Shown piece after piece: positions 1 to 64,000 of a stretch of DNA of 64,000 bases. Every line of letters starts with the position of its first letter. The stretch's first letter is position 1. Both the position numbers and the translations under genes were made by a program. A model generated the notes under the pieces. It was not told the DNA's origin. It made no database searches and saw only the letters and a program-made list of their open reading frames with translations. Source of the stretch: Cryomorphaceae bacterium BACL11 MAG-121001-bin54 (GTDB lineage: Bacteria > Bacteroidota > Bacteroidia > Flavobacteriales > BACL11); contig CAJJAH010000004.1 of assembly GCA_905182255.1 (NCBI GenBank), positions 1 through 64,000 of the forward strand. Direction: 5' to 3'.

Positions 1-9
1 TATATGCTT

Positions 10-687
10 AATAAAGTTAGTAGTGTTCTTTTCATAGTTATTTTATATTTTGTTTACTCTTTTTTGGTGTCTTCCTCCTTCAAATTGGGTGCTAAGAAAT
101 GTGTCTACAATTTTTTCTACTTCTTCCCAATCTAAATGCCTAGCCGGCATAGTAAGTATGTTTGCATTATTATGCATACGGGCTTGTTCTGCAATATGAG
201 GATTCCAACAAAGTGCTGCTCTTATTTTTTGATGTTTATTGGCCGACATATTTATTCCATTACCCGTTCCACAAAACTGAATACCCAATTCATTTTCATC
301 TTTTTCAATACTTTCGGCTAATTTATGTGCAAAGTCAGGATAATCTACACTCTCTAAAGAATGACATCCATAATCATTAATTTCATTATTTTTACTAGAT
401 AAAAATATTTTTAATTTTTCTTTAAATTTATATCCTGCATGATCGCACGCTAATCCTATTTTCATGTATTTTTATTTTAACAGTGTGTTAATATTTATTT
501 TTTAATTCTAGTTATATATTTAAAGTTATTAAAAAAATTGTTTTTAACTTGTTAGTAAATAACTAATCAAAAATAACAAGTAATTATCAATTATTAATTT
601 TAAAAACTAAGACAATAAATAAATAAATAATCAATAAATATTATTATTACTTATATTTTATTTTTAAGAACACTTATTAACTTTATT
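10..687. repeat. Imperfect inverted repeat flanking rpiB
   Basis: Bases 10-30 and 666-687 are near-perfect inverted copies. The reverse complement of the left arm begins AAGAACACT and ends TAACTTTATT, and the right arm has the same two blocks with a one-base length difference between them. The arms lie on either side of rpiB. No transposase or target duplication is visible, so function is unknown and chance in AT-rich DNA is possible. Confidence 0.35.
43..465 (-). CDS. rpiB: Ribose-5-phosphate isomerase B
   Basis: This cytosolic enzyme interconverts ribulose 5-phosphate and ribose 5-phosphate in the pentose phosphate pathway. The 140-residue protein is full length for the RpiB/LacAB family. 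It shows the N-terminal CDHAGYKFKE phosphate-binding segment (residues 7-16), DYPDFA (41-46), the catalytic-cysteine loop CGTGNGINMSANK (Cys65) and HNNAN (98-102). It starts at an ATG with the AT-rich gap upstream and is not in an obvious operon. The family call is secure; preference for ribose rather than another pentose or hexose is inferred. Confidence 0.95.
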   Translation of the reverse strand: MKIGLACDHAGYKFKEKLKIFLSSKNNEINDYGCHSLESVDYPDFAHKLAESIEKDENELGIQFCGTGNGINMSANKHQKIRAALCWNPHIAEQARMHNNANILTMPARHLDWEEVEKIVDTFLSTQFEGGRHQKRVNKI

Positions 688-1022
688 TGATTGTAAATTT
701 AAAATTATTTATTAATATTTAATGGTTAATTAAGCTTATTAACAACTTGTATTTTTAGTTAGTTAAATATCTAAGTTATTGATTTTAAATTATTAAAAAT
801 TAACATAATTATTTACAAGTTGTTGATTTATTTTTAAATATTATTAATCCTATTTATATTAATAATAATTATAAACCTAACTAACACCTTATATATATAT
901 ACATAAATCTTTTTTAAATTTATAATAAATAATATATATATTATATATAATTACTGTTAACTCAATTTTTACTTTAAATAAATTTGTATACTTTTATACT
1001 CTAAATAATTAACTTTAAAACT
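466..1022. other. Very AT-rich divergent intergenic region
   Basis: This 557-bp gap separates rpiB (leftward) from the secreted Kazal/Omp28 gene (rightward). It is almost entirely A and T, with TA runs near 890-950, and I see no ORF, tRNA or terminator. Four ACTTGT hexamers form two inverted pairs (547-552 with 576-581, and 745-750 with 815-820); the second pair extends to 11 bp of dyad symmetry (741-751 and 814-824). It presumably holds both promoters and may hold regulator sites. I found no DnaA box close to TTATCCACA, so a replication origin is not supported. Confidence 0.6.
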
Positions 1023-3218
1023 ATGAAAAATATATTTACTTTATTAATTGGAACTTTAATTTTTTTCAATTCAAATTCACAAATAACTTGTGTAGATAGT
1101 AGTTTGATAGATCCAACAGCTTTTTGTTTTACGTTAATTAATGAGGTTTGTGGATGTGATGGGGTTACTTATGATAATGAATGTTATGCAGAAGTAGTTG
1201 GAGGTAATACTTCTTGGATATCCGGACCTTGTTCTTCAAATCCACCTCAAACAGGTATATGTGAAAATTTTGATTCATTTCAAAATGGTGATCCAGTAGC
1301 TCAAACATTATCAGATTGGAATACTTGGGGAGAATTAATGAGTGGAACTACAGCACCTTTTGCAGATGATGCTAATATTAGTAATATTATGAGTTACAGT
1401 GGTTTAAATTCTTTATATTTATTTTCCGGCGCCTCTCAAGGTGCTCAAGATATTGTTTTACCTTTTGGAACTGCAGCACCATATGAACTAGGTATATTTG
1501 AATTTTCCTCAATGTTTTATATTAATGCAGGAACAGGAGCATATTTTAATTTTCAAGCTGAAAATATACCTGGAAATGTATGGTCTTTAGATTGTAAAAT
1601 GGATCTAGGTTCATTAGTTTTAGAAAATACAGGAAATGGATTTAATTATTTAACAACTACCTATCCTGAAGAAGTTTGGTTTGAATTAAAATTAGTTTGT
1701 GATTTAACAAACAATAATTGGGAATTATTTATAGATAATCAAAGTCAAGGAAGTTTTACAAATTCAGTAAATAAAATAGCATCATTAGATTTATATCCAA
1801 TTATAGGACATCAATTTTATGTAGATGATGTTTGTTGGTCATACATAGAACCAAATTTAGAAGATTTAAATGCCCAGGTTATATTAGTTAATTCAATTAC
1901 AGGTTTAACAGGACAAGATAGAAATCCATCTATAGATGTAAGGAATTTAGGAATATCTAATATTACATCATTTGATATAGATTTTGAATATAATGGAACT
2001 ACAATAACAGAAAATATTAGTGGTGTAAATATGCTTACACAGGATATTTATACAGTTAATTTTAATAATAATATAATATTATTAGGAGGAATAAATACTG
2101 GAATTGCTACTGTTTATAATGTTAATAATTTAGGACCTGATGATGATAGTTCAGATGATGTTATGTCAATTCAAATAGAAGCTATAACTCCAGCTGAAGG
2201 TAAATTAGTTATAGGAGAAGAAGCAACAGGTACATGGTGTGGGTGGTGTCCAAGAGGTGCAGTTGCATTAAATTGGATGGATAAAGATTATGAAGGATAT
2301 TGGCAAGGTATAGCAGTACATAATGGAGATCCTATGACAGATCCTGATTATGACAATGGAATGGCTCCTTATATTTCTGGCTACCCAAGTGGATTAGTAG
2401 ATAGAGGAACAGATATAGATCCAGGAAACTTTAAGCAAGATTTTTTACAAAGAATTGTTGTTAATCCAAATGGAATTATTACAAACGGAGCAGAATTAAA
2501 TGGAAATATATTAAAAGTATCTCTAACAGTGAATATACAAAACAGTATGAGTGGTAATTATAAATTAGCATGTGTATTGGTTGAAGATTCTGTCACAGGA
2601 ACTGCTACTTCCTACTATCAATCAAATTCTTACAGTGGAGGAGCTTCTGGTTCTTTAATAGATGTGGATGGAACAGATTGGGCTAATATGCCATCGAATG
2701 TACCAGCTTCACAAATGATTTATCGTCATGTAGCTAGAAGTGTTGCTCCAGGATTTATGGGAGAATCACTAACCTCAAACACATTTATTGCGGGAGATAG
2801 TGAAACTATTTGTTTTGAATTTATTTTAGACCCTTCTTGGGATCAATCACAAATTCATATAGTAGGAATGTTTATTGATGATAACAATCAAATTGATAAT
2901 GCATCATCATCAGATATTACAACTGCAACCAACACAGGATTAAATCCTTCTTGCGCAACAACTAGTATTGGAATAGAATTAAATGGGCCGGATATAATAA
3001 ATATTTATCCTAACCCAGCTAATGATAAAATTTATATTTCAAACCTAACAGAAGAAAATACTTCTATTAAAATATATGATATTAAAGGAACTTTAGTATT
3101 TGAAAATAGAATTTCAAATAAAGAATATTTAAATGTTTCAAGTCTTGCAAAAGGAATATATCAAATTAAATTTGAAGGAAAGGAGGTTAATGAAACAAGA
3201 AAATTAATAAAAAATTAA
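1023..3218 (+). CDS. Secreted T9SS cargo with Kazal-like and Omp28-like domains
   Basis: This is a 731-residue surface or secreted protein. It has a signal peptide (about residues 1-19), then a cysteine-rich Kazal-type segment with VCGCDGVTYDNECYA and a closing GPC (about 23-70). A middle region of unknown fold follows, then an Omp28/thioredoxin-like region with ATGTWCGWCPRG (about 400-410). It ends in a type IX sorting domain (about 658-731) with YPNPANDK and SLAKGIYQIKFEG. The Kazal segment suggests serine protease inhibition and the CxxC a thiol function; both are inference. Its stop abuts the convergent rnr stop with no spacer. The domain order looks unusual to me, but each part is individually recognisable. 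Confidence 0.85.
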   Translation: MKNIFTLLIGTLIFFNSNSQITCVDSSLIDPTAFCFTLINEVCGCDGVTYDNECYAEVVGGNTSWISGPCSSNPPQTGICENFDSFQNGDPVAQTLSDWNTWGELMSGTTAPFADDANISNIMSYSGLNSLYLFSGASQGAQDIVLPFGTAAPYELGIFEFSSMFYINAGTGAYFNFQAENIPGNVWSLDCKMDLGSLVLENTGNGFNYLTTTYPEEVWFELKLVCDLTNNNWELFIDNQSQGSFTNSVNKIASLDLYPIIGHQFYVDDVCWSYIEPNLEDLNAQVILVNSITGLTGQDRNPSIDVRNLGISNITSFDIDFEYNGTTITENISGVNMLTQDIYTVNFNNNIILLGGINTGIATVYNVNNLGPDDDSSDDVMSIQIEAITPAEGKLVIGEEATGTWCGWCPRGAVALNWMDKDYEGYWQGIAVHNGDPMTDPDYDNGMAPYISGYPSGLVDRGTDIDPGNFKQDFLQRIVVNPNGIITNGAELNGNILKVSLTVNIQNSMSGNYKLACVLVEDSVTGTATSYYQSNSYSGGASGSLIDVDGTDWANMPSNVPASQMIYRHVARSVAPGFMGESLTSNTFIAGDSETICFEFILDPSWDQSQIHIVGMFIDDNNQIDNASSSDITTATNTGLNPSCATTSIGIELNGPDIINIYPNPANDKIYISNLTEENTSIKIYDIKGTLVFENRISNKEYLNVSSLAKGIYQIKFEGKEVNETRKLIKN

Positions 3219-5351
3219 TTAAACTAATATAAAGTCCATTTGCTTTCTTTCTAAGTCAGCTCTTTGAATTTTTATTTTTACTTTTTGCCCTATTTGGTAG
3301 CTGGACTTTGTTCGGTATCCAATTAGGGCATATTTTTTTTCATCAAAAATATAATGATCATCCTTAATACTACTTACCTTGACTAGCCCTTCACATTTGT
3401 TTTCAGTAATTTCAATATATAATCCCCATTCTGTAACTCCAGAAATAACACCATCATAAACAAAACCAATTTTATTTTTTAAAAACTTAACCTGCATAAA
3501 CTTAATTGAATCGCGCTCTGCCCTTGAAGATACTTTTTCCATTTCAGAACAATGTTTGCATATTTTTTCAACGACATCTTTGTTAACTGATTCTCCACCA
3601 CATAAATATTTATCTAATAATCTGTGTACAATTAAATCTGGGTAGCGTCTTATTGGAGAAGTGAAGTGGGAGTAGTGTTTAAAAGCTAAACCATAATGAC
3701 CAATATTATTAGTAGTGTATATAGCTTTTGCCATTGAGCGTATAGTCAATGTTTCTATCATTTGTTGTTCTCCCTTCCCTTTTACATTTTCAAGTAACTT
3801 ATTTAATGAATGAGATAGTTTATCAGAACTTTCATTATTAATAGAATAACCAAGCTTTTTAATAATATTATTTAAAGTTGAAATTCTGTCGCTATCAGGA
3901 GTATCATGTATTCGGTAAACAAAAGTTTTAGCTATTTTTGATGAAGAACTAATGTGCTTAGCAACTGTTTTGTTAGCCAATAGCATAAACTCTTCAATCA
4001 AATGATTGGTAGATAAACTTTCTTTAAAATATACATTAATTGGATTATTGTTATCATCTAAAATAAATTTAACCTCTGTACTTTCAAAATTTATAGAGCC
4101 ATTTTTTTGTCTCTTTTCTCTTAATATTTTTGATAACTTATCTAGTAGTAAAAGTTCTTTTGCCAACTTTCCTTTTTTATCGTCAATAGTTTTCTGGGCG
4201 GTTTGATAGGTAAAACGAACATCAGAATGAATGACGGTTTTCTTGATGCTATGGTCTAGTACATTAGCTGATTCATCCATTTCAAAAAGAATAGAGTAGG
4301 CTAGTCGATCAACATTAGGTTTCAAAGAGCAAATATTATTTGAAAGCACTTCTGGAAGCATTGGGATTACTCTATCTACCAAATAAACAGAGGTAGCCCT
4401 TTCAGCCGCCTCCTTATCAATAACACCCCCCTCTTCAACATAATGAGAAACATCAGCGATATGAACTCCAACCTCCCAATTACCGTTGTTTAATTTTTTA
4501 ACAGAAAGAGCATCATCAAAATCTTTTGCGTCTTTAGGGTCAATTGTAAACGTGGTTGTACCTCTTATATCTAGCCTTTTGTTAATATCATCTTTAGAAA
4601 TTACTTCCAAAATTTTATTAGCCACCTTATCTACTTTGTCAGGAAATTTAGGAGAAAATCCATAATCGTATAAGATTGAATTTATCTCAGTATCATGATC
4701 ATTAATCTCACCAATAACCTCAACCACCTTTCCAATAGGATTTTTATATTGTGAGTCCCACCCATCAACCTTTACTACTACTTTTTTATTTAGATATTCC
4801 TTTTTTATTGTTTTAGGTGGAATAAAAACATCAAATGAAACCTTCTTGTCATCTGTAATTAAAAAATAATTTGAAGAAGAGCTGTCTATTACGCCAACAA
4901 ACTCTTCTTTCCTTCTTTTAACAACCTTTATCACCTCTCCCTCCTGCTTGTTTTTTCTTTTTGTAAAAAGCAACACCTCAACTTCATCTCCTGCTAGCGC
5001 AAATTGAGCATATTCTTTTGGAATAAAAACTTCATTTTCTTCATCAATATTCGCATAAGAGCCCCTATTATTTGTGTTTTTTATAGTTGTAATTAATGTT
5101 GATGTTTTTTCTAACAAACGATAAGACCCTCTATGCTCCTCGGTGAGAGTTCCAGAAATAACCATTTCTTTTATTACATCAATAATCTGGATTTTTACAC
5201 CCATTTCAGTTACTTTTAACATTTTAGATACCTGCTTATAATTTAGTTTTTTATTTGGATTTTCTCTAAAAACAAATAATATTAAATCAAATAGTTTTGA
5301 ATGATTAAGACCCCTTTTTTGGGGCTTTTTATTTTTTTTCTTTTTCTTCAT
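3219..5351 (-). CDS. rnr: Ribonuclease R
   Basis: A 3'-5' exoribonuclease that degrades structured RNA in the cytosol. The 710 residues follow the family plan. A lysine-rich N-terminus and winged-helix-like part (to about 80) come first, then cold-shock/OB domains (about 90-215) and the RNB catalytic domain, where DPKDAKDFDD at 271-280 gives the metal-binding aspartates 271, 277, 279 and 280. A C-terminal S1 domain lies at about 625-705. A TATTTTTG -7-like element lies upstream on this strand at 5363-5370. The reading frame is intact and length is normal. Confidence 0.95.
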   Translation of the reverse strand: MKKKKKNKKPQKRGLNHSKLFDLILFVFRENPNKKLNYKQVSKMLKVTEMGVKIQIIDVIKEMVISGTLTEEHRGSYRLLEKTSTLITTIKNTNNRGSYANIDEENEVFIPKEYAQFALAGDEVEVLLFTKRKNKQEGEVIKVVKRRKEEFVGVIDSSSSNYFLITDDKKVSFDVFIPPKTIKKEYLNKKVVVKVDGWDSQYKNPIGKVVEVIGEINDHDTEINSILYDYGFSPKFPDKVDKVANKILEVISKDDINKRLDIRGTTTFTIDPKDAKDFDDALSVKKLNNGNWEVGVHIADVSHYVEEGGVIDKEAAERATSVYLVDRVIPMLPEVLSNNICSLKPNVDRLAYSILFEMDESANVLDHSIKKTVIHSDVRFTYQTAQKTIDDKKGKLAKELLLLDKLSKILREKRQKNGSINFESTEVKFILDDNNNPINVYFKESLSTNHLIEEFMLLANKTVAKHISSSSKIAKTFVYRIHDTPDSDRISTLNNIIKKLGYSINNESSDKLSHSLNKLLENVKGKGEQQMIETLTIRSMAKAIYTTNNIGHYGLAFKHYSHFTSPIRRYPDLIVHRLLDKYLCGGESVNKDVVEKICKHCSEMEKVSSRAERDSIKFMQVKFLKNKIGFVYDGVISGVTEWGLYIEITENKCEGLVKVSSIKDDHYIFDEKKYALIGYRTKSSYQIGQKVKIKIQRADLERKQMDFILV

Positions 5352-5362
5352 AATGTAAGTAA

Positions 5363-5370
5363 CAAAAATA
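5363..5370 (-). promoter_or_regulatory. Candidate -7 element of rnr
   Basis: TATTTTTG on the minus strand matches the Bacteroidota TAnnTTTG element and lies 11 bases before the rnr ATG. No TTG lies at the expected upstream spacing, so this is only half a promoter match. Confidence 0.4.
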
Positions 5371-5386
5371 TGTTTAATTTTACCAA

Positions 5387-5626
5387 GTGAGACTGCTGAA
5401 AAGTAAACATATCATTATCTTATTGTTAAGTGTTGTTGTATTAAGTTCGTGTAGAACTAAAAAAACATTTAACGGAACAGCCACCCTTCCATGCACCGAC
5501 TTTGAAACAGAGGCTAAAATAAAAAAGAAATCAAAGTGGAGGCTGGTACTGTATAAGGACGGGCAAAAACTAGGTAAAAAATCTAAAAAAGGAAGCAGCA
5601 GGCTATTTAAGAAAAAAAACAATTAA
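5387..5626 (+). CDS. Small basic putative lipoprotein
   Basis: A 79-residue protein read from a GTG. It has a basic N-terminus, a hydrophobic stretch (about 9-20) and a lipobox-like LSSC with Cys22, followed by a lysine-rich tail ending in KKKNN. This suggests a small lipoprotein, but I recognise no family. Only 35 bp separate it from the divergent rnr gene. An antisense frame of the same length exists; I prefer this strand because of the signal sequence and lipobox. Moderate confidence that it is real. Confidence 0.5.
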   Translation: MRLLKSKHIIILLLSVVVLSSCRTKKTFNGTATLPCTDFETEAKIKKKSKWRLVLYKDGQKLGKKSKKGSSRLFKKKNN

Positions 5627-5789
5627 ATAGTATTGGTGAAACTAATTAAATAGTTGGTTCGTATAAAAATTTATAAATAACAATAAAAGACGCACTATTT
5701 ATATTGCTTGTCATTTATGCCTATTTGATTTTAATTTGATGTGGTTAAAAATTGTAATTTTTTATAGAAAATAATTTTGGTTAATACGC

Positions 5790-5820
5790 AAAAAGTCCAG
5801 CTTAAATAGCTGGACTTTTT
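5790..5820. terminator. Bidirectional intrinsic terminator
   Basis: A perfect 13-bp hairpin (arms 5790-5802 and 5808-5820, loop TAAAT) has A-rich and T-rich ends and so works on either strand. It sits five bases beyond the 3' end of the leftward tRNA-Asn gene and can terminate that transcript. Confidence 0.85.
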
Positions 5821-5825
5821 GTTTG

Positions 5826-5899
5826 CTCCCCCTCTAGGACTCGAACCTAGGACCCTCTGATTAACAGTCAGATGCTCTAACCAGCTGAGCTAAGGAGGA
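5826..5899 (-). tRNA. tRNA-Asn (anticodon GTT)
   Basis: On the minus strand the cloverleaf is complete. The acceptor TCCTCCT pairs with AGGGGGA with one G-T wobble, the D arm starts GCTCAG, the anticodon arm CTGACTGTTAATCAG has GTT in the loop, and the T arm is CTAGG-TTCGAGT-CCTAG, with discriminator base G. CCA is not encoded. A strong terminator follows. Confidence 0.97.
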
Positions 5900-5948
5900 G
5901 TGTTATTAAAACGGCTGCAAAAATAACACAAAGGTTGAAATAATAAAA

Positions 5949-5956
5949 TATATTTG
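5949..5956 (+). promoter_or_regulatory. Candidate -7 element of the PfkB kinase gene
   Basis: TATATTTG matches TAnnTTTG and lies 14 bases before the ATG. No TTG is present at the usual distance upstream. Confidence 0.45.
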
Positions 5957-5970
5957 CAAAAAAAATAATT

Positions 5971-6888
5971 ATGAGTATTTTAGTTGTAGGAACGGTGGCC
6001 TTTGACGCAATAGAAACTCCCTTTGGAAAGACAGATAAAATAGTTGGTGGAGCAGCAACATACATCTGCTTATCATCATCATTTTTTGCTAAAAATTTAA
6101 ACCTTGTATCTGTTGTAGGAGAGGACTTTCCCAATGAAGCAATACAGATGCTAAAAAGAAAATCAGTAGACACTGATGGCTTGCAAATAAAAAAAGGAGA
6201 AAAAACATTTTTTTGGTCTGGAAAGTATCACAATGACATGAATACTAGAGACACCTTAGATACTCAGTTAAATGTATTAGAAAATTTTGATCCAATTGTT
6301 CCTGAAAAATATCAAGAATCAGAATTCTTAATGCTAGGAAACCTAATGCCAAGCGTCCAAAAAAAAGTTTTAGGTCAAATGAAAAAAAGACCTAAATTGG
6401 TTGTGTTAGATACCATGAACTTCTGGATGGATCTCTTTATGGATGATTTAAAAGAAGCCTTAAAAGAGGTTGATGTATTAACCATAAATGATGAAGAAGC
6501 TAGACAGCTTTCAGAAGAATACTCATTGGTAAAAGCTGCAAAAATAATTCTAGCTATGGGTCCTAAATACCTAATAATCAAAAAAGGAGAGCACGGAGCT
6601 CTTTTATTTAATAATGAAGAGGTGTTTTTTGCGCCAGCCCTGCCTATGGAAGAAGTGTTTGATCCTACGGGGGCTGGAGATTCTTTTGCAGGAGGATTTA
6701 TAGGTTATTTAGCTAAAACTAACAACATCTCTTTTGAAAATATGAAAAGAGCGGTCATTAACGGTTCTGCAATGGCATCTTTTTGTGTTGAAAAATTTGG
6801 GACACAGAAATTAACAGAAATTACTCAGAAAGATGTTAGTGCACGTATAAACGAATTTGTAAAACTAGTTAAATTTGATATTCATTAA
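5971..6888 (+). CDS. PfkB-family carbohydrate kinase
   Basis: An ATP-dependent sugar or nucleoside kinase of the ribokinase/PfkB family, 305 residues, cytosolic. It has the N-terminal GGAATY substrate-binding glycine motif and the C-terminal DPTGAGDSFAGGF signature (about 231-243), in which Asp237 is the expected catalytic base. The substrate cannot be read from the sequence. Its stop codon overlaps that of the convergent rnhA by a few bases. A -7 element lies just upstream. Confidence 0.9.
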   Translation: MSILVVGTVAFDAIETPFGKTDKIVGGAATYICLSSSFFAKNLNLVSVVGEDFPNEAIQMLKRKSVDTDGLQIKKGEKTFFWSGKYHNDMNTRDTLDTQLNVLENFDPIVPEKYQESEFLMLGNLMPSVQKKVLGQMKKRPKLVVLDTMNFWMDLFMDDLKEALKEVDVLTINDEEARQLSEEYSLVKAAKIILAMGPKYLIIKKGEHGALLFNNEEVFFAPALPMEEVFDPTGAGDSFAGGFIGYLAKTNNISFENMKRAVINGSAMASFCVEKFGTQKLTEITQKDVSARINEFVKLVKFDIH

Positions 6889-7364
6889 AATAATGAAGAT
6901 CCGGTATTTTTAACATTATTTTCATACCAACTGTCAATAAGTAAATCGCTAGAGCTAGCAGCTTGCACCGCCAATGAATCACATCTTTCATTTTCTTTGT
7001 TATTGGCATGACCCTTTACCCAAATAAAACTCACTTTTTGTTTTCTGTATATTTTTAGGAAACGAATCCATAAATCTGGATTTTTCTTTTTGTTAAAATT
7101 TTTCTTTTCCCATACAAGCACCCATTTTTTTTCAACTGCATCAATCACATATTTTGAGTCAGAATAAACAGTAATAATTGATTTTTCCTTTTTAACACTT
7201 TCTAGTGCTGTAATAACAGCTAACAGTTCCATGCGATTATTGGTTGTAAGTCTAAATCCCTGTTGCAGCTCTCTTCTATATGCCCCGCTAATCATCACAA
7301 TTCCATACCCTCCGTTTCCAGGGTTTCCCTTAGCAGAGCCGTCAGTATAAATAATAATACTCAT
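6885..7364 (-). CDS. rnhA: Ribonuclease HI
   Basis: Cleaves the RNA strand of RNA-DNA hybrids. The 159-residue protein is complete: YTDGS (Asp8), NNRMELL (Glu46), YSDSKY (Asp69) and KGHANNKENERCD (His119, Asp129) supply the acidic active site. It is probably co-transcribed with the upstream purN gene (43-bp gap). It overlaps the end of the PfkB gene on the other strand. Confidence 0.95.
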   Translation of the reverse strand: MSIIIYTDGSAKGNPGNGGYGIVMISGAYRRELQQGFRLTTNNRMELLAVITALESVKKEKSIITVYSDSKYVIDAVEKKWVLVWEKKNFNKKKNPDLWIRFLKIYRKQKVSFIWVKGHANNKENERCDSLAVQAASSSDLLIDSWYENNVKNTGSSLF

Positions 7365-7407
7365 TATTTAAATAACTTTTTTATGATTACTGACAGGGTT
7401 TTCATTT

Positions 7408-7980
7408 TTATAAATTTTTAATCATTTTTTCAATAGCTAAGGGAAAATAATTTTGCTCTAATTTATGTATTTTTTGTGTTAATGTTTCTGTAGATTCATT
7501 AAAAGAAATAGAACACTTTTCTTGTAAAATTATCTTTCCCTCATCATAGTTTTGATTAACAAGGTGGATGCTAATGCCGCTTTCGGTTTCTTTATTTTTA
7601 ATTACAGCTTTATGTATGTTATCCCCATACATTCCTTTTCCCCCATACTTTGGTAATAATGATGGGTGAATATTGATGATGCGATTCGGGTAGCTATCAA
7701 TCATTTTAGGGGGAAGCTTAAGTAAAAATCCAGCCAATATGACAACATCAACACCTCTTACTTTAAGTTTTTTATGCAAATTAGCAAAATTATTAAGCTC
7801 ATTTTTAGTAAATACATACGTTGGAATATTTAGTTTTTTAGCTCTTTTTACAATTAATGCGTCTCGCTTGTTAGTGCAAATTAAAACTACATCAATATCA
7901 GGTGATTGAGCAAAATAAGTGCAGATATTTTCGGCGTTTGAGCCCGACCCCGAACCGAATATTGCAATTTTTTTTGGCAT
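7408..7980 (-). CDS. purN: Phosphoribosylglycinamide formyltransferase
   Basis: Transfers a formyl group from 10-formyl-tetrahydrofolate to GAR, an early step of purine synthesis. The 190 residues show the N-terminal FGSGSGSNAE nucleotide loop, NIHPSLLP (Asn103, His105) and the catalytic Asp146 in NYDEGKI, all as in PurN. Full length. A TATCTTTG -7 element lies 29 bases upstream. purF, the preceding step of the same pathway, is in this window at 52.2 kb. Confidence 0.95.
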   Translation of the reverse strand: MPKKIAIFGSGSGSNAENICTYFAQSPDIDVVLICTNKRDALIVKRAKKLNIPTYVFTKNELNNFANLHKKLKVRGVDVVILAGFLLKLPPKMIDSYPNRIINIHPSLLPKYGGKGMYGDNIHKAVIKNKETESGISIHLVNQNYDEGKIILQEKCSISFNESTETLTQKIHKLEQNYFPLAIEKMIKNL

Positions 7981-8009
7981 TATTAATTTTTTATTAAAAA
8001 TAGTATAAA

Positions 8010-8017
8010 CAAAGATA
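8010..8017 (-). promoter_or_regulatory. Candidate -7 element of purN
   Basis: TATCTTTG on the minus strand matches TAnnTTTG about 30 bases before the purN ATG. No clear TTG is seen upstream. Confidence 0.45.
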
Positions 8018-8041
8018 TGTTAAAATAGAAAATAAGAAAGG

Positions 8042-8072
8042 TTGCGAGTTCTTTAATTTATAGTTTTATTTG
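8042..8072 (+). promoter_or_regulatory. Candidate promoter of the acpP-fabF-rnc run
   Basis: TTG at 8042-8044, 20 bases, then TTTATTTG at 8065-8072, which matches TAnnTTTG in all but one position. The acpP ATG follows 26 bases later. Spacing agrees with the Bacteroidota promoter pattern. Confidence 0.55.
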
Positions 8073-8098
8073 CACATTAATAATTAAAACATTTAAAC

Positions 8099-8329
8099 AT
8101 GTCAGATGTAGCAGAAAAAGTAAAAGCAATTATTGTTGACAAGTTAGGAGTTGACGAAAGCGAGGTAACTAATGAGGCTAATTTTACTAATGATCTAGGA
8201 GCTGATTCCTTAGACACAGTTGAGCTGATTATGGAGTTTGAAAAAGAATTTGATATTCAAATACCAGACGATAAAGCGGAAGCTATCGCAACAGTTGGTG
8301 ACGCAGTTTCATTTATTGAGGCAGCCTAA
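8099..8329 (+). CDS. acpP: Acyl carrier protein
   Basis: Small acidic carrier (76 residues) that holds growing fatty acids on 4'-phosphopantetheine. The attachment site is Ser37 in [10 protein letters not shown]. Full length. It is directly followed by fabF (9-bp gap), the usual arrangement. Confidence 0.98.
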
Positions 8330-8338
8330 CTATTCAAA

Positions 8339-9592
8339 ATGAAAGGTAGAAGAGTAGTTGTTACTGGGATGGGCGCTTTAACCCCTATTGGAAACAATCT
8401 TAATGATTATTGGAGAGCCCTGCAAGATGGGGTAAGCGGCGCTGCGCCTATTACTCATTTCAATGCTGAAAATTTTAAAACACAATTCGCTTGTGAGCTT
8501 AAGGGTTTTGATGTCACTGATTTTATGCACAGAAAGGAGGCGAGAAAAATGGATTTATTTTGTCAATATGCAATGGTTGCAAGTGATGAGGCAATTATAG
8601 ATTCCGACTTAAATTTGGATGAAATTAATCTCGATAGAGCTGGTGTTATTTGGGGCTCGGGTATTGGCGGAATGAAAAGCTTTCAACAAGAAGCTTCAGA
8701 TTTTGCACAAGGAAATGGAACGCCTAGATATAATCCATTTTTTATTCCAAAGCTTATTTCAGATATACCTGCCGGACATATATCAATAAAGCATGGTTTT
8801 AGGGGCCCTAATTTCACTACTGTTTCTGCTTGTGCTTCATCAACAAATTCTCTTATAGATGCATTTAATTACATTAAATGGGATAAGGCGGATATTTTTA
8901 TTGCAGGAGGGTCTGAAGCTTGTGTTTTTGAAACAGGTATAGGGGGCTTTAACGCAATGATGGCTTTATCAACAAGAAATGACGATCCAAAAACTGCATC
9001 CCGACCCTTTGACAAAGACAGAGATGGCTTTGTGATGGGCGAAGGAGGGGGCGCAATTGTAATTGAAGAATACGAACACGCAATTAAAAGAGGTGCAAAA
9101 ATCTATGCAGAAATAGTTGGAGGAGGCTTAACAGCTGATGCGCATCACATAACAGCGCCTCACCCTGAAGGGTTGGGAGCGCGAAATGTTATGCAGTTAG
9201 CAGTGGAAGAGGCTGAAATACCTTTGTTAGACGTAGATTATATAAATGTGCACGGAACATCTACTCCTCTTGGTGATGTCGCAGAAACCAAGGCAATCAA
9301 GGCCTTGTTTGGTGAGCATGCCTATAGTTTAAATATTAGCTCTACAAAATCAATGACAGGACATTTGTTAGGTGCCGCGGGAGTTATTGAATCAATTGCT
9401 TGTATCATGGCCGTGAAAAATGATATTATTCCTCCTACGATTAACCACTTTACTGACGACCCTAATATTGATAAAAAACTAAATTTAACTTTCAATAAAG
9501 CACAAAAAAGAACAGTTAACTATGCTTTAAGCAACACTTTTGGTTTTGGAGGGCATAACGCCTCTGTCTTATTTAAAAAATATACATCATAA
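8339..9592 (+). CDS. fabF: Beta-ketoacyl-ACP synthase II
   Basis: Condenses malonyl-ACP with acyl-ACP in fatty-acid elongation. The 417 residues carry the catalytic cysteine in VSACASSTNS (Cys165) and the two histidine motifs HGTSTPLGD and SMTGHLLGAAG. Complete. Its TAA stop at 9590-9592 overlaps the proposed rnc start, suggesting translational coupling. Confidence 0.97.
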   Translation: MKGRRVVVTGMGALTPIGNNLNDYWRALQDGVSGAAPITHFNAENFKTQFACELKGFDVTDFMHRKEARKMDLFCQYAMVASDEAIIDSDLNLDEINLDRAGVIWGSGIGGMKSFQQEASDFAQGNGTPRYNPFFIPKLISDIPAGHISIKHGFRGPNFTTVSACASSTNSLIDAFNYIKWDKADIFIAGGSEACVFETGIGGFNAMMALSTRNDDPKTASRPFDKDRDGFVMGEGGGAIVIEEYEHAIKRGAKIYAEIVGGGLTADAHHITAPHPEGLGARNVMQLAVEEAEIPLLDVDYINVHGTSTPLGDVAETKAIKALFGEHAYSLNISSTKSMTGHLLGAAGVIESIACIMAVKNDIIPPTINHFTDDPNIDKKLNLTFNKAQKRTVNYALSNTFGFGGHNASVLFKKYTS

Positions 9593-10269
9593 CACTTTTT
9601 AAACGAATATATGAAAGGTTTACTTGCGATAAGGGTAATTCTTTTTTATTTAAAATACTAGGCTATAACCCAACACGAAAAGAGATATATTTAAAGGCCT
9701 TACAGCACAAGTCATATAGTATTAAGGATAATAACGAAAGGTTAGAATTTTTAGGGGATTCAATTTTGGATTTTATTGTCTCCAAGCAACTTTACTTAGA
9801 AAACCCAGAACAAGAAGAAGGTTTTCTGTCCCAACAAAGAGCAATAATAGTTGGAAGAAAACACTTGAACTTAGTGGGAAAGAAAATTTTTTTAGATTCT
9901 GACATAAAAAGCAACCTTAAGCTAATTCCAAAAAGTGTTTATGGAAATACAATTGAATCAATTATTGGGGCAATCTACATTGACAAAGGAATAGAACGAG
10001 CAGGAAAGTTTATTATTGAGCATATTTATAGTTCAGAATTTATTAAAGATCTTTCTGATACAGACTACAAGAGTAAGCTGTTAAGGTTGTCTCAAAAATT
10101 AAAAATACAAACAAAATACAAGGTGATAAAAAGAGAGGGGCCTAGCCACAAGCAAGAATTTCTTGTTGCTGTTTATATAGAAAATATTAAAAAAGCAGAA
10201 GCGCAGGCCTCATCTATTAAGGACGCAGAGCAAAAAGCAGCTAAAAAAGCATATAATAGTGTATTTTAG
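9589..10269 (+). CDS. rnc: Ribonuclease III, apparent ATA start
   Basis: Double-strand-specific endoribonuclease for rRNA and mRNA processing. The catalytic signature NERLEFLGDSILD is encoded from about 9736, so a start at the TTG at 9766 would cut the active site. The frame stays open upstream to a stop at 9574-9576 but has no ATG, GTG, TTG or CTG. I propose ATA at 9589-9591, overlapping the fabF stop, giving about 226 residues. The second acidic motif reads GNTIESIIGAIYID, with Asn where E. coli has Asp114. A double-stranded RNA-binding domain occupies about the last 65 residues. The identity is sure and the start is inferred. Confidence 0.9.
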   Translation: MTLFKRIYERFTCDKGNSFLFKILGYNPTRKEIYLKALQHKSYSIKDNNERLEFLGDSILDFIVSKQLYLENPEQEEGFLSQQRAIIVGRKHLNLVGKKIFLDSDIKSNLKLIPKSVYGNTIESIIGAIYIDKGIERAGKFIIEHIYSSEFIKDLSDTDYKSKLLRLSQKLKIQTKYKVIKREGPSHKQEFLVAVYIENIKKAEAQASSIKDAEQKAAKKAYNSVF

Positions 10270-10274
10270 CAGTT

Positions 10275-10694
10275 ATGAAAACAAGGTTTACATTAGAGTG
10301 TACTGAAGACTTTGACTTTGCTGTGTTGGCAATAAATAGCCACACAAAAGCCTACAAGTTGTGTTGGAGTATTAATAACTCAATGAAATTAAATTTTGAA
10401 AAAGAAGAAGATCATAGTATTAAGGGAGATCTGAGGTTTCCAAGATATACATATGTTTCAGATGAAGGAATAGAATATGATTTGTTAGCTAATCGTTCTA
10501 AAAAAGGATACTTGGTTCCGAGCCAAAAAAGTATTAATTATTTTTTGGTTGTAAAAAGCGATTATTGGAGTCAAGAAAAGCTCGATTTTATTAGTAAATT
10601 AAGAAGCACAACAGATGTTTTGTTGGCTTTTGAGATAGATATAGAAAATTTAAAATATATAGATAGATTTATTTTTAATGATAAGAAAAACTAA
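10275..10694 (+). CDS. IPExxxVDY family protein
   Basis: A 139-residue conserved Bacteroidota protein of unknown function. The family's name motif appears in diverged form as LVPSQKSINYFLVV (about 80-93). It lies between rnc and pyk, a position I recall as typical of the family. It overlaps the start of pyk by 17 bases, which suggests coupled translation. Confidence 0.75.
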   Translation: MKTRFTLECTEDFDFAVLAINSHTKAYKLCWSINNSMKLNFEKEEDHSIKGDLRFPRYTYVSDEGIEYDLLANRSKKGYLVPSQKSINYFLVVKSDYWSQEKLDFISKLRSTTDVLLAFEIDIENLKYIDRFIFNDKKN

Positions 10695-12093
10695 GATAAT
10701 AGCGACCATTGGTCCATCAACATCATCAAGGCCTATGTTGAGAAAAATCATTCAAAGAGGAGTAAATGTGTGTAGATTAAACTTTTCTCACCTTGAACAT
10801 GATGATGCAAAAGAGATTATTTCAAACATAAAAGAGATAAACCAAGAACTGAATATGCACACGGCTATTTTAGCTGATTTACAGGGACCTAAAATAAGGG
10901 TAGGCATATTTGAAAAACCAATAAAACTCAAAAAAGGAGATGAAGTAGTTTTTAGCACTAAAAGAAAGAAAAACACAATTCATATAAGTTACTTTGGTTT
11001 TGCTAAAGATGTTTCTAAAAAAGACAAAGTCTTGTTGGATGATGGGAAGTTAGCGCTGGAAGTCATTAGTACAAACAAGAAGGATACGGTTGTTTTAAAA
11101 GTAATTTTTGGAGGTTTATTACAGTCTAGAAAAGGGGTTAATTTGCCAAACACTAAAATTTCACTTCCCTGCTTAACAAAAAAAGATAAGTTGGACTTAG
11201 ATTTTGTGCTTTCAGAAAAAATAGAATGGATAGGCCTGTCATTTGTTCGCTCAGCGAATGATGTTAAAATTCTAAAAAGAATAATAGAAAATAAAAAACT
11301 ACATCACAAAATAATTGCTAAAATAGAAAAACCAGAAGCTATAAATGAAATTGATTCAATAATTAAAGCGGCTGATGCAATTATGGTTGCACGGGGAGAT
11401 TTAGGAGTTGAGGTGCCGTTATACAAGGTTCCTGTTTATCAGAAAATGATTGTTGAAAAATGTATTGAACACTCAAAACCAGTTATAATTGCAACACAAA
11501 TGCTTGAAAGCATGACGGATAACCCAACAGCAACAAGGGCTGAGGTAAATGATGTGGCAAATTCTGTTATTGATGGGGCTGACGCAGTGATGCTAAGCGG
11601 AGAAACATCTATTGGAGCTTACCCCTTAAATGTTGTTGATACTATGCGAAAAATCATTAGAGACGTTGAGAGGAGCGACCATAACATATCAAAAAGTATA
11701 ATAAATAAAACGCTGGTAAATAACGAACGATTATTGACAAATGCAATTTGCTCAAATGCATGTGATATTGCCAAAAGTACAGAAGCAAAGGCAATAATAA
11801 CTGTCACTTATTCTGGATTTAATACTATAAAAATGTCAAGCTATAGGCCGAATGCATTTATTTATGCCTTTACAAATAACCATACGATTTTAAATACGCT
11901 AAGTTTGGTTTGGGGGGTAAGAGGTTTTTATTACAATAGAGGAACAACAACAGATCAAACCATAAAGGAAACTAAAGAAATTTTAAAGGATAGAAATCTC
12001 TTAAAAAAGGGAGATTTAGTAGTAAATTTGGCTAGTATGCCAGCTCAAGAAAAAGGCATGACAAACATGATGAAATTAAGTAAAGTAAAATAA
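10678..12093 (+). CDS. pyk: Pyruvate kinase
   Basis: Last step of glycolysis: phosphoenolpyruvate plus ADP to pyruvate plus ATP. The 471 residues include the N-terminal TKIIATIGPS, the MVARGDLGVEVP metal-binding segment, IATQMLESM and DVANSVIDGADAVMLSGE, then the C-terminal allosteric domain. Normal length. It overlaps the upstream gene and is followed by the M42 peptidase after 2 bp. Confidence 0.97.
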   Translation: MIRKTKIIATIGPSTSSRPMLRKIIQRGVNVCRLNFSHLEHDDAKEIISNIKEINQELNMHTAILADLQGPKIRVGIFEKPIKLKKGDEVVFSTKRKKNTIHISYFGFAKDVSKKDKVLLDDGKLALEVISTNKKDTVVLKVIFGGLLQSRKGVNLPNTKISLPCLTKKDKLDLDFVLSEKIEWIGLSFVRSANDVKILKRIIENKKLHHKIIAKIEKPEAINEIDSIIKAADAIMVARGDLGVEVPLYKVPVYQKMIVEKCIEHSKPVIIATQMLESMTDNPTATRAEVNDVANSVIDGADAVMLSGETSIGAYPLNVVDTMRKIIRDVERSDHNISKSIINKTLVNNERLLTNAICSNACDIAKSTEAKAIITVTYSGFNTIKMSSYRPNAFIYAFTNNHTILNTLSLVWGVRGFYYNRGTTTDQTIKETKEILKDRNLLKKGDLVVNLASMPAQEKGMTNMMKLSKVK

Positions 12094-12095
12094 AA

Positions 12096-13142
12096 ATGAT
12101 AAATACAGTATTATTAGCAGAAATTTGCAAGGTTGCAGGAGCTCCGGGACACGAACAAAGAGTGAGGGAAATCGTATTGAGAGAGGTTGAGTCCTTAGTG
12201 GATGAAATAAGAATAGACAACATGGGAAATGTTGTGGCAATAAAAAAGGGAAAAGAAAGTAGACGAGTAATGATTGGTGCTCATATGGATGAGATAGGAT
12301 TTATTGTCACTCACATTGATGACAAAGGGTTTGTTTATTTTCATACTTTAGGTGGTTTTGATCCAAAAACACTAACCGCACAAAGAGTAATTATACATGG
12401 AAAAGAAGATATAATTGGTGTGATGGGGGGAAAGCCAATTCACCTGATGAATGCTGCAGACAGAGCAAAGGTTCCTACAATTAAAGATTATTTTATTGAC
12501 ACAGGAAGAAGTAAAGAAGATTTGGAAAGCATTATTTCAGTAGGAGATACAATTACCAGAAGTAGCGAGCTAATTGAAATGGGAGACTGTATAAATTGCA
12601 AATCTTTGGATAATAGGGTGTCTGTTTTTATTCTTATTGAAATGTTACGCGAGATGAAAGACATCCCACCTTATGATGTTTACGGTGTTTTTACAGTACA
12701 AGAGGAAATTGGGATTAGAGGGGCAAATGTTTCTTCAATGGATATAAATCCTGATTTTGGTTTTGGTTTAGACACAACTATTGCTTGGGATACTCCTGGA
12801 AGCACAAAACAAGAGCAAGTCTCAGCTTTGGGTGAAGGGGCTTGTATTAAGGTAATGGATTCTGCTACTGTTTGTGATTACAGAATGGTAAAATACATGA
12901 AAGAATTAGCGAAAAAGAAGAAGCTAAAAACACAATTGGAGATATTACCTGCAGGAGGAACAGATACAGCAGGAATACAAAGAATGAATCCAGGAGGAAG
13001 TATTGCTGGGGCGGTTTCTATACCCACAAGACACATTCATCAGTCTATAGAGATGGTACACAAAGAGGATGTAAGAGGAGCGATTGATTTACTGAGGCAC
13101 TCAGTAGAAAACCTACATACTTACGATTGGAGTTTTAGGTAA
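12096..13142 (+). CDS. M42 family metallopeptidase (glutamyl aminopeptidase / FrvX-like)
   Basis: A cytosolic di-metal aminopeptidase of 348 residues. Metal ligands are recognisable: GAHMDEIG (His63, Asp65), KSLDNRVS, the catalytic EE in VQEEIGIRG, GLDTT and a C-terminal HQSIEMVH. The substrate is unknown; related enzymes trim N-terminal residues from oligopeptides. Last gene of the acpP run. Confidence 0.92.
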   Translation: MINTVLLAEICKVAGAPGHEQRVREIVLREVESLVDEIRIDNMGNVVAIKKGKESRRVMIGAHMDEIGFIVTHIDDKGFVYFHTLGGFDPKTLTAQRVIIHGKEDIIGVMGGKPIHLMNAADRAKVPTIKDYFIDTGRSKEDLESIISVGDTITRSSELIEMGDCINCKSLDNRVSVFILIEMLREMKDIPPYDVYGVFTVQEEIGIRGANVSSMDINPDFGFGLDTTIAWDTPGSTKQEQVSALGEGACIKVMDSATVCDYRMVKYMKELAKKKKLKTQLEILPAGGTDTAGIQRMNPGGSIAGAVSIPTRHIHQSIEMVHKEDVRGAIDLLRHSVENLHTYDWSFR

Positions 13143-13281
13143 AGGTTGGCCTCTTATTTCTATTTTAAATATAATATAGATACTAAGCCTCCCATTACAA
13201 TCCCTTTCTTTTCAGCTTCTAATTTACAAAAATATTAATTATTGATTTTAAATTAAAAATAAATAGAATATTTTTAACATA

Positions 13282-14055
13282 CTAAACAATCCCAAGCCCA
13301 ATAGAAACAGCCATTAGCATAATCATTACTGCAACAGTAATTTGCACAAAGTTAGTGGTAATTTTCTTTAATAGTTTTTTACCAATTAAAGCGCCAGCAA
13401 ATGCAGCAAGCACAGCCGCTAAAAGAAGGTTGATGTTTTCTTCAATACCAATAGAGGTGTATTTTGTAAAATAAATCGAGACTCTTGAAATGTCAATAAC
13501 AGTGGAAATCATTACTCCAGTAGCAATAAAACTCTCTTTGCTCAATCCGCACTTAATTAAAAAAGCACTTCTTAGTGCCCCTTGATGACCTGATAGTCCA
13601 CCAAAAAACCCACTAATAACACCCCCAATAAATAGTTTGTTTTTAGCAAATTCCAAATTTTTGATAAAAGGCATTAATTCCAAAAATGCAAAGCCAAACA
13701 TTAAGAAAGCAACTAGTACTTTTATGGGAGTAATGGAAAAAACTTTCCCCCCTATTACATATGAAAGCCATTCTGAAGTTTCTGAAAAGGACATTAATAG
13801 CCATGCCCCTATTAATGCACTAATTACAGCAGGAGTGCCAAATTTTAGCACAATTCTCCAATTTGCTTTTTTACCTACCAAGTACATTTTAAAAAAATTA
13901 TTTAAAAGATGAACAACCCCGGTTAAGGCGATTGCCATTTCAAGAGGAAAGAAAAGAGCAAAAACAGGCATTAAAATTGTACCTAAACCAAAGCCAGAAA
14001 AAAAAGTGAGTAGTGATGCGAAAAATGCAGCTAAGCAGATTAATATTATTTCCAT
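13282..14055 (-). CDS. TauE/SafE family membrane transporter
   Basis: A 257-residue inner-membrane protein with seven to eight hydrophobic segments and the family glycine-rich turns (SGFGLGTILMP near the N-terminus, GGLSGHQGALRSA in the second half). Family members export sulfite, sulfoacetate or related anions; the actual substrate is not evident. It lies just downstream of pheS on the same strand (6-bp gap). Confidence 0.88.
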   Translation of the reverse strand: MEIILICLAAFFASLLTFFSGFGLGTILMPVFALFFPLEMAIALTGVVHLLNNFFKMYLVGKKANWRIVLKFGTPAVISALIGAWLLMSFSETSEWLSYVIGGKVFSITPIKVLVAFLMFGFAFLELMPFIKNLEFAKNKLFIGGVISGFFGGLSGHQGALRSAFLIKCGLSKESFIATGVMISTVIDISRVSIYFTKYTSIGIEENINLLLAAVLAAFAGALIGKKLLKKITTNFVQITVAVMIMLMAVSIGLGIV

Positions 14056-14061
14056 CTAAAT

Positions 14062-15078
14062 TTAGATGCTTTTATCAAACTGCTTTAAGAAGCGCACATC
14101 ATTCTCAAAAAAGAGTCGCAAATCTTTTACTCCATATTTTAACATAGCAATTCTTTCAATTCCCATTCCAAAAGCATATCCAGTATATTTTTTAGAATCA
14201 ATGCCACAGTTATCCAAAACATTTGGATCAACCATTCCGCATCCTAAAATTTCCAAATAACCAGTGTATTTACATACATTACAGCCTTTGCTGTTGCAAA
14301 TATTGCAACTTACATCTACTTCTGCAGAGGGCTCTGTAAACGGGAAATATGAAGGCCTCAATCGTATTTTTGTTTTTTCTCCAAACATTTCTTTTGCAAA
14401 ATAAAGAAGAGCTTGCTTTAAGTCTGCAAAACTTACATTTTCATCAATATATAAACCTTCTACTTGATGAAAAATACAATGTGCACGTGCTGAAATAGCC
14501 TCATTTCTATAAACCCTACCTGGAGAAAGAGTTCGTATTGGGGGCTTATTTTCTTCCATAAATCGCACTTGCACCGAAGATGTGTGTGTTCTTAATAAAA
14601 TATCAGGGTTAGTTTGAGTAAAAAAGGTGTCCTGCATATCTCTGGCAGGATGCTCTTCTGGCAAGTTTAATGCAGAAAAATTATGCCAATCATCTTCAAT
14701 TTCTGGCCCTTCTGAAACAGTAAAGCCAATGCGATTAAAAATATCTACAATCTTATTTCTCACTAAAGAAATAGGATGTCTACTTCCTAAATTATTTAGA
14801 GAAACAGGTCTACTTAAATCAATTTCTTCATTCTCTTTTTCAGAGTTAAAGCTTCCTTTAAATATATCAACTTTAGTTTGAGCATTTTGTTTTAAGGCGT
14901 TAATTGCCTGTCCAAATTCTTTTTTGCTTTCGTTAGGAATTTCTTTGAATGCGGCAAATAAAGTATTCATTTCACCCTTTTTACCTAAAAATTTAAGTCG
15001 GAACACCTCTGTTTCTTTCTCTGATTTCGGGACAAATGCTTCAACCTCTTTTAGTAATTTCTTTACCTTTTCTAACAT
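14062..15078 (-). CDS. pheS: Phenylalanyl-tRNA synthetase alpha subunit
   Basis: Catalytic subunit of class II PheRS (338 residues). A coiled-coil N-terminal part (about 1-85) precedes the class II core with GSRHPIS, GPEIEDDWHNF, ARDMQDTFF and RTHTSSVQVR. The cysteine cluster CNICNSKGCNVC followed by EILGCGMVDPNV is in the C-terminal third. Complete. pheT is not in the window. Confidence 0.96.
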   Translation of the reverse strand: MLEKVKKLLKEVEAFVPKSEKETEVFRLKFLGKKGEMNTLFAAFKEIPNESKKEFGQAINALKQNAQTKVDIFKGSFNSEKENEEIDLSRPVSLNNLGSRHPISLVRNKIVDIFNRIGFTVSEGPEIEDDWHNFSALNLPEEHPARDMQDTFFTQTNPDILLRTHTSSVQVRFMEENKPPIRTLSPGRVYRNEAISARAHCIFHQVEGLYIDENVSFADLKQALLYFAKEMFGEKTKIRLRPSYFPFTEPSAEVDVSCNICNSKGCNVCKYTGYLEILGCGMVDPNVLDNCGIDSKKYTGYAFGMGIERIAMLKYGVKDLRLFFENDVRFLKQFDKSI

Positions 15079-15092
15079 TGCAATAATTTATA

Positions 15093-15100
15093 TATATTTG
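15093..15100 (+). promoter_or_regulatory. Candidate -7 element of the 15.1-kb lipoprotein gene
   Basis: TATATTTG matches TAnnTTTG and lies 28 bases before the ATG at 15129, in the short gap to the divergent pheS. Confidence 0.45.
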
Positions 15101-15128
15101 CTAATTCAATTACAAAGAAACAATAATT

Positions 15129-15590
15129 ATGCTAAATAAGATTTTTAAAACTATATTATTAGGAGTTTTTGCTCTAGTGATAACAACTACTTTTTCGTCG
15201 TGTGAAAAAGAGAAAGACACAATAGCTGTAATTATTGTAAAGGACGGCTCTGGGAATGCAGTACCTCAATCAAGAGTTATTTTACATGCAAACCAACTAA
15301 AACAATCATTAGAAACATATAACCCAGATAATTACGACAATAGATCTTTAGACCTTTTGGTAAAAGCTAACCTAGATACTTTTTATAGTCCAACTGGACA
15401 ATATTCAAATATATTTATAGCAGAATGGACTGATAATAACGGAAGGGCAGAATTTACACTTCCTTTAGAAATGATTTTAAATATATCAGTTATGAAAATA
15501 GACGGAAATGATGAGTATTTAGGGGCAAATATTATTAATATTAAAAAAGAAGAAGCGACTACTCAGGTTGTGACGCTCATTAATTACTAA
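15129..15590 (+). CDS. Putative lipoprotein with Ig-like/regulatory-like fold
   Basis: A 153-residue protein with a signal sequence and lipobox FSSC (Cys at about 25), followed by a beta-rich segment (IAVIIVKDGSGNAVPQSRV and GRAEFTLPLEM) that resembles carboxypeptidase regulatory-like domains. It is probably tethered in the periplasm or outer membrane. No specific function is evident. Its end overlaps the convergent hypothetical gene by 11 bases. Confidence 0.75.
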   Translation: MLNKIFKTILLGVFALVITTTFSSCEKEKDTIAVIIVKDGSGNAVPQSRVILHANQLKQSLETYNPDNYDNRSLDLLVKANLDTFYSPTGQYSNIFIAEWTDNNGRAEFTLPLEMILNISVMKIDGNDEYLGANIINIKKEEATTQVVTLINY

Positions 15591-15906
15591 GATATTTTAT
15601 AATGGCCTCCTTCATTAGTAGCCCTTGCTTTGAGTCGTTAAGATTTTTTAGCGCTTTTAATTCGATCCAGTGTGGCCACCCATCCTCATCTACTCTATCA
15701 AACTTATAAAATCCAAAAGGAGTTAGTATTTTACACACCGCAACATGTAGAATGTCTACTTTTTCTTCCCTACCAAATCGTTTAACCCCCATATTTAGTT
15801 CTTGTACTCCAATCAAATAAAGTATAGCCTTCAAGTTTATCTCATCATCAAATTTTCTCTCTATTTTTAAAACTAAAGCATCCCATTGTTTATCCAAGTC
15901 ATTCAT
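15580..15906 (-). CDS. Conserved hypothetical protein
   Basis: A 108-residue soluble protein with no signal sequence or membrane segment. Notable stretches are MNDLDKQWDALVLKIERKFD at the N-terminus and DEDGWPHWIELKALKNL later. It reads like a conserved cytosolic flavobacterial protein, but I cannot name a family or function. It overlaps the lipoprotein gene tail to tail. Confidence 0.7.
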   Translation of the reverse strand: MNDLDKQWDALVLKIERKFDDEINLKAILYLIGVQELNMGVKRFGREEKVDILHVAVCKILTPFGFYKFDRVDEDGWPHWIELKALKNLNDSKQGLLMKEAIIKYLSN

Positions 15907-15939
15907 AGCGCAAAGTTAAAATTTTAATATCTTTACTGT

Positions 15940-16482
15940 ATGAATTATTTAGATATTATAATATTGGTCCCTTTATTATATGGGTCTATAAAAGGCTTTT
16001 CTAATGGACTAGTTAGCGAAGTAACTTCATTGTTGGCTTTATTTATAGGTGTATTTATGGCTATTAATTTCTCAGAATTTTTGGAGCCAAAGTTTATTGA
16101 TATACTTGATGGTTATCAGCAATTTGTTCCTGTTTTGGCTTTTGGGTTTTTATTTTTAGTAAGCGTTTTATGTGTAAAAATGTTAGGGTTTTTTGTTGAT
16201 AAAATAGCTAAAGCTCTAGCATTAGGATTCTTTAGCCGAGTACTTGGAGGCGTTTTTGGTTTTTTAAAAGTAGTAGTTGCTTTTAGTTTTCTACTCTTTT
16301 TTATTAACGATTATAACTTGTTAAAGAGCCAAACTAAAGAAGGTTCTGTATTGTTTAACCCACTTACTAATGTTGCCAAAGTTATAACGCCACAATTAAA
16401 AAAACATCAATCTATTTTAGATCAAATTGATGAAAAAGCCAAAAAAGCCAAAAAAAAATTGAATCAGAAAATTAATTTTTAA
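15940..16482 (+). CDS. CvpA family membrane protein
   Basis: A 180-residue inner-membrane protein with about four hydrophobic segments and the CvpA opening (NYLDIIILVPLLYGSIKGFSNG), ending in a lysine-rich cytosolic tail. CvpA homologues are linked to colicin V production and envelope homeostasis; the role here is unknown. It overlaps the end of the convergent pgk gene by 11 bases. Confidence 0.85.
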   Translation: MNYLDIIILVPLLYGSIKGFSNGLVSEVTSLLALFIGVFMAINFSEFLEPKFIDILDGYQQFVPVLAFGFLFLVSVLCVKMLGFFVDKIAKALALGFFSRVLGGVFGFLKVVVAFSFLLFFINDYNLLKSQTKEGSVLFNPLTNVAKVITPQLKKHQSILDQIDEKAKKAKKKLNQKINF

Positions 16483-17662
16483 TAGCAGTTAATGCGGGAA
16501 GTTTTTTACCTTCAAGATACTCTAGCATAGCGCCGCCACCCGTTGAAATGTACGACACTTTTTCAGCTAAACCAAACTGCTTTACAGCAGCAACAGAATC
16601 TCCTCCTCCAACTAATGAAAAGGCTCCCTTTCGTGTTGCCTTGCATATTGCTTCTCCAATTTTTTTAGTGCCGTTTAAAAAATTATCCATTTCAAAAACC
16701 CCCATCGGTCCGTTCCAGATAATTGTTTTCGAATTTAATATTACTTTAGAAAAGCGAGTGATGCTGTCACTCCCAATATCTAGACCCATAAATCCGTCAG
16801 GAATATTTGTAATTTCAGAATGTTGAAGGACTGCATTATTATTGAGCTCATTTGCATTTAGCGAATCAGAAGGCAGTAACAACTTAACTCCATTTTCTTT
16901 AGCATAATTAATTAAGTCTTTTGCCAAATCTAACTTACTATCCTCCACTAATGAATCGCCAACACACCCTCCCATTGCTTTAACAAAAGTATAAGCCATC
17001 CCTCCCCCAACAATTAGGTTGTCTACTTTGTTGAGAAGTGAGGTAATGGTATCAATTTTCCCTGTTATTTTTGCGCCACCTATAATTGCAGTAAAAGGTC
17101 TTTTGGGGTTCTCAAGTGCAGTTTCTAAATTATTTATTTCCTTGTTAAATAATAATCCAAAATATTTATTTTTCGGAAAATAATTAGCAATAATAGAGGT
17201 TGACGCGTGCGCCCTGTGTGCGGTTCCAAAAGCATCATTTACATACAGATCACCATGTTCGGCCAATTTTTTCGCAAAATCATTGTCTCCCAACTTTTCT
17301 TGAGAGTGAAAGCGCAAGTTCTCTAATACTAATACGTCTCCATTTTTCATTTTAGACACATCTACCGAGGTCTTTTCACCGATACAGTCAATACTAAAGC
17401 TAACTTCGGTTTTAAGTAAGTTAGAGAGGTGTTTGGTCGTGTGCTTTAATGAAAATTTTTCTTCAAAACCATTTTTTGGTCTCCCAAGGTGAGACATGAT
17501 AATTGCTTTCCCTCCACTTGTAATTACCTTTTGAATTGTGGGTAGGGCTGCTTTAATTCTACTATCATCAGTAATGTTAAAATCCTTGTCTAAGGGCACA
17601 TTAAAGTCAACTCGTAATAAAACCTTTTTTCCCCTCAAAGTTATGTTACTTATGTTTTTCAT
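16472..17662 (-). CDS. pgk: Phosphoglycerate kinase
   Basis: Glycolytic kinase that converts 1,3-bisphosphoglycerate and ADP to 3-phosphoglycerate and ATP. The 396 residues show RVDFNVPLD near the N-terminus, HLGRPKNG, the nucleotide-binding hinge region (GPMGVFEMDNF) and GGGDSVAAV. Complete. It has its own promoter back to back with that of holB. Confidence 0.97.
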   Translation of the reverse strand: MKNISNITLRGKKVLLRVDFNVPLDKDFNITDDSRIKAALPTIQKVITSGGKAIIMSHLGRPKNGFEEKFSLKHTTKHLSNLLKTEVSFSIDCIGEKTSVDVSKMKNGDVLVLENLRFHSQEKLGDNDFAKKLAEHGDLYVNDAFGTAHRAHASTSIIANYFPKNKYFGLLFNKEINNLETALENPKRPFTAIIGGAKITGKIDTITSLLNKVDNLIVGGGMAYTFVKAMGGCVGDSLVEDSKLDLAKDLINYAKENGVKLLLPSDSLNANELNNNAVLQHSEITNIPDGFMGLDIGSDSITRFSKVILNSKTIIWNGPMGVFEMDNFLNGTKKIGEAICKATRKGAFSLVGGGDSVAAVKQFGLAEKVSYISTGGGAMLEYLEGKKLPALTAIKN

Positions 17663-17666
17663 TTTG

Positions 17667-17699
17667 CAAAAGTAAAATAAATGCTAAAATTGAGCACAA
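17667..17699 (-). promoter_or_regulatory. Promoter of pgk
   Basis: On the minus strand TTG (17699-17697), 22 bases, then TACTTTTG (17674-17667), a full match to TAnnTTTG. It ends four bases before the pgk ATG at 17662, so the transcript would be nearly or fully leaderless if the usual offset holds. Confidence 0.55.
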
Positions 17700-17705
17700 A
17701 ATATT

Positions 17706-17713
17706 TACATTTG
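17706..17713 (+). promoter_or_regulatory. Candidate -7 element of holB
   Basis: TACATTTG is a full match to TAnnTTTG, 17 bases before the holB ATG. It lies only six bases from the TTG element of the divergent pgk promoter, so the two promoters interlock. Confidence 0.5.
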
Positions 17714-17730
17714 ACAGAAATAAATTTTGA

Positions 17731-18882
17731 ATGTTATTTAAAGAGGTAGTAGGAAATAGTTTAGTGAAAAAGCAACTAACTGATGCGGTTAAAAACAACC
17801 GAATTAGTCATGCTCAGCTTTTTTCTGGTAAAAGTGGTAGCGCTAAATTGGCTTTATCACTTGCGTATGCCCAATTTTTAAATTGCGAAAACAGAACTGC
17901 AATTGATTCTTGTGGAATCTGTTCCTCATGTATTAAAATTAACAACCTATCTCACCCCGATTTGCACTTAGTTCTTCCGGTTTTAAAGACTAAAACAGTG
18001 CAGAGTCCTGTAAGTGACCATTTTATTAGTCAGTGGCGCAAATTCATAACTAACAATTATTATGGATCACTAAATGGTTGGATTGATTCATTTGGAACTG
18101 AAAATAAAACAGGGCAGCAAGGGACAATTTATAAAGATGAGGCAAATAATATTCATAAAAAATTAAGCCTCAAAAATTATGAGGCGAAATATAGAATTGT
18201 GTTGATTTGGATGCCAGAAAGAATGAATTTAGAAACATCTAATAAGCTCTTGAAGTTGTTTGAAGAGCCACCAAAGGGAACTGTCTTTTTACTTGTAACA
18301 GAAAATGCTAATCAACTTTTACCTACTATAACCTCAAGGTTACAGACGCTAAAAATTGCAGATTTTACGACAGAAGATATTATTACCTATTTTGGAGGGG
18401 AGACTTTGTCATTGGAAAGAGCGAAACATCTTAGAAATTTAACTAATGCAGATTTGGGAAAAATTAGTCAAATTTTGGATGATAAAGAAGGTGAATTAGA
18501 TTTATTTTCTGACTTTTCAGATTGGATGCGACTTACATATAAGATGGATGTTCAGGGAATTTCAAATTGGGTAGACAATCTTTCTTTAAAGGGCAGAAAA
18601 CAGCAAAATATATTCCTGTCATATGCTATAAAAATGATTAGGGAGTGTTTAATTTATAATTTTGCGAGTTATTCTTTGCTCAAAACAAACAAAAATGAAC
18701 TTGCTTTTTTAACTAAATTTTCGCCATTTATACATGAAGAAAACAGTGTGTTTATAGCTGAAAAATTAGAAGAATCAATTAAAGCTATTAATAGAAATGC
18801 AAATGCAAAAATCTTATTTTTTGAGCTTTCACTTCAAATGGTGAAATTCTTAAGACTTAAGCGTAAATTTGCCTTAAAATAA
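17731..18882 (+). CDS. holB: DNA polymerase III delta' subunit
   Basis: Clamp-loader subunit of the replicative polymerase, AAA+ fold, 383 residues. The P-loop is degenerate (GKSGSAKLA), as expected for delta', and a four-cysteine zinc motif CGICSSCIKI follows at about 60-75. EEPPKGTVFLLVTEN and an SRLQT segment mark sensor regions. First gene of a six-gene rightward run through ricT, gldH and PBP1A to the CoA transferase. Confidence 0.9.
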   Translation: MLFKEVVGNSLVKKQLTDAVKNNRISHAQLFSGKSGSAKLALSLAYAQFLNCENRTAIDSCGICSSCIKINNLSHPDLHLVLPVLKTKTVQSPVSDHFISQWRKFITNNYYGSLNGWIDSFGTENKTGQQGTIYKDEANNIHKKLSLKNYEAKYRIVLIWMPERMNLETSNKLLKLFEEPPKGTVFLLVTENANQLLPTITSRLQTLKIADFTTEDIITYFGGETLSLERAKHLRNLTNADLGKISQILDDKEGELDLFSDFSDWMRLTYKMDVQGISNWVDNLSLKGRKQQNIFLSYAIKMIRECLIYNFASYSLLKTNKNELAFLTKFSPFIHEENSVFIAEKLEESIKAINRNANAKILFFELSLQMVKFLRLKRKFALK

Positions 18883-18887
18883 AAAAA

Positions 18888-20039
18888 ATGGGTTGTAGTA
18901 ATTGTAGTACATGTGAGGTGTCTGAGAAAAGAGGTTCTGCTAACAGTACTGTTTTTGACTGGTTATATCAAATTGACGCTCCAAAAAGCGAAAACAGTAA
19001 CTTGGTTGAAGTGCAGTTTAAGGGAGACAGGAAAGATTTTTACGTTAATTCAGAGGATATTGATATTAGCAGTGGAGATTGGGTAGCAGTACAGGGCGAA
19101 AAGTCTGGGCATGATATTGGTAAAGTAACTATGAAGGGAGAGCTAGTAGCTCTTCAAATAAAAAGAAAAAGCAGAAATGTTGAAAAGGATCCAATAAGAA
19201 AACTATTTAGAATAGCGTCAGAAAATGATATGCAGAAATGGAAAAGTGCAGTAGCAAATGAGGACGATATTTTAATCAAAGCAAAACGAATCATTGAAGA
19301 CTCCAGATTAGAAATGAAGCTTACGGATGTTGAGTTTCAGGGTGATAATTCGAAAGCAACATTTTATTATACTGCAGAAAAAAGAGTTGACTTCAGAGAT
19401 TTAGTAAGAGAGTATTCAAGAAACTTTGGAGTTAGAGTAGAAATGCGCCAGATTGGAGTTAGACAAGAAGCTGCAAAAATTGGAGGAATAGGTTCATGCG
19501 GTAGGGAGCTTTGCTGTTCTACATGGATGACGGACTTTCCTTCAGTATCAACTAATGCCGCTCGATATCAGCAACTATCAATTAACCCTCAGAAAATTTC
19601 AGGACAATGCGGAAGATTAAAGTGTTGTTTGAATTTTGAATTAGATGGATATACTGAGGCTTTAAAGGACTTTCCGAGCACAAAAGTTATGTTAAAATCT
19701 AAAAAAGGAAATGCGAAATTTGTAAAATTAGATGTTTTTAAAGGTGTCTTATTTTATTTTAATATGGATAACCCTGGTGACTTGCTTGAGCTGTCCATTG
19801 AAAATGTAAATAAAATAATTGCATTAAATAAGAAAGGAGAGCTTCCTGCAAGCTTTGAAAGTTTTGTAATTGAAATCGAGCAAAAAGAAGTTTCTTTTGA
19901 GGACGCTATGGGCCAAGACAATATTGGGCGTTTTGACAAAAAGAAGAAGCCAAAATTCAAAAAGAAAAAAAAGGGAAATTGTCATTGTGGAAAAACTAAA
20001 AATCCAAATGGAAATTGTGATGGGTCACACCGTAACTAA
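18888..20039 (+). CDS. ricT: PSP1/RicT-family protein with CDGSH-like C-terminus
   Basis: Homologue of B. subtilis RicT (YaaT), part of the Ric complex that binds Fe-S clusters and affects RNase Y-dependent RNA processing. The 383 residues show an N-terminal cysteine cluster (MGCSNCSTCE) and the PSP1 core with GSCGRELCCSTWM and GQCGRLKCCLNFE at about 204-250. A lysine-rich linker and CHCGKTKNPNGNCDGSH at the very end resemble the CDGSH 2Fe-2S motif with one extra residue in the loop. The family call is firm. The tail function is inferred. Confidence 0.88.
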   Translation: MGCSNCSTCEVSEKRGSANSTVFDWLYQIDAPKSENSNLVEVQFKGDRKDFYVNSEDIDISSGDWVAVQGEKSGHDIGKVTMKGELVALQIKRKSRNVEKDPIRKLFRIASENDMQKWKSAVANEDDILIKAKRIIEDSRLEMKLTDVEFQGDNSKATFYYTAEKRVDFRDLVREYSRNFGVRVEMRQIGVRQEAAKIGGIGSCGRELCCSTWMTDFPSVSTNAARYQQLSINPQKISGQCGRLKCCLNFELDGYTEALKDFPSTKVMLKSKKGNAKFVKLDVFKGVLFYFNMDNPGDLLELSIENVNKIIALNKKGELPASFESFVIEIEQKEVSFEDAMGQDNIGRFDKKKKPKFKKKKKGNCHCGKTKNPNGNCDGSHRN

Positions 20040-20052
20040 AGATAATTATTCG

Positions 20053-20514
20053 ATGCGGATTTTAGTTTTAATTTGCACAATAGGCATGTTAATTTCATGT
20101 AATAACTCTATTGTTTTTGAAGAGTATAAAAATTTTGAAAATCAGAAATGGAATTCAGATAGTATAGCGCTTTTTAACTGCTTTGTAGATGACACTACTA
20201 GTAAAAATATAATAAAAATTAAGTTAAGACATTCGGTTGATTATGAATTTCAGAATTTATTTATATTTATTGAATCAGAAGTGAAGGACACCGTTGAATT
20301 GATATTGGCTAACAAGGAGGGAATGTGGTTGGGCAAAGGAATTGGAGATATAAGGGAGTTTGAGTTTGAATATAATAACTCAAAGTTATTTAGTAAAAAA
20401 GGAAATTATTCTTTTAAAATTGAACAAGCAATGCGTTATGGATCGCATGAAAAAATACAAGTACTAAATAATGTTCTTTCGTTAGGCTTGAGCATAAAAA
20501 AAACAAATGAGTAG
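20053..20514 (+). CDS. gldH: Gliding motility lipoprotein GldH
   Basis: Lipoprotein of the flavobacterial gliding/T9SS machinery. Starting at the ATG at 20053 gives 153 residues with a signal sequence and lipobox LISC (Cys at about 16). The C-terminal part (MWLGKGIGDIREFEFEY, then YSFKIEQAMRYG) agrees with GldH. A longer open frame upstream overlaps ricT and is rejected as a start. It overlaps the PBP1A gene by 8 bases, and the ricT-gldH-PBP1A order supports the call. Confidence 0.85.
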   Translation: MRILVLICTIGMLISCNNSIVFEEYKNFENQKWNSDSIALFNCFVDDTTSKNIIKIKLRHSVDYEFQNLFIFIESEVKDTVELILANKEGMWLGKGIGDIREFEFEYNNSKLFSKKGNYSFKIEQAMRYGSHEKIQVLNNVLSLGLSIKKTNE

Positions 20515-22762
20515 ATACAAAAAGATACTTTTGTGGTTAATTATTACCAGTCCATTTTTCGGGTTGTTTTTGCTGGTTAATTTAACAGCTATTGGTTTTT
20601 TTGGTGACCTGCCTTCATTTGAGCAATTAGAGAATCCAAAGAACAATTTAGCAACTGAAGTTATTTCAGAAGATGGTGTTATTTTGGGAAAATATTTTTT
20701 TGAGAATAGAAGTAGAGCAGATTATAATGAGCTTCCAGAAAACTTAATTAACGCATTTATTTCAACTGAAGATGTGCGCTTTAGGAATCATTCAGGAATT
20801 GATGGAAGGGCATTATTAAGAGCAATTTATGGAGCATTAGTTGGAAAAAGTAGTTCGGGAGGGGCAAGTACGATTACTCAGCAATTATCCAAAATGTTGT
20901 TTACTAAGAAGCCAAGCTCTGGTATAGAAAGAGTGATGCAAAAAATAAAGGAATGGATAATTTCAGGAAAACTTGAAAAACGCTACACAAAGAACGAGAT
21001 ATTAACTATGTATCTAAATCGTTTTGACTGGGTGAATAACGCGGTAGGGATCAAATCTGCATCACAGGTTTATTTTAACAAACCACCAATTGAATTAAAT
21101 ATTTCAGAGTCAGCAATGCTTGTGGGAATGTTAAAGAACCCGTCTTACTATAATCCAAATAGAAGAATTAAATTAACAGAGGATAGAAGAAATGTTGTTC
21201 TTTCTCAAATGAAAAAATATGATGTTATTTCAGACTCTTTGTACGATACCTTAGCTCAGCAGCCAATTGTCTTAAATTTCAAAAAAGCAAGTCATAATGA
21301 AGGGCTTGCTCCTTATTTTAGAGAGTATTTTAGAGGAGAATTAAAGAAATGGTGTGCAAATAACACTAAACCGGATGGTACAAATTACAACGCTTATACG
21401 GACGGATTAAAAGTATATACAACTATTAATTCGCGTTTGCAAAGGTTTGCAGAAGAAGGAATGCGCACCCACATATCATCTTTACAAAAAGATTTTAACA
21501 CCCACTGGATGGGCTATACAAAGGCCCCTTATCCTGATGATTTTGAATGGGAGCAAATAGACGAAATTATTGACCAAGGAATGAGGCGCTCAGAAAGATA
21601 TAGAAAATTAAAGGAAGCGGGAAAGTCTGAAAATGAAATAAAAAGTATTTTCAAAAAGAAAGTGCAAATGACTTTGTTTTCCTGGCAGGGAGAGATAGAC
21701 ACTCTACTCTCACCTAGAGATTCTATCAAGTACAATAAGTTTTTTATTCACAGCGGAATGATGAGTATGGACCCAAGAACAGGATATGTTAAGGCTTATG
21801 TTGGGGGGATAAACTATAAGCATTTTAAGTACGACCACGTTAAGATGGGAAAGCGACAAGTAGGGTCTACATTTAAACCCTTTTTATACTCCTTGGCTAT
21901 GCAGGAGGGCTACACCCCTTGCTCTGAGGTGTCTAACGTTCCTGTTGTTTTTGATAAAGAAAGATGGGGTCTGGAAAAAGACTGGGTCCCAAAGAATTCG
22001 GGAGATGAGTTTGATGAGATGTCATTAACCTTAAAGTTTGGCTTGGCTAATTCCATCAACACTGTTACCGCTTACATTATGAAGCAATTTGGCCCTCACG
22101 CTGTCGTTGATTTAGCAAAAAAGATTGGAATCCAGTCTAAGATTTTAGCAGTTCCTTCTTTATGTTTAGGAACTTTTGATTTATCGGTTTACGAAATGGT
22201 TGGTGCGTACTCTACTTTTGTAAATAAAGGAGTTTGGACAGAACCTATTTTTGTTACTCGAATTGAAGATAAAAATGGAGTGGTATTGGAAGATTTTTTA
22301 CCAAAAACACAGGAGGCTATGAGTAAAGAAACAGCAGATATTATGGTAAGAATGTTGCAAGGAGTTGTGGATGGAGTTTATAGCCCTGCCGCTGAAATAA
22401 CTAGAGGAACGGGAGTGAGGTTGCGCTACAAATATGGTTTCGAAAATGAAATGGGAGGTAAAACAGGAACGACTCAAAACCAGTCAGATGGTTATTTTAT
22501 GGGTATAACACCTAATTTAGTCACCGGAGTTTGGAGTGGTTGTGAAGACAGAGCGGCTCATTTCAGGACAATATATTATGGACAAGGAGCTAACATGGCA
22601 TTGCCGGTCTTTGCTGAATATATGCAGAGGGTTTATGCAGATACTTTAGAGTCAGGAATCTATCCAATTGACTTTGATATACCAAAGTCGGTCGACCTAA
22701 AATTAGATTGTGGTGAGGCAACTAATAGTTTTGAAGCAGAAGAATTTAATGAAGAATTTTAA
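20507..22762 (+). CDS. Penicillin-binding protein 1A (class A PBP)
   Basis: Bifunctional peptidoglycan glycosyltransferase and transpeptidase, 751 residues, anchored by one N-terminal membrane segment (about 8-27). The GT51 domain shows STEDVRFRNHSG and STITQQLSKML. The transpeptidase domain has the active-site serine in GSTFKPF (about residue 456), SIN and KTGTTQNQSDGYF. Full length. It sits between gldH and the CoA transferase genes. Confidence 0.95.
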   Translation: MSRYKKILLWLIITSPFFGLFLLVNLTAIGFFGDLPSFEQLENPKNNLATEVISEDGVILGKYFFENRSRADYNELPENLINAFISTEDVRFRNHSGIDGRALLRAIYGALVGKSSSGGASTITQQLSKMLFTKKPSSGIERVMQKIKEWIISGKLEKRYTKNEILTMYLNRFDWVNNAVGIKSASQVYFNKPPIELNISESAMLVGMLKNPSYYNPNRRIKLTEDRRNVVLSQMKKYDVISDSLYDTLAQQPIVLNFKKASHNEGLAPYFREYFRGELKKWCANNTKPDGTNYNAYTDGLKVYTTINSRLQRFAEEGMRTHISSLQKDFNTHWMGYTKAPYPDDFEWEQIDEIIDQGMRRSERYRKLKEAGKSENEIKSIFKKKVQMTLFSWQGEIDTLLSPRDSIKYNKFFIHSGMMSMDPRTGYVKAYVGGINYKHFKYDHVKMGKRQVGSTFKPFLYSLAMQEGYTPCSEVSNVPVVFDKERWGLEKDWVPKNSGDEFDEMSLTLKFGLANSINTVTAYIMKQFGPHAVVDLAKKIGIQSKILAVPSLCLGTFDLSVYEMVGAYSTFVNKGVWTEPIFVTRIEDKNGVVLEDFLPKTQEAMSKETADIMVRMLQGVVDGVYSPAAEITRGTGVRLRYKYGFENEMGGKTGTTQNQSDGYFMGITPNLVTGVWSGCEDRAAHFRTIYYGQGANMALPVFAEYMQRVYADTLESGIYPIDFDIPKSVDLKLDCGEATNSFEAEEFNEEF

Positions 22763-22765
22763 ATT

Positions 22766-23467
22766 ATGATAAATAAGACAGTTGATAATGTTGAACAGGC
22801 GCTAGAAGGCGTGGAAAGTAATATGACTTTTATGTTTGGGGGTTTTGGGCTTTCAGGAATAGCTGAAAACGCAATTGCTTCCCTCTGCAAGAAAGAAATT
22901 TTTGGACTAACCTGCATCTCTAATAATGCTGGAGTGGATGACTTTGGATTAGGACTCTTACTTCAGAGAAAGCAAATTAAAAAAATGATTTCCTCTTATG
23001 TTGGTGAGAATGCTGAGTTTGAAAGACAAATGCTAAGTGGTGAATTGGAAGTGGATTTAATACCTCAAGGTTCTTTGGCAGAAAGATGCCGAGCAGCAGG
23101 AGCAGGAATACCTGCATTTTTCACTCCTGCAGGATACGGAACTGAAGTGGCGCAAGGAAAAGAGATAAGAAAATATAAGGGTAAGCCTCATATTTTGGAA
23201 ACAGCACTAACTGCTGATTTTGCATTTGTAAAGGCCTGGAAAGGTGACACTGCAGGGAATTTAATTTTTAAAGGTACTGCCAGGAACTTTAATCCACTCA
23301 TGGCAATGGCAGGCAAAATTACGGTTGCAGAGGTAGAAGAACTAGTGCCAGCAGGAGAGCTAGATCCAAATCAAATTCACACTCCAGGAATTTTTGTACA
23401 AAGAATTTTTCAGGGAGAAAAATACGAGAAAAAAATCGAGCAAAGAACAATTAGAATTAAAGAATAA
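22766..23467 (+). CDS. 3-oxoacid CoA-transferase subunit A
   Basis: Alpha subunit (233 residues) of a succinyl-CoA:3-ketoacid-type CoA transferase. It shows the glycine-rich [11 protein letters not shown] and [13 protein letters not shown], typical of the A subunit. Its stop overlaps the subunit B start. Used in ketone-body or branched-chain acid metabolism; the exact acid is inferred from the family. Confidence 0.92.
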
Positions 23468-24123
23468 TGGCTTTAGATAAAAACCAAATAGCACAAAGAA
23501 TAGCACAAGAATTAGAGCACAATACTTATATAAATTTAGGCATTGGTATTCCAACCTTGGTTGCAAACTATATTCCTAAGGGAATTGATATTGAATTTCA
23601 ATCAGAAAATGGAGTGTTAGGAATGGGACCTTTTCCTTTTGAGGGAGATGAAGACCCAGATTTAATAAATGCAGGAAAACAAACTATCACCACTTTGGAT
23701 GGAGCGGTACTTTTTGATTCCGCTACTTCCTTCGCTATGATAAGAGGCCAACATGTTCAGCTTACAGTGCTGGGTGCTATGGAGGTTTCTGAAAATGGAG
23801 ATATAGCCAATTGGAAGATTCCTGGAAAAATGGTAAAAGGAATGGGTGGAGCTATGGACTTGGTAGCTTCTGCTGATAATATTATTGTTGCAATGATGCA
23901 CACCAATCGAGCAGGGGAAAGTAAAATTTTGAAAGAATGTACCTTACCTATTACGGGTGTAAACTGCGTAAAGAAAGTAGTAACTAACTTAGCTGTTTTG
24001 GAAGTTACCGAAAAGGGTTTTAAACTTTTAGAAAGAGCGCCAGGCGTAAGTGTTGAAGAAATAAAAAATTCGACTGAAGCTAATCTAATTATTGAAGGTG
24101 AAATTCCTGAGATGAATATCTAA
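23467..24123 (+). CDS. 3-oxoacid CoA-transferase subunit B
   Basis: Beta subunit (218 residues) carrying the catalytic glutamate in SENGVLGMGP (Glu47), which forms the enzyme-CoA thioester. GIGIPTLVANYIP and GAMDLVASADNIIV are also typical. It forms a heterodimer with the preceding gene, with overlapping reading frames. Last gene of the holB run. Confidence 0.93.
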   Translation: MALDKNQIAQRIAQELEHNTYINLGIGIPTLVANYIPKGIDIEFQSENGVLGMGPFPFEGDEDPDLINAGKQTITTLDGAVLFDSATSFAMIRGQHVQLTVLGAMEVSENGDIANWKIPGKMVKGMGGAMDLVASADNIIVAMMHTNRAGESKILKECTLPITGVNCVKKVVTNLAVLEVTEKGFKLLERAPGVSVEEIKNSTEANLIIEGEIPEMNI

Positions 24124-24203
24124 GAAAAAAATATTTACTAAATCATCCAATTTTACCCTTTCTAACTACTCTGCTGTATCAGATTTTACTAAATTTATTG
24201 GAT

Positions 24204-26003
24204 TCAATTTACTTTAATACCTTTACTTTCTAAATGTTTTTTTATATCTTCTAGTTTTCCTTCAGGAATAGCATCAATTAATTTCTGAGTATATTCCGTC
24301 GCTGGTTTATTATAAATTTGGTCAGCATCTCCCATTTCTTCAATTTTCCCTGCTTGCATAACAATCATTCTATCACTCATGTATTTTACAACTGATAGAT
24401 CATGAGAAATAAAGATATAGGTTAGTCCAAATTCTTCTTTTAGTTCATTTAACAGATTCAATACTTGCGCCTGTACAGATACATCTAAAGCGGAAACCGA
24501 CTCATCACAAATAATAAACTTAGGATTTACAGCCAATGCTCTTGCAATACCAATTCTTTGTCGTTGTCCTCCAGAAAATTCATGTGGATAGCGGTAAAAA
24601 TGAGCAGGATCTAAACTTACTCTTGTTAAGAGTTCTTTAACTTTTTTCTTTCTTTGCTCATCATTTTCAAGAATACCATGCACTTGCATAGGCTCCATAA
24701 TTGCATTTCCAATTGTCATTCTTGGGTTAAGTGACGAGTAAGGGTCTTGGAAGATAATTTGAACATCTTTACGAAAGAGCCTAAGCTCTTCAGTATTCAT
24801 TTTTGCAATATCCTTTCCTTTGTAAATCATTTGCCCCTCAGTAGGCTCTTCAAGGCGAATAATCGTTCTTCCAATTGTTGTTTTACCACAACCACTTTCT
24901 CCAACCAGGCCTAAAGTTTCTCCAGGATAGACATCAAAATTAACATTATCTACTGCTTTAACATGATCGCTTATGCCACCAAAAAATCCATTTCTGATTG
25001 GGAAATAAGTTTTCAAGTTTTTGATTTGCATTAAAGGTTCCAGGCTGTAAAGCTGCTTGTGTTTTGCAACTCTTTCGCTTTCAGGAATAGCTAAGTCTTT
25101 TGTAAAATCTGCTACTGAAATACCATTATCAATTATCTCTCCACTTTCATCAATTTTCATAAAATCAGAAACGGTAGGTAAGAAAGTATAGCGCTTATTC
25201 AAAGGAGGTCGGCAAGCTAAAAGTCCTTTGGTATAAGGGTGCTTTGGGTTAGTAAAAATATCCCAAACACTTCCTTGTTCCACAATATTTCCTTTGTACA
25301 TCACGACTACTTTATCGGCCAATTCAGCTATTACTCCCAAATCATGTGTGATGAACATAATTCCCATATCATGTTCTTTTTGCAACTTTTGCATTAGTTG
25401 CAATATAGTTTTTTGTACAGTAACGTCAAGGGCAGTTGTTGGTTCGTCAGCAATCAAAACTGATGGCTGGCAGCTCATTGCCATAGCAATCATTACCCTT
25501 TGCTTTTGTCCACCAGAGATTTGATGAGGATAGGTGCTGAAAATACGTTCAGGAGTAGGTAGTTGAACTTCTTCAAACAATTTTATAGTTAATGCTTTTG
25601 CATCTTTCTTGTTCAGTTTTTGATGCAAGATAATAGCCTCCATCACTTGGTTTCCACAGGTAAATACCGGGTTTAATGATGTCATTGGCTCTTGGAAAAT
25701 CATAGCGATATCATTCCCTCTGAACTTGCGTATTTCTTCTTCCGAAATAGCTAAAAGGTCAGTAGCAGTTCCATCTTTTTCATGAAAAATAATTTCACCA
25801 CCACTAATTTTTCCAGGAGGGCTAGGAATCAATCGCATAGCTGAGAGCGAAGTAACCGATTTTCCTGAACCTGATTCTCCAACGATACCGATCGTTTCTC
25901 CTTTGCTAAGGTTAAAACTAACTCCATTTACCGCCTTTACAATTGCTCCTTCTGTGTGAAATTCTGTAACAAGATTTTTAAATTCTAATAATATATTTTC
26001 CAT
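24204..26003 (-). CDS. Tandem-domain ABC transporter ATPase (oligopeptide/dipeptide type)
   Basis: A 599-residue protein with two fused ATPase domains, like DppD-DppF or YejF/GsiA. Domain 1 has GESGSGKS, ISGGQKQR and VLIADEPTTALD; domain 2 has GESGCGKTT, FSGGQRQR and FIICDESVSALD. Both keep Walker A, signature and Walker B, so both should hydrolyse ATP. It would energise a peptide or small-solute importer. The permease and binding protein are not in the window, so it is an orphan here. Confidence 0.92.
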   Translation of the reverse strand: MENILLEFKNLVTEFHTEGAIVKAVNGVSFNLSKGETIGIVGESGSGKSVTSLSAMRLIPSPPGKISGGEIIFHEKDGTATDLLAISEEEIRKFRGNDIAMIFQEPMTSLNPVFTCGNQVMEAIILHQKLNKKDAKALTIKLFEEVQLPTPERIFSTYPHQISGGQKQRVMIAMAMSCQPSVLIADEPTTALDVTVQKTILQLMQKLQKEHDMGIMFITHDLGVIAELADKVVVMYKGNIVEQGSVWDIFTNPKHPYTKGLLACRPPLNKRYTFLPTVSDFMKIDESGEIIDNGISVADFTKDLAIPESERVAKHKQLYSLEPLMQIKNLKTYFPIRNGFFGGISDHVKAVDNVNFDVYPGETLGLVGESGCGKTTIGRTIIRLEEPTEGQMIYKGKDIAKMNTEELRLFRKDVQIIFQDPYSSLNPRMTIGNAIMEPMQVHGILENDEQRKKKVKELLTRVSLDPAHFYRYPHEFSGGQRQRIGIARALAVNPKFIICDESVSALDVSVQAQVLNLLNELKEEFGLTYIFISHDLSVVKYMSDRMIVMQAGKIEEMGDADQIYNKPATEYTQKLIDAIPEGKLEDIKKHLESKGIKVN

Positions 26004-26044
26004 CTTCTTTTTTTAGGTGGTTAAAAATAGTTTTTAAATTCTAT

Positions 26045-26764
26045 TTAAACAAACTCAATGTTGTTTTCTGAAATCAACTCTTCTCCTTTATATTTTAAAA
26101 GCAGCTGAGCTACTGTTAAAGTATCTTTCTGACAATATCTTTTAATACGCTCTAAATTTTTATCATTCCAGTAAACACCAGCTACTTGGCTGCCATCAAT
26201 ATCATCCCTTTGTGTTGGAATATTAAATAGAGCAGCCAATAATTTTATGGAAGTATAATGCTTGTAGTCACCAAATCTCCATAATTCCATTGTGTCTAAA
26301 TGATTTACTTCCCATGGTTTTTTACCTCCAATATCTAAAATTGCTGGTAGTTTTAATCCATTGATGAGTGTTCTCCTGGCTATAAATGGAAAATCAAATT
26401 CCTTCCCATTGTGTGCACAAAGCTGATGTTGTTTTTTATTGAATTGTGAATTTAGTAATTTATTAAAATCAGTAATAATTTGCTTTTCATCATCTCCATA
26501 AAAGGATTTTATACGAAAATTATTTTCGTCTTTATTAATAAATAAATAGCCAACAGAAATACAAATGATTTTAGCAAACTCAGCCATCACGCCTGCTTTT
26601 AGCTTGTAAAATTCAGCAGGCGTATACTCTTCTTTTCTCTGCCAAGCTGTTTTTTCGGCCCATAAAGTCTGAAAAGTAACGTTTAAATCCTTAAAGCTTA
26701 TGGAGCAAGGAACAGTTTCAATATCCAAAAAAAGGACATTCTTTATTTTTATTTCGGATAGCAT
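26045..26764 (-). CDS. 3'-5' exonuclease (DEDD type)
   Basis: A 239-residue predicted exonuclease of the PolB-like DEDDy group. Acidic motifs are FLDIETVPC (near residue 13), CAHNGKEFDFPFIARR (about 117-132) and a late YCQKDTLTVAQLLL. Role in DNA or RNA trimming is inferred. It abuts the serine hydrolase gene. Confidence 0.85.
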   Translation of the reverse strand: MLSEIKIKNVLFLDIETVPCSISFKDLNVTFQTLWAEKTAWQRKEEYTPAEFYKLKAGVMAEFAKIICISVGYLFINKDENNFRIKSFYGDDEKQIITDFNKLLNSQFNKKQHQLCAHNGKEFDFPFIARRTLINGLKLPAILDIGGKKPWEVNHLDTMELWRFGDYKHYTSIKLLAALFNIPTQRDDIDGSQVAGVYWNDKNLERIKRYCQKDTLTVAQLLLKYKGEELISENNIEFV

Positions 26765-27916
26765 TTAAGGGTACATTTCAAGTACAGCATCAGTAAATTG
26801 ATAAAAGTCTTCATAGTGACCATCAGGCATGTAAGTTCCATGTTTTTTCCCTAATCTAACGATAATCATATCTTTTTCTGGAATACAAATTACATACTGC
26901 CCCCAAAGCCCCCTTGAGTAATAGATTGGCAACCCTTGTCGTTCAGCTAACCAAAATTGATAGCCATAATTAGTGTTTTTATTTCCTTTTTCATCTAATA
27001 AACCAGCAGCTGATGTTGCTTTAGCTATATAATTACTATCTAAAAGCTGTAATCCATTCCAATTACCTTGGTGCATATATAGCTTTCCTAAACGGGCAAA
27101 ATCTCTTGCATTTGAGTTGATGCAACAAAAGCCTTTTTCATCCCCACCCTTCACATCAGTGCTCCAAAGAGCATCGCGTTTGGCACCCATTGGTTGCCAC
27201 AGTTTTTTGGATGCGTATTCACTTATTGTTTCTCCAGTAGCCTCCTCAACTATAAAAGTTAGTAATTGAGTGCATGAGCTATTGTACTTAAATACCTTGC
27301 CAGGTGTTTCTACTACAGTTAAATTTTTAATCAAATCACTTAAATGATTTCCGTAATAAGCCTCAGCAGCCTGTCCAATTGGGTTATAATAACTCTCAGT
27401 CCAGTTGAGCCCTGAACTCATGGTTAGTAAATCTTTTATGGTTAATTCTATATTTCTTCCTTTACAAAAATCAGGTAAAAAATCACAAACTTTTTGATCT
27501 ACACTTTTAATCTTCCCTTCATTTATTGCAACTCCAATTAAAGTAGAAACCCAACTCTTGGATATTGAAAATGAATTTGACACAGAAGAGTCACTATAGC
27601 CGTGCCAATATTTTTCAAAATTTATACTGTCGTTTATTATTACCAAAAAAGCAACTGTTTCCAAACTCTCATTTACAGGTTTAATAAATTCAGGTAAATT
27701 AGCTTTATTGTAATCCTTTGAAACTCCCCACTCTTGATGTTTTCCTGCCTTAATAGTGTTGGAGGGCAAGTAAATAAAATCATTAATATAAGATGAGGTG
27801 TTTCCCTTTAAATAAGTAATAGAAATTGCCTTGTACAACCAGCTTCTTCCACTTATAAGAATAAGCAGATTGAGAGATACAAAAATGATAAGTAGATATT
27901 TTAATATTTTTTTCAT
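26765..27916 (-). CDS. Serine hydrolase, beta-lactamase-like family
   Basis: A 383-residue protein with an N-terminal membrane or signal segment (about 5-22), so it acts outside the cytosol. The penicillin-recognising fold is indicated by SISKSW (SxxK catalytic serine), YNSS (YxN-like) and a late LGKKHG in the KTG position. The substrate is unknown; homologues include esterases and 6-aminohexanoate-dimer hydrolases. It lies 1 bp downstream of lipB on the same strand. Confidence 0.85.
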   Translation of the reverse strand: MKKILKYLLIIFVSLNLLILISGRSWLYKAISITYLKGNTSSYINDFIYLPSNTIKAGKHQEWGVSKDYNKANLPEFIKPVNESLETVAFLVIINDSINFEKYWHGYSDSSVSNSFSISKSWVSTLIGVAINEGKIKSVDQKVCDFLPDFCKGRNIELTIKDLLTMSSGLNWTESYYNPIGQAAEAYYGNHLSDLIKNLTVVETPGKVFKYNSSCTQLLTFIVEEATGETISEYASKKLWQPMGAKRDALWSTDVKGGDEKGFCCINSNARDFARLGKLYMHQGNWNGLQLLDSNYIAKATSAAGLLDEKGNKNTNYGYQFWLAERQGLPIYYSRGLWGQYVICIPEKDMIIVRLGKKHGTYMPDGHYEDFYQFTDAVLEMYP

Positions 27917-27917
27917 A

Positions 27918-28613
27918 TTAAATAATTTCTATCTCAAATAACTCAATCAAATGGGTTTTAAGTTTGTTTCTTACTTCATTCATATTAATTTCCCTTCCTA
28001 ATTCATTTTGAAGGGAAGTTACATTTTTATCTGTAATACCACATGGAATAATATTCCCAAAATAAGATAAGTCAGAATTTACATTAAAAGCAAAGCCGTG
28101 CATGGTAACCCAGCGACTACTTTTAACACCTAAGGCACAGATTTTTCTTGCCTTTGACGTACCAACATCAAACCACACTCCTGTTTCCCCGTCAGAGCGC
28201 TCAGATTCTAATCCGTACTCTCTCAAAGTAAGAATTACCGCCTCTTCCAAAAAGCGTAAATATTTATGAATGTCAGTAAAAAAATTATCCAAGTCTAAAA
28301 TAGGATAGCCTACAATTTGTCCCGGACCATGATAAGTTATATCACCTCCTCTATTTATTTTATGAAAGGTTGCCCCTCTACTTTTTAGATAATCATCATT
28401 TACCAAAAGATTTTTTTTATCTCCACTTTTGCCTAAAGTGTAAACATGTGGATGCTCACAAAAAATTAAATGATTTTTAGTGCTAACTGTTTTATTTTCT
28501 TTTCGGTTTGACGATTTTACTGATAAAATTTCTGCAAATAGTTCTTCTTGATAGTCCCAGCATTGCTTGTAATCAATCAGTCCTAAATCCTTAAATGATA
28601 CTTTCTTGTTCAT
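27918..28613 (-). CDS. lipB: Octanoyltransferase LipB
   Basis: Transfers octanoyl from ACP to lipoyl domains, the first step of lipoate attachment. The 231 residues include RGGDITYHGPGQIVGYPI, the lysine segment GVKSSRWVTMHGFAFNV and the CGI cysteine. Complete. Its start overlaps the stop of the isomerase gene by one base. Confidence 0.95.
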   Translation of the reverse strand: MNKKVSFKDLGLIDYKQCWDYQEELFAEILSVKSSNRKENKTVSTKNHLIFCEHPHVYTLGKSGDKKNLLVNDDYLKSRGATFHKINRGGDITYHGPGQIVGYPILDLDNFFTDIHKYLRFLEEAVILTLREYGLESERSDGETGVWFDVGTSKARKICALGVKSSRWVTMHGFAFNVNSDLSYFGNIIPCGITDKNVTSLQNELGREINMNEVRNKLKTHLIELFEIEII

Positions 28614-29604
28614 TATATTTTAGCAAGTTCCCCTTTTAGAAAGTCTATAACATCTATCTCAATAGCATCTACATTATTCATTTCTGAAAGATACCAGCTT
28701 GTCCAATCCCCCACACTAATATGATGCAGCGAATTTTCAATTAAAGAATCGCCTTTACTCCATATTTCAGTGATATTACTTGTGAACTTTGAAATCACCT
28801 TTTTATTAATATCCATTCTTATTTGGTTACGATCGTAATCACATTTATTACGGAAATAAACAACTGCTAAAGCATCAACATTGGTACGCCAACCCAATAA
28901 TTCATTATGATTCATTTCAGGAATAACATTGTGCCATCCAAGCATTTTACTATTTTCATTTAATTGCTGACGGAAACGAACAGCTACCCCTTCAAATCCC
29001 TTAGCTACATAAATAACTGGAGTTTGTTTGTACATTTTTTTTGCCAAATCCATTGCTTGCTTTTGGATATCAGCTTTTTCTTTGTCAATTAGATTAATTG
29101 CTTTTTCAAAGTCTGATTTAAAAAAATCGTCAATAATCCCATAATGATTTAACATAAAGAATAGTTCAGTAAATGCATAGCCAAACATAGCTCTTGGTGG
29201 TTGATTTCCTGGAATAATTATTTGGTTGTAATCGTTTTCTTCAGCAATAGTTTTTAATTTCCCACCAGAAGTAATTACTGCAATTTCTGCCCCTCTTGCT
29301 TGGCATTTTTCTAAAGCATAAAGAGTTTCCTCTGTATTTCCTGAGTATGAATTCGCAATAACAAGTGTATGCTCATTTACAAAATTAGGAATGCTGTAGT
29401 CTTTTGTTGCAGCAATAGGAATCTTTACTTTTGACGAAATAATATCACTTACAATTGTCCCTCCAATTCCAGAGCCTCCTAATCCACAAATCAAAATACT
29501 TCTAATTTCTTTAGTAGTAAGGAGTTAAAGTCTGTATTGCTTGCAATCTCAATTGCGTCTCGTAAATGATTGCTAAAATCATTGATATAATCGTTCATTT
29601 TCAT
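28613..29604 (-). CDS. Bifunctional phosphoglucose/phosphomannose isomerase, frameshifted near the 5' end
   Basis: SIS-domain isomerase linking fructose 6-phosphate with glucose and mannose 6-phosphates. The open part (to 29494) shows CGLGGSGIGG and SYSGNTEETLYALE, then the C-terminal NHNELLGW. The ATG at 29604 begins MKMNDYINDFSNHLRDAIEI but runs into a stop. Losing one base near 29510-29520 explains it, since the following frame reads KEIRSILICGLGGSG. I treat it as one gene of about 330 residues with a one-base deletion, perhaps a sequence error. Confidence 0.88.
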
Positions 29605-29687
29605 CTTAAATATTTTTATAATTTGATATTAAAATTGTGCTTGTTAAAAGAAGTCTAAAATACGAAATAATAGGATAATAGAATTCC

Positions 29688-29695
29688 TATCTTTG
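29688..29695 (+). promoter_or_regulatory. Candidate -7 element of lysS
   Basis: TATCTTTG matches TAnnTTTG and lies 15 bases before the lysS ATG. No TTG is found at the expected upstream distance. Confidence 0.45.
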
Positions 29696-29710
29696 CAAAA
29701 AATTTAACTG

Positions 29711-31232
<1,522 letters not shown>

Positions 31233-31254
31233 GAAAAAACTTACCTAAAGTAAA

Positions 31255-31581
31255 CTATCTTGCTAAAAGTTTTTTAGAAACTTTATATTTTGCGGAATAA
31301 AAAAGACCGGCTTGGCTAGTTTTAAGCGTCAAAAATTCCTTCTTGTACCACTTTGGGTCAGTTGCTTTCTTTTTGTGATCTTCATGTGATGAAGCTTCAA
31401 GTACTTCACTTTTAATCCAAGGCTCAATACTATAAATGCTTAGCCCAAAATGTTCAGCTCGTTGAAGAACAATTTCAAAATCTGTTTCAGAAAAAAATTG
31501 TATTCCATCTTTTCCAAACCCATCATTAAGGTTTTTTAAGCCTGTAAATATATGTTGTTCTAAAAATTTTTCTTGTTCCAT
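31255..31581 (-). CDS. Conserved hypothetical protein
   Basis: A 108-residue soluble protein starting MEQEKFLEQHIF at the ATG at 31581. An open extension to 31755 overlaps uvrC and is rejected. It is rich in Lys, Glu and aromatic residues, with no signal, membrane segment or motif that I know. It lies downstream of uvrC on the same strand. Confidence 0.6.
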   Translation of the reverse strand: MEQEKFLEQHIFTGLKNLNDGFGKDGIQFFSETDFEIVLQRAEHFGLSIYSIEPWIKSEVLEASSHEDHKKKATDPKWYKKEFLTLKTSQAGLFYSAKYKVSKKLLAR

Positions 31582-31717
31582 GTTTGTGTTTTTTCTAAAG
31601 ATTTGTATTTGAAATATAATTAACAAAAATAGGCTAAATTTCTTACAACCAAAACTAAAAAGTGTGGAGTAGAATATTGCTTTTTTGTTAAAATACGCAT
31701 ACTTCCAATTTTGCTTC

Positions 31718-33508
31718 TTATGATTTTCTAATCTTTTCTGTCTTACTCTTGCCAATCAGCTTTATCAATTCTTCATTTTTTGCTTCCATTACTTTTTTAA
31801 CCGAACCAAAATGAGTAATCAACATCTCTACTGTCTTTGATCCTATTCCTTCAATTTTATCTAGAGAGGTGCCAAGGCTATCTTTCCCCCTTTGTTTTCT
31901 ATGGTGGTTAATCCCAAATCGGTGGGCTTCATCACGTAATTGTTGTATAATTAGCTTCAAGCTTTCTGATCGTTTGTCCAAATATAATGGAACACTATCT
32001 CCTGGGAAATAAATTTCTTCCAAGCGTTTGGCAATACCAATAATGGCTATTTTTCCTCTGAGTTTTAATTTATCTAAACTTTTCACTGCCGAGCTCAATT
32101 GTCCTTTTCCTCCATCAACAACAATCAATTCGGGCAAAGGCTGCTCTTCATCCAATAGGCGTTTATATCTTCTATAAACGACCTCTTCCATACTGGCATA
32201 ATCATCAGGACCCACTACAGTTTTGATGTTAAAATGCCGATAATCTTTTTTGCTAGGCCTTGCATTTTTAAACACCACACAAGCCGCTACAGGGTAAGTA
32301 CCTTGTGTGTTGGAATTATCAAAACACTCAATATGTCTTGGGCGATTTATAAGTCGTAAATCTTTTTGCAATTGCTCCAAAATACGTTTATTATCTTGCT
32401 TTTCAAGGTTATTTATTTTTCGTTTTTGCAAATCTAATAGCATGTATTTTGCATTTCTCAAACTCAAATCAATTAGTTTCTTTTTGTCTCCAATTTTAGG
32501 AACGATAATGTTTAAATTTTTTAAAAAACCTTCCAGGTAATGAGAGCAGTAAATTGTACTTGAAGTACTCTTATGCCGCTCCCTAAGTTCTACTATTGCT
32601 AACTGCAATAATTCCTCCTCCGTTTCTTCTAATTTCTTATTTAACTCCAATGTATGTGCCTGTACAATTGCTCCGGAATTTATTTTCAGATAGTTAACAA
32701 AGGCAGTTGTTTCGTGGCTAAGTATAGTAAATACATCTACATTATTTATTTTAGGATTTACAATAGTTGATTTGGCTTGATAGTTGCTCAATAAGTCAAT
32801 TTTATCTTTAGTCGATTGAGCTTTTTCAAATTCCATTTTATTTGAAAAATCCAGCATTGAAGCTTCCAGATATTGTATTACTGATTTAATATCCCCCTTT
32901 ATTATCTGTTTAATATGTTCAATTCCTATCTGATATTCTTTAGCACTTTGTTTGTTTTCACAAGGCCCCAGGCAATTTCCAATATGATATTCCAAACACA
33001 CCTTTAGCTTTTCTTCTTTTATATTTCTCTCTGTTAAGTTTAGGCTGCAATTTCGCAACGGGTATAACTGATGAAAAAAATCCAAAAGTGTTTTTACTAA
33101 ACGAACAGACATGTAGGGTCCGTAGTAAGCCGACCCATCTTTTATTACATGTCTAGTTTGAAAAATTCTTGGGAATGGTTCGTTTTTTATACAAATCCAG
33201 GGGTATGTTTTCCCGTCCTTAAGAGCAACATTGTACCTGGGTTGATGTTTTTTTATAAGGTTGTTTTCTAAAAGTAGCGCATCCATTTCACTGCTTACTA
33301 CTAAGTACTTTATCTCTTCTATTTTGCTGACTAACACCCTTGTTTTTGCGTGCTCTTGTTTCTTAGTAAAATAGGAGGAAACCCTTTTTTTTAGGTTTTT
33401 AGCTTTACCTATATACAATAATTTGTCCTCTTTGTCGTAGTACTGATAAACCCCTGCTTTTTGGGGAATATTTTTTAACAGGACTTCTATATGTTTTGGT
33501 GCGGGCAT
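31718..33508 (-). CDS. uvrC: UvrABC excinuclease subunit C
   Basis: Makes both incisions in nucleotide excision repair. The 596 residues show the GIY-YIG nuclease (GVYQYYDKEDKLLYIGKAK, about 18-36), the cysteine region CLEYHIGNCLGPC, a UVR motif (about 205-240), the RNase H-like nuclease with ECFDNSNTQG and VDGGKGQL, and C-terminal helix-hairpin-helix repeats (LDKIEGIGSKTVE). Complete. A probable gene relic lies immediately upstream on the same strand. Confidence 0.96.
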   Translation of the reverse strand: MPAPKHIEVLLKNIPQKAGVYQYYDKEDKLLYIGKAKNLKKRVSSYFTKKQEHAKTRVLVSKIEEIKYLVVSSEMDALLLENNLIKKHQPRYNVALKDGKTYPWICIKNEPFPRIFQTRHVIKDGSAYYGPYMSVRLVKTLLDFFHQLYPLRNCSLNLTERNIKEEKLKVCLEYHIGNCLGPCENKQSAKEYQIGIEHIKQIIKGDIKSVIQYLEASMLDFSNKMEFEKAQSTKDKIDLLSNYQAKSTIVNPKINNVDVFTILSHETTAFVNYLKINSGAIVQAHTLELNKKLEETEEELLQLAIVELRERHKSTSSTIYCSHYLEGFLKNLNIIVPKIGDKKKLIDLSLRNAKYMLLDLQKRKINNLEKQDNKRILEQLQKDLRLINRPRHIECFDNSNTQGTYPVAACVVFKNARPSKKDYRHFNIKTVVGPDDYASMEEVVYRRYKRLLDEEQPLPELIVVDGGKGQLSSAVKSLDKLKLRGKIAIIGIAKRLEEIYFPGDSVPLYLDKRSESLKLIIQQLRDEAHRFGINHHRKQRGKDSLGTSLDKIEGIGSKTVEMLITHFGSVKKVMEAKNEELIKLIGKSKTEKIRKS

Positions 33509-33510
33509 TA

Positions 33511-33725
33511 TTATAGCAAAACAACAACTTTTTTATAAGAATCTCCATGCTTATCTTTTAAAAATACCCTAATTAAATTAATATACATATCATTTTGTAG
33601 CAGCATACCAATTTTTATATTTCTTCACAAACTGGTTTTTTTGGGTTATGTACACTTAAATTGTATTAGCCCTTTCCTACAATATATGTTAGGGATAAAA
33701 AGTAGTAAGCATTTTCTCATAGTCC
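33511..33725 (-). pseudogene. Possible relic of a small secreted protein gene
   Basis: In the 308-bp gap before asd, the minus strand ends two bases before uvrC with an in-frame tail VFLKDKHGDSYKKVVVLL and a stop, resembling the end of a T9SS sorting domain. About 200 bases upstream lies an ATG followed by MRKCLLLFIPNIYC, like a signal peptide. The two are joined by sequence with stops in every frame. This could be a shortened, decayed cargo gene. The evidence is suggestive only. Confidence 0.3.
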
Positions 33726-33735
33726 TTAAATATAG

Positions 33736-33743
33736 TATTTTTG
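33736..33743 (+). promoter_or_regulatory. Candidate -7 element of asd
   Basis: TATTTTTG matches TAnnTTTG, 73 bases before the asd ATG. If real, the transcript has a leader of roughly 65-70 bases. There is no clear TTG element. Confidence 0.35.
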
Positions 33744-33816
33744 ATGTTTAGAAAATAAATATGTAAAGTTCAGATTCTTGAAATTTCAATATTAATTTAA
33801 AAAATAAGACTCACAA

Positions 33817-34803
33817 ATGAAATTAGCATTAGTAGGTGCAACCGGTATGGTGGGTAGAGAAATTTTAGCCATTCTTGAAGAAAGAAACTTTCCAATAAGT
33901 GAGTTGAGCTTAGTTGCGTCCAAGAAATCTTATGGAAAAACTATTTCTTATTTAGGTCAAACAATAGCAGTTATCTCGCTTTACGATTTGTTACACAAAG
34001 AGGTGGATTTAGCTTTATTTTCAGCTGGAGGTAAAGTTTCTGAAATATGGGCGCCTCAATTAGTTGCTAAAGGCTGTAGGGTAATTGATAATTCTTCTTT
34101 TTGGAGGATGAATAAAAAGTACAAGTTAATTGTTCCTGAGATAAATGGCAATAAGCTTACTGAAAATGACATGATTATTTCAAATCCGAACTGTTCCACA
34201 ATACAATTGGTTATGGCGCTAGCTCCATTACATCAAAAATTTAAAGTAAAGCGAGTAGTAGTTTCAACTTATCAATCCATTACTGGTTCAGGAGTAGAAG
34301 CAGTTAAGCAATTGGAAAACGAAGAAAGAGGAATTTTAGGAGAGATGACTTATCCTCATTCTATTTATCAGAATGTAATACCCCATTGCGATATGTTTGA
34401 AGAAAATGGATACACTAAGGAGGAAATGAAACTAACTAACGAAACTAAGAAGATATTAGACAAAGCCATTGACGTTACGGCTACAGCAGTTAGAGTTCCT
34501 GTTGTTGGAGGGCACTCAGAAAGTGTAAATGTAATGTTTGAAAATGATTTTAGTTTGGATGAAGTTAGTTTAGCCTTAAGTGAAATGAATGGAATTGAGC
34601 TAGTTGACAATATTTTAGAGAATAAGTATCCAATGCCTATAACAGCCTATAAAAAAGATTCAGTTTTTGTTGGAAGAATACGAAGAGATTTCACACAAAA
34701 AAACACATTAAACATGTGGGTGGTAGCCGATAATCTTAGAAAGGGAGCAGCACTTAATACAGTTCAAATTGCAGAACATTTAGTGATGAAAAAATACGTA
34801 TAA
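33817..34803 (+). CDS. asd: Aspartate-semialdehyde dehydrogenase
   Basis: Reduces aspartyl phosphate to the semialdehyde for lysine, diaminopimelate, threonine and methionine synthesis. The 328 residues show the NADP loop GATGMVGREIL (7-17), the catalytic cysteine in SNPNCSTIQ (about residue 126) and RVPVVGGHSESVNV with the active-site histidine. Complete. Its TAA is followed directly by the ATG of the next gene. Confidence 0.96.
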   Translation: MKLALVGATGMVGREILAILEERNFPISELSLVASKKSYGKTISYLGQTIAVISLYDLLHKEVDLALFSAGGKVSEIWAPQLVAKGCRVIDNSSFWRMNKKYKLIVPEINGNKLTENDMIISNPNCSTIQLVMALAPLHQKFKVKRVVVSTYQSITGSGVEAVKQLENEERGILGEMTYPHSIYQNVIPHCDMFEENGYTKEEMKLTNETKKILDKAIDVTATAVRVPVVGGHSESVNVMFENDFSLDEVSLALSEMNGIELVDNILENKYPMPITAYKKDSVFVGRIRRDFTQKNTLNMWVVADNLRKGAALNTVQIAEHLVMKKYV

Positions 34804-35583
34804 ATGATTATTAGTCATAAGTATAAATTTCTGTTTATTGGCCTGCCTTTTTCAGCTTCTTCTGCAATTTCAAAAGAATTACACTTAAATTATAATGGAG
34901 AGCCTTTCCTGAGAAAACACTCTATGTATTATGAGTTTAAAAATTTAGCAACTCAAGACGAATTAAATTATTTTGTATTTGCAGTGCTCAGAAACCCTAT
35001 GGAAATTGCTGTTACAGTTTATGAAAAAATGAAGGCAAATGCAAAAGGAAATTTCACAAACCCTGAATTATTTTCAGAAAATGGAGGCTATATAACTAAA
35101 AAACAAAGAAATAAATTTAACTTCATAAAGGATAATAACTCCACATTTCAAGAATATTTTATAAAATTTCATCAAAAGCCATACGACAACCTATCTAGCT
35201 TAACAATAAAAAATTGTGATTTTGTAATTAAGCATGAGACTATTGCTAAGGATTATCAATTAGCACTTAGAAAAGCAGGGGTGAGCAACCCAAAGCCACT
35301 TCCTGTAGCAAATAAAACAGTAGGTAAAAAGAATGACTTACTTGAGTATTACACTAACGATATCAAGGAAATATCAATTGCTGTTTTTGGACCATTTTTA
35401 GAAAAATACAATTATTCATTTCCGAAGGAATGGGGCGAGGTAAAAATACCCTTAAAAAGTAAATTTGAATTTTTAATATTAGGGGTTTTAAGAAAATTGA
35501 GTCAAAAATATTTTAAAAATCATACGAATAAAATAGAATTAGAAGGAACTATTTATGGTGATATGCAAAGGGATAAGAATTAA
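34804..35583 (+). CDS. Sulfotransferase-family-like protein
   Basis: A 259-residue protein whose N-terminal FLFIGLPFSASSAISKEL matches the position and form of a sulfotransferase PAPS 5'-phosphosulfate loop. FAVLRNPMEIAVTVYEKM (about 58-75) resembles the 3'-phosphate-binding RNP segment. No signal peptide. It begins directly after the asd stop and overlaps lspA by 4 bases at its end. The loop lacks the usual lysine-threonine, so activity is uncertain and the acceptor is unknown. Confidence 0.6.
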   Translation: MIISHKYKFLFIGLPFSASSAISKELHLNYNGEPFLRKHSMYYEFKNLATQDELNYFVFAVLRNPMEIAVTVYEKMKANAKGNFTNPELFSENGGYITKKQRNKFNFIKDNNSTFQEYFIKFHQKPYDNLSSLTIKNCDFVIKHETIAKDYQLALRKAGVSNPKPLPVANKTVGKKNDLLEYYTNDIKEISIAVFGPFLEKYNYSFPKEWGEVKIPLKSKFEFLILGVLRKLSQKYFKNHTNKIELEGTIYGDMQRDKN

Positions 35584-36167
35584 TTAAATTCTTTTCTGTA
35601 AAAAAGAAAAATCATAAATATACCTACTGATATTCCAGCATCAGCAATATTAAATACTGGACGAAAGAAGATGAAATGTTCGCCACCCCAGATTGGCAGC
35701 CAACCAGGAAAATGACTATTCATTAATGGAAAGTAGAACATATCAACTACTCTCCCATGAAGAAAAGATGAATACCCCCCCCCTTCAGGCATAAAGCTTG
35801 CGATATTATTGTAACTTTCATTAAATATAATTCCATAGAAGGAACTGTCAATAATATTACCAATTGCACCCCCGATAATTAAACCTAGAGCAATTAAAGC
35901 TCCGTCAGAAATTTTTTTCTTAGTTAAATTAAATAGATATATTATTCCTACTCCAACAACAATTATCCTAAATAGAGAGAGTATTTTTTTACCAGTATAT
36001 CCGCCAAGCTCTATTCCAAAAGCCATGCCATTATTTTCTGTAAAGTGAATTATAAACCAGTCAAAAATTTCATACTCTTCTCCTAGAACAAAACTAGTTT
36101 TAATCCATATTTTTAGAGTTTGGTCAAGTAATAGTAGAATAAAAGATGTGAAAAATATTTTTTTCAA
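35580..36167 (-). CDS. lspA: Lipoprotein signal peptidase
   Basis: Inner-membrane aspartyl protease that removes signal peptides from prolipoproteins. The 195 residues have four hydrophobic segments and the motifs ENNGMAFG, GGAIGNIID, GRVVDMFYF and FNIADAGI, which hold the catalytic aspartates. It has an insertion of about 25 residues between NIID and GRVVD. Last gene of the ileS-dksA-lspA run. Confidence 0.95.
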   Translation of the reverse strand: MKKIFFTSFILLLLDQTLKIWIKTSFVLGEEYEIFDWFIIHFTENNGMAFGIELGGYTGKKILSLFRIIVVGVGIIYLFNLTKKKISDGALIALGLIIGGAIGNIIDSSFYGIIFNESYNNIASFMPEGGGYSSFLHGRVVDMFYFPLMNSHFPGWLPIWGGEHFIFFRPVFNIADAGISVGIFMIFLFYRKEFN

Positions 36168-36173
36168 AGTAAC

Positions 36174-36548
36174 TTATTGAGCGTTTTTAGCCTCAATACT
36201 GAGCGTTGCATGGGGCACAAGTTTTAACCTCTCTTTCGCTATTAATTTTCCTGTAACCCTACATATTCCGTAAGTTTTATTCTCAATACGAATTAATGCA
36301 TTGTTTAGGCTTCTAATAAATTTTGCCTGTCTTTCAGCTAGTTTAATGTTTTCTTCTTTTGAAAGAGTAGACGACCCTTCTTCAAATTGCTTAAAAGTAG
36401 GAGAAGTATCTTCTGTTCCGTTGTCAGAATCATTAGCAGTGGCAGCCCTTAGTACATCTAAATCGTCTTGAGCACTCACAATTTTATCTAGAATTAATTT
36501 TCTAAATTCTGTAAGTTCATCTTTTGTATATGTAGTTTTTTCAGCCAT
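36174..36548 (-). CDS. DksA/TraR-family protein lacking most zinc ligands
   Basis: A 124-residue transcription-factor-like protein with an acidic, helical N-terminal part and a C-terminal YGICRVTGKLIAKERLKLVP followed by HATLSIEA. Aligned with E. coli DksA, only the first of four zinc cysteines is kept; the others are Thr, Ser and Ala. I recall this form from other Bacteroidota. It lies between ileS and lspA. RNA-polymerase binding is inferred. Confidence 0.85.
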   Translation of the reverse strand: MAEKTTYTKDELTEFRKLILDKIVSAQDDLDVLRAATANDSDNGTEDTSPTFKQFEEGSSTLSKEENIKLAERQAKFIRSLNNALIRIENKTYGICRVTGKLIAKERLKLVPHATLSIEAKNAQ

Positions 36549-36552
36549 ATTT

Positions 36553-39500
36553 TTAATGTTTTTTAATACTCACTTTTGCAGTAATGCCCTCTACTAATTC
36601 AAGATCATTAGTTTCGCTTTCAATATTATTTGAGAATTCTAGTTTATCTGCTAAAGTTTCATCACAAATATAAGAGAAATTATTTTGAATAGCAGATTTT
36701 AGTTGTTCATTATTTTCAACTAAGATGCTAACCTTATCAGTAACTTCAAAACCATTATCTTTCCTTAGATTCTGAATTCTGTTAATGAACTCTCTTGCTA
36801 ATCCCTCCTCTTTTAATTCAGCTGATATTGTAATATCTAATGCAACAGTTACCCCATCATTATTAGCTACAATGCAGCCAGGAATATCAGCAGAACTTAT
36901 TTCAACATCTGTTAAGTCAATGGATATGGCGTCATTAATTTTATAAATACCTTCAATTTCTATTTGTTTAATATTAGTGGAAGTAAACTGTGTAATAGCT
37001 TCAGAAATCAGCTTCATATCTTTACCAAACTTTGGCCCAAGAGTTTTAAAATTTGGTTTTATTTTCTTAGTTAACACATCAGAATTTTCTGTTAAGTAAG
37101 CAATTTCTTTAACATTAATTTCACTTAATACAATTCTAGAAACATCTTCAATATCTCTTTGCATTTTTGGATTTAGAACAGGAATCATTATTTTTTGTAA
37201 AGGCTGCCGTACTCTAATCATTTCTTTTTTTCTTAATGACAAGGCAAGTGAAGTAATATTCTGAGCTAAATGCATCTTTCTTTCTAAGTCAACATCTATA
37301 TTATTATTATCAGCTTTTGGGAAGTTTGCCAGATGAACTGATGTTATGGAATGCTTTTTGCTAATTGTATTTAGGTCTTGAAATAAACGATCCATAAAAA
37401 ATGGAGCAATAGGAGCTGAGATTATTGAAATCTTCTCTAAGCATTCAAATAGTGTTTGGTAAGCAGAAATTTTATCAGTATTATACTCTCCTTTCCAGAA
37501 TCTTCTTCTGCTTAAACGAACATGCCAATTGCTTAGTTTGTCCATTACAAATTCCTGAATTAAACGTGCAACCTTAGTAGGCTCATAGTCTTCATAATTT
37601 CCTTCAACTTGTTTAACTAAAGTATTTAGTTCTGATAGAATCCATCTGTCAATTTCACTTCTATTTACAACTAAAACCTCATTCTCGGAATAGTTGAATC
37701 CGTCAATGTTGGCATAAAGTGCAAAGAAAGAATAGGTATTATAAAGAGTGCCAAAGAACTTTCTTTGAACTTCCTGTATTCCACTTTCATCAAACTTTAA
37801 GTTGTCCCATGGCTGTGCATTTGATATCATATACCATCTTGTAGCATCAGCACCGTATATATCAATAGTCTTGAAAGGATCTGTAGCATTTCCTAATCTT
37901 TTAGACATTTTATTTCCATTTTTATCTAAAACCAATCCATTGGATATAACATTTTTATAAGCTACAGAATCGAACAGCATAGTTGAAATTGCGTGCAAGG
38001 TAAAGAACCACCCTCTTGTTTGATCAACTCCTTCCGCAATAAAATCAGCAGGATAATTTTCTTCAAATGACTCCTTATTTTCGAAAGGATAATGCAGCTG
38101 AGCGTAAGGCATTGATCCTGAGTCAAACCAGACGTCAATTAAATCTAATTCTCTTTTCATTGGTTTTCCATCATTGGAAATAAGAATAATATTATCAACA
38201 TACGGCCTGTGTAGGTCAAAAGTTGTGTAGTTTTCTGATGACATATCTCCAACAACAAAGTCTGCCAAAGGATTCAAATCCATAAATCCAGCAGCAATTG
38301 ATTTTTCAATTTCAGATTTCAATTCTTCAATCGAACTAATACAGATTTCTGTTTCTCCATCTTCAGTACGCCAGATAGGAATTGGGATTCCCCAAAAACG
38401 CGAGCGAGATAAATTCCAGTCTACCAAATTCTCTAACCACTTTCCAAAACGGCCTTCCCCAGTTGATTTTGGTTTCCAGTTAATGGTTTTATTAAGCTCT
38501 AACATTCTATCTTTATAGTCAGTTGTTTTAATAAACCAACTATCCATAGGGTAATAAAGTATTGGTTTGTCAGTACGCCAACAATGTGGGTAAGAGTGTT
38601 CATATTTCTCCGCCTTAAAACAAAGGTTTTCTTCCTTTAGTTTTATAACTATTTGTACATCAGCAGAAAGTTTTGGTTTTTCATCTTCATCAGTATAATA
38701 CTCATCTTTCACATATATTCCCGCAAAATCAGTTACGGAATCAACAAACTTACCCTGTTTATTAACTAGTGTTAAGCTTCCAATTCCGTTTTGTTTACAA
38801 ACTCTATTGTCGTCAGCTCCAAAACTTGGTGCTAAGTGCACAATTCCAGTACCATCATCTGTAGTAACAAAATCTGCTAAAATAATTGTAAAGGCATCAC
38901 CATCTTCTGGCTGAGCATAAGGTAATAGTTGTTCGTATCGTAAACCAGCCAACTTATCTCCTTTTAATTCAGCTATAATATTAAATGGTAAATTTTTACC
39001 TCCAACAGTATAATCAGCAAACTTCAATCCATTATTTTCTGGTTTAAAATAGTTGGCAAATAACTTCTTTGCCACAATAACTGTAATCGCCTTTCCTGTA
39101 TATTGATTTAAGGTTTCTACTAATAAATAATCAATTTTTTTACCAACTGCTAGTGCTGTATTAGAGGGCAATGTCCAAGGGGTAGTTGTCCATGCTAAAC
39201 AATAGATATCATTTTTAGTTTTACTTAAAATAAAATCAGATTTATCATTTTTTATGACTTTGAATTGAGCGATCGCTGAGGTGTCCTTTACATTGCGATA
39301 ACAGCCCGGTTGATTTAGTTCGTGCGTACTTAATCCGGTACCTGCTTTAGGAGAAAAAGGCTGAACCGTATGACCCTTGTAAAGCAATCCTTTTTTATGC
39401 ATTTGACCTAATAACCACCAAACGCTTTCAATATATTTGTTGTCATAAGTAACATAAGGATTTTTCATATCTACCCAATATCCCATTTCTTCAGTGATAT

Positions 39501-39900
39501 CCTCCCAGCTTTCTTTGTACTTCATTACATTTTTACGACAAGCCTTATTATACTCCTCAATAGATATTTTTGAACCAATATCTTCTTTTGTAATTCCTAA
39601 TTCTTTTTCAACAGCGAGCTCAACCGGCAACCCATGAGTATCCCACCCCGCCTTACGGTTTACTTTAAATCCTTTAAGTGTTTTGTAGCGGCAAAATAGG
39701 TCTTTAATAGTTCGGGCAATTACATGATGAATGCCAGGCATTCCGTTTGCTGAAGGAGGTCCTTCATAAAATGTAAAAGTTGGATTTTCTTTTCGGCTTT
39801 CGATACTTTGTTTAAAAACATCATGACCTCTCCAGTTTTCTAAAACTTCTTTATGTGTTTTAGATAAACTTAATTGTTTGTATTGCTTGAATTTGCTCAT
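36553..39900 (-). CDS. ileS: Isoleucyl-tRNA synthetase
   Basis: Class I synthetase of 1115 residues. The HIGH-type motif is GMPGIHHV (about residues 48-56) and the KMSKS-type motif KMSKRLG lies near residue 665. A large editing insertion and a C-terminal anticodon-binding region are present. The length fits the long, eukaryote-like form found in many Bacteroidota. It is preceded by a good promoter and followed by the dksA-like gene and lspA. Confidence 0.96.
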   Translation of the reverse strand: MSKFKQYKQLSLSKTHKEVLENWRGHDVFKQSIESRKENPTFTFYEGPPSANGMPGIHHVIARTIKDLFCRYKTLKGFKVNRKAGWDTHGLPVELAVEKELGITKEDIGSKISIEEYNKACRKNVMKYKESWEDITEEMGYWVDMKNPYVTYDNKYIESVWWLLGQMHKKGLLYKGHTVQPFSPKAGTGLSTHELNQPGCYRNVKDTSAIAQFKVIKNDKSDFILSKTKNDIYCLAWTTTPWTLPSNTALAVGKKIDYLLVETLNQYTGKAITVIVAKKLFANYFKPENNGLKFADYTVGGKNLPFNIIAELKGDKLAGLRYEQLLPYAQPEDGDAFTIILADFVTTDDGTGIVHLAPSFGADDNRVCKQNGIGSLTLVNKQGKFVDSVTDFAGIYVKDEYYTDEDEKPKLSADVQIVIKLKEENLCFKAEKYEHSYPHCWRTDKPILYYPMDSWFIKTTDYKDRMLELNKTINWKPKSTGEGRFGKWLENLVDWNLSRSRFWGIPIPIWRTEDGETEICISSIEELKSEIEKSIAAGFMDLNPLADFVVGDMSSENYTTFDLHRPYVDNIILISNDGKPMKRELDLIDVWFDSGSMPYAQLHYPFENKESFEENYPADFIAEGVDQTRGWFFTLHAISTMLFDSVAYKNVISNGLVLDKNGNKMSKRLGNATDPFKTIDIYGADATRWYMISNAQPWDNLKFDESGIQEVQRKFFGTLYNTYSFFALYANIDGFNYSENEVLVVNRSEIDRWILSELNTLVKQVEGNYEDYEPTKVARLIQEFVMDKLSNWHVRLSRRRFWKGEYNTDKISAYQTLFECLEKISIISAPIAPFFMDRLFQDLNTISKKHSITSVHLANFPKADNNNIDVDLERKMHLAQNITSLALSLRKKEMIRVRQPLQKIMIPVLNPKMQRDIEDVSRIVLSEINVKEIAYLTENSDVLTKKIKPNFKTLGPKFGKDMKLISEAITQFTSTNIKQIEIEGIYKINDAISIDLTDVEISSADIPGCIVANNDGVTVALDITISAELKEEGLAREFINRIQNLRKDNGFEVTDKVSILVENNEQLKSAIQNNFSYICDETLADKLEFSNNIESETNDLELVEGITAKVSIKKH

Positions 39901-39924
39901 TTTTTATACTAAATATAATGCTTG

Positions 39925-39955
39925 CAAATATAGTTTTTGCATTTTAGATAGGCAA
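39925..39955 (-). promoter_or_regulatory. Promoter of ileS
   Basis: On the minus strand TTG (39955-39953), 20 bases, then TATATTTG (39932-39925), followed 25 bases later by the ileS ATG. Both elements and the spacing match the Bacteroidota consensus. Confidence 0.65.
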
Positions 39956-39988
39956 TGCTAATTTGTCTTAAAAAATGAGTTGAATTAT

Positions 39989-42900
39989 TTAACGAATAAT
40001 AAAAATATGTCCCATATCTTGATGTTTCCAGCCTTCAAAATCTTGGAAATACACCTCATAAATATAGGTACCCATAGGTAAATCATTGCCTGTTTTATAA
40101 TGTTTCCCATCCCAGCCATTTTCATTTAAGAAACATTCTAAGTCAGCAATTTTTTCAGTAGCATATACTAAATTAGAAAAACGATCGTAAACATTAAAAT
40201 AAAAAGTAGCCTCTCTAATCCCATTATGTGTTAAACAAAATAAATCATTAATTCCATCATAATCTGGAGTGAATGAATTTGGAATATACATCCAATAATC
40301 ATCCGCAACCCAGAGTTGCTTAAATGTAGTATCACTGCAACCGACATCATCCGTAACAATTAGGTTTAATTGATAGATCCCTACTGAATCTTTAAAAACA
40401 TGATAAGGGTCTGGAGTAAAATCATTGGGCGTGTTATCTCCAAAATCCCAATTCCAAGCTACTATGTTCCCTAGCGAAAGATCATTTAACTGTACGGAGG
40501 GATACAAAACAGACAAGGTGTCACTAGCTGCAGAAAAAATTGCAGTGGGCGATTCAAAAACAGTAACTATAGCAGAGCCATTAATACTACCACTACTAAT
40601 AGCATCTGAGAAATATGTCAATGTGTAGATCCCTTCTTTTTTAGTTTTAATGTGATAGGGATTATCATTTGTGGTTATGCTTGACTGGTTCACACCATTA
40701 ATAGCATAAATAAAAGTATAAGGAGGAAAGCCTGCAGCAAAGGAAACTTCTACATCAGCCTGAGTTGAACTATTATCACAAACTACTTCATCTCCAGAAA
40801 TAAATGCTGCTAGTGGAGGAATTAAACTAATTACCAACTTAACAGTATCGTTGTATGCTGAAATGAAAGAATTAGCCTCAGAATTTCCATTTAACATAGT
40901 AATACTATCATAATCCCAACTTACAAAAGAATATAAAGGATCGATATTAGGTGTCAATGTAATGTTCTCATTATTATAATAAGATGTACTAGTTGGAAAA
41001 ACACTCGTATTTATGCCATTAATATCAATAGTTGTGCTTGTGCCAGTAGGAAAAATATCATAGACAATTGTTGGCTTTTTATAAAGATGTAAGGTTACGG
41101 TATCATTGTAAGATGCAGTAAATGAGATGATCGGGCTAGTGACTGTTGGAGTTAATGCAATGCTATCAGAATCCCATGTGTTGAATCCAAACATAGGATC
41201 AAGGTTTGCCGAGACATTGACCGCTTCGTTGATTATATAGTTTATAGTTGTTGGAAAGGTATTAATTAACGTGCCATCAACCGATATATTTGTTGTTGTT
41301 CCTGTTGGTTTTATATTGTAAGTAATATCTCTCGTTGGAGTAGGTGGAATAAAATAGGCTTGTACTATTACGTCACTTTGTAAATCTAATACCAAGGTAT
41401 CTACGTTGGGGTCAAATACATATGTATTTGTTGAGATAATTTCCCAATGATCAAAAGGACCACTTACTACTTTAAAAGGCAAATCAATACCTCCAAATCT
41501 TTGGTCGGTCCATCCAGTATTTAAATCATTAATAATATTACTATTACTCATTTCTACTTCTCCAACTCCTATAATTTCAACAGTAACATCAAATATTCCG
41601 GTAATAGCAGTATCGCAATCCACAAAACCTGAATTCATACTATCACACCTTGCTAAAATAAAATCTCTTAAATCAGTAACATTGTTTTCCCAAGTAGTAT
41701 AAGTACCTCCCCAGGTTGCAATTTGCCTTGGCATTTCAGGCTCTATTACGGCTATCATACTATCTAATACATATATCATAAAATCGCAAGATAATCCTCC
41801 ATTTGCTAAATCTTGCCATCTGTTAATATAGTCATCATGAAATTCCTGATTGGTAAGTAGTGCACTCCAGATAGGGACATGTCCTTGCCCACCTGGATTA
41901 TTCAATAAGTCCGCAGCTTCACAAGGATCATTTGTAGGAGTCTGCTTGCCAGCCCCCAGGCCAAGAGTAATTAATATAGTGATCAAAAGTGGCATCCATA
42001 TCCCATAAAGCGTATCTCCATTTTTTCTTATCTCCATTAGGGTTTAATCCTCTCCACCAAGCAGTATTCCAATTTAACCAGTCGGAAGCAACTACGTATG
42101 AATTTAAGAGAAAATAATCAATAATACTGCCAGTATTAAAAATTCCTTTAGCATAATTATAGTTAGCTTGATCACTCATTGGATTTGAGCGTACATATAA
42201 TTCTCTATTACATTCCAGTTCCCCATAATCAATAGGATCTGCAGGCGGCCCAACTTTTGGTAATTCTGACCAAGTTTGACCCCAAGTTTTCAGAATAGTC
42301 AACTTGACTCTTAGATGGCTTGATCGTAATAATGCTTAGTGAAATCATGATCATCTGCTTTTTCTCTAATGTCATATACACCCCAATATTCTCCATTTAG
42401 GTACAACTATACATGAAGTAGTGAGAGCGCTCATCCATTCTTAAATCTGCTAATTGAGATAAATGATGAACGTAGGCATCTCTGATGTGAGCTCCTGAGC
42501 CTCCATTAGATTAAGGGATAATTATCATTTGCAGCAGCTTTTACAATTACTTCTTTGAAATTTATCGCGATCTCTTTGTCATCAAATATTTTATCTTGTA
42601 AAGCATAATTATATCCAAATTGGTCTCTCATTACATAATCAAACCCTCTTTGATCGTAGGCCCAAGAATCATTTCCATGTTTATTATACTCCCCAGTTCC
42701 TTTATCAAGCAACATTCCATTTTTATCAAACCATTCTATAGTTCCTTCAGGCTCTATCTGATTCCCATTTAATAAATTATCAACCTGTTCGCCTGCAATT
42801 GATAAGATTGGGATAGTGTGTGTATCGTTAATGAAAAAGGTATGAAAATCAATAAAACTAGACGGAATATTAGTCCGTTTGAGCTATATGCAATTGCCTT

Positions 42901-43587
42901 TATCACCGAGGTTGAAGTAATGTTAATTGGAATGTTATTGTACTGAGTAGAGCTGTTATTAGGCTCATCTCCATTATCAGTGTAATATATTGTAATCTGA
43001 GGGTCTGGGCTGCTCATCGTTAAGTTAACGGCAGTATTATTATAACCTCCAGATTGTGAAAAAACAGGAGTTGTTGCATATTCTTCCATTGCACCAAAAT
43101 TATTCGCATTAGGCGTTCCTGAAATAAAAACACTCCAATTTGCAGCCCCGTCTGTTTCTCTCCCTCTAGTGTGCGTTTTTTGGTTTGGCATTACTTTTAT
43201 AGAATCCTGAAAGATTCCAGAAGCATCAGAAATCATAAAGACTTCATTTCCTTTCGTTTGTGTAATCTTAAAGTTTGTGTGTGCATTTGATCCAATCAAT
43301 TCATCTCTTCCAGAACAGTAAACAACAGCCAAGCCATTTGCCGGCACAATGAATGAAGATGGAAATAACCATTTTGATGGATTAGAAGTTTTATCTGTGA
43401 GCGCCCATCCATTAATATCAATAGGGGAGGCGGTAGGGTTATACAGTTCTACCCAATCTTCATATTCACCGTAGTTATCAGCGTATGTATCATAATTGGC
43501 AGCAGAATATTCATTAATTAGAATCTGACCATTTAAAGAAAATAAAGTAAGACAAATAAATAAGGCAGTATAAATTATTTTATTCAT
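39989..43587 (-). CDS. Large T9SS type B surface protein with LTD, CotH and PKD domains, multiply frameshifted
   Basis: Read across its breaks this is one secreted protein of about 1200 residues. In order it has a signal peptide (MNKIIYTALFICLTLFS), a lamin-tail domain (EDWVELYNPTASPIDINGW) and a chitobiase-C-like segment. A CotH spore-coat-kinase-like domain follows (HGNDSWAYDQRGFDYV, WRYALWDMDATFDHY), then tandem repeats, a PKD domain (WNWDFGDNTP) and a gliding-associated C-terminal domain (IPNSFTPDYDGINDLF). Open pieces are 43587-42769, 42715-42506, 42302-41928 and 42037-39989. At least seven single-base indels lie between about 42880 and 41963. CotH domains may phosphorylate surface proteins; function here is inferred. 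Confidence 0.85.
40800..41340 (-). repeat. Two tandem protein repeats of about 85-90 residues
   Basis: Within the CotH/T9SS protein, the segment beginning ITYNIKPTGTTTNISVDGT is followed by a second copy beginning VYDIFPTGTSTTIDINGIN. Both continue with FPT, NxxxxLDP or NIDP, WDxDSI and SYNDTVxL. They resemble bacterial Ig-like or InlB-type surface repeats. A third, weaker copy may precede them. Confidence 0.7.
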
Positions 43588-43591
43588 TCTA

Positions 43592-43599
43592 CAAAAATA
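43592..43599 (-). promoter_or_regulatory. Candidate -7 element of the CotH/T9SS gene
   Basis: TATTTTTG on the minus strand matches TAnnTTTG four bases before the start ATG at 43587. Confidence 0.4.
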
Positions 43600-43693
43600 C
43601 AGAAAAAAAATATTTTTCCCACCAGTATCAGCTAGTTATCTTATGAGTTCAAACATAAGGACTAATGACATGTACTTAAAGGTACATTTTTTT

Positions 43694-43701
43694 TACTTTT
43701 G
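43694..43701 (+). promoter_or_regulatory. Candidate -7 element of the decarboxylase gene
   Basis: TACTTTTG is a full match to TAnnTTTG, 21 bases before the ATG at 43723. No upstream TTG is seen at the usual spacing. Confidence 0.45.
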
Positions 43702-43722
43702 CAAATTAATTAATATACTTTG

Positions 43723-45114
43723 ATGCAGAATAATATAAAAGAGGATTTACATTTTTTTAATGAATTAGTTAATGATTTAATTAACGATGAATTAGTTAAC
43801 CCCATTGCTAACGCAATTACAACTTCAGAACTGACTTCAGAATTTGATTTAGAATTAAAATCAATACCAGCAATAACTGAGGATTTTAAGAGAGAGCTAA
43901 AAAAATTAGTTTTAAGCACACCTAAGTCATCTTCAAGGTTGTTTTTTAATCAGTTGTTTGGAGGCAGACATAGTAAAGCAATTTTAGGGGATTTATTGGC
44001 CGTTATGCTTAATAATAGTATGGCTACTTATAAAATTGCAGGACCTCAAGTGGCAGTCGAAAAGGAGATAATCAAGCAAGTAAATAAGCTAATTGGATAC
44101 CCCGAAGGCTGTGGAGGTACTTTTCCAACTGGTGGTTCTATGGCTAATTTTATGTCTTTAGTTATGGCAAGAGATAAAAAGGATGCGGAGATTAAAAATA
44201 AAGGTATGCAGGGAAAACTGATTGCATACACTTCGGTAAATTCTCATTATTCTCTTGCAAAAAACATTGCGTTTGCAGGAATAGGAAGGGATAATATACG
44301 CTATATTAAATCAAATAAAGTTGGACAGATTGATGTGCCTGACTTTAAACAGCAATTAGTAAAAGATATTGAAAATGGATTTGTTCCTTTTTATATGAAT
44401 GCAACAGCAGGAACAACTGTTTTATGTGCGTTTGATAATTTATCAGAGTTATCCCCTGTTTGTAAAAAATACGATATTTGGATGCATGTTGACGGCGCAT
44501 TTGGAGGTGCAGTTATTTTTACTGAAAAATATAATCATTTAGTGAAAGGTATTGAGCTTTCGGATTCTTTTTGTTTCAATGCTCATAAAACCCTAGGCGC
44601 ACCAATAAGCACATCAGTAATAGCGGTAAAAGACAATAGGGATTTATATAATTCATTTAACAATGACGCTACTTATCTTTATCAAACTGATGATGAAAAT
44701 TATAATTTGGGACAAACTTCTTTTGAATGTGGAAGAAGAAATAATGCCTTAAAGTTTTGGACACTTTGGAAGGCTATAGGTACTAACGGCATTGCTAAAA
44801 TTGTTGAACACGAATTCCAATTGGCAGATACGGCAAGGAATTATGTGAGAAATAATGATTCTTACACTTTGTATAGTTTTGATGATTCTCTTTCAATTTG
44901 CTTTAACTACAAAGATTTTGATCCAGAAGATTTATGTACTAAATTATATCAGCACAATAAGTTAATGGTAGGATTTGGTTACTTTCATAAGCAAGGGTTT
45001 GTGAGACTAGTTACTATTAATGGAGAAAATACAAATGAAAACATTCTGAATTTCTTCAAAGTACTTGAAGAATTTATAGATAAATATCACGACAAAATTA
45101 AGAGGATTACTTAA
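43723..45114 (+). CDS. PLP-dependent decarboxylase (group II)
   Basis: A pyridoxal-phosphate enzyme of 463 residues in the glutamate/aromatic/diaminobutyrate decarboxylase family. It shows PTGGSMANFMSL, the PLP-binding aspartate in HVDGAFGGAV and the Schiff-base lysine in NAHKTLGAP (about residue 289). The amino-acid substrate cannot be told. I use the ATG at 43723 rather than the TTG at 43720. Stands alone, facing the DUF481 gene across a 160-bp gap with no clear hairpin. Confidence 0.88.
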   Translation: MQNNIKEDLHFFNELVNDLINDELVNPIANAITTSELTSEFDLELKSIPAITEDFKRELKKLVLSTPKSSSRLFFNQLFGGRHSKAILGDLLAVMLNNSMATYKIAGPQVAVEKEIIKQVNKLIGYPEGCGGTFPTGGSMANFMSLVMARDKKDAEIKNKGMQGKLIAYTSVNSHYSLAKNIAFAGIGRDNIRYIKSNKVGQIDVPDFKQQLVKDIENGFVPFYMNATAGTTVLCAFDNLSELSPVCKKYDIWMHVDGAFGGAVIFTEKYNHLVKGIELSDSFCFNAHKTLGAPISTSVIAVKDNRDLYNSFNNDATYLYQTDDENYNLGQTSFECGRRNNALKFWTLWKAIGTNGIAKIVEHEFQLADTARNYVRNNDSYTLYSFDDSLSICFNYKDFDPEDLCTKLYQHNKLMVGFGYFHKQGFVRLVTINGENTNENILNFFKVLEEFIDKYHDKIKRIT

Positions 45115-45274
45115 TTTTTTAAATTAAGGCAAGGCTACTATAAAAATGCGTAACACGTTTGTGTAATTTGTGATTAAAAAATATGTTATTTAAACAAAAT
45201 TAACTCCAAGCGATGTTTGAAATACTAGTAATGATCTGCTCGTACGGTTCAAAAAGTTCTTATTTACTGGCTTT

Positions 45275-45991
45275 CTAAAAAGAATAAGAGATACCATTAA
45301 TTAGCTGATAATCTGTTTCGGGGATTCCTATTTCAGGCTCGCTATCATAATTGAAATTAGTATTAATGCTTAATAAAAATTGAGTGCTTAAATTCATTCT
45401 TACTGAAAGATTACTAATCCATCTGAAATCGCCAAAACCATCTAAATTTGGCTGATAACTATTTTTTAAAGTAATCTGCATAGATTTCTTAATTTTTTTG
45501 GTAAAAAGGATGTTTGAGTTTAGCCTGTTTTGTAATTTATTCTCTCTTCCCAACACATTTTCTTTTTCTCTTTGTATAGTAATTCCGATATTAACAGATT
45601 TCTTACTAAATAAGCTATAGGACACTCCAATACCTATAGTGTATCGGTTTTTAATTTTTTTATCAATATCGTATAGATTTTGAAATAAGAATCTAATGTT
45701 TAAGTTTTTAGAAGTCAATTCGTATTTCAAATCCTGCTTACCTTTATTTAACAATTCTTCTTGGCCAGTTTTGCTTACAAAGGCAATGTTATTATTAAGT
45801 GTTAATATATGATTTCTCACTTTATAATTAAGTCTTAAAATATTGTTAAACTGAAAAATTTCTTCTGTGTTTTTTGTAAAATTAAGCCCTAAATCAAAGT
45901 TGCCTGACCATAATTTTTCTTTGGATTTACTATCTTGAGAAAAGCAAAGAGTAGTATACAGTATAGTTAATAGTAATAAACAGCTCTTCAT
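45275..45991 (-). CDS. DUF481-like outer-membrane beta-barrel protein
   Basis: A 238-residue protein with a signal peptide (about 1-19) and alternating hydrophobic strands ending in a C-terminal phenylalanine (INGISYSF), as expected of a small outer-membrane barrel. It resembles the DUF481/YdiY family. Its start overlaps the last base of valS, so it is probably co-transcribed. Function unknown. Confidence 0.75.
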   Translation of the reverse strand: MKSCLLLLTILYTTLCFSQDSKSKEKLWSGNFDLGLNFTKNTEEIFQFNNILRLNYKVRNHILTLNNNIAFVSKTGQEELLNKGKQDLKYELTSKNLNIRFLFQNLYDIDKKIKNRYTIGIGVSYSLFSKKSVNIGITIQREKENVLGRENKLQNRLNSNILFTKKIKKSMQITLKNSYQPNLDGFGDFRWISNLSVRMNLSTQFLLSINTNFNYDSEPEIGIPETDYQLINGISYSF

Positions 45992-48600
45992 TAGGAAAGA
46001 TTTTTAATCTTAGTCTCTATGATTTTAATTTTAGTTTTTGCATCAGTGAGTTTATTTTTTTCGTTTACAACTACCTGATTGGGGGCATTATTGATAAAGC
46101 TAGCATTACTTAATTTACTCTCTACTGATTTTAAGAATCCTATAAAGTAGTCTAATTCTTTTTGTAGCTTTTCAATTTCTAATGCAACATCAATATTACC
46201 AGCTAATGGGATAAAGTATTCGTTTGATTTAACCATAAAACTAAAAGCGCCATTTAGTTTTTCAATTGTAGTATTCATGTTTGAAAGGTTTCCTAATTTT
46301 GCAACAATAGCATCTAAATTAGTATTGGGTTTTTGGTTTTCAATAACGAGTAATTCTAGTTGTTCTTTATTGACAATATTTTGCTGTTTTCTTATTGTTC
46401 TTATTCCTGCCACTACTTCTTTTGTATTTTCAAAATCAGATAATAGTTCCTCGTTTATAATTCCTACTACTGGCCAATCTGCAACAATAATATCGTCTTT
46501 TCTATTATCAATCAAATGCCATATTTCTTCTGTTAGGAAAGGCATAAAAGGATGTAATAGTTTTAGTATTCTTTCTAGCTGCTTAATTGTTTCAGCATAT
46601 GTAGCGCTGTCCATTGGGCTTCCGTAGTTTGGTTTTACTATTTCTAAGTACCATGAACAGAAATCATCCCAAACCAACTTGTATGTCCCCATTAAAGCTT
46701 CAGAAATTCTATATTTACTATATGATTCGTCAATTTCATTAATAGTCTTACTCAGCTTACTTTCAAACCAATTTATGGCCTTTTTTGAACTTTCTGGTTG
46801 CTTACAGTCAGACACCTCCCATCCTTTTATTAAACGAAAAGCATTCCATATTTTGTTAGAGAAATTACGGCCTTGCTCACAAAGCCCTTCATCAAAAGGG
46901 ATGTCGTTTCCTGCTGGCGCACAGAGTAACATTCCTACTCTCACTCCATCAGCTCCATATTTTTTTATTAACTCAATAGGGTCAGGAGAATTCCCTAGTG
47001 TTTTACTCATTTTTCTCCCTTGCTCATCTCGAACTAGTCCAGTAAGATAAACATTTTTAAAGGGTAATTTCTCTCTATATTCATAACCCGCCATAACCAT
47101 CCTGGCTACCCAAAAGAATAATATGTCAGGACCAGTAATTAAATCATTGGTAGGGTAGTAGTAATTTATTTCTGTATTGTTAGGGTTTCTTATCCCATCA
47201 AAAACAGAAATTGGCCATAGCCACGAAGAGAACCAAGTGTCCAGTACATCTGAATCTTGTTTTAAGTCATCCATAGTTATTGACGGATTCTTTTTTTGCG
47301 CTAAAGCTAACGCTTCTTGTTTGCTCTCAGCAACAACGTATTTATTGCCTTCGTAGAAATAGGCTGGAATCTGTTGCCCCCACCAAAGCTGACGAGACAC
47401 GCACCAATCTTTAATATTTTCCATCCAATGCTTATAAGTATTTTTAAATTTTGGAGGATGAAATTTAATATCATCATTCATTACATGTTCTAGTGCAGGT
47501 TTAGAAAAGGATTCCATTTTAAAAAACCATTGCATAGATAGCTTAGGTTCAATCACCGCATCTGTTCTTTCTGAAAAACCAACTTTATTTTGGTACTCTT
47601 CCATTTTAACTAAACATCCTTTAGTTTTTAAGTCCACAGCAATTTCCTCTCTTACTGCAAATCTATCTTTCCCAACATATAAGACTGCATTTTCACTTAA
47701 AGTGCCATCATCATTTAGGATGTCAATTGTTTTCAGTCCATACTTATCTCCTAATTGATAGTCATTTATATCATGTGCTGGAGTAATTTTTAATGCTCCT
47801 GTTCCAAATTCCATATCCACATATTCATCAAAGATGATAGGGATTATTCTATCTAATAAAGGAATAATTGCTTTTTTATCTTTTAGGTGTGTGTATCGTT
47901 CATCATTAGGATTTACACAAATTGCTGAATCACCTAAAATAGTTTCTGGTCTAGTGGTAGCAATTGTTATTGTTTCATTAATTCCTTCAATTTTATATTT
48001 AATATAGTAAAGTTTTGAATTTACTTCTTTGTGTATTACCTCTTCATCTGACAAAGCTGTTTGTGCTGATGGATCCCAATTTACCATACGCACGCCTCTG
48101 TAAATAAGTCCTTTTTGGTGTAAGTCAACAAAAACTTTAATTACAGATTCACTCATTTCATCATCCATAGTGAACTTAGTCCGCTTCCAATCGCATGAAG
48201 CTCCTAATTTTTTTAATTGTTCCAGAATGATTCCTCCATGCTTTTCTTTCCAATCAAAAGCATGTTCTAAGAATTCTTTTCTTGTTAGGTCATTTTTTTG
48301 GATACCTTCTTTTGCTAGTTTCTGTACTACTTTTGCTTCAGTGGCAATTGAAGCATGATCAGTGCCTGGTACCCAACAAGCATTAAATCCCAGCATACGA
48401 GCACGCCTTACCATTACATCTTGCAAAGTATTGTTTAACATGTGCCCCATGTGTAGAACACCAGTTACATTTGGCGGAGGGATTACAATAGTATAAGCCT
48501 CACGCTCATCAGGGTTGGAATTGAAATAGCCTTTTTCGATCCAGTGCGCGTACCATTTATCTTCTGTAATTAAGGGGTTGTATGTTTTTGGAATACTCAT
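45991..48600 (-). CDS. valS: Valyl-tRNA synthetase
   Basis: Class I synthetase of 869 residues with [18 protein letters not shown] (HMGH near residue 49), [12 protein letters not shown] near residue 533, an editing domain and a C-terminal coiled-coil arm (from about 800). Complete. A TAAATTTG -7 element precedes it at 48629-48622. Confidence 0.97.
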
Positions 48601-48621
48601 TTAGGTGATATTTATATATTG

Positions 48622-48629
48622 CAAATTTA
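48622..48629 (-). promoter_or_regulatory. Candidate -7 element of valS
   Basis: TAAATTTG on the minus strand matches TAnnTTTG, 21 bases before the valS ATG. No TTG at the expected spacing. Confidence 0.45.
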
Positions 48630-48668
48630 CACATTCTAATATTCTGAGGATTTCATGCAATATCTTAT

Positions 48669-48698
48669 TTGTATAAATAAAATATTTTGTTAAATTTG
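48669..48698 (+). promoter_or_regulatory. Promoter of the DUF1573 gene
   Basis: TTG (48669-48671), 19 bases, then TAAATTTG (48691-48698), with the ATG 36 bases downstream. This is one of the clearest matches to the Bacteroidota promoter consensus in the window. Confidence 0.65.
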
Positions 48699-48734
48699 CC
48701 GTTCATTATTTCAAAATTAACTAAAAAAAAAGAA

Positions 48735-49205
48735 ATGAGAAAATTACTTTTATCTCTAGTGCTTATATCAGCTTTTACATTAGGAAATGCCCAAAATGTT
48801 ATAACTACTGATGCTCCCAAAACCGTAGAGTCTACGAATGTAACTATTGATTTTGTATCGAAAGTTATGGATTACGGAACGATCGAGCACAATGCTGACG
48901 GAGCTAGAAAATTTGTATTCACAAATAATGGAACTGAACCTTTGCTAATTAAAAATGCAAAAGGAAGTTGTGGCTGCACAGTACCAACATGGCCAAGAGA
49001 ACCTATTGCTCCTGGAGTCACAGCTGAAATTGGTGTGAAATATGCAACTAATAGAGTGGGGAAATTTACAAAAACAATTACTTTGACAACTAATGCTAGT
49101 AAGAAGCCAGTCATATTAACAATTAAAGGAGAGGTTAATCCTGCTCCAAAAGAAGAGAATGCGCCTTTGAGAAAAACGGATGGATCTCCTTTAGAAAAGA
49201 AATAA
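48735..49205 (+). CDS. DUF1573 secreted protein
   Basis: A 156-residue exported protein. The ATG at 48735 gives a clean signal peptide (MRKLLLSLVLISAFTLGNAQ); the longer frame from 48687 overlaps the promoter and is rejected. The body is one Ig-like DUF1573 domain with FVFTNNGTEPLLI and GSCGCTVPTWPREPIAPG. Function unknown, probably periplasmic. A strong terminator follows. Confidence 0.9.
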   Translation: MRKLLLSLVLISAFTLGNAQNVITTDAPKTVESTNVTIDFVSKVMDYGTIEHNADGARKFVFTNNGTEPLLIKNAKGSCGCTVPTWPREPIAPGVTAEIGVKYATNRVGKFTKTITLTTNASKKPVILTIKGEVNPAPKEENAPLRKTDGSPLEKK

Positions 49206-49232
49206 GCAATTCAAAATATATTACGACATTAG

Positions 49233-49252
49233 CACCCTCATTTATGAGGGTG
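49233..49252 (+). terminator. Intrinsic terminator after the DUF1573 gene
   Basis: CACCCTCA (49233-49240), a 4-base loop and TGAGGGTG (49245-49252) form a perfect 8-bp stem followed by a run of seven T. It separates the DUF1573 gene from the aminotransferase gene. Confidence 0.85.
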
Positions 49253-49276
49253 TTTTTTTATAAAAATTTTACAATA

Positions 49277-50476
49277 ATGCCAAAAATATCAAATAAAGGA
49301 ATTAATATGCCAGAGTCACCAATAAGAAAGTTGGTGCCATTTTCTGAAAAAGCAAAAAAAGAAGGAAAGAAAGTTTATCATTTAAATATTGGTCAGCCTG
49401 ATATTAAAACTCCTGAATTGGCTTTAGAAGCAATACATAATTTTTCTGATAAAGTAGTAGAATATTCTCATTCTGCAGGATTTGAGAGTTATAGAAAAGG
49501 ATTAGCTAAGTATTACCAAAACTTAGACATAGCAATTAATCATGACGATATAATTGTAACAACAGGAGGTTCTGAAGCACTTTTATTTGCATTAAATACT
49601 TGCCTTGATGATGGAGATGAAATTATTATTCCCGAACCATTTTATGCAAATTATAATGGCTTCTCCACTTCATCAGGAGTAAAGGTTAAGCCAATTGCAA
49701 CCTCAATTCATGATGGTTTTGCATTGCCTAAAATACAAGAATTTGAAAAACTAATTACTTCTAACACTAAAGCTATCTTAATTTGTAATCCTGGGAATCC
49801 AACAGGATACTTATATTCTAAAGAAGAATTAGAAACGCTTAGAGATATTGTTGTAAAACATGACTTGTTTCTTATTGCTGACGAAGTATATCGTGAATTT
49901 GCTTACGATGGAAATGTGCATCATTCAGTATTGAATATTGAAGGCTTGAAAGATAATGCAATTGTAATTGATTCTACCTCAAAGAGATATTCTATGTGTG
50001 GCATTAGAGTGGGTTGTATAGTCTCTAAGAATAAGGATTTAATGGCAACTGTAATGAAGTTTGCGCAAGCAAGATTGTCACCGCCTACATTTGGGCAAAT
50101 TGCTGGTGAAGCAGCACTAAAAACAGATGCCTCTTACTTTGAAGAAGTAAGTGCAGAATATGTAAGTAGAAGAGATTTGTTAGTGGAGGGATTAAACGAA
50201 ATTGAAGGAGTGTTTTGCCCAAAACCAACTGGAGCTTTTTATGCTATTGCAGAGCTTCCAGTTGATGATGCTGATAAATTTGCACAGTGGTTGTTGGAAG
50301 ATTTTGAATTAGATGGAGAAACTATTATGGTAGCTCCTGCTGCTGGCTTTTATGCAACACCTAATATGGGTATAAGGCAAGTGCGTATTGCATATGTATT
50401 AAATAAGAAATCATTACAAAAATCGATAACTATTTTAGCTGCAGCACTTAAGGAATATCCTGATAAAATAAGCTAA
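49277..50476 (+). CDS. Class I/II pyridoxal-phosphate aminotransferase
   Basis: An AspC-like aminotransferase of 399 residues. Motifs include HLNIGQPDIKTPE, the CNPGNPTGYLYS turn, LIADEVYREFAYDG and the PLP lysine in STSKRYSMCGIRVG (about residue 236). The ATG at 49277 gives the family-typical start MPKISNKGINMP; the longer frame runs through the terminator. Substrate probably aspartate or another amino acid. Its stop overlaps the next gene. Confidence 0.93.
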   Translation: MPKISNKGINMPESPIRKLVPFSEKAKKEGKKVYHLNIGQPDIKTPELALEAIHNFSDKVVEYSHSAGFESYRKGLAKYYQNLDIAINHDDIIVTTGGSEALLFALNTCLDDGDEIIIPEPFYANYNGFSTSSGVKVKPIATSIHDGFALPKIQEFEKLITSNTKAILICNPGNPTGYLYSKEELETLRDIVVKHDLFLIADEVYREFAYDGNVHHSVLNIEGLKDNAIVIDSTSKRYSMCGIRVGCIVSKNKDLMATVMKFAQARLSPPTFGQIAGEAALKTDASYFEEVSAEYVSRRDLLVEGLNEIEGVFCPKPTGAFYAIAELPVDDADKFAQWLLEDFELDGETIMVAPAAGFYATPNMGIRQVRIAYVLNKKSLQKSITILAAALKEYPDKIS

Positions 50477-50958
50477 TGAATTTAGCTCAACATAAAAAGC
50501 AAGTAATACTAAAGCGAAAAGAAAACAAGCAGTTCTTTAGTCGTTTAAAAAAAGTAAAATCAAAAGTGTTGGATAAACTTATTCATCCTTTACATGATAA
50601 GGTTTTTGCCTGTACAGATTGCTTGAAATGTGCAAACTGCTGTACCACTACAGGGCCTTTATTTACAGACAAGGATATTAGTAGAATTGCTAATCATTTA
50701 AGAATTAAGCCATCAGTGTTTGTAGGCAAGTACTTAAGAATAGATGATGATATGGATTATATTCTTAAATCTGTCCCCTGCACTTTTTTAGAAAGCGACA
50801 ATCACTGCTCTATTTATTCTGTAAGACCAAAGGCTTGCCGTGAATTTCCACACACTGATAGGATAAGGCAGGGTCAATTATTAAAATTAACTGCCAAAAA
50901 TGTAGAGGTTTGCCCTGCAGTTTCTGAGATTATTGACAAAATGAAAAAGGTATTATAA
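50476..50958 (+). CDS. YkgJ-family cysteine cluster protein
   Basis: A 160-residue cytosolic protein with CTDCLKCANCC near the middle and later CTFLESDNHCSIY and RPKACREFPH, the pattern of the putative zinc- or iron-binding YkgJ/UPF0153 family. Function unknown. It starts on the stop of the aminotransferase gene, indicating an operon. Confidence 0.88.
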   Translation: MNLAQHKKQVILKRKENKQFFSRLKKVKSKVLDKLIHPLHDKVFACTDCLKCANCCTTTGPLFTDKDISRIANHLRIKPSVFVGKYLRIDDDMDYILKSVPCTFLESDNHCSIYSVRPKACREFPHTDRIRQGQLLKLTAKNVEVCPAVSEIIDKMKKVL

Positions 50959-51026
50959 AATATAGTTAGCTTTAATATTTTAAGTATTGAGAGGTATTAA
51001 TTTGGTAAATTTTTTATTTTTACAAA

Positions 51027-51680
51027 ATGCAAAAAGACTTTATAATAGTACTTGCTTGGCCTGAAGGTATGGTAGCGGCAGCAGGTGGTTGGTATGATAA
51101 AGTTCTTTCTAATAACGGACAATATAGGGTAGGGCATTCAGCGTTGATTTTAGTAAATTCAACTACTAATGAACTAAACTATTTTGATTTTGGCAGATAT
51201 CATAGTCCATTTGGATATGGAAGAGTAAGAGATTTAGAAACAGATCCTGATATTTCTCTAAAATCTAAGCCTAGAATTTCAGGTAATTCAATTCATAATA
51301 TTAAAGAGATTTTATTAGAAATATCTAGTTTAAAGGCTACGCACGGGCACGGAAGCGTATATGCATCAATTTTAAAAAATATTAATTTTAATAAAGCTTA
51401 TAAAAAGGCTAAAGAGATACAAAATATGGGTTTAATTTCATATGGTCCAGTAGTTCTCTCAGGTACAAATTGCTCAAGATTTGTTACCACAATCATGATT
51501 GCTTCAAAACCAATTTGGCTGATTAGATTAAGATTAAAATTTCCTTTTTGTTTATCCCCATCACCTAAACGGAATATTAGCATTGCAAATTCTAATTATC
51601 ATGTTGTTAGTATGAACAATTACAGGCAAATAAATAAAAGCTATATGAAGGCATATTTCACTAGTATTGAAAGTATATGA
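51027..51680 (+). CDS. DUF6695-like protein, N-terminal part (permuted papain-like)
   Basis: A 217-residue protein with FIIVLAWPEG at the start, VGHSALILVN (possible catalytic histidine) and SGTNCSRFVTTIM (possible nucleophilic cysteine). Histidine before cysteine is the order in permuted NlpC/P60-type hydrolases. I recall DUF6695 proteins as longer single chains whose end resembles the next gene. The two frames overlap by ATGA, so this may be a natural split. Catalysis is inferred. Confidence 0.65.
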   Translation: MQKDFIIVLAWPEGMVAAAGGWYDKVLSNNGQYRVGHSALILVNSTTNELNYFDFGRYHSPFGYGRVRDLETDPDISLKSKPRISGNSIHNIKEILLEISSLKATHGHGSVYASILKNINFNKAYKKAKEIQNMGLISYGPVVLSGTNCSRFVTTIMIASKPIWLIRLRLKFPFCLSPSPKRNISIANSNYHVVSMNNYRQINKSYMKAYFTSIESI

Positions 51681-51961
51681 CCATGAAATCTAAAAGACAT
51701 ATTAATATTCCTAAGAAAGCACAATGGCTAAGCGGTACAGTTGGTTCCGGTTCTTGGTTTTCTATTACTGAAGAGGGAAATAAATATCGAATTCAAAGAT
51801 TTTCACCTGAAGGAAAATTAGAGTGTGATAGATTATTTACAGTAGATAATATTACTTTTGATTTACAAATTGACTATCAGTTCACCTTTCTTTCGCATTG
51901 CAAAGAATGCACAATTACACAAAACGAAATAACTTATAAATTTTATCATCATGAACATTAA
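51677..51961 (+). CDS. DUF6695-like protein, C-terminal part
   Basis: A 94-residue protein with KKAQWLSGTVGSGSWFSI, RFSPEGKLECDRLF and FTFLSHCKECTITQNE. It resembles the C-terminal part of DUF6695 proteins, here on its own frame. It begins inside the stop of the preceding gene (ATGA) and overlaps the glutaredoxin gene by 11 bases. Function unknown. Confidence 0.65.
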   Translation: MTMKSKRHINIPKKAQWLSGTVGSGSWFSITEEGNKYRIQRFSPEGKLECDRLFTVDNITFDLQIDYQFTFLSHCKECTITQNEITYKFYHHEH

Positions 51962-52184
51962 AGTGTATGGAGCAGACTGGTGCTCAGATTGCGTAACTGC
52001 AAAAAGATTTTTAGACTCTAAAGGAGTTGAATTTGAATATATTGATATTACTGATAATCAGCAGGCTATTGCCTTAGTTGAACAAATAAATAACGGTAAA
52101 AGAGTAATACCAACATTAATGGTGGATGGAGTGAGTTTTACAAACCCAGGTATTAATGGATTAATGAAAATATTAGCACAATAA
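51951..52184 (+). CDS. Glutaredoxin-like protein (mycoredoxin type)
   Basis: A 77-residue thiol-disulfide protein. The active site is CSDC (residues 12-15) in YGADWCSDC, with the cis-proline in RVIPTLMV. Small, cytosolic, complete. It overlaps the preceding gene and is followed by purF with its own -7 element. Confidence 0.9.
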   Translation: MNIKVYGADWCSDCVTAKRFLDSKGVEFEYIDITDNQQAIALVEQINNGKRVIPTLMVDGVSFTNPGINGLMKILAQ

Positions 52185-52188
52185 TCTG

Positions 52189-52196
52189 TAATTTTG
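52189..52196 (+). promoter_or_regulatory. Candidate -7 element of purF
   Basis: TAATTTTG matches TAnnTTTG, 19 bases before the purF ATG. No TTG at standard distance. Confidence 0.45.
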
Positions 52197-52215
52197 TAAT
52201 CCTAAAAATAATACC

Positions 52216-54113
52216 ATGAGTGATTCAATAAAACATGAATGTGGAGTAGCAATGCTTAGATTACTTAAGCCTTTATCCTATTACCAAGAAAAATATGGTA
52301 GTTCACTTTATGGCTTAAATAAGATGTATTTATTGATGGAAAAGCAACATAATAGAGGTCAAGATGGAGTTGGATTAGCCAATATTAAGTTAGATGTTGA
52401 TCCTGGTAAAAGGTATATTAGTAGAAAAAGATCAGTAGCAACTAATCCAATTCAGGATGTATTTAAGCAAGTAAATAAAAGATTTATTGAGTTAGAGAAG
52501 AATGATCCAGAAAAATTAAAAGATCCTCAGTGGATGAAGGAAAATATGCCTTTTACAGGTGAGTTATTCTTAGGACACTTGCGTTATGGTACTTTTGGGG
52601 GAAACACAATAGAACAATGCCATCCTTTTTTAAGACAAAGTAATTGGAAAACTCGAAACTTAGTTTTGGCAGGAAACTTTAACATGACAAATGTTGATGA
52701 GCTTTTTCAACAATTAGTTGATTTGGGTCAGCATCCGAAAAAGAAAGCAGATACAGTAACTATTTTGGAAAAAATTGGGCATTTCTTAGACGAAGCAAAT
52801 GATGAAATTTACTATAAACACAAAGATAAGTTCACTAAAAAAGAGATTACAAATGTAATTGAAGATGAACTAGATGTTCAAGATATCTTAACTCAATCTG
52901 CAAAATACTGGGATGGAGGTTATGTTATGTGTGGACTAATGGGACATGGGGATGCTTTTGCATTGAGAGATCCGAATGCAATACGTCCAGCATATTACTA
53001 CAAAGATGATGAAATTGTTGTAGTTGCTTCTGAAAGGTCAGTGATACAAACTTCTTTTGATGTAAATATTGATGATGTTAAGGAAATAAAAAGCAGGATA
53101 TGCTCTAATCATTAAAAAAGATGGGAAGGGTTGAAGAAAAACAAGTAAGAGAGCCATTAGAAAGGAAATCATGTTCGTTTGAGCGCATTTATTTTTCAAG
53201 AGGAAATGATGCAGGTATTTACAAGGAAAGGTTAGAACTTGGTAGGCGTATTTTTCCAAAAGTATTAGAGTCAATTGATAATGATGTAAAAAATACGGTA
53301 TTTTCTTATATTCCAAATACTGCTGAGGTTTCGTATTTCGGATTATTAAAAGGCTGTCATGCTTATTTAAATAAAGTGAAAACTAAAAAGATTCAGGCAT
53401 TAGGAAATAACCCTTGTCATGATGAGATTGCGAAAATTATGGAGATTTCTCCAAGAGCTGAAAAGATTGCAATTAAAGATGCTAAATTAAGGACGTTCAT
53501 TGCTTCTGACGATAGCAGGGATGATTTAGTAGCCCATATTTATGATATTACTTATGGAGCCGTTAGGCCTACTGACAATCTAGTAATGATTGATGATAGT
53601 ATTGTAAGAGGAACAACTCTTAAACAATCTATTATTAGAATTTTAGATCGATTAAATCCTAAAAAAATTATTATTGTTTCTTCAGCACCACAGATTAGAT
53701 ATCCTGATTGTTATGGTATTGATATGGCAAAAATGGGTGATTTCATTGCCTTTAATGCAGCTGTTCAATTATTGAAAGATACTAAACAAGAACATATTCT
53801 TACAACCGTATATGATAAATGTAAGGCACAAGCACACTTATCAAAAGAGGAAATGGTAAATTATATTCAAGAAATATACAAGCCTTTTACTGCAGAGCAA
53901 ATTTCTGTTAAAATTAGTGAATTGTTGACTCCTAAAGGGACAAGAGCTAAGGTGGAGATAATTTATCAATCTATTTCTGATTTACACTCATCTTGTCCTG
54001 ACCACAAAGGGGATTGGTATTTTACAGGAAATTACCCAACTCCAGGTGGGGTGAAGGTAGTAAACAAAGCTTTCATGAATTATATTGAAGGGAATAACGC
54101 AAGAGCTTACTAA
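52216..54113 (+). CDS. purF: Amidophosphoribosyltransferase, frameshifted
   Basis: First committed enzyme of purine synthesis (PRPP plus glutamine to phosphoribosylamine). The N-terminal glutaminase part has the catalytic Cys9 in KHECGVAM and QHNRGQDGVG. The C-terminal part has the PRPP loop VMIDDSIVRGTTLKQS. The frame breaks twice: an extra A near 53090 and an extra G near 53127. With both removed the protein runs on through GYALIIKKDGK and is about 632 residues. Sequence error is likelier than loss. Confidence 0.92.
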
Positions 54114-54490
54114 ACTTTTTTCGCAATTATCCATCCTAGATATCCCATTGGAATATAGGCTACTATTAAATCTGTACATATAAACCATACTGGAGCAGGT
54201 AATATATAGACCATTGTAACTCCTCCAATTAAGAAAAATACACCAATACTCATTGCTAATGGCAATTGATATGAGTTAGCAATTTTAGCAGCTAAAAAAG
54301 CTCCTACTAATGTTCCTAAAGCATGGGCTAGAAAAGGAAAGATAAAATTAGTTAGTTCCCAGTTTATGGCATTCATAGAGTCAAACCCTTCAGATACAGG
54401 AATAAGATTGCTGCCTAAGATAATGAGTCCCATATTGACTATCATTCCTAATAACACTCCTGTTATAAAAGCTAAAATATTTTTAATCAT
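54110..54490 (-). CDS. Small integral membrane protein, hypothetical
   Basis: A 126-residue protein with about four membrane segments, starting MIKNILAFITGVLLG at the ATG at 54490. The upstream extension crosses the terminator and is rejected. Glycine- and alanine-rich helices (AHALGTLVGAFLAAKIA) but no known family. It overlaps the end of purF by 4 bases. Confidence 0.7.
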   Translation of the reverse strand: MIKNILAFITGVLLGMIVNMGLIILGSNLIPVSEGFDSMNAINWELTNFIFPFLAHALGTLVGAFLAAKIANSYQLPLAMSIGVFFLIGGVTMVYILPAPVWFICTDLIVAYIPMGYLGWIIAKKV

Positions 54491-54506
54491 TTTTTTAGGT
54501 AAATAT

Positions 54507-54541
54507 AAAAAAAGCCCCACCAAATTGGTAGGACTTTTTTT
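54507..54541. terminator. Terminator after the S46 peptidase gene
   Basis: Arms 54507-54523 and 54525-54541 form a stem of A-run, GCCCCACCAA against TTGGTAGGAC and T-run, with two mismatches. It lies between the S46 peptidase stop and the start of the small membrane protein gene, both on the minus strand. Confidence 0.65.
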
Positions 54542-54556
54542 AAAATATGAGATCGT

Positions 54557-56953
54557 TTATCTAATCTCAGTAGTGTACACATTTCCGTGCCACCAGAATC
54601 TTTGTTCTTTTGAAGAACCATATTGTTCAACAGCCATATCAAAAGCAGAGCCAAATGAATGCATATCAAATACTGGTAATTGAGCTCCTAAGTATTCCTT
54701 AAGTTCTAATTCTTTCACGATAGTGTTAGGGTCTTCTAAAGCATTTTCCATAGCTGTAGCTGCTAATTCTTCCTTCGTCATTTTTTCAGCATGCTTAGGC
54801 GCAATAGTCATCTCATTAATTAAGTGAGTTGCCCCAGCAAACTTGTCTATAATGAACATTGTATATCTGATGTCAACAGAAATAGTTCTTTGAATTTCTT
54901 TTTCAAAAGCAATATCTCCACTCATTGCTTCCCAGTTACCATCAAAAGCAGTACCAACAATTTCTCCCCAAGCATTAATTACTGGAGATCCTGAATTACC
55001 ACCAGTAATATCATTATTTGAAATAAAGTTAATTCTTAAATTACCATCTTTATCTCCATATTTTCCGTAATCACCAATTTCATATAACTCTTTCAATCTT
55101 TCTGGGATTATAAATTCTTCATTTGTAGCATCTTCTTTTTGCATGAGTCCATCAATAGTCGTATAGTAGTCATAATGCATTGCTTCACCAGGATTATAAT
55201 CCCCCACATTTCCGTAAGTTGCTCTCATAGTTGAGTTTGCATTAGGATAATAATTTATCTCAGGATTCATTTCTCTTAATCCTGCAATAAATAATCTATT
55301 TCCTTTTGTTAAGTCCTTTCTCACATCAATTCTTTTAGGAGAAATTTGCTCAATGTATTGATTGTATATTGACATTATAGTTTTGTAAGCAGGATCTCTC
55401 TCAATTTTAATAGTGGAAGGATTTTCTAAGAAAGTAAAGAATTTCTCTCTTGAAGAAAATACGGACCTTCTAAATGCATTTTTAGCATACCATCCAAAAT
55501 CTAATTTTTTGAAACCAAATAATTGATTTTCAATTTTCTTAAACAAAGGAGCGTGTTGTGTTTTAGGGACATTGTAGTAGTACATCTCCAGCATTGACCC
55601 AAACAATTCTTGATCAACTGAAGCATTATAATTTTTGTAAAAATCTTTAGCTTCCTTTTTAATCTCTCTAATCGCAACATTTCTTTCCTTTCCTTCACTA
55701 GGTAATGCGGCAATTGCTTTATTCATTTTGAATGACCAGTACATGATTTCTGAGCCCTGAAATACAGCTTCATTTAAGTAAGTTCTGTTTAAAGCAATTT
55801 TTTTGTTTGTGTTGTACGCGCTTTCAATTAAGTTTAAGGCTTCACCATATTTATCAACTCTTGATTGATCTTCAGCAACCCAAGATCTGAAATCATCTTC
55901 AATTGCAACTTTTTTATCGTGAACTTTCATTGACTTTAATCCTTTTGATTGTCCAATAAAGTATTTCCAATAGTTAGAAGTTTGGGCATATTTTGCAGCA
56001 TACTGAATTTTAGTTCTTTTATTGGCGTCCATACCAGCTTTCATAATTGCTAATTTCTCAGTACGGATATCAACAGTAGTTGGGCTTGTGATATCTAAAG
56101 CTTGTTGTACTCCAAAAGAAGTTAAGTATCTGTCAGTACTTCCGGGGAAACCAAAAATCATAGTATAGTCACCATTATCAACACCATCTAATTGTATTGG
56201 TAGGTGATGTTTTGGTTGGTAAGCAACATTTTCTACTGAGTATTCAGCTGGAGTTCCATCAGGAGCACAGTAGATTCTGTAAAGTGCAAAATCCCCAGTG
56301 TGTCTAGGCCACATCCAGTTGTCTGTATCTCCTCCAAATTTACCGATTGCTGATGGTGGAGCTCCAACTAAACGAACATCTTTAAATGTTTCGTAAGTCA
56401 TAATATAGAAGTCGTTTCCACCAAAGAAAGATTTTACCCTAGCATTGTAGTGGGTATCTTCAGTTTTCTCATCCACAATAGTTTTAGCGATTTCCCTGAT
56501 TTTTGCTGATCTTTCTTTTTCGGTCATATCATCAGTAAGTTCAGCTAATACACGAGCAGTCACCTCTTCAATGCTAACTAAAAATGATGCTGTCAATCCT
56601 TCATTTACTAATTCCTCATCACGACTCATAGCCCAAAAACCATCTTTTATATAGTCATTACTAACACTTGAATGCTCTTGAATAGATCCAAAAGCACAGT
56701 GATGATTGGTTAACATTAATCCTTCTGATGAAATCATTTCAGCCGTACAGAACCCACCTAATGATACTATTGCATCCTTAAGTGATGAGTTATTTACAGA
56801 GTATAAATCTTCAGCAGTCATTTGAAGCCCATGCGCTTGCATGTCGCTTTCATTCATTGTTTTTAATAACTGTGGTAGCCACATTCCCTCATCAGCTATT
56901 ACTGATAGTGAGAAAAGTCCTGCCATTATAATTGATGAAATTTTCTTTGTCAT
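54557..56953 (-). CDS. S46 family dipeptidyl-peptidase
   Basis: A secreted or periplasmic serine exopeptidase (DPP7/DPP11 type) of 798 residues with a signal peptide (1-20). The chymotrypsin-like triad is visible: NHHCAFG (His85), an acidic residue near DNWMWPRHTGDFALYR, and the serine in GGNSGSPVINAWG (about residue 655). It removes dipeptides from oligopeptides taken from outside. It is longer than the roughly 710-720 residues I recall, with about 50 extra residues at the C-terminus. I cannot decide DPP7 from DPP11 specificity. Confidence 0.93.
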   Translation of the reverse strand: MTKKISSIIMAGLFSLSVIADEGMWLPQLLKTMNESDMQAHGLQMTAEDLYSVNNSSLKDAIVSLGGFCTAEMISSEGLMLTNHHCAFGSIQEHSSVSNDYIKDGFWAMSRDEELVNEGLTASFLVSIEEVTARVLAELTDDMTEKERSAKIREIAKTIVDEKTEDTHYNARVKSFFGGNDFYIMTYETFKDVRLVGAPPSAIGKFGGDTDNWMWPRHTGDFALYRIYCAPDGTPAEYSVENVAYQPKHHLPIQLDGVDNGDYTMIFGFPGSTDRYLTSFGVQQALDITSPTTVDIRTEKLAIMKAGMDANKRTKIQYAAKYAQTSNYWKYFIGQSKGLKSMKVHDKKVAIEDDFRSWVAEDQSRVDKYGEALNLIESAYNTNKKIALNRTYLNEAVFQGSEIMYWSFKMNKAIAALPSEGKERNVAIREIKKEAKDFYKNYNASVDQELFGSMLEMYYYNVPKTQHAPLFKKIENQLFGFKKLDFGWYAKNAFRRSVFSSREKFFTFLENPSTIKIERDPAYKTIMSIYNQYIEQISPKRIDVRKDLTKGNRLFIAGLREMNPEINYYPNANSTMRATYGNVGDYNPGEAMHYDYYTTIDGLMQKEDATNEEFIIPERLKELYEIGDYGKYGDKDGNLRINFISNNDITGGNSGSPVINAWGEIVGTAFDGNWEAMSGDIAFEKEIQRTISVDIRYTMFIIDKFAGATHLINEMTIAPKHAEKMTKEELAATAMENALEDPNTIVKELELKEYLGAQLPVFDMHSFGSAFDMAVEQYGSSKEQRFWWHGNVYTTEIR

Positions 56954-56971
56954 TTTTTTATTTTTGTTTAA

Positions 56972-56979
56972 CGCAAATA
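56972..56979 (-). promoter_or_regulatory. Candidate -7 element of the S46 peptidase gene
   Basis: TATATTTG on the minus strand matches TAnnTTTG, 18 bases before the ATG. Confidence 0.45.
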
Positions 56980-57049
56980 TAATGAAACGGGCTGTTTTAA
57001 GTAATTTAGCGACTTTTGTTTTTATCGAGATGTTAACAATATTTTAGCG

Positions 57050-57057
57050 TATTTTTG
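57050..57057 (+). promoter_or_regulatory. Candidate -7 element of rluF
   Basis: TATTTTTG matches TAnnTTTG, 8 bases before the rluF ATG, so the transcript would be nearly leaderless. Confidence 0.4.
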
Positions 57058-57065
57058 TAGCAATT

Positions 57066-57809
57066 ATGAATGATACAAATCTTACAAGAATAAATAAATT
57101 TTTATCAGAAATTGGTTACTGCTCACGAAGGGCAGCTGATAAATTAATTGAACAAGGTAGAGTAAAAATAAATGGTGAGGTTCCTGAAATGGGAACTAAA
57201 ATATCGGCTGATGATGAGGTAAGTGTGAATGGAAAGGTAGTGCATAGAGCCAAAAAGAAGAAAATGGTATATATTGCTTTTAACAAACCAGTTGGTATTG
57301 TTTGCACTACTGACCAAATGCGAGAAAAGAATAATATTATTGATTATATTAATTACCCAACTCGTATTTTTCCCATTGGAAGATTGGACAAACCATCCGA
57401 AGGACTTATTTTTTTAACGAATGATGGTGATATTGTAAATAAGATTTTGCGTGCCAGAAATAATCACGAAAAAGAATATGAGGTTACTGTTAGCAAGCCA
57501 ATAACGAAAGAATTTATTGAAGCTATGGGGAATGGAGTGCCAGTTTTAGATACCGTTACCCGTAAATGTTTTGTTAAGCAAACGGATAAAAATAAATTCA
57601 AGATCATCTTAACACAAGGATTAAATAGACAAATCCGTAGGATGTGTGAGTATTTGGAATATGATATTAGAAAACTAAAAAGGGTGAGAATTATGAATAT
57701 TAATTTGGATATTCCTATAGGAGAGTATCGTGATTTTACAGCTAGAGAATTGAACAAAATCAATCAGTCAGTTGAACACTCTATTAAAACCTTTGAAGAA
57801 GGAAAGTAG
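57066..57809 (+). CDS. rluF: 23S rRNA pseudouridine synthase RluF-like
   Basis: Isomerises a uridine in 23S rRNA. The 247 residues have an S4 RNA-binding domain (RINKFLSEIGYCSRRAADKL), the catalytic aspartate in GRLDKPSEGLIFLT (about residue 107) and GLNRQIRRMCEYL, which is typical of the RluB/E/F branch. The RluF subtype is the best guess. It faces the DUF3050 gene with one base between stops. Confidence 0.88.
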   Translation: MNDTNLTRINKFLSEIGYCSRRAADKLIEQGRVKINGEVPEMGTKISADDEVSVNGKVVHRAKKKKMVYIAFNKPVGIVCTTDQMREKNNIIDYINYPTRIFPIGRLDKPSEGLIFLTNDGDIVNKILRARNNHEKEYEVTVSKPITKEFIEAMGNGVPVLDTVTRKCFVKQTDKNKFKIILTQGLNRQIRRMCEYLEYDIRKLKRVRIMNINLDIPIGEYRDFTARELNKINQSVEHSIKTFEEGK

Positions 57810-57810
57810 A

Positions 57811-58551
57811 TTAATTAAGTCCTTTTAAAACTAGATCCCATAACTCTTTACGGGCGACTAAACAGGCAATAGCAGTTTCTTCTACTTCTTTCCATTTTTG
57901 CTTATCATCTCCACATAAATTACTAATAAGTTCCAACGCCAATGGCCCATGCTCTCCTCCATCTAATTCTATGTGTCTTTCTAGGTAGTAGACAAACTTA
58001 TCAAGTTTATGTTCTTTACTCAAATCATTTACAATAGCAGTAAACATATCTGGAATTAAATCCTCACGCCCGAAAGTAAAGGCTGCTGCAATTTTATGCG
58101 GCTCCCCACTATTTAAAATATCAAAAGTAGTTGCTAAAAATGAGTCAATAGCTGTATTTACTTTAGGTAGGTTTAGATCTGAAACGCTATTAACAAACTT
58201 GTCAATTTCATAAGTATTAGCCCCACATTCTTTCATGGCGTCCAAATACATTTCATAATGAGAAGAAGGGTTCCCTGCAGAATCTACATCACTTTCTTCT
58301 TCCAATACTATGGAGTTGATGAGTCGTCTTATTTTAGTGTCTCCAACTGGCTTCCAAGGCAAGTTTGTACACGTTAGCTCAATTTGTAATCCTTTTAATA
58401 AAGACATGAAATCCCACACAGCATACACATGAATTTCCATTAGTTTTTGGACATCCTCAATGGTATTTAATTGACTATATAAAGGATGATTGACAACTGC
58501 TTTTTTATACTCAGAAATCTGAGTATTTATATGTTGAATATTTTTATTCAT
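57811..58551 (-). CDS. DUF3050 protein (heme-oxygenase-like fold)
   Basis: A 246-residue helical protein with HPLYSQLNTIEDVQKLMEIH, VWDFMSLLKGLQ and EEESDVDSAGNPSSHYEMYL. Conserved histidines and acidic residues suggest the heme-oxygenase-like metal-binding fold assigned to DUF3050. No biochemical role is known to me. It overlaps the DUF2480 gene by one base and is the tail of the suf run. Confidence 0.85.
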   Translation of the reverse strand: MNKNIQHINTQISEYKKAVVNHPLYSQLNTIEDVQKLMEIHVYAVWDFMSLLKGLQIELTCTNLPWKPVGDTKIRRLINSIVLEEESDVDSAGNPSSHYEMYLDAMKECGANTYEIDKFVNSVSDLNLPKVNTAIDSFLATTFDILNSGEPHKIAAAFTFGREDLIPDMFTAIVNDLSKEHKLDKFVYYLERHIELDGGEHGPLALELISNLCGDDKQKWKEVEETAIACLVARKELWDLVLKGLN

Positions 58552-59057
58552 TATTTATTTTTTAGAACAGGTACAGCCGAACAGGCTTCCCCAAACATTA
58601 AGCTACTAACCGTATTTTGTAATTTTTTGGTAATGGCAATATACAAGCTTTCCTTAAGCGGAATTTGCCCACAACCTTTTACTATTACTTTTTTATTTTC
58701 AAATTTAGAAGCGTCAATCGAATTAATATTATTGGTAAAAATTTGCTGAAACACATCTTCTTTTATTCCAAAATGGATGTCAGCATTAACGGAATTCAAA
58801 TAAGATGTAACTAGCATAAAAGCCCACATTGGTACAATTGCATCTGCACTACAATTAAGAGCTACAGTTGTGTTGGTGTAAATTGAGAAATCAAATGTTT
58901 TTAAACTTACCCTGAACTCTTTTTCTTTTAGTACAATTCCTTGGAAAAGGAAATCTTTCACATCTAAAACGGCAATAGGTTTTGTTGGCGCATAATCAGT
59001 CAAATCCATGCTGATTAAAGGACTTTTTGCTACTCTATTTACAATTTCCCCGGTCAT
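58551..59057 (-). CDS. DUF2480 protein
   Basis: A 168-residue Bacteroidota protein. Features are EIVNRVAKS at the start, DVKDFLFQGIVLKEKEFR, DAIVPMWAFML, VIVKGCGQIPL and the C-terminal MFGEACSAVPV with a cysteine. Function unknown, but its constant place with suf genes suggests a part in Fe-S metabolism. The gap to the MIP18-like gene is 2 bp. Confidence 0.88.
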   Translation of the reverse strand: MTGEIVNRVAKSPLISMDLTDYAPTKPIAVLDVKDFLFQGIVLKEKEFRVSLKTFDFSIYTNTTVALNCSADAIVPMWAFMLVTSYLNSVNADIHFGIKEDVFQQIFTNNINSIDASKFENKKVIVKGCGQIPLKESLYIAITKKLQNTVSSLMFGEACSAVPVLKNK

Positions 59058-59059
59058 TT

Positions 59060-59383
59060 CTATAACATTCCAAGTTCTAGTTTTGCCTCTTCACTCATCA
59101 TATCTTTGGTCCAAGCTGGATCGAATACAATCTCTACCTTTACTTTTTTTACAGCAGGAACAACTTTCACTTTTTCTTCTACCTCAACAGGAAGGGTTTC
59201 GGCAACAGGGCAATTTGGGGAGGTAAGAGTCATAGTAATATTTACATCACATTCTTCACTTACTTCAATGTCGTAAATCAAACCAAGTGCATAAATATTC
59301 ACCGGTATTTCAGGATCGTAAATCTCACAAATCACCTCAACAATTTCTTCTCCTATTTTTTGTAATTCTTCTTCTGTTTTCAT
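59060..59383 (-). CDS. MIP18/DUF59-type Fe-S assembly factor (SufT-like)
   Basis: A 107-residue protein starting at the ATG at 59383; an in-frame TTG at 59404 inside sufE is less likely. It has YDPEIPVNIYALGLIYDI, the cysteine loop TSPNCPVAETLP and a C-terminal FDPAWTKDMMS, the pattern of metal-sulfur cluster assembly factors that help mature Fe-S proteins. It starts 4 bp after the sufE stop. Confidence 0.9.
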   Translation of the reverse strand: MKTEEELQKIGEEIVEVICEIYDPEIPVNIYALGLIYDIEVSEECDVNITMTLTSPNCPVAETLPVEVEEKVKVVPAVKKVKVEIVFDPAWTKDMMSEEAKLELGML

Positions 59384-59387
59384 ATGA

Positions 59388-59804
59388 CTAATTGTTAAAC
59401 GCAATAGCGTATAATTTCATTTTTTTAATCATGGAGACTAATCCATTTGCACGCGTAGGAGATAGTTGATCTTTTAATCCTATTTCGTTTATAAAATCAA
59501 GTTTTGCAGTTGCAATATCTTTAGGCGCTTGATTTGATAACACATTTATAAGTATGGCTACAATTCCTTTAGTCATAATAGCGTCACTATCTGCTGTAAA
59601 GATTATTTTCCCCTGAGTATGCTCTGCATGTAGCCAAACTCTACTCTGACATCCTTTTATAAGGTTGTCTTCCGTTTTGTATTGCTCTTTAATTGGAGCT
59701 AATTCGTTACCTAAATCAATAAGGTATTCATATTTTTGCATCCAGTCGTCAAACATTCCAAAGTCCTCAACAATTTCTGCTTGTATTTTTTTTATTGTAC
59801 TCAT
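59388..59804 (-). CDS. sufE: Sulfur acceptor protein SufE
   Basis: Accepts persulfide sulfur from SufS and passes it to the SufBCD scaffold. The 138 residues include the acceptor cysteine in GCQSRVW (Cys52) and GLKDQLSPTRANGL near the end. Complete. It starts directly after the sufS stop. Confidence 0.95.
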   Translation of the reverse strand: MSTIKKIQAEIVEDFGMFDDWMQKYEYLIDLGNELAPIKEQYKTEDNLIKGCQSRVWLHAEHTQGKIIFTADSDAIMTKGIVAILINVLSNQAPKDIATAKLDFINEIGLKDQLSPTRANGLVSMIKKMKLYAIAFNN

Positions 59805-61019
59805 TTAGGATAACATCATTTTTGCCTTTTTAAGGGCGTTTATACAAATGTCAATTTCTTCCTTTGTATTGTATACGGCTAAAGAAATACGAGCTGTTCC
59901 GGGAATGTTAAATCTTTCCATAATAGGCTGTGTACAATGATGTCCTGTTCGTATTGCTATTCCCATTTTATCAACAATCATACCAATATCATAAGGGTGC
60001 AATTCGTTAATATTAAAAGATATAATTCCTGATTTATTTTTAGCTGTTCCGTAAATTTTTAGTCCTTCTATTTTCAATACTTCTTCTGTAGCATATTGCA
60101 AAAGTTCTTCCTCATATTTAGCAATGTTGCTTAATCCTAATTCGGTAATAAAATCAATAGCTGATTTAAATGCCACCACTCCTGCAATATTTGGTGTACC
60201 TGCCTCAAACTTATGAGGTAAGCAGGCGTAAGTAGTTTTCTTAAAACTTACTTCTTTTATCATTTCTCCACCACCTTGATATGGAGGTAATTCATTTAAA
60301 ACATCTTCCTTCCCATACAAAATACCAACTCCTGTAGGTCCATATAATTTATGTGCTGAAAAACAGTAGAAATCAGCCCCTAAGCTTTGCATATTTAGTG
60401 AAATATGTGCTGCTGCCTGCGCACCATCAATCATAACTTTTGCACCAACTGCTTGCGCTTTTTCAATAATTTTTTCAATAAGGTTTATAGTTCCCAATGT
60501 ATTGGAAATATGAGATACAGAAACTAATTTTGTATTTTCAGAAAGGAAATTTTCAAAAGCTATCATATCCAAACTTCCATTATCCAACAATGGAATAACT
60601 TTTAGAGTAGCTCCACTTTGTTCGCAACACATTTGCCAAGGCACAATGTTTGAATGATGCTCTAATTCTGAAATAATAATTTCATCTCCTTTATTTAATA
60701 AGGTTCTGTATCCGCTCGCAACTATATTAATAGAGTCAGTAGTTCCTTTAGTAAAGATGATTTCATGAGAATGTTTTGCGCCTATGAAATTTTGGATAGT
60801 AATTCTTGTCTCCTCAAATTTATCGGTTGCCAATCCGCTTAAAAAATGAACTCCTCTGTGTACATTGGAATTTTCATTTTGGTAATAATTGCTTTCAGCA
60901 GTAATAACTGATTGAGGTTTTTGAGTAGTCGCTCCATTATCAAAATACACCAAATTCTCCCCGTTTACCTTTGTACTTAAGATAGGGAATTGCTTTCGTA
61001 TTTTGCTAATATCTAACAT
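59805..61019 (-). CDS. sufS: Cysteine desulfurase SufS
   Basis: PLP enzyme that releases sulfur from cysteine. The 404 residues show VYFDNGATTQKP, DGAQAAAH (Asp198), the Schiff-base lysine in SAHKLYGPTG (Lys224) and the active-site cysteine in RTGHHCTQP (Cys362), all as in group II desulfurases. It starts directly after sufD. Confidence 0.97.
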   Translation of the reverse strand: MLDISKIRKQFPILSTKVNGENLVYFDNGATTQKPQSVITAESNYYQNENSNVHRGVHFLSGLATDKFEETRITIQNFIGAKHSHEIIFTKGTTDSINIVASGYRTLLNKGDEIIISELEHHSNIVPWQMCCEQSGATLKVIPLLDNGSLDMIAFENFLSENTKLVSVSHISNTLGTINLIEKIIEKAQAVGAKVMIDGAQAAAHISLNMQSLGADFYCFSAHKLYGPTGVGILYGKEDVLNELPPYQGGGEMIKEVSFKKTTYACLPHKFEAGTPNIAGVVAFKSAIDFITELGLSNIAKYEEELLQYATEEVLKIEGLKIYGTAKNKSGIISFNINELHPYDIGMIVDKMGIAIRTGHHCTQPIMERFNIPGTARISLAVYNTKEEIDICINALKKAKMMLS

Positions 61020-62240
61020 TTATAAACTGAAATCTAAATCAACATTTAATTTTTGAGCAAGTAAATTTTTAGCTAACGTTTTCACTTGTTCCACTGAGAT
61101 ATTTTCTATTGCTTCAGATGCAAATGCGTAGGTTAGTACTGCTTTTGCTTCTTCAATTCCAATTCCTCTACTTCTCATGTAAAAAAGCGCATCATCATCT
61201 AATTGGCCAATAGTACAGCCATGACTACACTTTACATCATCAGCATAAATTTCTAATTGGGGCTTACTGTCAATACTTGAATTATCACTTAAAAGTAAAT
61301 TGTTGTTAGATTGGAATGCATCAATTTTTTGAGCATTAGGACGCACCATTATTTTACCATTAAAAACACCTTTTGAATGGCCTAAATAAACTCCTTTATA
61401 CATTTCATTACTTCTGCAATGAGCGCTTTTATGATCTACAAAAGTATGGTTGTCAGCTAATTGATTGTCATTTAATACTGAAACCCCATTCATGTTACTT
61501 TCGCAATTAGAACCGTTTTGTTCAAAATTTAGATTATTTCTAGTGAATGACCCTCCAAAAATAAGGGTATTAATATTGCAAGTTGAATCTTGATCTTGAT
61601 ACACATTAACAGTATCAATCAGTTGCGATTCGGCAGTATTATTCTGTATTTTATTGAATTCTACTTTTGTATTTTTAGCACAATTTGTTTGAGTAAAATG
61701 ATTTATAAAAGAAGATGAGTTGTTTAAGTTCTGTATTCTTTCTACAAATTTAACTTCTGAGTTTTCTCCAATAGAAATTTGGTTTCTATATTGACAAAAA
61801 CTATTTTCTGTAGTCAAGAAAAATAAGATTTCAATAGGATTTTCTACTACTGTATTTTTATCTACTGAAATAGTAAAACCATTTTGAGAAAGAGCTTTGT
61901 TAAGTTGTAATATACTGTCAGTAGTTGCGCTTTCAAATTCAGAAAAACCAGTAATACTTACTCCTTTTATTGTTGGAGTATTTATCAATTTTCCATCAGA
62001 AAATATTATTCTATTTTTAAACCCTAAAGAATATTTTTCTATTATTGAAGAATCAATAATTTCCCCTTCATTCTCAATACTATAATCGTTAGTAATTACC
62101 TTTTTTAAAGAGGTATATTTCCATTCTTCATTTTTAGTTGTCGGAAATCCGTTTAATAGAAAAGAAGTAAGTATTTCTTTTTTGTCAGCAGAAATCTGAA
62201 TCCCTTCAGAATACGATTTTATATTTTTAATTAAGCCCAC
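61020..62240 (-). CDS. sufD: Fe-S assembly scaffold protein SufD
   Basis: Scaffold partner of SufB and SufC. The 406 residues end in the conserved region with KIDAFQSNNNLLLSDNSSID, KCSHGCTIGQLDDDALFYMRS and RGIGIEEAKAVLTYAFA. The start codon is GTG at 62240, inside the end of sufC (10-bp overlap); no nearby ATG fits better. The N-terminal half is poorly conserved, as usual. Confidence 0.95.
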   Translation of the reverse strand: MGLIKNIKSYSEGIQISADKKEILTSFLLNGFPTTKNEEWKYTSLKKVITNDYSIENEGEIIDSSIIEKYSLGFKNRIIFSDGKLINTPTIKGVSITGFSEFESATTDSILQLNKALSQNGFTISVDKNTVVENPIEILFFLTTENSFCQYRNQISIGENSEVKFVERIQNLNNSSSFINHFTQTNCAKNTKVEFNKIQNNTAESQLIDTVNVYQDQDSTCNINTLIFGGSFTRNNLNFEQNGSNCESNMNGVSVLNDNQLADNHTFVDHKSAHCRSNEMYKGVYLGHSKGVFNGKIMVRPNAQKIDAFQSNNNLLLSDNSSIDSKPQLEIYADDVKCSHGCTIGQLDDDALFYMRSRGIGIEEAKAVLTYAFASEAIENISVEQVKTLAKNLLAQKLNVDLDFSL

Positions 62241-62992
62241 TTTTTATCCGCTTCTTTAGTTATCCAATCGTATCCTTTTTCTTCTAGCTCTAAAGCTAAT
62301 TCTTTTCCTCCTGATTTAATGATTCTTCCGTTATGCAACACATGTACAAAGTCAGGAATAATATAGTCTAATAACCTTTGGTAATGCGTGATAACGATAG
62401 TTGCATTGTCTCCAGTTCTTAGTTTATTGACACCATTAGCAACAATTCTAAGTGCATCAATATCTAAACCTGAATCAGTTTCATCTAAAATAGCGAGTTT
62501 TGGCTCTAACATTGCCATCTGAAAAATCTCATTTCTTTTCTTTTCTCCTCCAGAAAATCCTTCATTCATATTCCTGGATAAATACCCCTTTTTGATGCTT
62601 AATAGTTCCATCTTTTCACGCATCATTTTTAATAAATCCTTAGAAGGAAGCAGTTCCAAGCCTTGTGCTTTCCTCCTTTCCGTGATGGAAGTTTTGATAA
62701 AGTTAGAGACAGAAATTCCTGGAATTTCAACTGGATATTGGAAAGAAAGAAATATGCCATTATGGGCTCTTTCTTCAGGGTCTAATTCTAATAAATCTTT
62801 TCCATCAAAAGTAATACTTCCTCCTTCTACTTCATACTCCTCTTTGCCTGCAATTACAGCTGAAAGAGTACTTTTTCCAGAACCATTAGGCCCCATGATT
62901 GCATGTATCTCTCCTGCTTTTACTTCTAAGTTTATTCCTTTTAGGATTTGATTACTTTCAATTCCTGCTTTTAATTCTTTTATTTGTAGCAT
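62231..62992 (-). CDS. sufC: Fe-S assembly ATPase SufC
   Basis: ABC-type ATPase of the SufBCD complex, 253 residues. Walker A GPNGSGKS (34-41), signature GFSGGEKKR and Walker B LAILDETDSGLDID are intact, followed by the switch histidine in VITHYQRLLDY. It lies between sufB (10-bp gap) and sufD (overlap). Confidence 0.97.
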   Translation of the reverse strand: MLQIKELKAGIESNQILKGINLEVKAGEIHAIMGPNGSGKSTLSAVIAGKEEYEVEGGSITFDGKDLLELDPEERAHNGIFLSFQYPVEIPGISVSNFIKTSITERRKAQGLELLPSKDLLKMMREKMELLSIKKGYLSRNMNEGFSGGEKKRNEIFQMAMLEPKLAILDETDSGLDIDALRIVANGVNKLRTGDNATIVITHYQRLLDYIIPDFVHVLHNGRIIKSGGKELALELEEKGYDWITKEADKKWA

Positions 62993-63002
62993 ATCTTTGT
63001 TT

Positions 63003-64000
63003 TTAACCTACTGAACCTTCTAGGCTGATTTCTAATAATTTTTGTGCTTCTACTGCAAATTCCATTGGTAATTGGTTGAGAACATCTTTACAGTAACCGT
63101 TTACGATTAGTGCAATTGCTGCTTCTGTTCCAATACCTCTTTGGTTACAATAAAATATTTGGTCTTCTCCAATTTTTGAAGTAGTTGCTTCATGTTCTAC
63201 TTTAGAAGAATTATTCTTTACTTCAATATATGGGAAAGTATGTGCTCCACATTTATCCCCCATTAACAAAGAGTCACATTGAGAGAAATTTCTCGAGTTG
63301 GTAGCTCCTTTTGAAATACGAACTAATCCTCTATAATTTCCTTCACTTTTTCCTGCTGATATTCCTTTAGCGATAATAGTACTCTTAGTGTTTTTTCCAA
63401 GGTGTATCATTTTTGTACCTGTATCGTTTTGTTGCATGTTATTGGTAACCGCTACTGAGAAAAACTCACCAATAGAATTATCCCCCTTTAAAATACAAGA
63501 AGGATATTTCCAAGTTATTGCTGAACCTGTTTCTACTTGTGTCCACGAGATTTTTGCATTCTTATGGCAAATTCCTCTTTTAGTTACAAAGTTGAAAACT
63601 CCACCAACTCCTTCAGTATTTCCTGGATACCAATTTTGTACAGTCGAATACTTTATATTAGCATCATCCATTGCAATTAATTCTACTACAGCGGCATGCA
63701 ATTGATTTTCATCTCTCATTGGCGCAGTACATCCCTCCAAGTAACTTACTTGTGATCCTTCATCTGCAATTAAAAGTGTTCTTTCAAATTGACCTGTTCC
63801 AGCTTCATTAATTCTGAAGTAAGTGGATAGTTCCATTGGGCATTTTACTCCTTTTGGAATATAGCAGAAAGAACCATCAGAGAATACTGCTGCATTTAAA
63901 GCAGAAAAGAAGTTGTCTCTAGCTGGTACAACACTTCCTAGATATTTCTGTACCAATTCTGGATGATCTTGAATGGCATCAGAAATTGGACAAAAAATAA
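63003..64000 (-). CDS. sufB: Fe-S assembly scaffold protein SufB (5' end beyond window)
   Basis: C-terminal 331 or so residues of SufB; the frame continues past the right edge (upstream residues read [16 protein letters not shown]), so the TTG near 63956 is not the start. Visible motifs include [60 protein letters not shown] and [20 protein letters not shown]. It is the most upstream suf gene seen. Confidence 0.96.

Follow-up and report, generated by a model that had tools for sequence, protein, structure and literature searches.

A probable captured mini-CDGSH module at the C-terminus of RicT in one flavobacterial genus, with relatives on other host proteins and in viral contigs

The ricT gene of Cryomorphaceae bacterium BACL11 MAG-121001-bin54 (Flavobacteriales) encodes a protein that ends in a short CDGSH-like tail, which is real, not a product of chance, and kept by selection. 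This tail is probably a captured copy of a mobile mini-module, derived from the CDGSH motif and about 17 residues long, which would bind one metal centre through three cysteines and one histidine and would follow the formula C-x-C-G-x-[ST]-x4-G-x-C-D-G-[ST]-H, with a spacer of nine residues. Its fusion through a flexible basic linker may have given RicT a second cytosolic point of metal-dependent contact or sensing, with the RicT core left unaltered. The proposed unit would be portable, serving as a RicT tail, ahead of the signal peptide of YceI-type proteins, as free micro-ORFs, and as micro-ORFs in phage lysis regions. We infer metal binding, the cytosolic location, transfer between phages and hosts, and, as its function, a contact that responds to redox state or metal. 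The window, that is, the whole stretch of DNA analysed, comprises 64,000 nucleotides of contig CAJJAH010000004.1 (C4) from a source genome of 1.04 Mb that is 53% complete, and the features concerned are listed in Table 1.

Table 1. Features of the ricT region in the window.
Feature	Position	Strand	Basis or remark
holB-like DNA polymerase III delta' gene	17731..18882	+	Profiles; directly upstream of ricT, outside the module
ricT (PSP1/YaaT family), 383 aa, with C-terminal mini-module	18888..20039	+	ORF, ATG start, Pfam/NCBIfam profiles
N-terminal cysteine triad of RicT, Cys3-Cys6-Cys9	18894..18914	+	Invariant in 24/24 aligned RicT
RicT Fe-S loop, Cys204/209/210 and Cys241/246/247	19497..19628	+	Alignment; match to B. 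subtilis ligands by motif, inferred
Lysine-rich linker of RicT	19938..19976	+	Module-free relatives have a longer basic tail here
x9 mini-CDGSH module, CHCGKTKNPNGNCDGSH	19980..20030	+	Candidate ligands Cys365, Cys367, Cys377, His381
gldH (gliding-motility lipoprotein), next gene	20053..20514	+	TIGR03511 above cut-off

The RicT ORF with a CDGSH-like C-terminal motif is present where the first-pass annotation had placed it, and its product matches both the NCBIfam model RicT_YaaT (NF041131; E 5e-76, 254.9 bits, cut-off 70) and Pfam PSP1 (E 5.6e-28). The ORF closes with KKKKPKFKKKKKGNCHCGKTKNPNGNCDGSHRN before the stop codon, the last 19 residues of the protein being CHCGKTKNPNGNCDGSHRN, and the tail motif reads C-x-C-x2-T-x6-C-D-G-S-H, with three cysteines and one histidine. 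Excerpts of PMC3174974 and PMC5859297 give the CDGSH consensus as C-x-C-x2-(S/T)-x3-P-x-C-D-G-(S/T/A)-H, in which eight residues separate the second cysteine from the third, whereas the RicT tail has nine (x9), which bears out the excess of one residue seen at first pass. The N-terminal cysteine cluster described there is also present, in the sequence MGCSNCSTC. On the forward strand the genes follow the order holB-like, ricT, gldH, and a gene of the PBP1A family; gldH starts 13 nt past the ricT stop, and the promoter and terminator scan was at background level for promoters.

The link drawn at first pass to the Fe-S clusters of the Bacillus Ric complex held for the protein itself and not for its partners. 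In B. subtilis RicT the clusters are ligated by the loop C161/166/167/198/203/204, of which the cysteine pairs ligate cluster 1, plus one Cys of cluster 2 (excerpts of PMC6751060). The six cysteines of the matching loop are invariant in all 24 aligned RicT, and the protein stands above the NCBIfam cut-off of the RicT family; the C-terminal mini-module sets RicT here apart from B. subtilis RicT/YaaT, as the N-terminal cysteine triad may also do. A further difference is that RicA/RicF (Com_YlbF, PF06133) were found above cut-off in none of the 52 genomes of the family, the B. subtilis control being positive, so that the analogy to the Bacillus Ric complex is weak here. RNase Y (PF12072) was detected in 29/52 of these genomes and was not found in the 53% complete source genome. 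RicT of this family probably works in an arrangement other than the Bacillus complex. Searches of the open-access literature, with subscription papers and preprints largely outside their reach, returned no link between RicT and CDGSH apart from other meanings of these abbreviations, and no open-access paper on RicT in Bacteroidetes was found.

The RicT body was found in 33 of the 52 family genomes, and 30 C-termini were compared, the other three being left out because their alignment stops short of the tail. Eight of the 30 carry the module at the C-terminus, all within the source genus (8/14 of its genomes), and the 22 other C-termini compared have a basic tail instead of the module. An assembly error is excluded, since RicT ends in this tail in eight genomes of the genus. 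The first-pass annotation had counted absence of the tail from close homologues as a refutation; the comparison restricts the tail to 8/30 C-termini and one genus, and its being missing from most RicT speaks against a core RicT role. A tail confined to one genus is also a poor guide to RicT in general. On a RicT tree built without the tail region, presence and absence of the tail take two changes, and a single-change explanation was found in 0 of 200 bootstrap trees, which leaves two captures, a single one followed by losses, or a transferred 3' end.

Codon changes within the module of the eight RicT tails comprise 8 synonymous against 2 replacement changes (P = 1.9e-4, counted as minimum events with a neutral synonymous fraction of 0.225). 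Both replacements, Asn8 to Asp and Ser16 to Ala, occur only in L006 and leave its four candidate ligands intact, and these ligands are invariant in 8/8 tails. This test speaks against a useless relic, and it already disfavours the reading in which recombination at the ricT-gldH junction left the tail behind as a by-product, neutral or slightly deleterious. The patchy distribution of the tail, its two changes on the tree, and a ricT 3' end that varies in length and abuts gldH would all suit such a by-product; however, with the excess of synonymous changes and the invariant ligands set against them, we regard it as very unlikely. A recent exchange of the tail of genome G047, considered for its low synonymous difference, gave P values between 0.036 and 0.46 in six comparisons, a borderline result, and was dropped.

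Several comparisons support homology of the module to the CDGSH motif itself, as judged from sequence. Aligned by hhalign with one gap, the module profile matched the second motif of tandem CDGSH proteins at a probability of 96%, a value to be taken with care as it comes from a two-profile comparison of cysteine-rich stretches. Its best match in the PDB was weak (E 0.098) and fell on 3tbn, filed as a putative uncharacterized protein, which we take to be a type-6 CISD. Two of eight kin peptides, one of the eight being a made-up composite, reached PF09360 below threshold (E 8e-4 and 2.6e-3), and the pattern of CDG(S/T/A)H with three cysteines and one histidine in order is found in 8/8 RicT tails and in 21/21 rows of the profile A1. 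With CISD proteins (PF09360), and best with the second motif of type-6-like tandem proteins, the module shares the order and kind of ligands and Ser/Thr6, and with tandem CISDs also flanking sequence such as CMCKQTKNPPYCDGSHANL. However, the PF09360 search proposed at first pass gave no match for RicT with its tail, even at E 10, so that such a search would miss the tail.

The relation to CDGSH claimed at first pass therefore stands for the motif and not for the fold. Excerpts of PMC3174974 state that true CISDs require a paired interface (hydrophobic 1, Pro11, hydrophobic 12), an N-strand and a P motif, and inspection of the module sequence against the consensus in those excerpts showed the dimer-interface residues, the N-strand and the P motif to be absent. 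In contrast to CISDs, the module has a spacer of nine instead of eight, no conserved proline at position 11 and no conserved hydrophobic residues at 1 and 12; it stands alone at 17-28 residues, and it scores below the Pfam cut-off or has no match. As it lacks the interface, N-strand and P motif, it is not classed as a CISD. Another CDGSH-like tail was observed in Bacteroidota at L079, where a frame of 219 aa (139-798, reverse strand), presumably YdeI/DUF1801-like, ends in a sequence of canonical spacing, CICGLSKRMPNCDGSH. It may represent a second case of a C-terminal CDGSH-like appendage in this phylum.

A stretch of 17 residues that holds three cysteines and one histidine and has conserved turns points to a small metal site, and metal binding by the module appears likely. 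Fe-S and zinc are about equally likely, the lack of a scaffold speaking for zinc and the strict conservation of the CDGSH half for Fe-S; the second Fe-S module proposed at first pass thus becomes a module without CISD fold features, for which [2Fe-2S] is one option beside zinc. It is possible, if somewhat doubtful, that the module forms a small zinc knuckle, a docking or stability tag instead of a redox-active Fe-S site; on RicT it would help to hold RNA or a partner. Four candidate ligands in so short a stretch with no surrounding fold scaffold would fit such a knuckle, as would the absent CISD dimer interface and strands and the lysine-rich flank in RicT, basic-flanked zinc motifs often holding RNA or a partner. 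However, the Asp, Gly and Ser/Thr near the third cysteine and the histidine, as well as Ser/Thr6, are kept beyond the needs of a plain knuckle, and neither SEC-C nor any other zinc model of Pfam matches the RicT tail, even at E 10. The SEC-C zinc motif follows the pattern C-x-C-x8-C-(C/H). It resembles the RicT tail in being a short C-x-C-G ... C tail that ends a nucleic-acid-related protein, whereas the RicT tail has DGSH after the third cysteine in place of Cys/His; with this departure from the pattern and no Pfam match, SEC-C was rejected as the identity of the tail.

A true CDGSH-type [2Fe-2S] centre, formed by pairing of modules either as a homodimer or between the RicT tail and a micro-protein, can be entertained tentatively and would make RicT iron- or redox-responsive. 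Besides the motif homology to CDGSH, pairing would suit the 3/8 RicT-tail genomes that have a module-bearing free micro-ORF as well, and the loop length seemingly varies in one phage family, in which L410 (x10) resembles by eye the x9 protein of L186, so that the site could tolerate one residue more. Against pairing stand the lack of an N-strand, P motif or hydrophobic interface and the canonical CDGSH proteins already present above cut-off in 22/52 family genomes, which have no obvious need of another. The AlphaFold2 models weigh against the mini-module reading as such: in that of RicT the tail has a pLDDT below 50, though so does the known RicT Fe-S loop in the same model, and a 43-aa phage relative reached only 58, values too low for the models to serve as a guide to the module.

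The proposed mini-module also occurs in other host settings. Profile A1, run on a sample of 395 genomes of the Flavobacteriales-like order, matched 34 genomes at E <= 0.01, and the module was counted in 28 of them, as a RicT tail in 8, in a YceI-type frame in 10 and as a micro-ORF in 14, with 4 overlaps; the micro-ORF tally covers one of two copies in genome G100. The remaining six matches were weak and uncounted, among them G085 with a canonical tandem CDGSH protein. The host micro-ORFs are about 25-50 aa long; the source genome has a free copy on contig C1 (96449-96514), conserved in two more genomes of the genus. Another search, of 395 genomes, gave 14 matches besides the source genome: tandem CDGSH frames of canonical type with one gap in 10, one canonical motif by itself in L080, the CDGSH end only in L084 and L086, and L081 as the last. 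One weak match (G798) was obtained from 296 genomes of the phylum, and among the frames read no x9 module was seen outside the order.

YceI was confirmed by BLASTP in frame with the module in 9/10 YceI-type genomes, the tenth (G072) having an in-frame stop. In these fusions the module precedes a signal-peptide-like stretch, so that, judging from this order, it should stay in the cytosol. An HxlR regulator lies opposite all 9/9 confirmed YceI fusions and 3 micro-ORFs (BLASTP), and two of these regulators match PF01638 (E 7e-27 and 9e-22). In raw counts, four to six GTTAC/GTAAC boxes occur upstream of the module in 11 of 12 loci tested, and L066, where the locus is cut by the contig end and no HxlR was found, has two. 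These HxlR/YceI loci with regularly spaced boxes are possibly an unstudied regulon. Some HxlR-family regulators respond to thiol-reactive stress or aldehydes, and a redox or electrophile link is plausible for the module genes they oppose. No paper dealing with YceI and HxlR together was found in the open-access literature. HxlR genes are divergent from the mini-CDGSH-YceI genes at L032-L034, L052, L053, L056, L059, L060 and L067, and the micro-ORF L118 of genome G265 lies directly 3' of a yceI gene.

The module also occurs in viruses. A 51-nt nucleotide pattern for the x9 module matched at least 120 viral contigs of IMG/VR, and all 120 matches listed lie in an open frame. Among spacer controls in IMG/VR, the canonical eight gave at least 120 matches, ten gave 1 (L410), and a frame-broken pattern of 50 nt, serving as the background control, gave 1. 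With lengths set by the nearest upstream ATG, the 120 listed x9 loci comprise 72 ORFs of up to 30 aa, 27 of 31-60 aa and 21 longer ones, and most of the matches listed are micro-ORFs of 22-30 aa; the x8 single CDGSH motifs of viruses (L290-L409) fall at 31-60 aa in 81/119 ORFs and at up to 30 aa in 6. The fixed residues of the viral module are constant by construction of the pattern. Among the 120 matches listed, the positions left free conserve Gly4 (116/120) and Asn/Asp8 (105/120), and position 6 is always S or T, although the pattern permitted other codons. Over 36 close pairs, free positions had 27 synonymous versus 34 replacement changes, with a dN/dS of about 0.38 (P = 2.4e-4).

Longer viral proteins carry the module as well. 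It stands in front of a family of about 109 aa at 13 loci (L192, L134, L218 and others) and forms the last residues of XkdF-type serine protease proteins at 8 loci (L162, L145, L171, L227, L232 and others), the protein of L162 matching the Peptidase_S78_2 profile. The 109-aa family, for which Pfam gave nothing at its cut-off, has a conserved neighbour of 95 aa (cluster 10). Micro-proteins of 38-43 aa (L137, L148, L149, L153, L160, L169, L202, L237 and L238) share a conserved end after the module, F[DE][MF]N.LPFP, whose sequence suggests a second binding element. None of six phage peptides scanned fell into a PHROGs family, and PADLOC returned nothing for three proteins. No useful match came from tblastn searches of annotated phages with queries of 21, 25, 37 and 73 aa, nor from a search of plasmids with that of 21 aa; given such short queries and a low-complexity filter, this result is of limited weight. 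No paper on CDGSH genes in phages was found in the open-access literature, a search that left subscription papers and preprints largely outside, and a full-text term search of the review on phage small proteins PMC11323111 found CDGSH, iron-sulfur and zinc absent.

The neighbours within three genes of viral x9 loci were clustered into families, several of which relate to lysis. Among the matches listed, a holin family (PHROG holin, E 2e-16) lies near the module at 43 loci and tail-fibre proteins at 21. A second small membrane protein with weak PHROG holin resemblance, often 8-12 nt upstream of the micro-ORF, occurs at 36 loci, and M15 endolysins (PHROG endolysin, Peptidase_M15_3) at 13 and 11 loci. 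A holin or endolysin lies within 2.5 kb of the module at 65 of the 120 listed loci, or in 30/59 groups with near-duplicates removed. Within the 41 loci of sufficient length, a holin or endolysin lies in 1.9% of the windows 5 kb or more from the module, which is the fairer control, though the query proteins also come from x9 neighbourhoods. The same families were found in 0/58 groups of x8 viral loci, a comparison biased by queries drawn from x9 neighbourhoods. Of three annotated phage records with relatives of the holin, two have both a holin and an M15 peptidase, and the second small membrane protein had no relative in these three.

The x9 viral contigs have a median G+C of 0.33, and one fusion protein is related to the Nonlabens phages P12024S/L, among 69 records that include Vibrio and Halorubrum. 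This low G+C and the Nonlabens phage relation are compatible, and no more, with flavobacterial hosts, and we read the setting of the phage contigs as marine. It is a speculative and rather unlikely extension that a phage-borne metallo-micro-protein of about 25 residues acts in lysis and was repeatedly captured by marine flavobacteria as a portable switch. If this were true, the timing of holin and endolysin might, for example, be tuned to the cellular iron or redox state, and the switch would have been captured on RicT in the source genus and ahead of the YceI export signal elsewhere.

With the tail read as a captured mini-CDGSH module, the odd end of one RicT becomes one case of a micro-module family found on host proteins and in phage lysis cassettes. 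This CDGSH-like unit is far smaller than any CDGSH domain that we found described, its size lies below the usual gene-caller threshold, and standard annotation overlooks it. The host copies on YceI-type proteins have a consistent HxlR-regulated context. The module allows a clean test of how short a sequence may be and still hold a 3Cys-1His metal centre, and it raises the question of how a phage might make lysis depend on metal or redox state.
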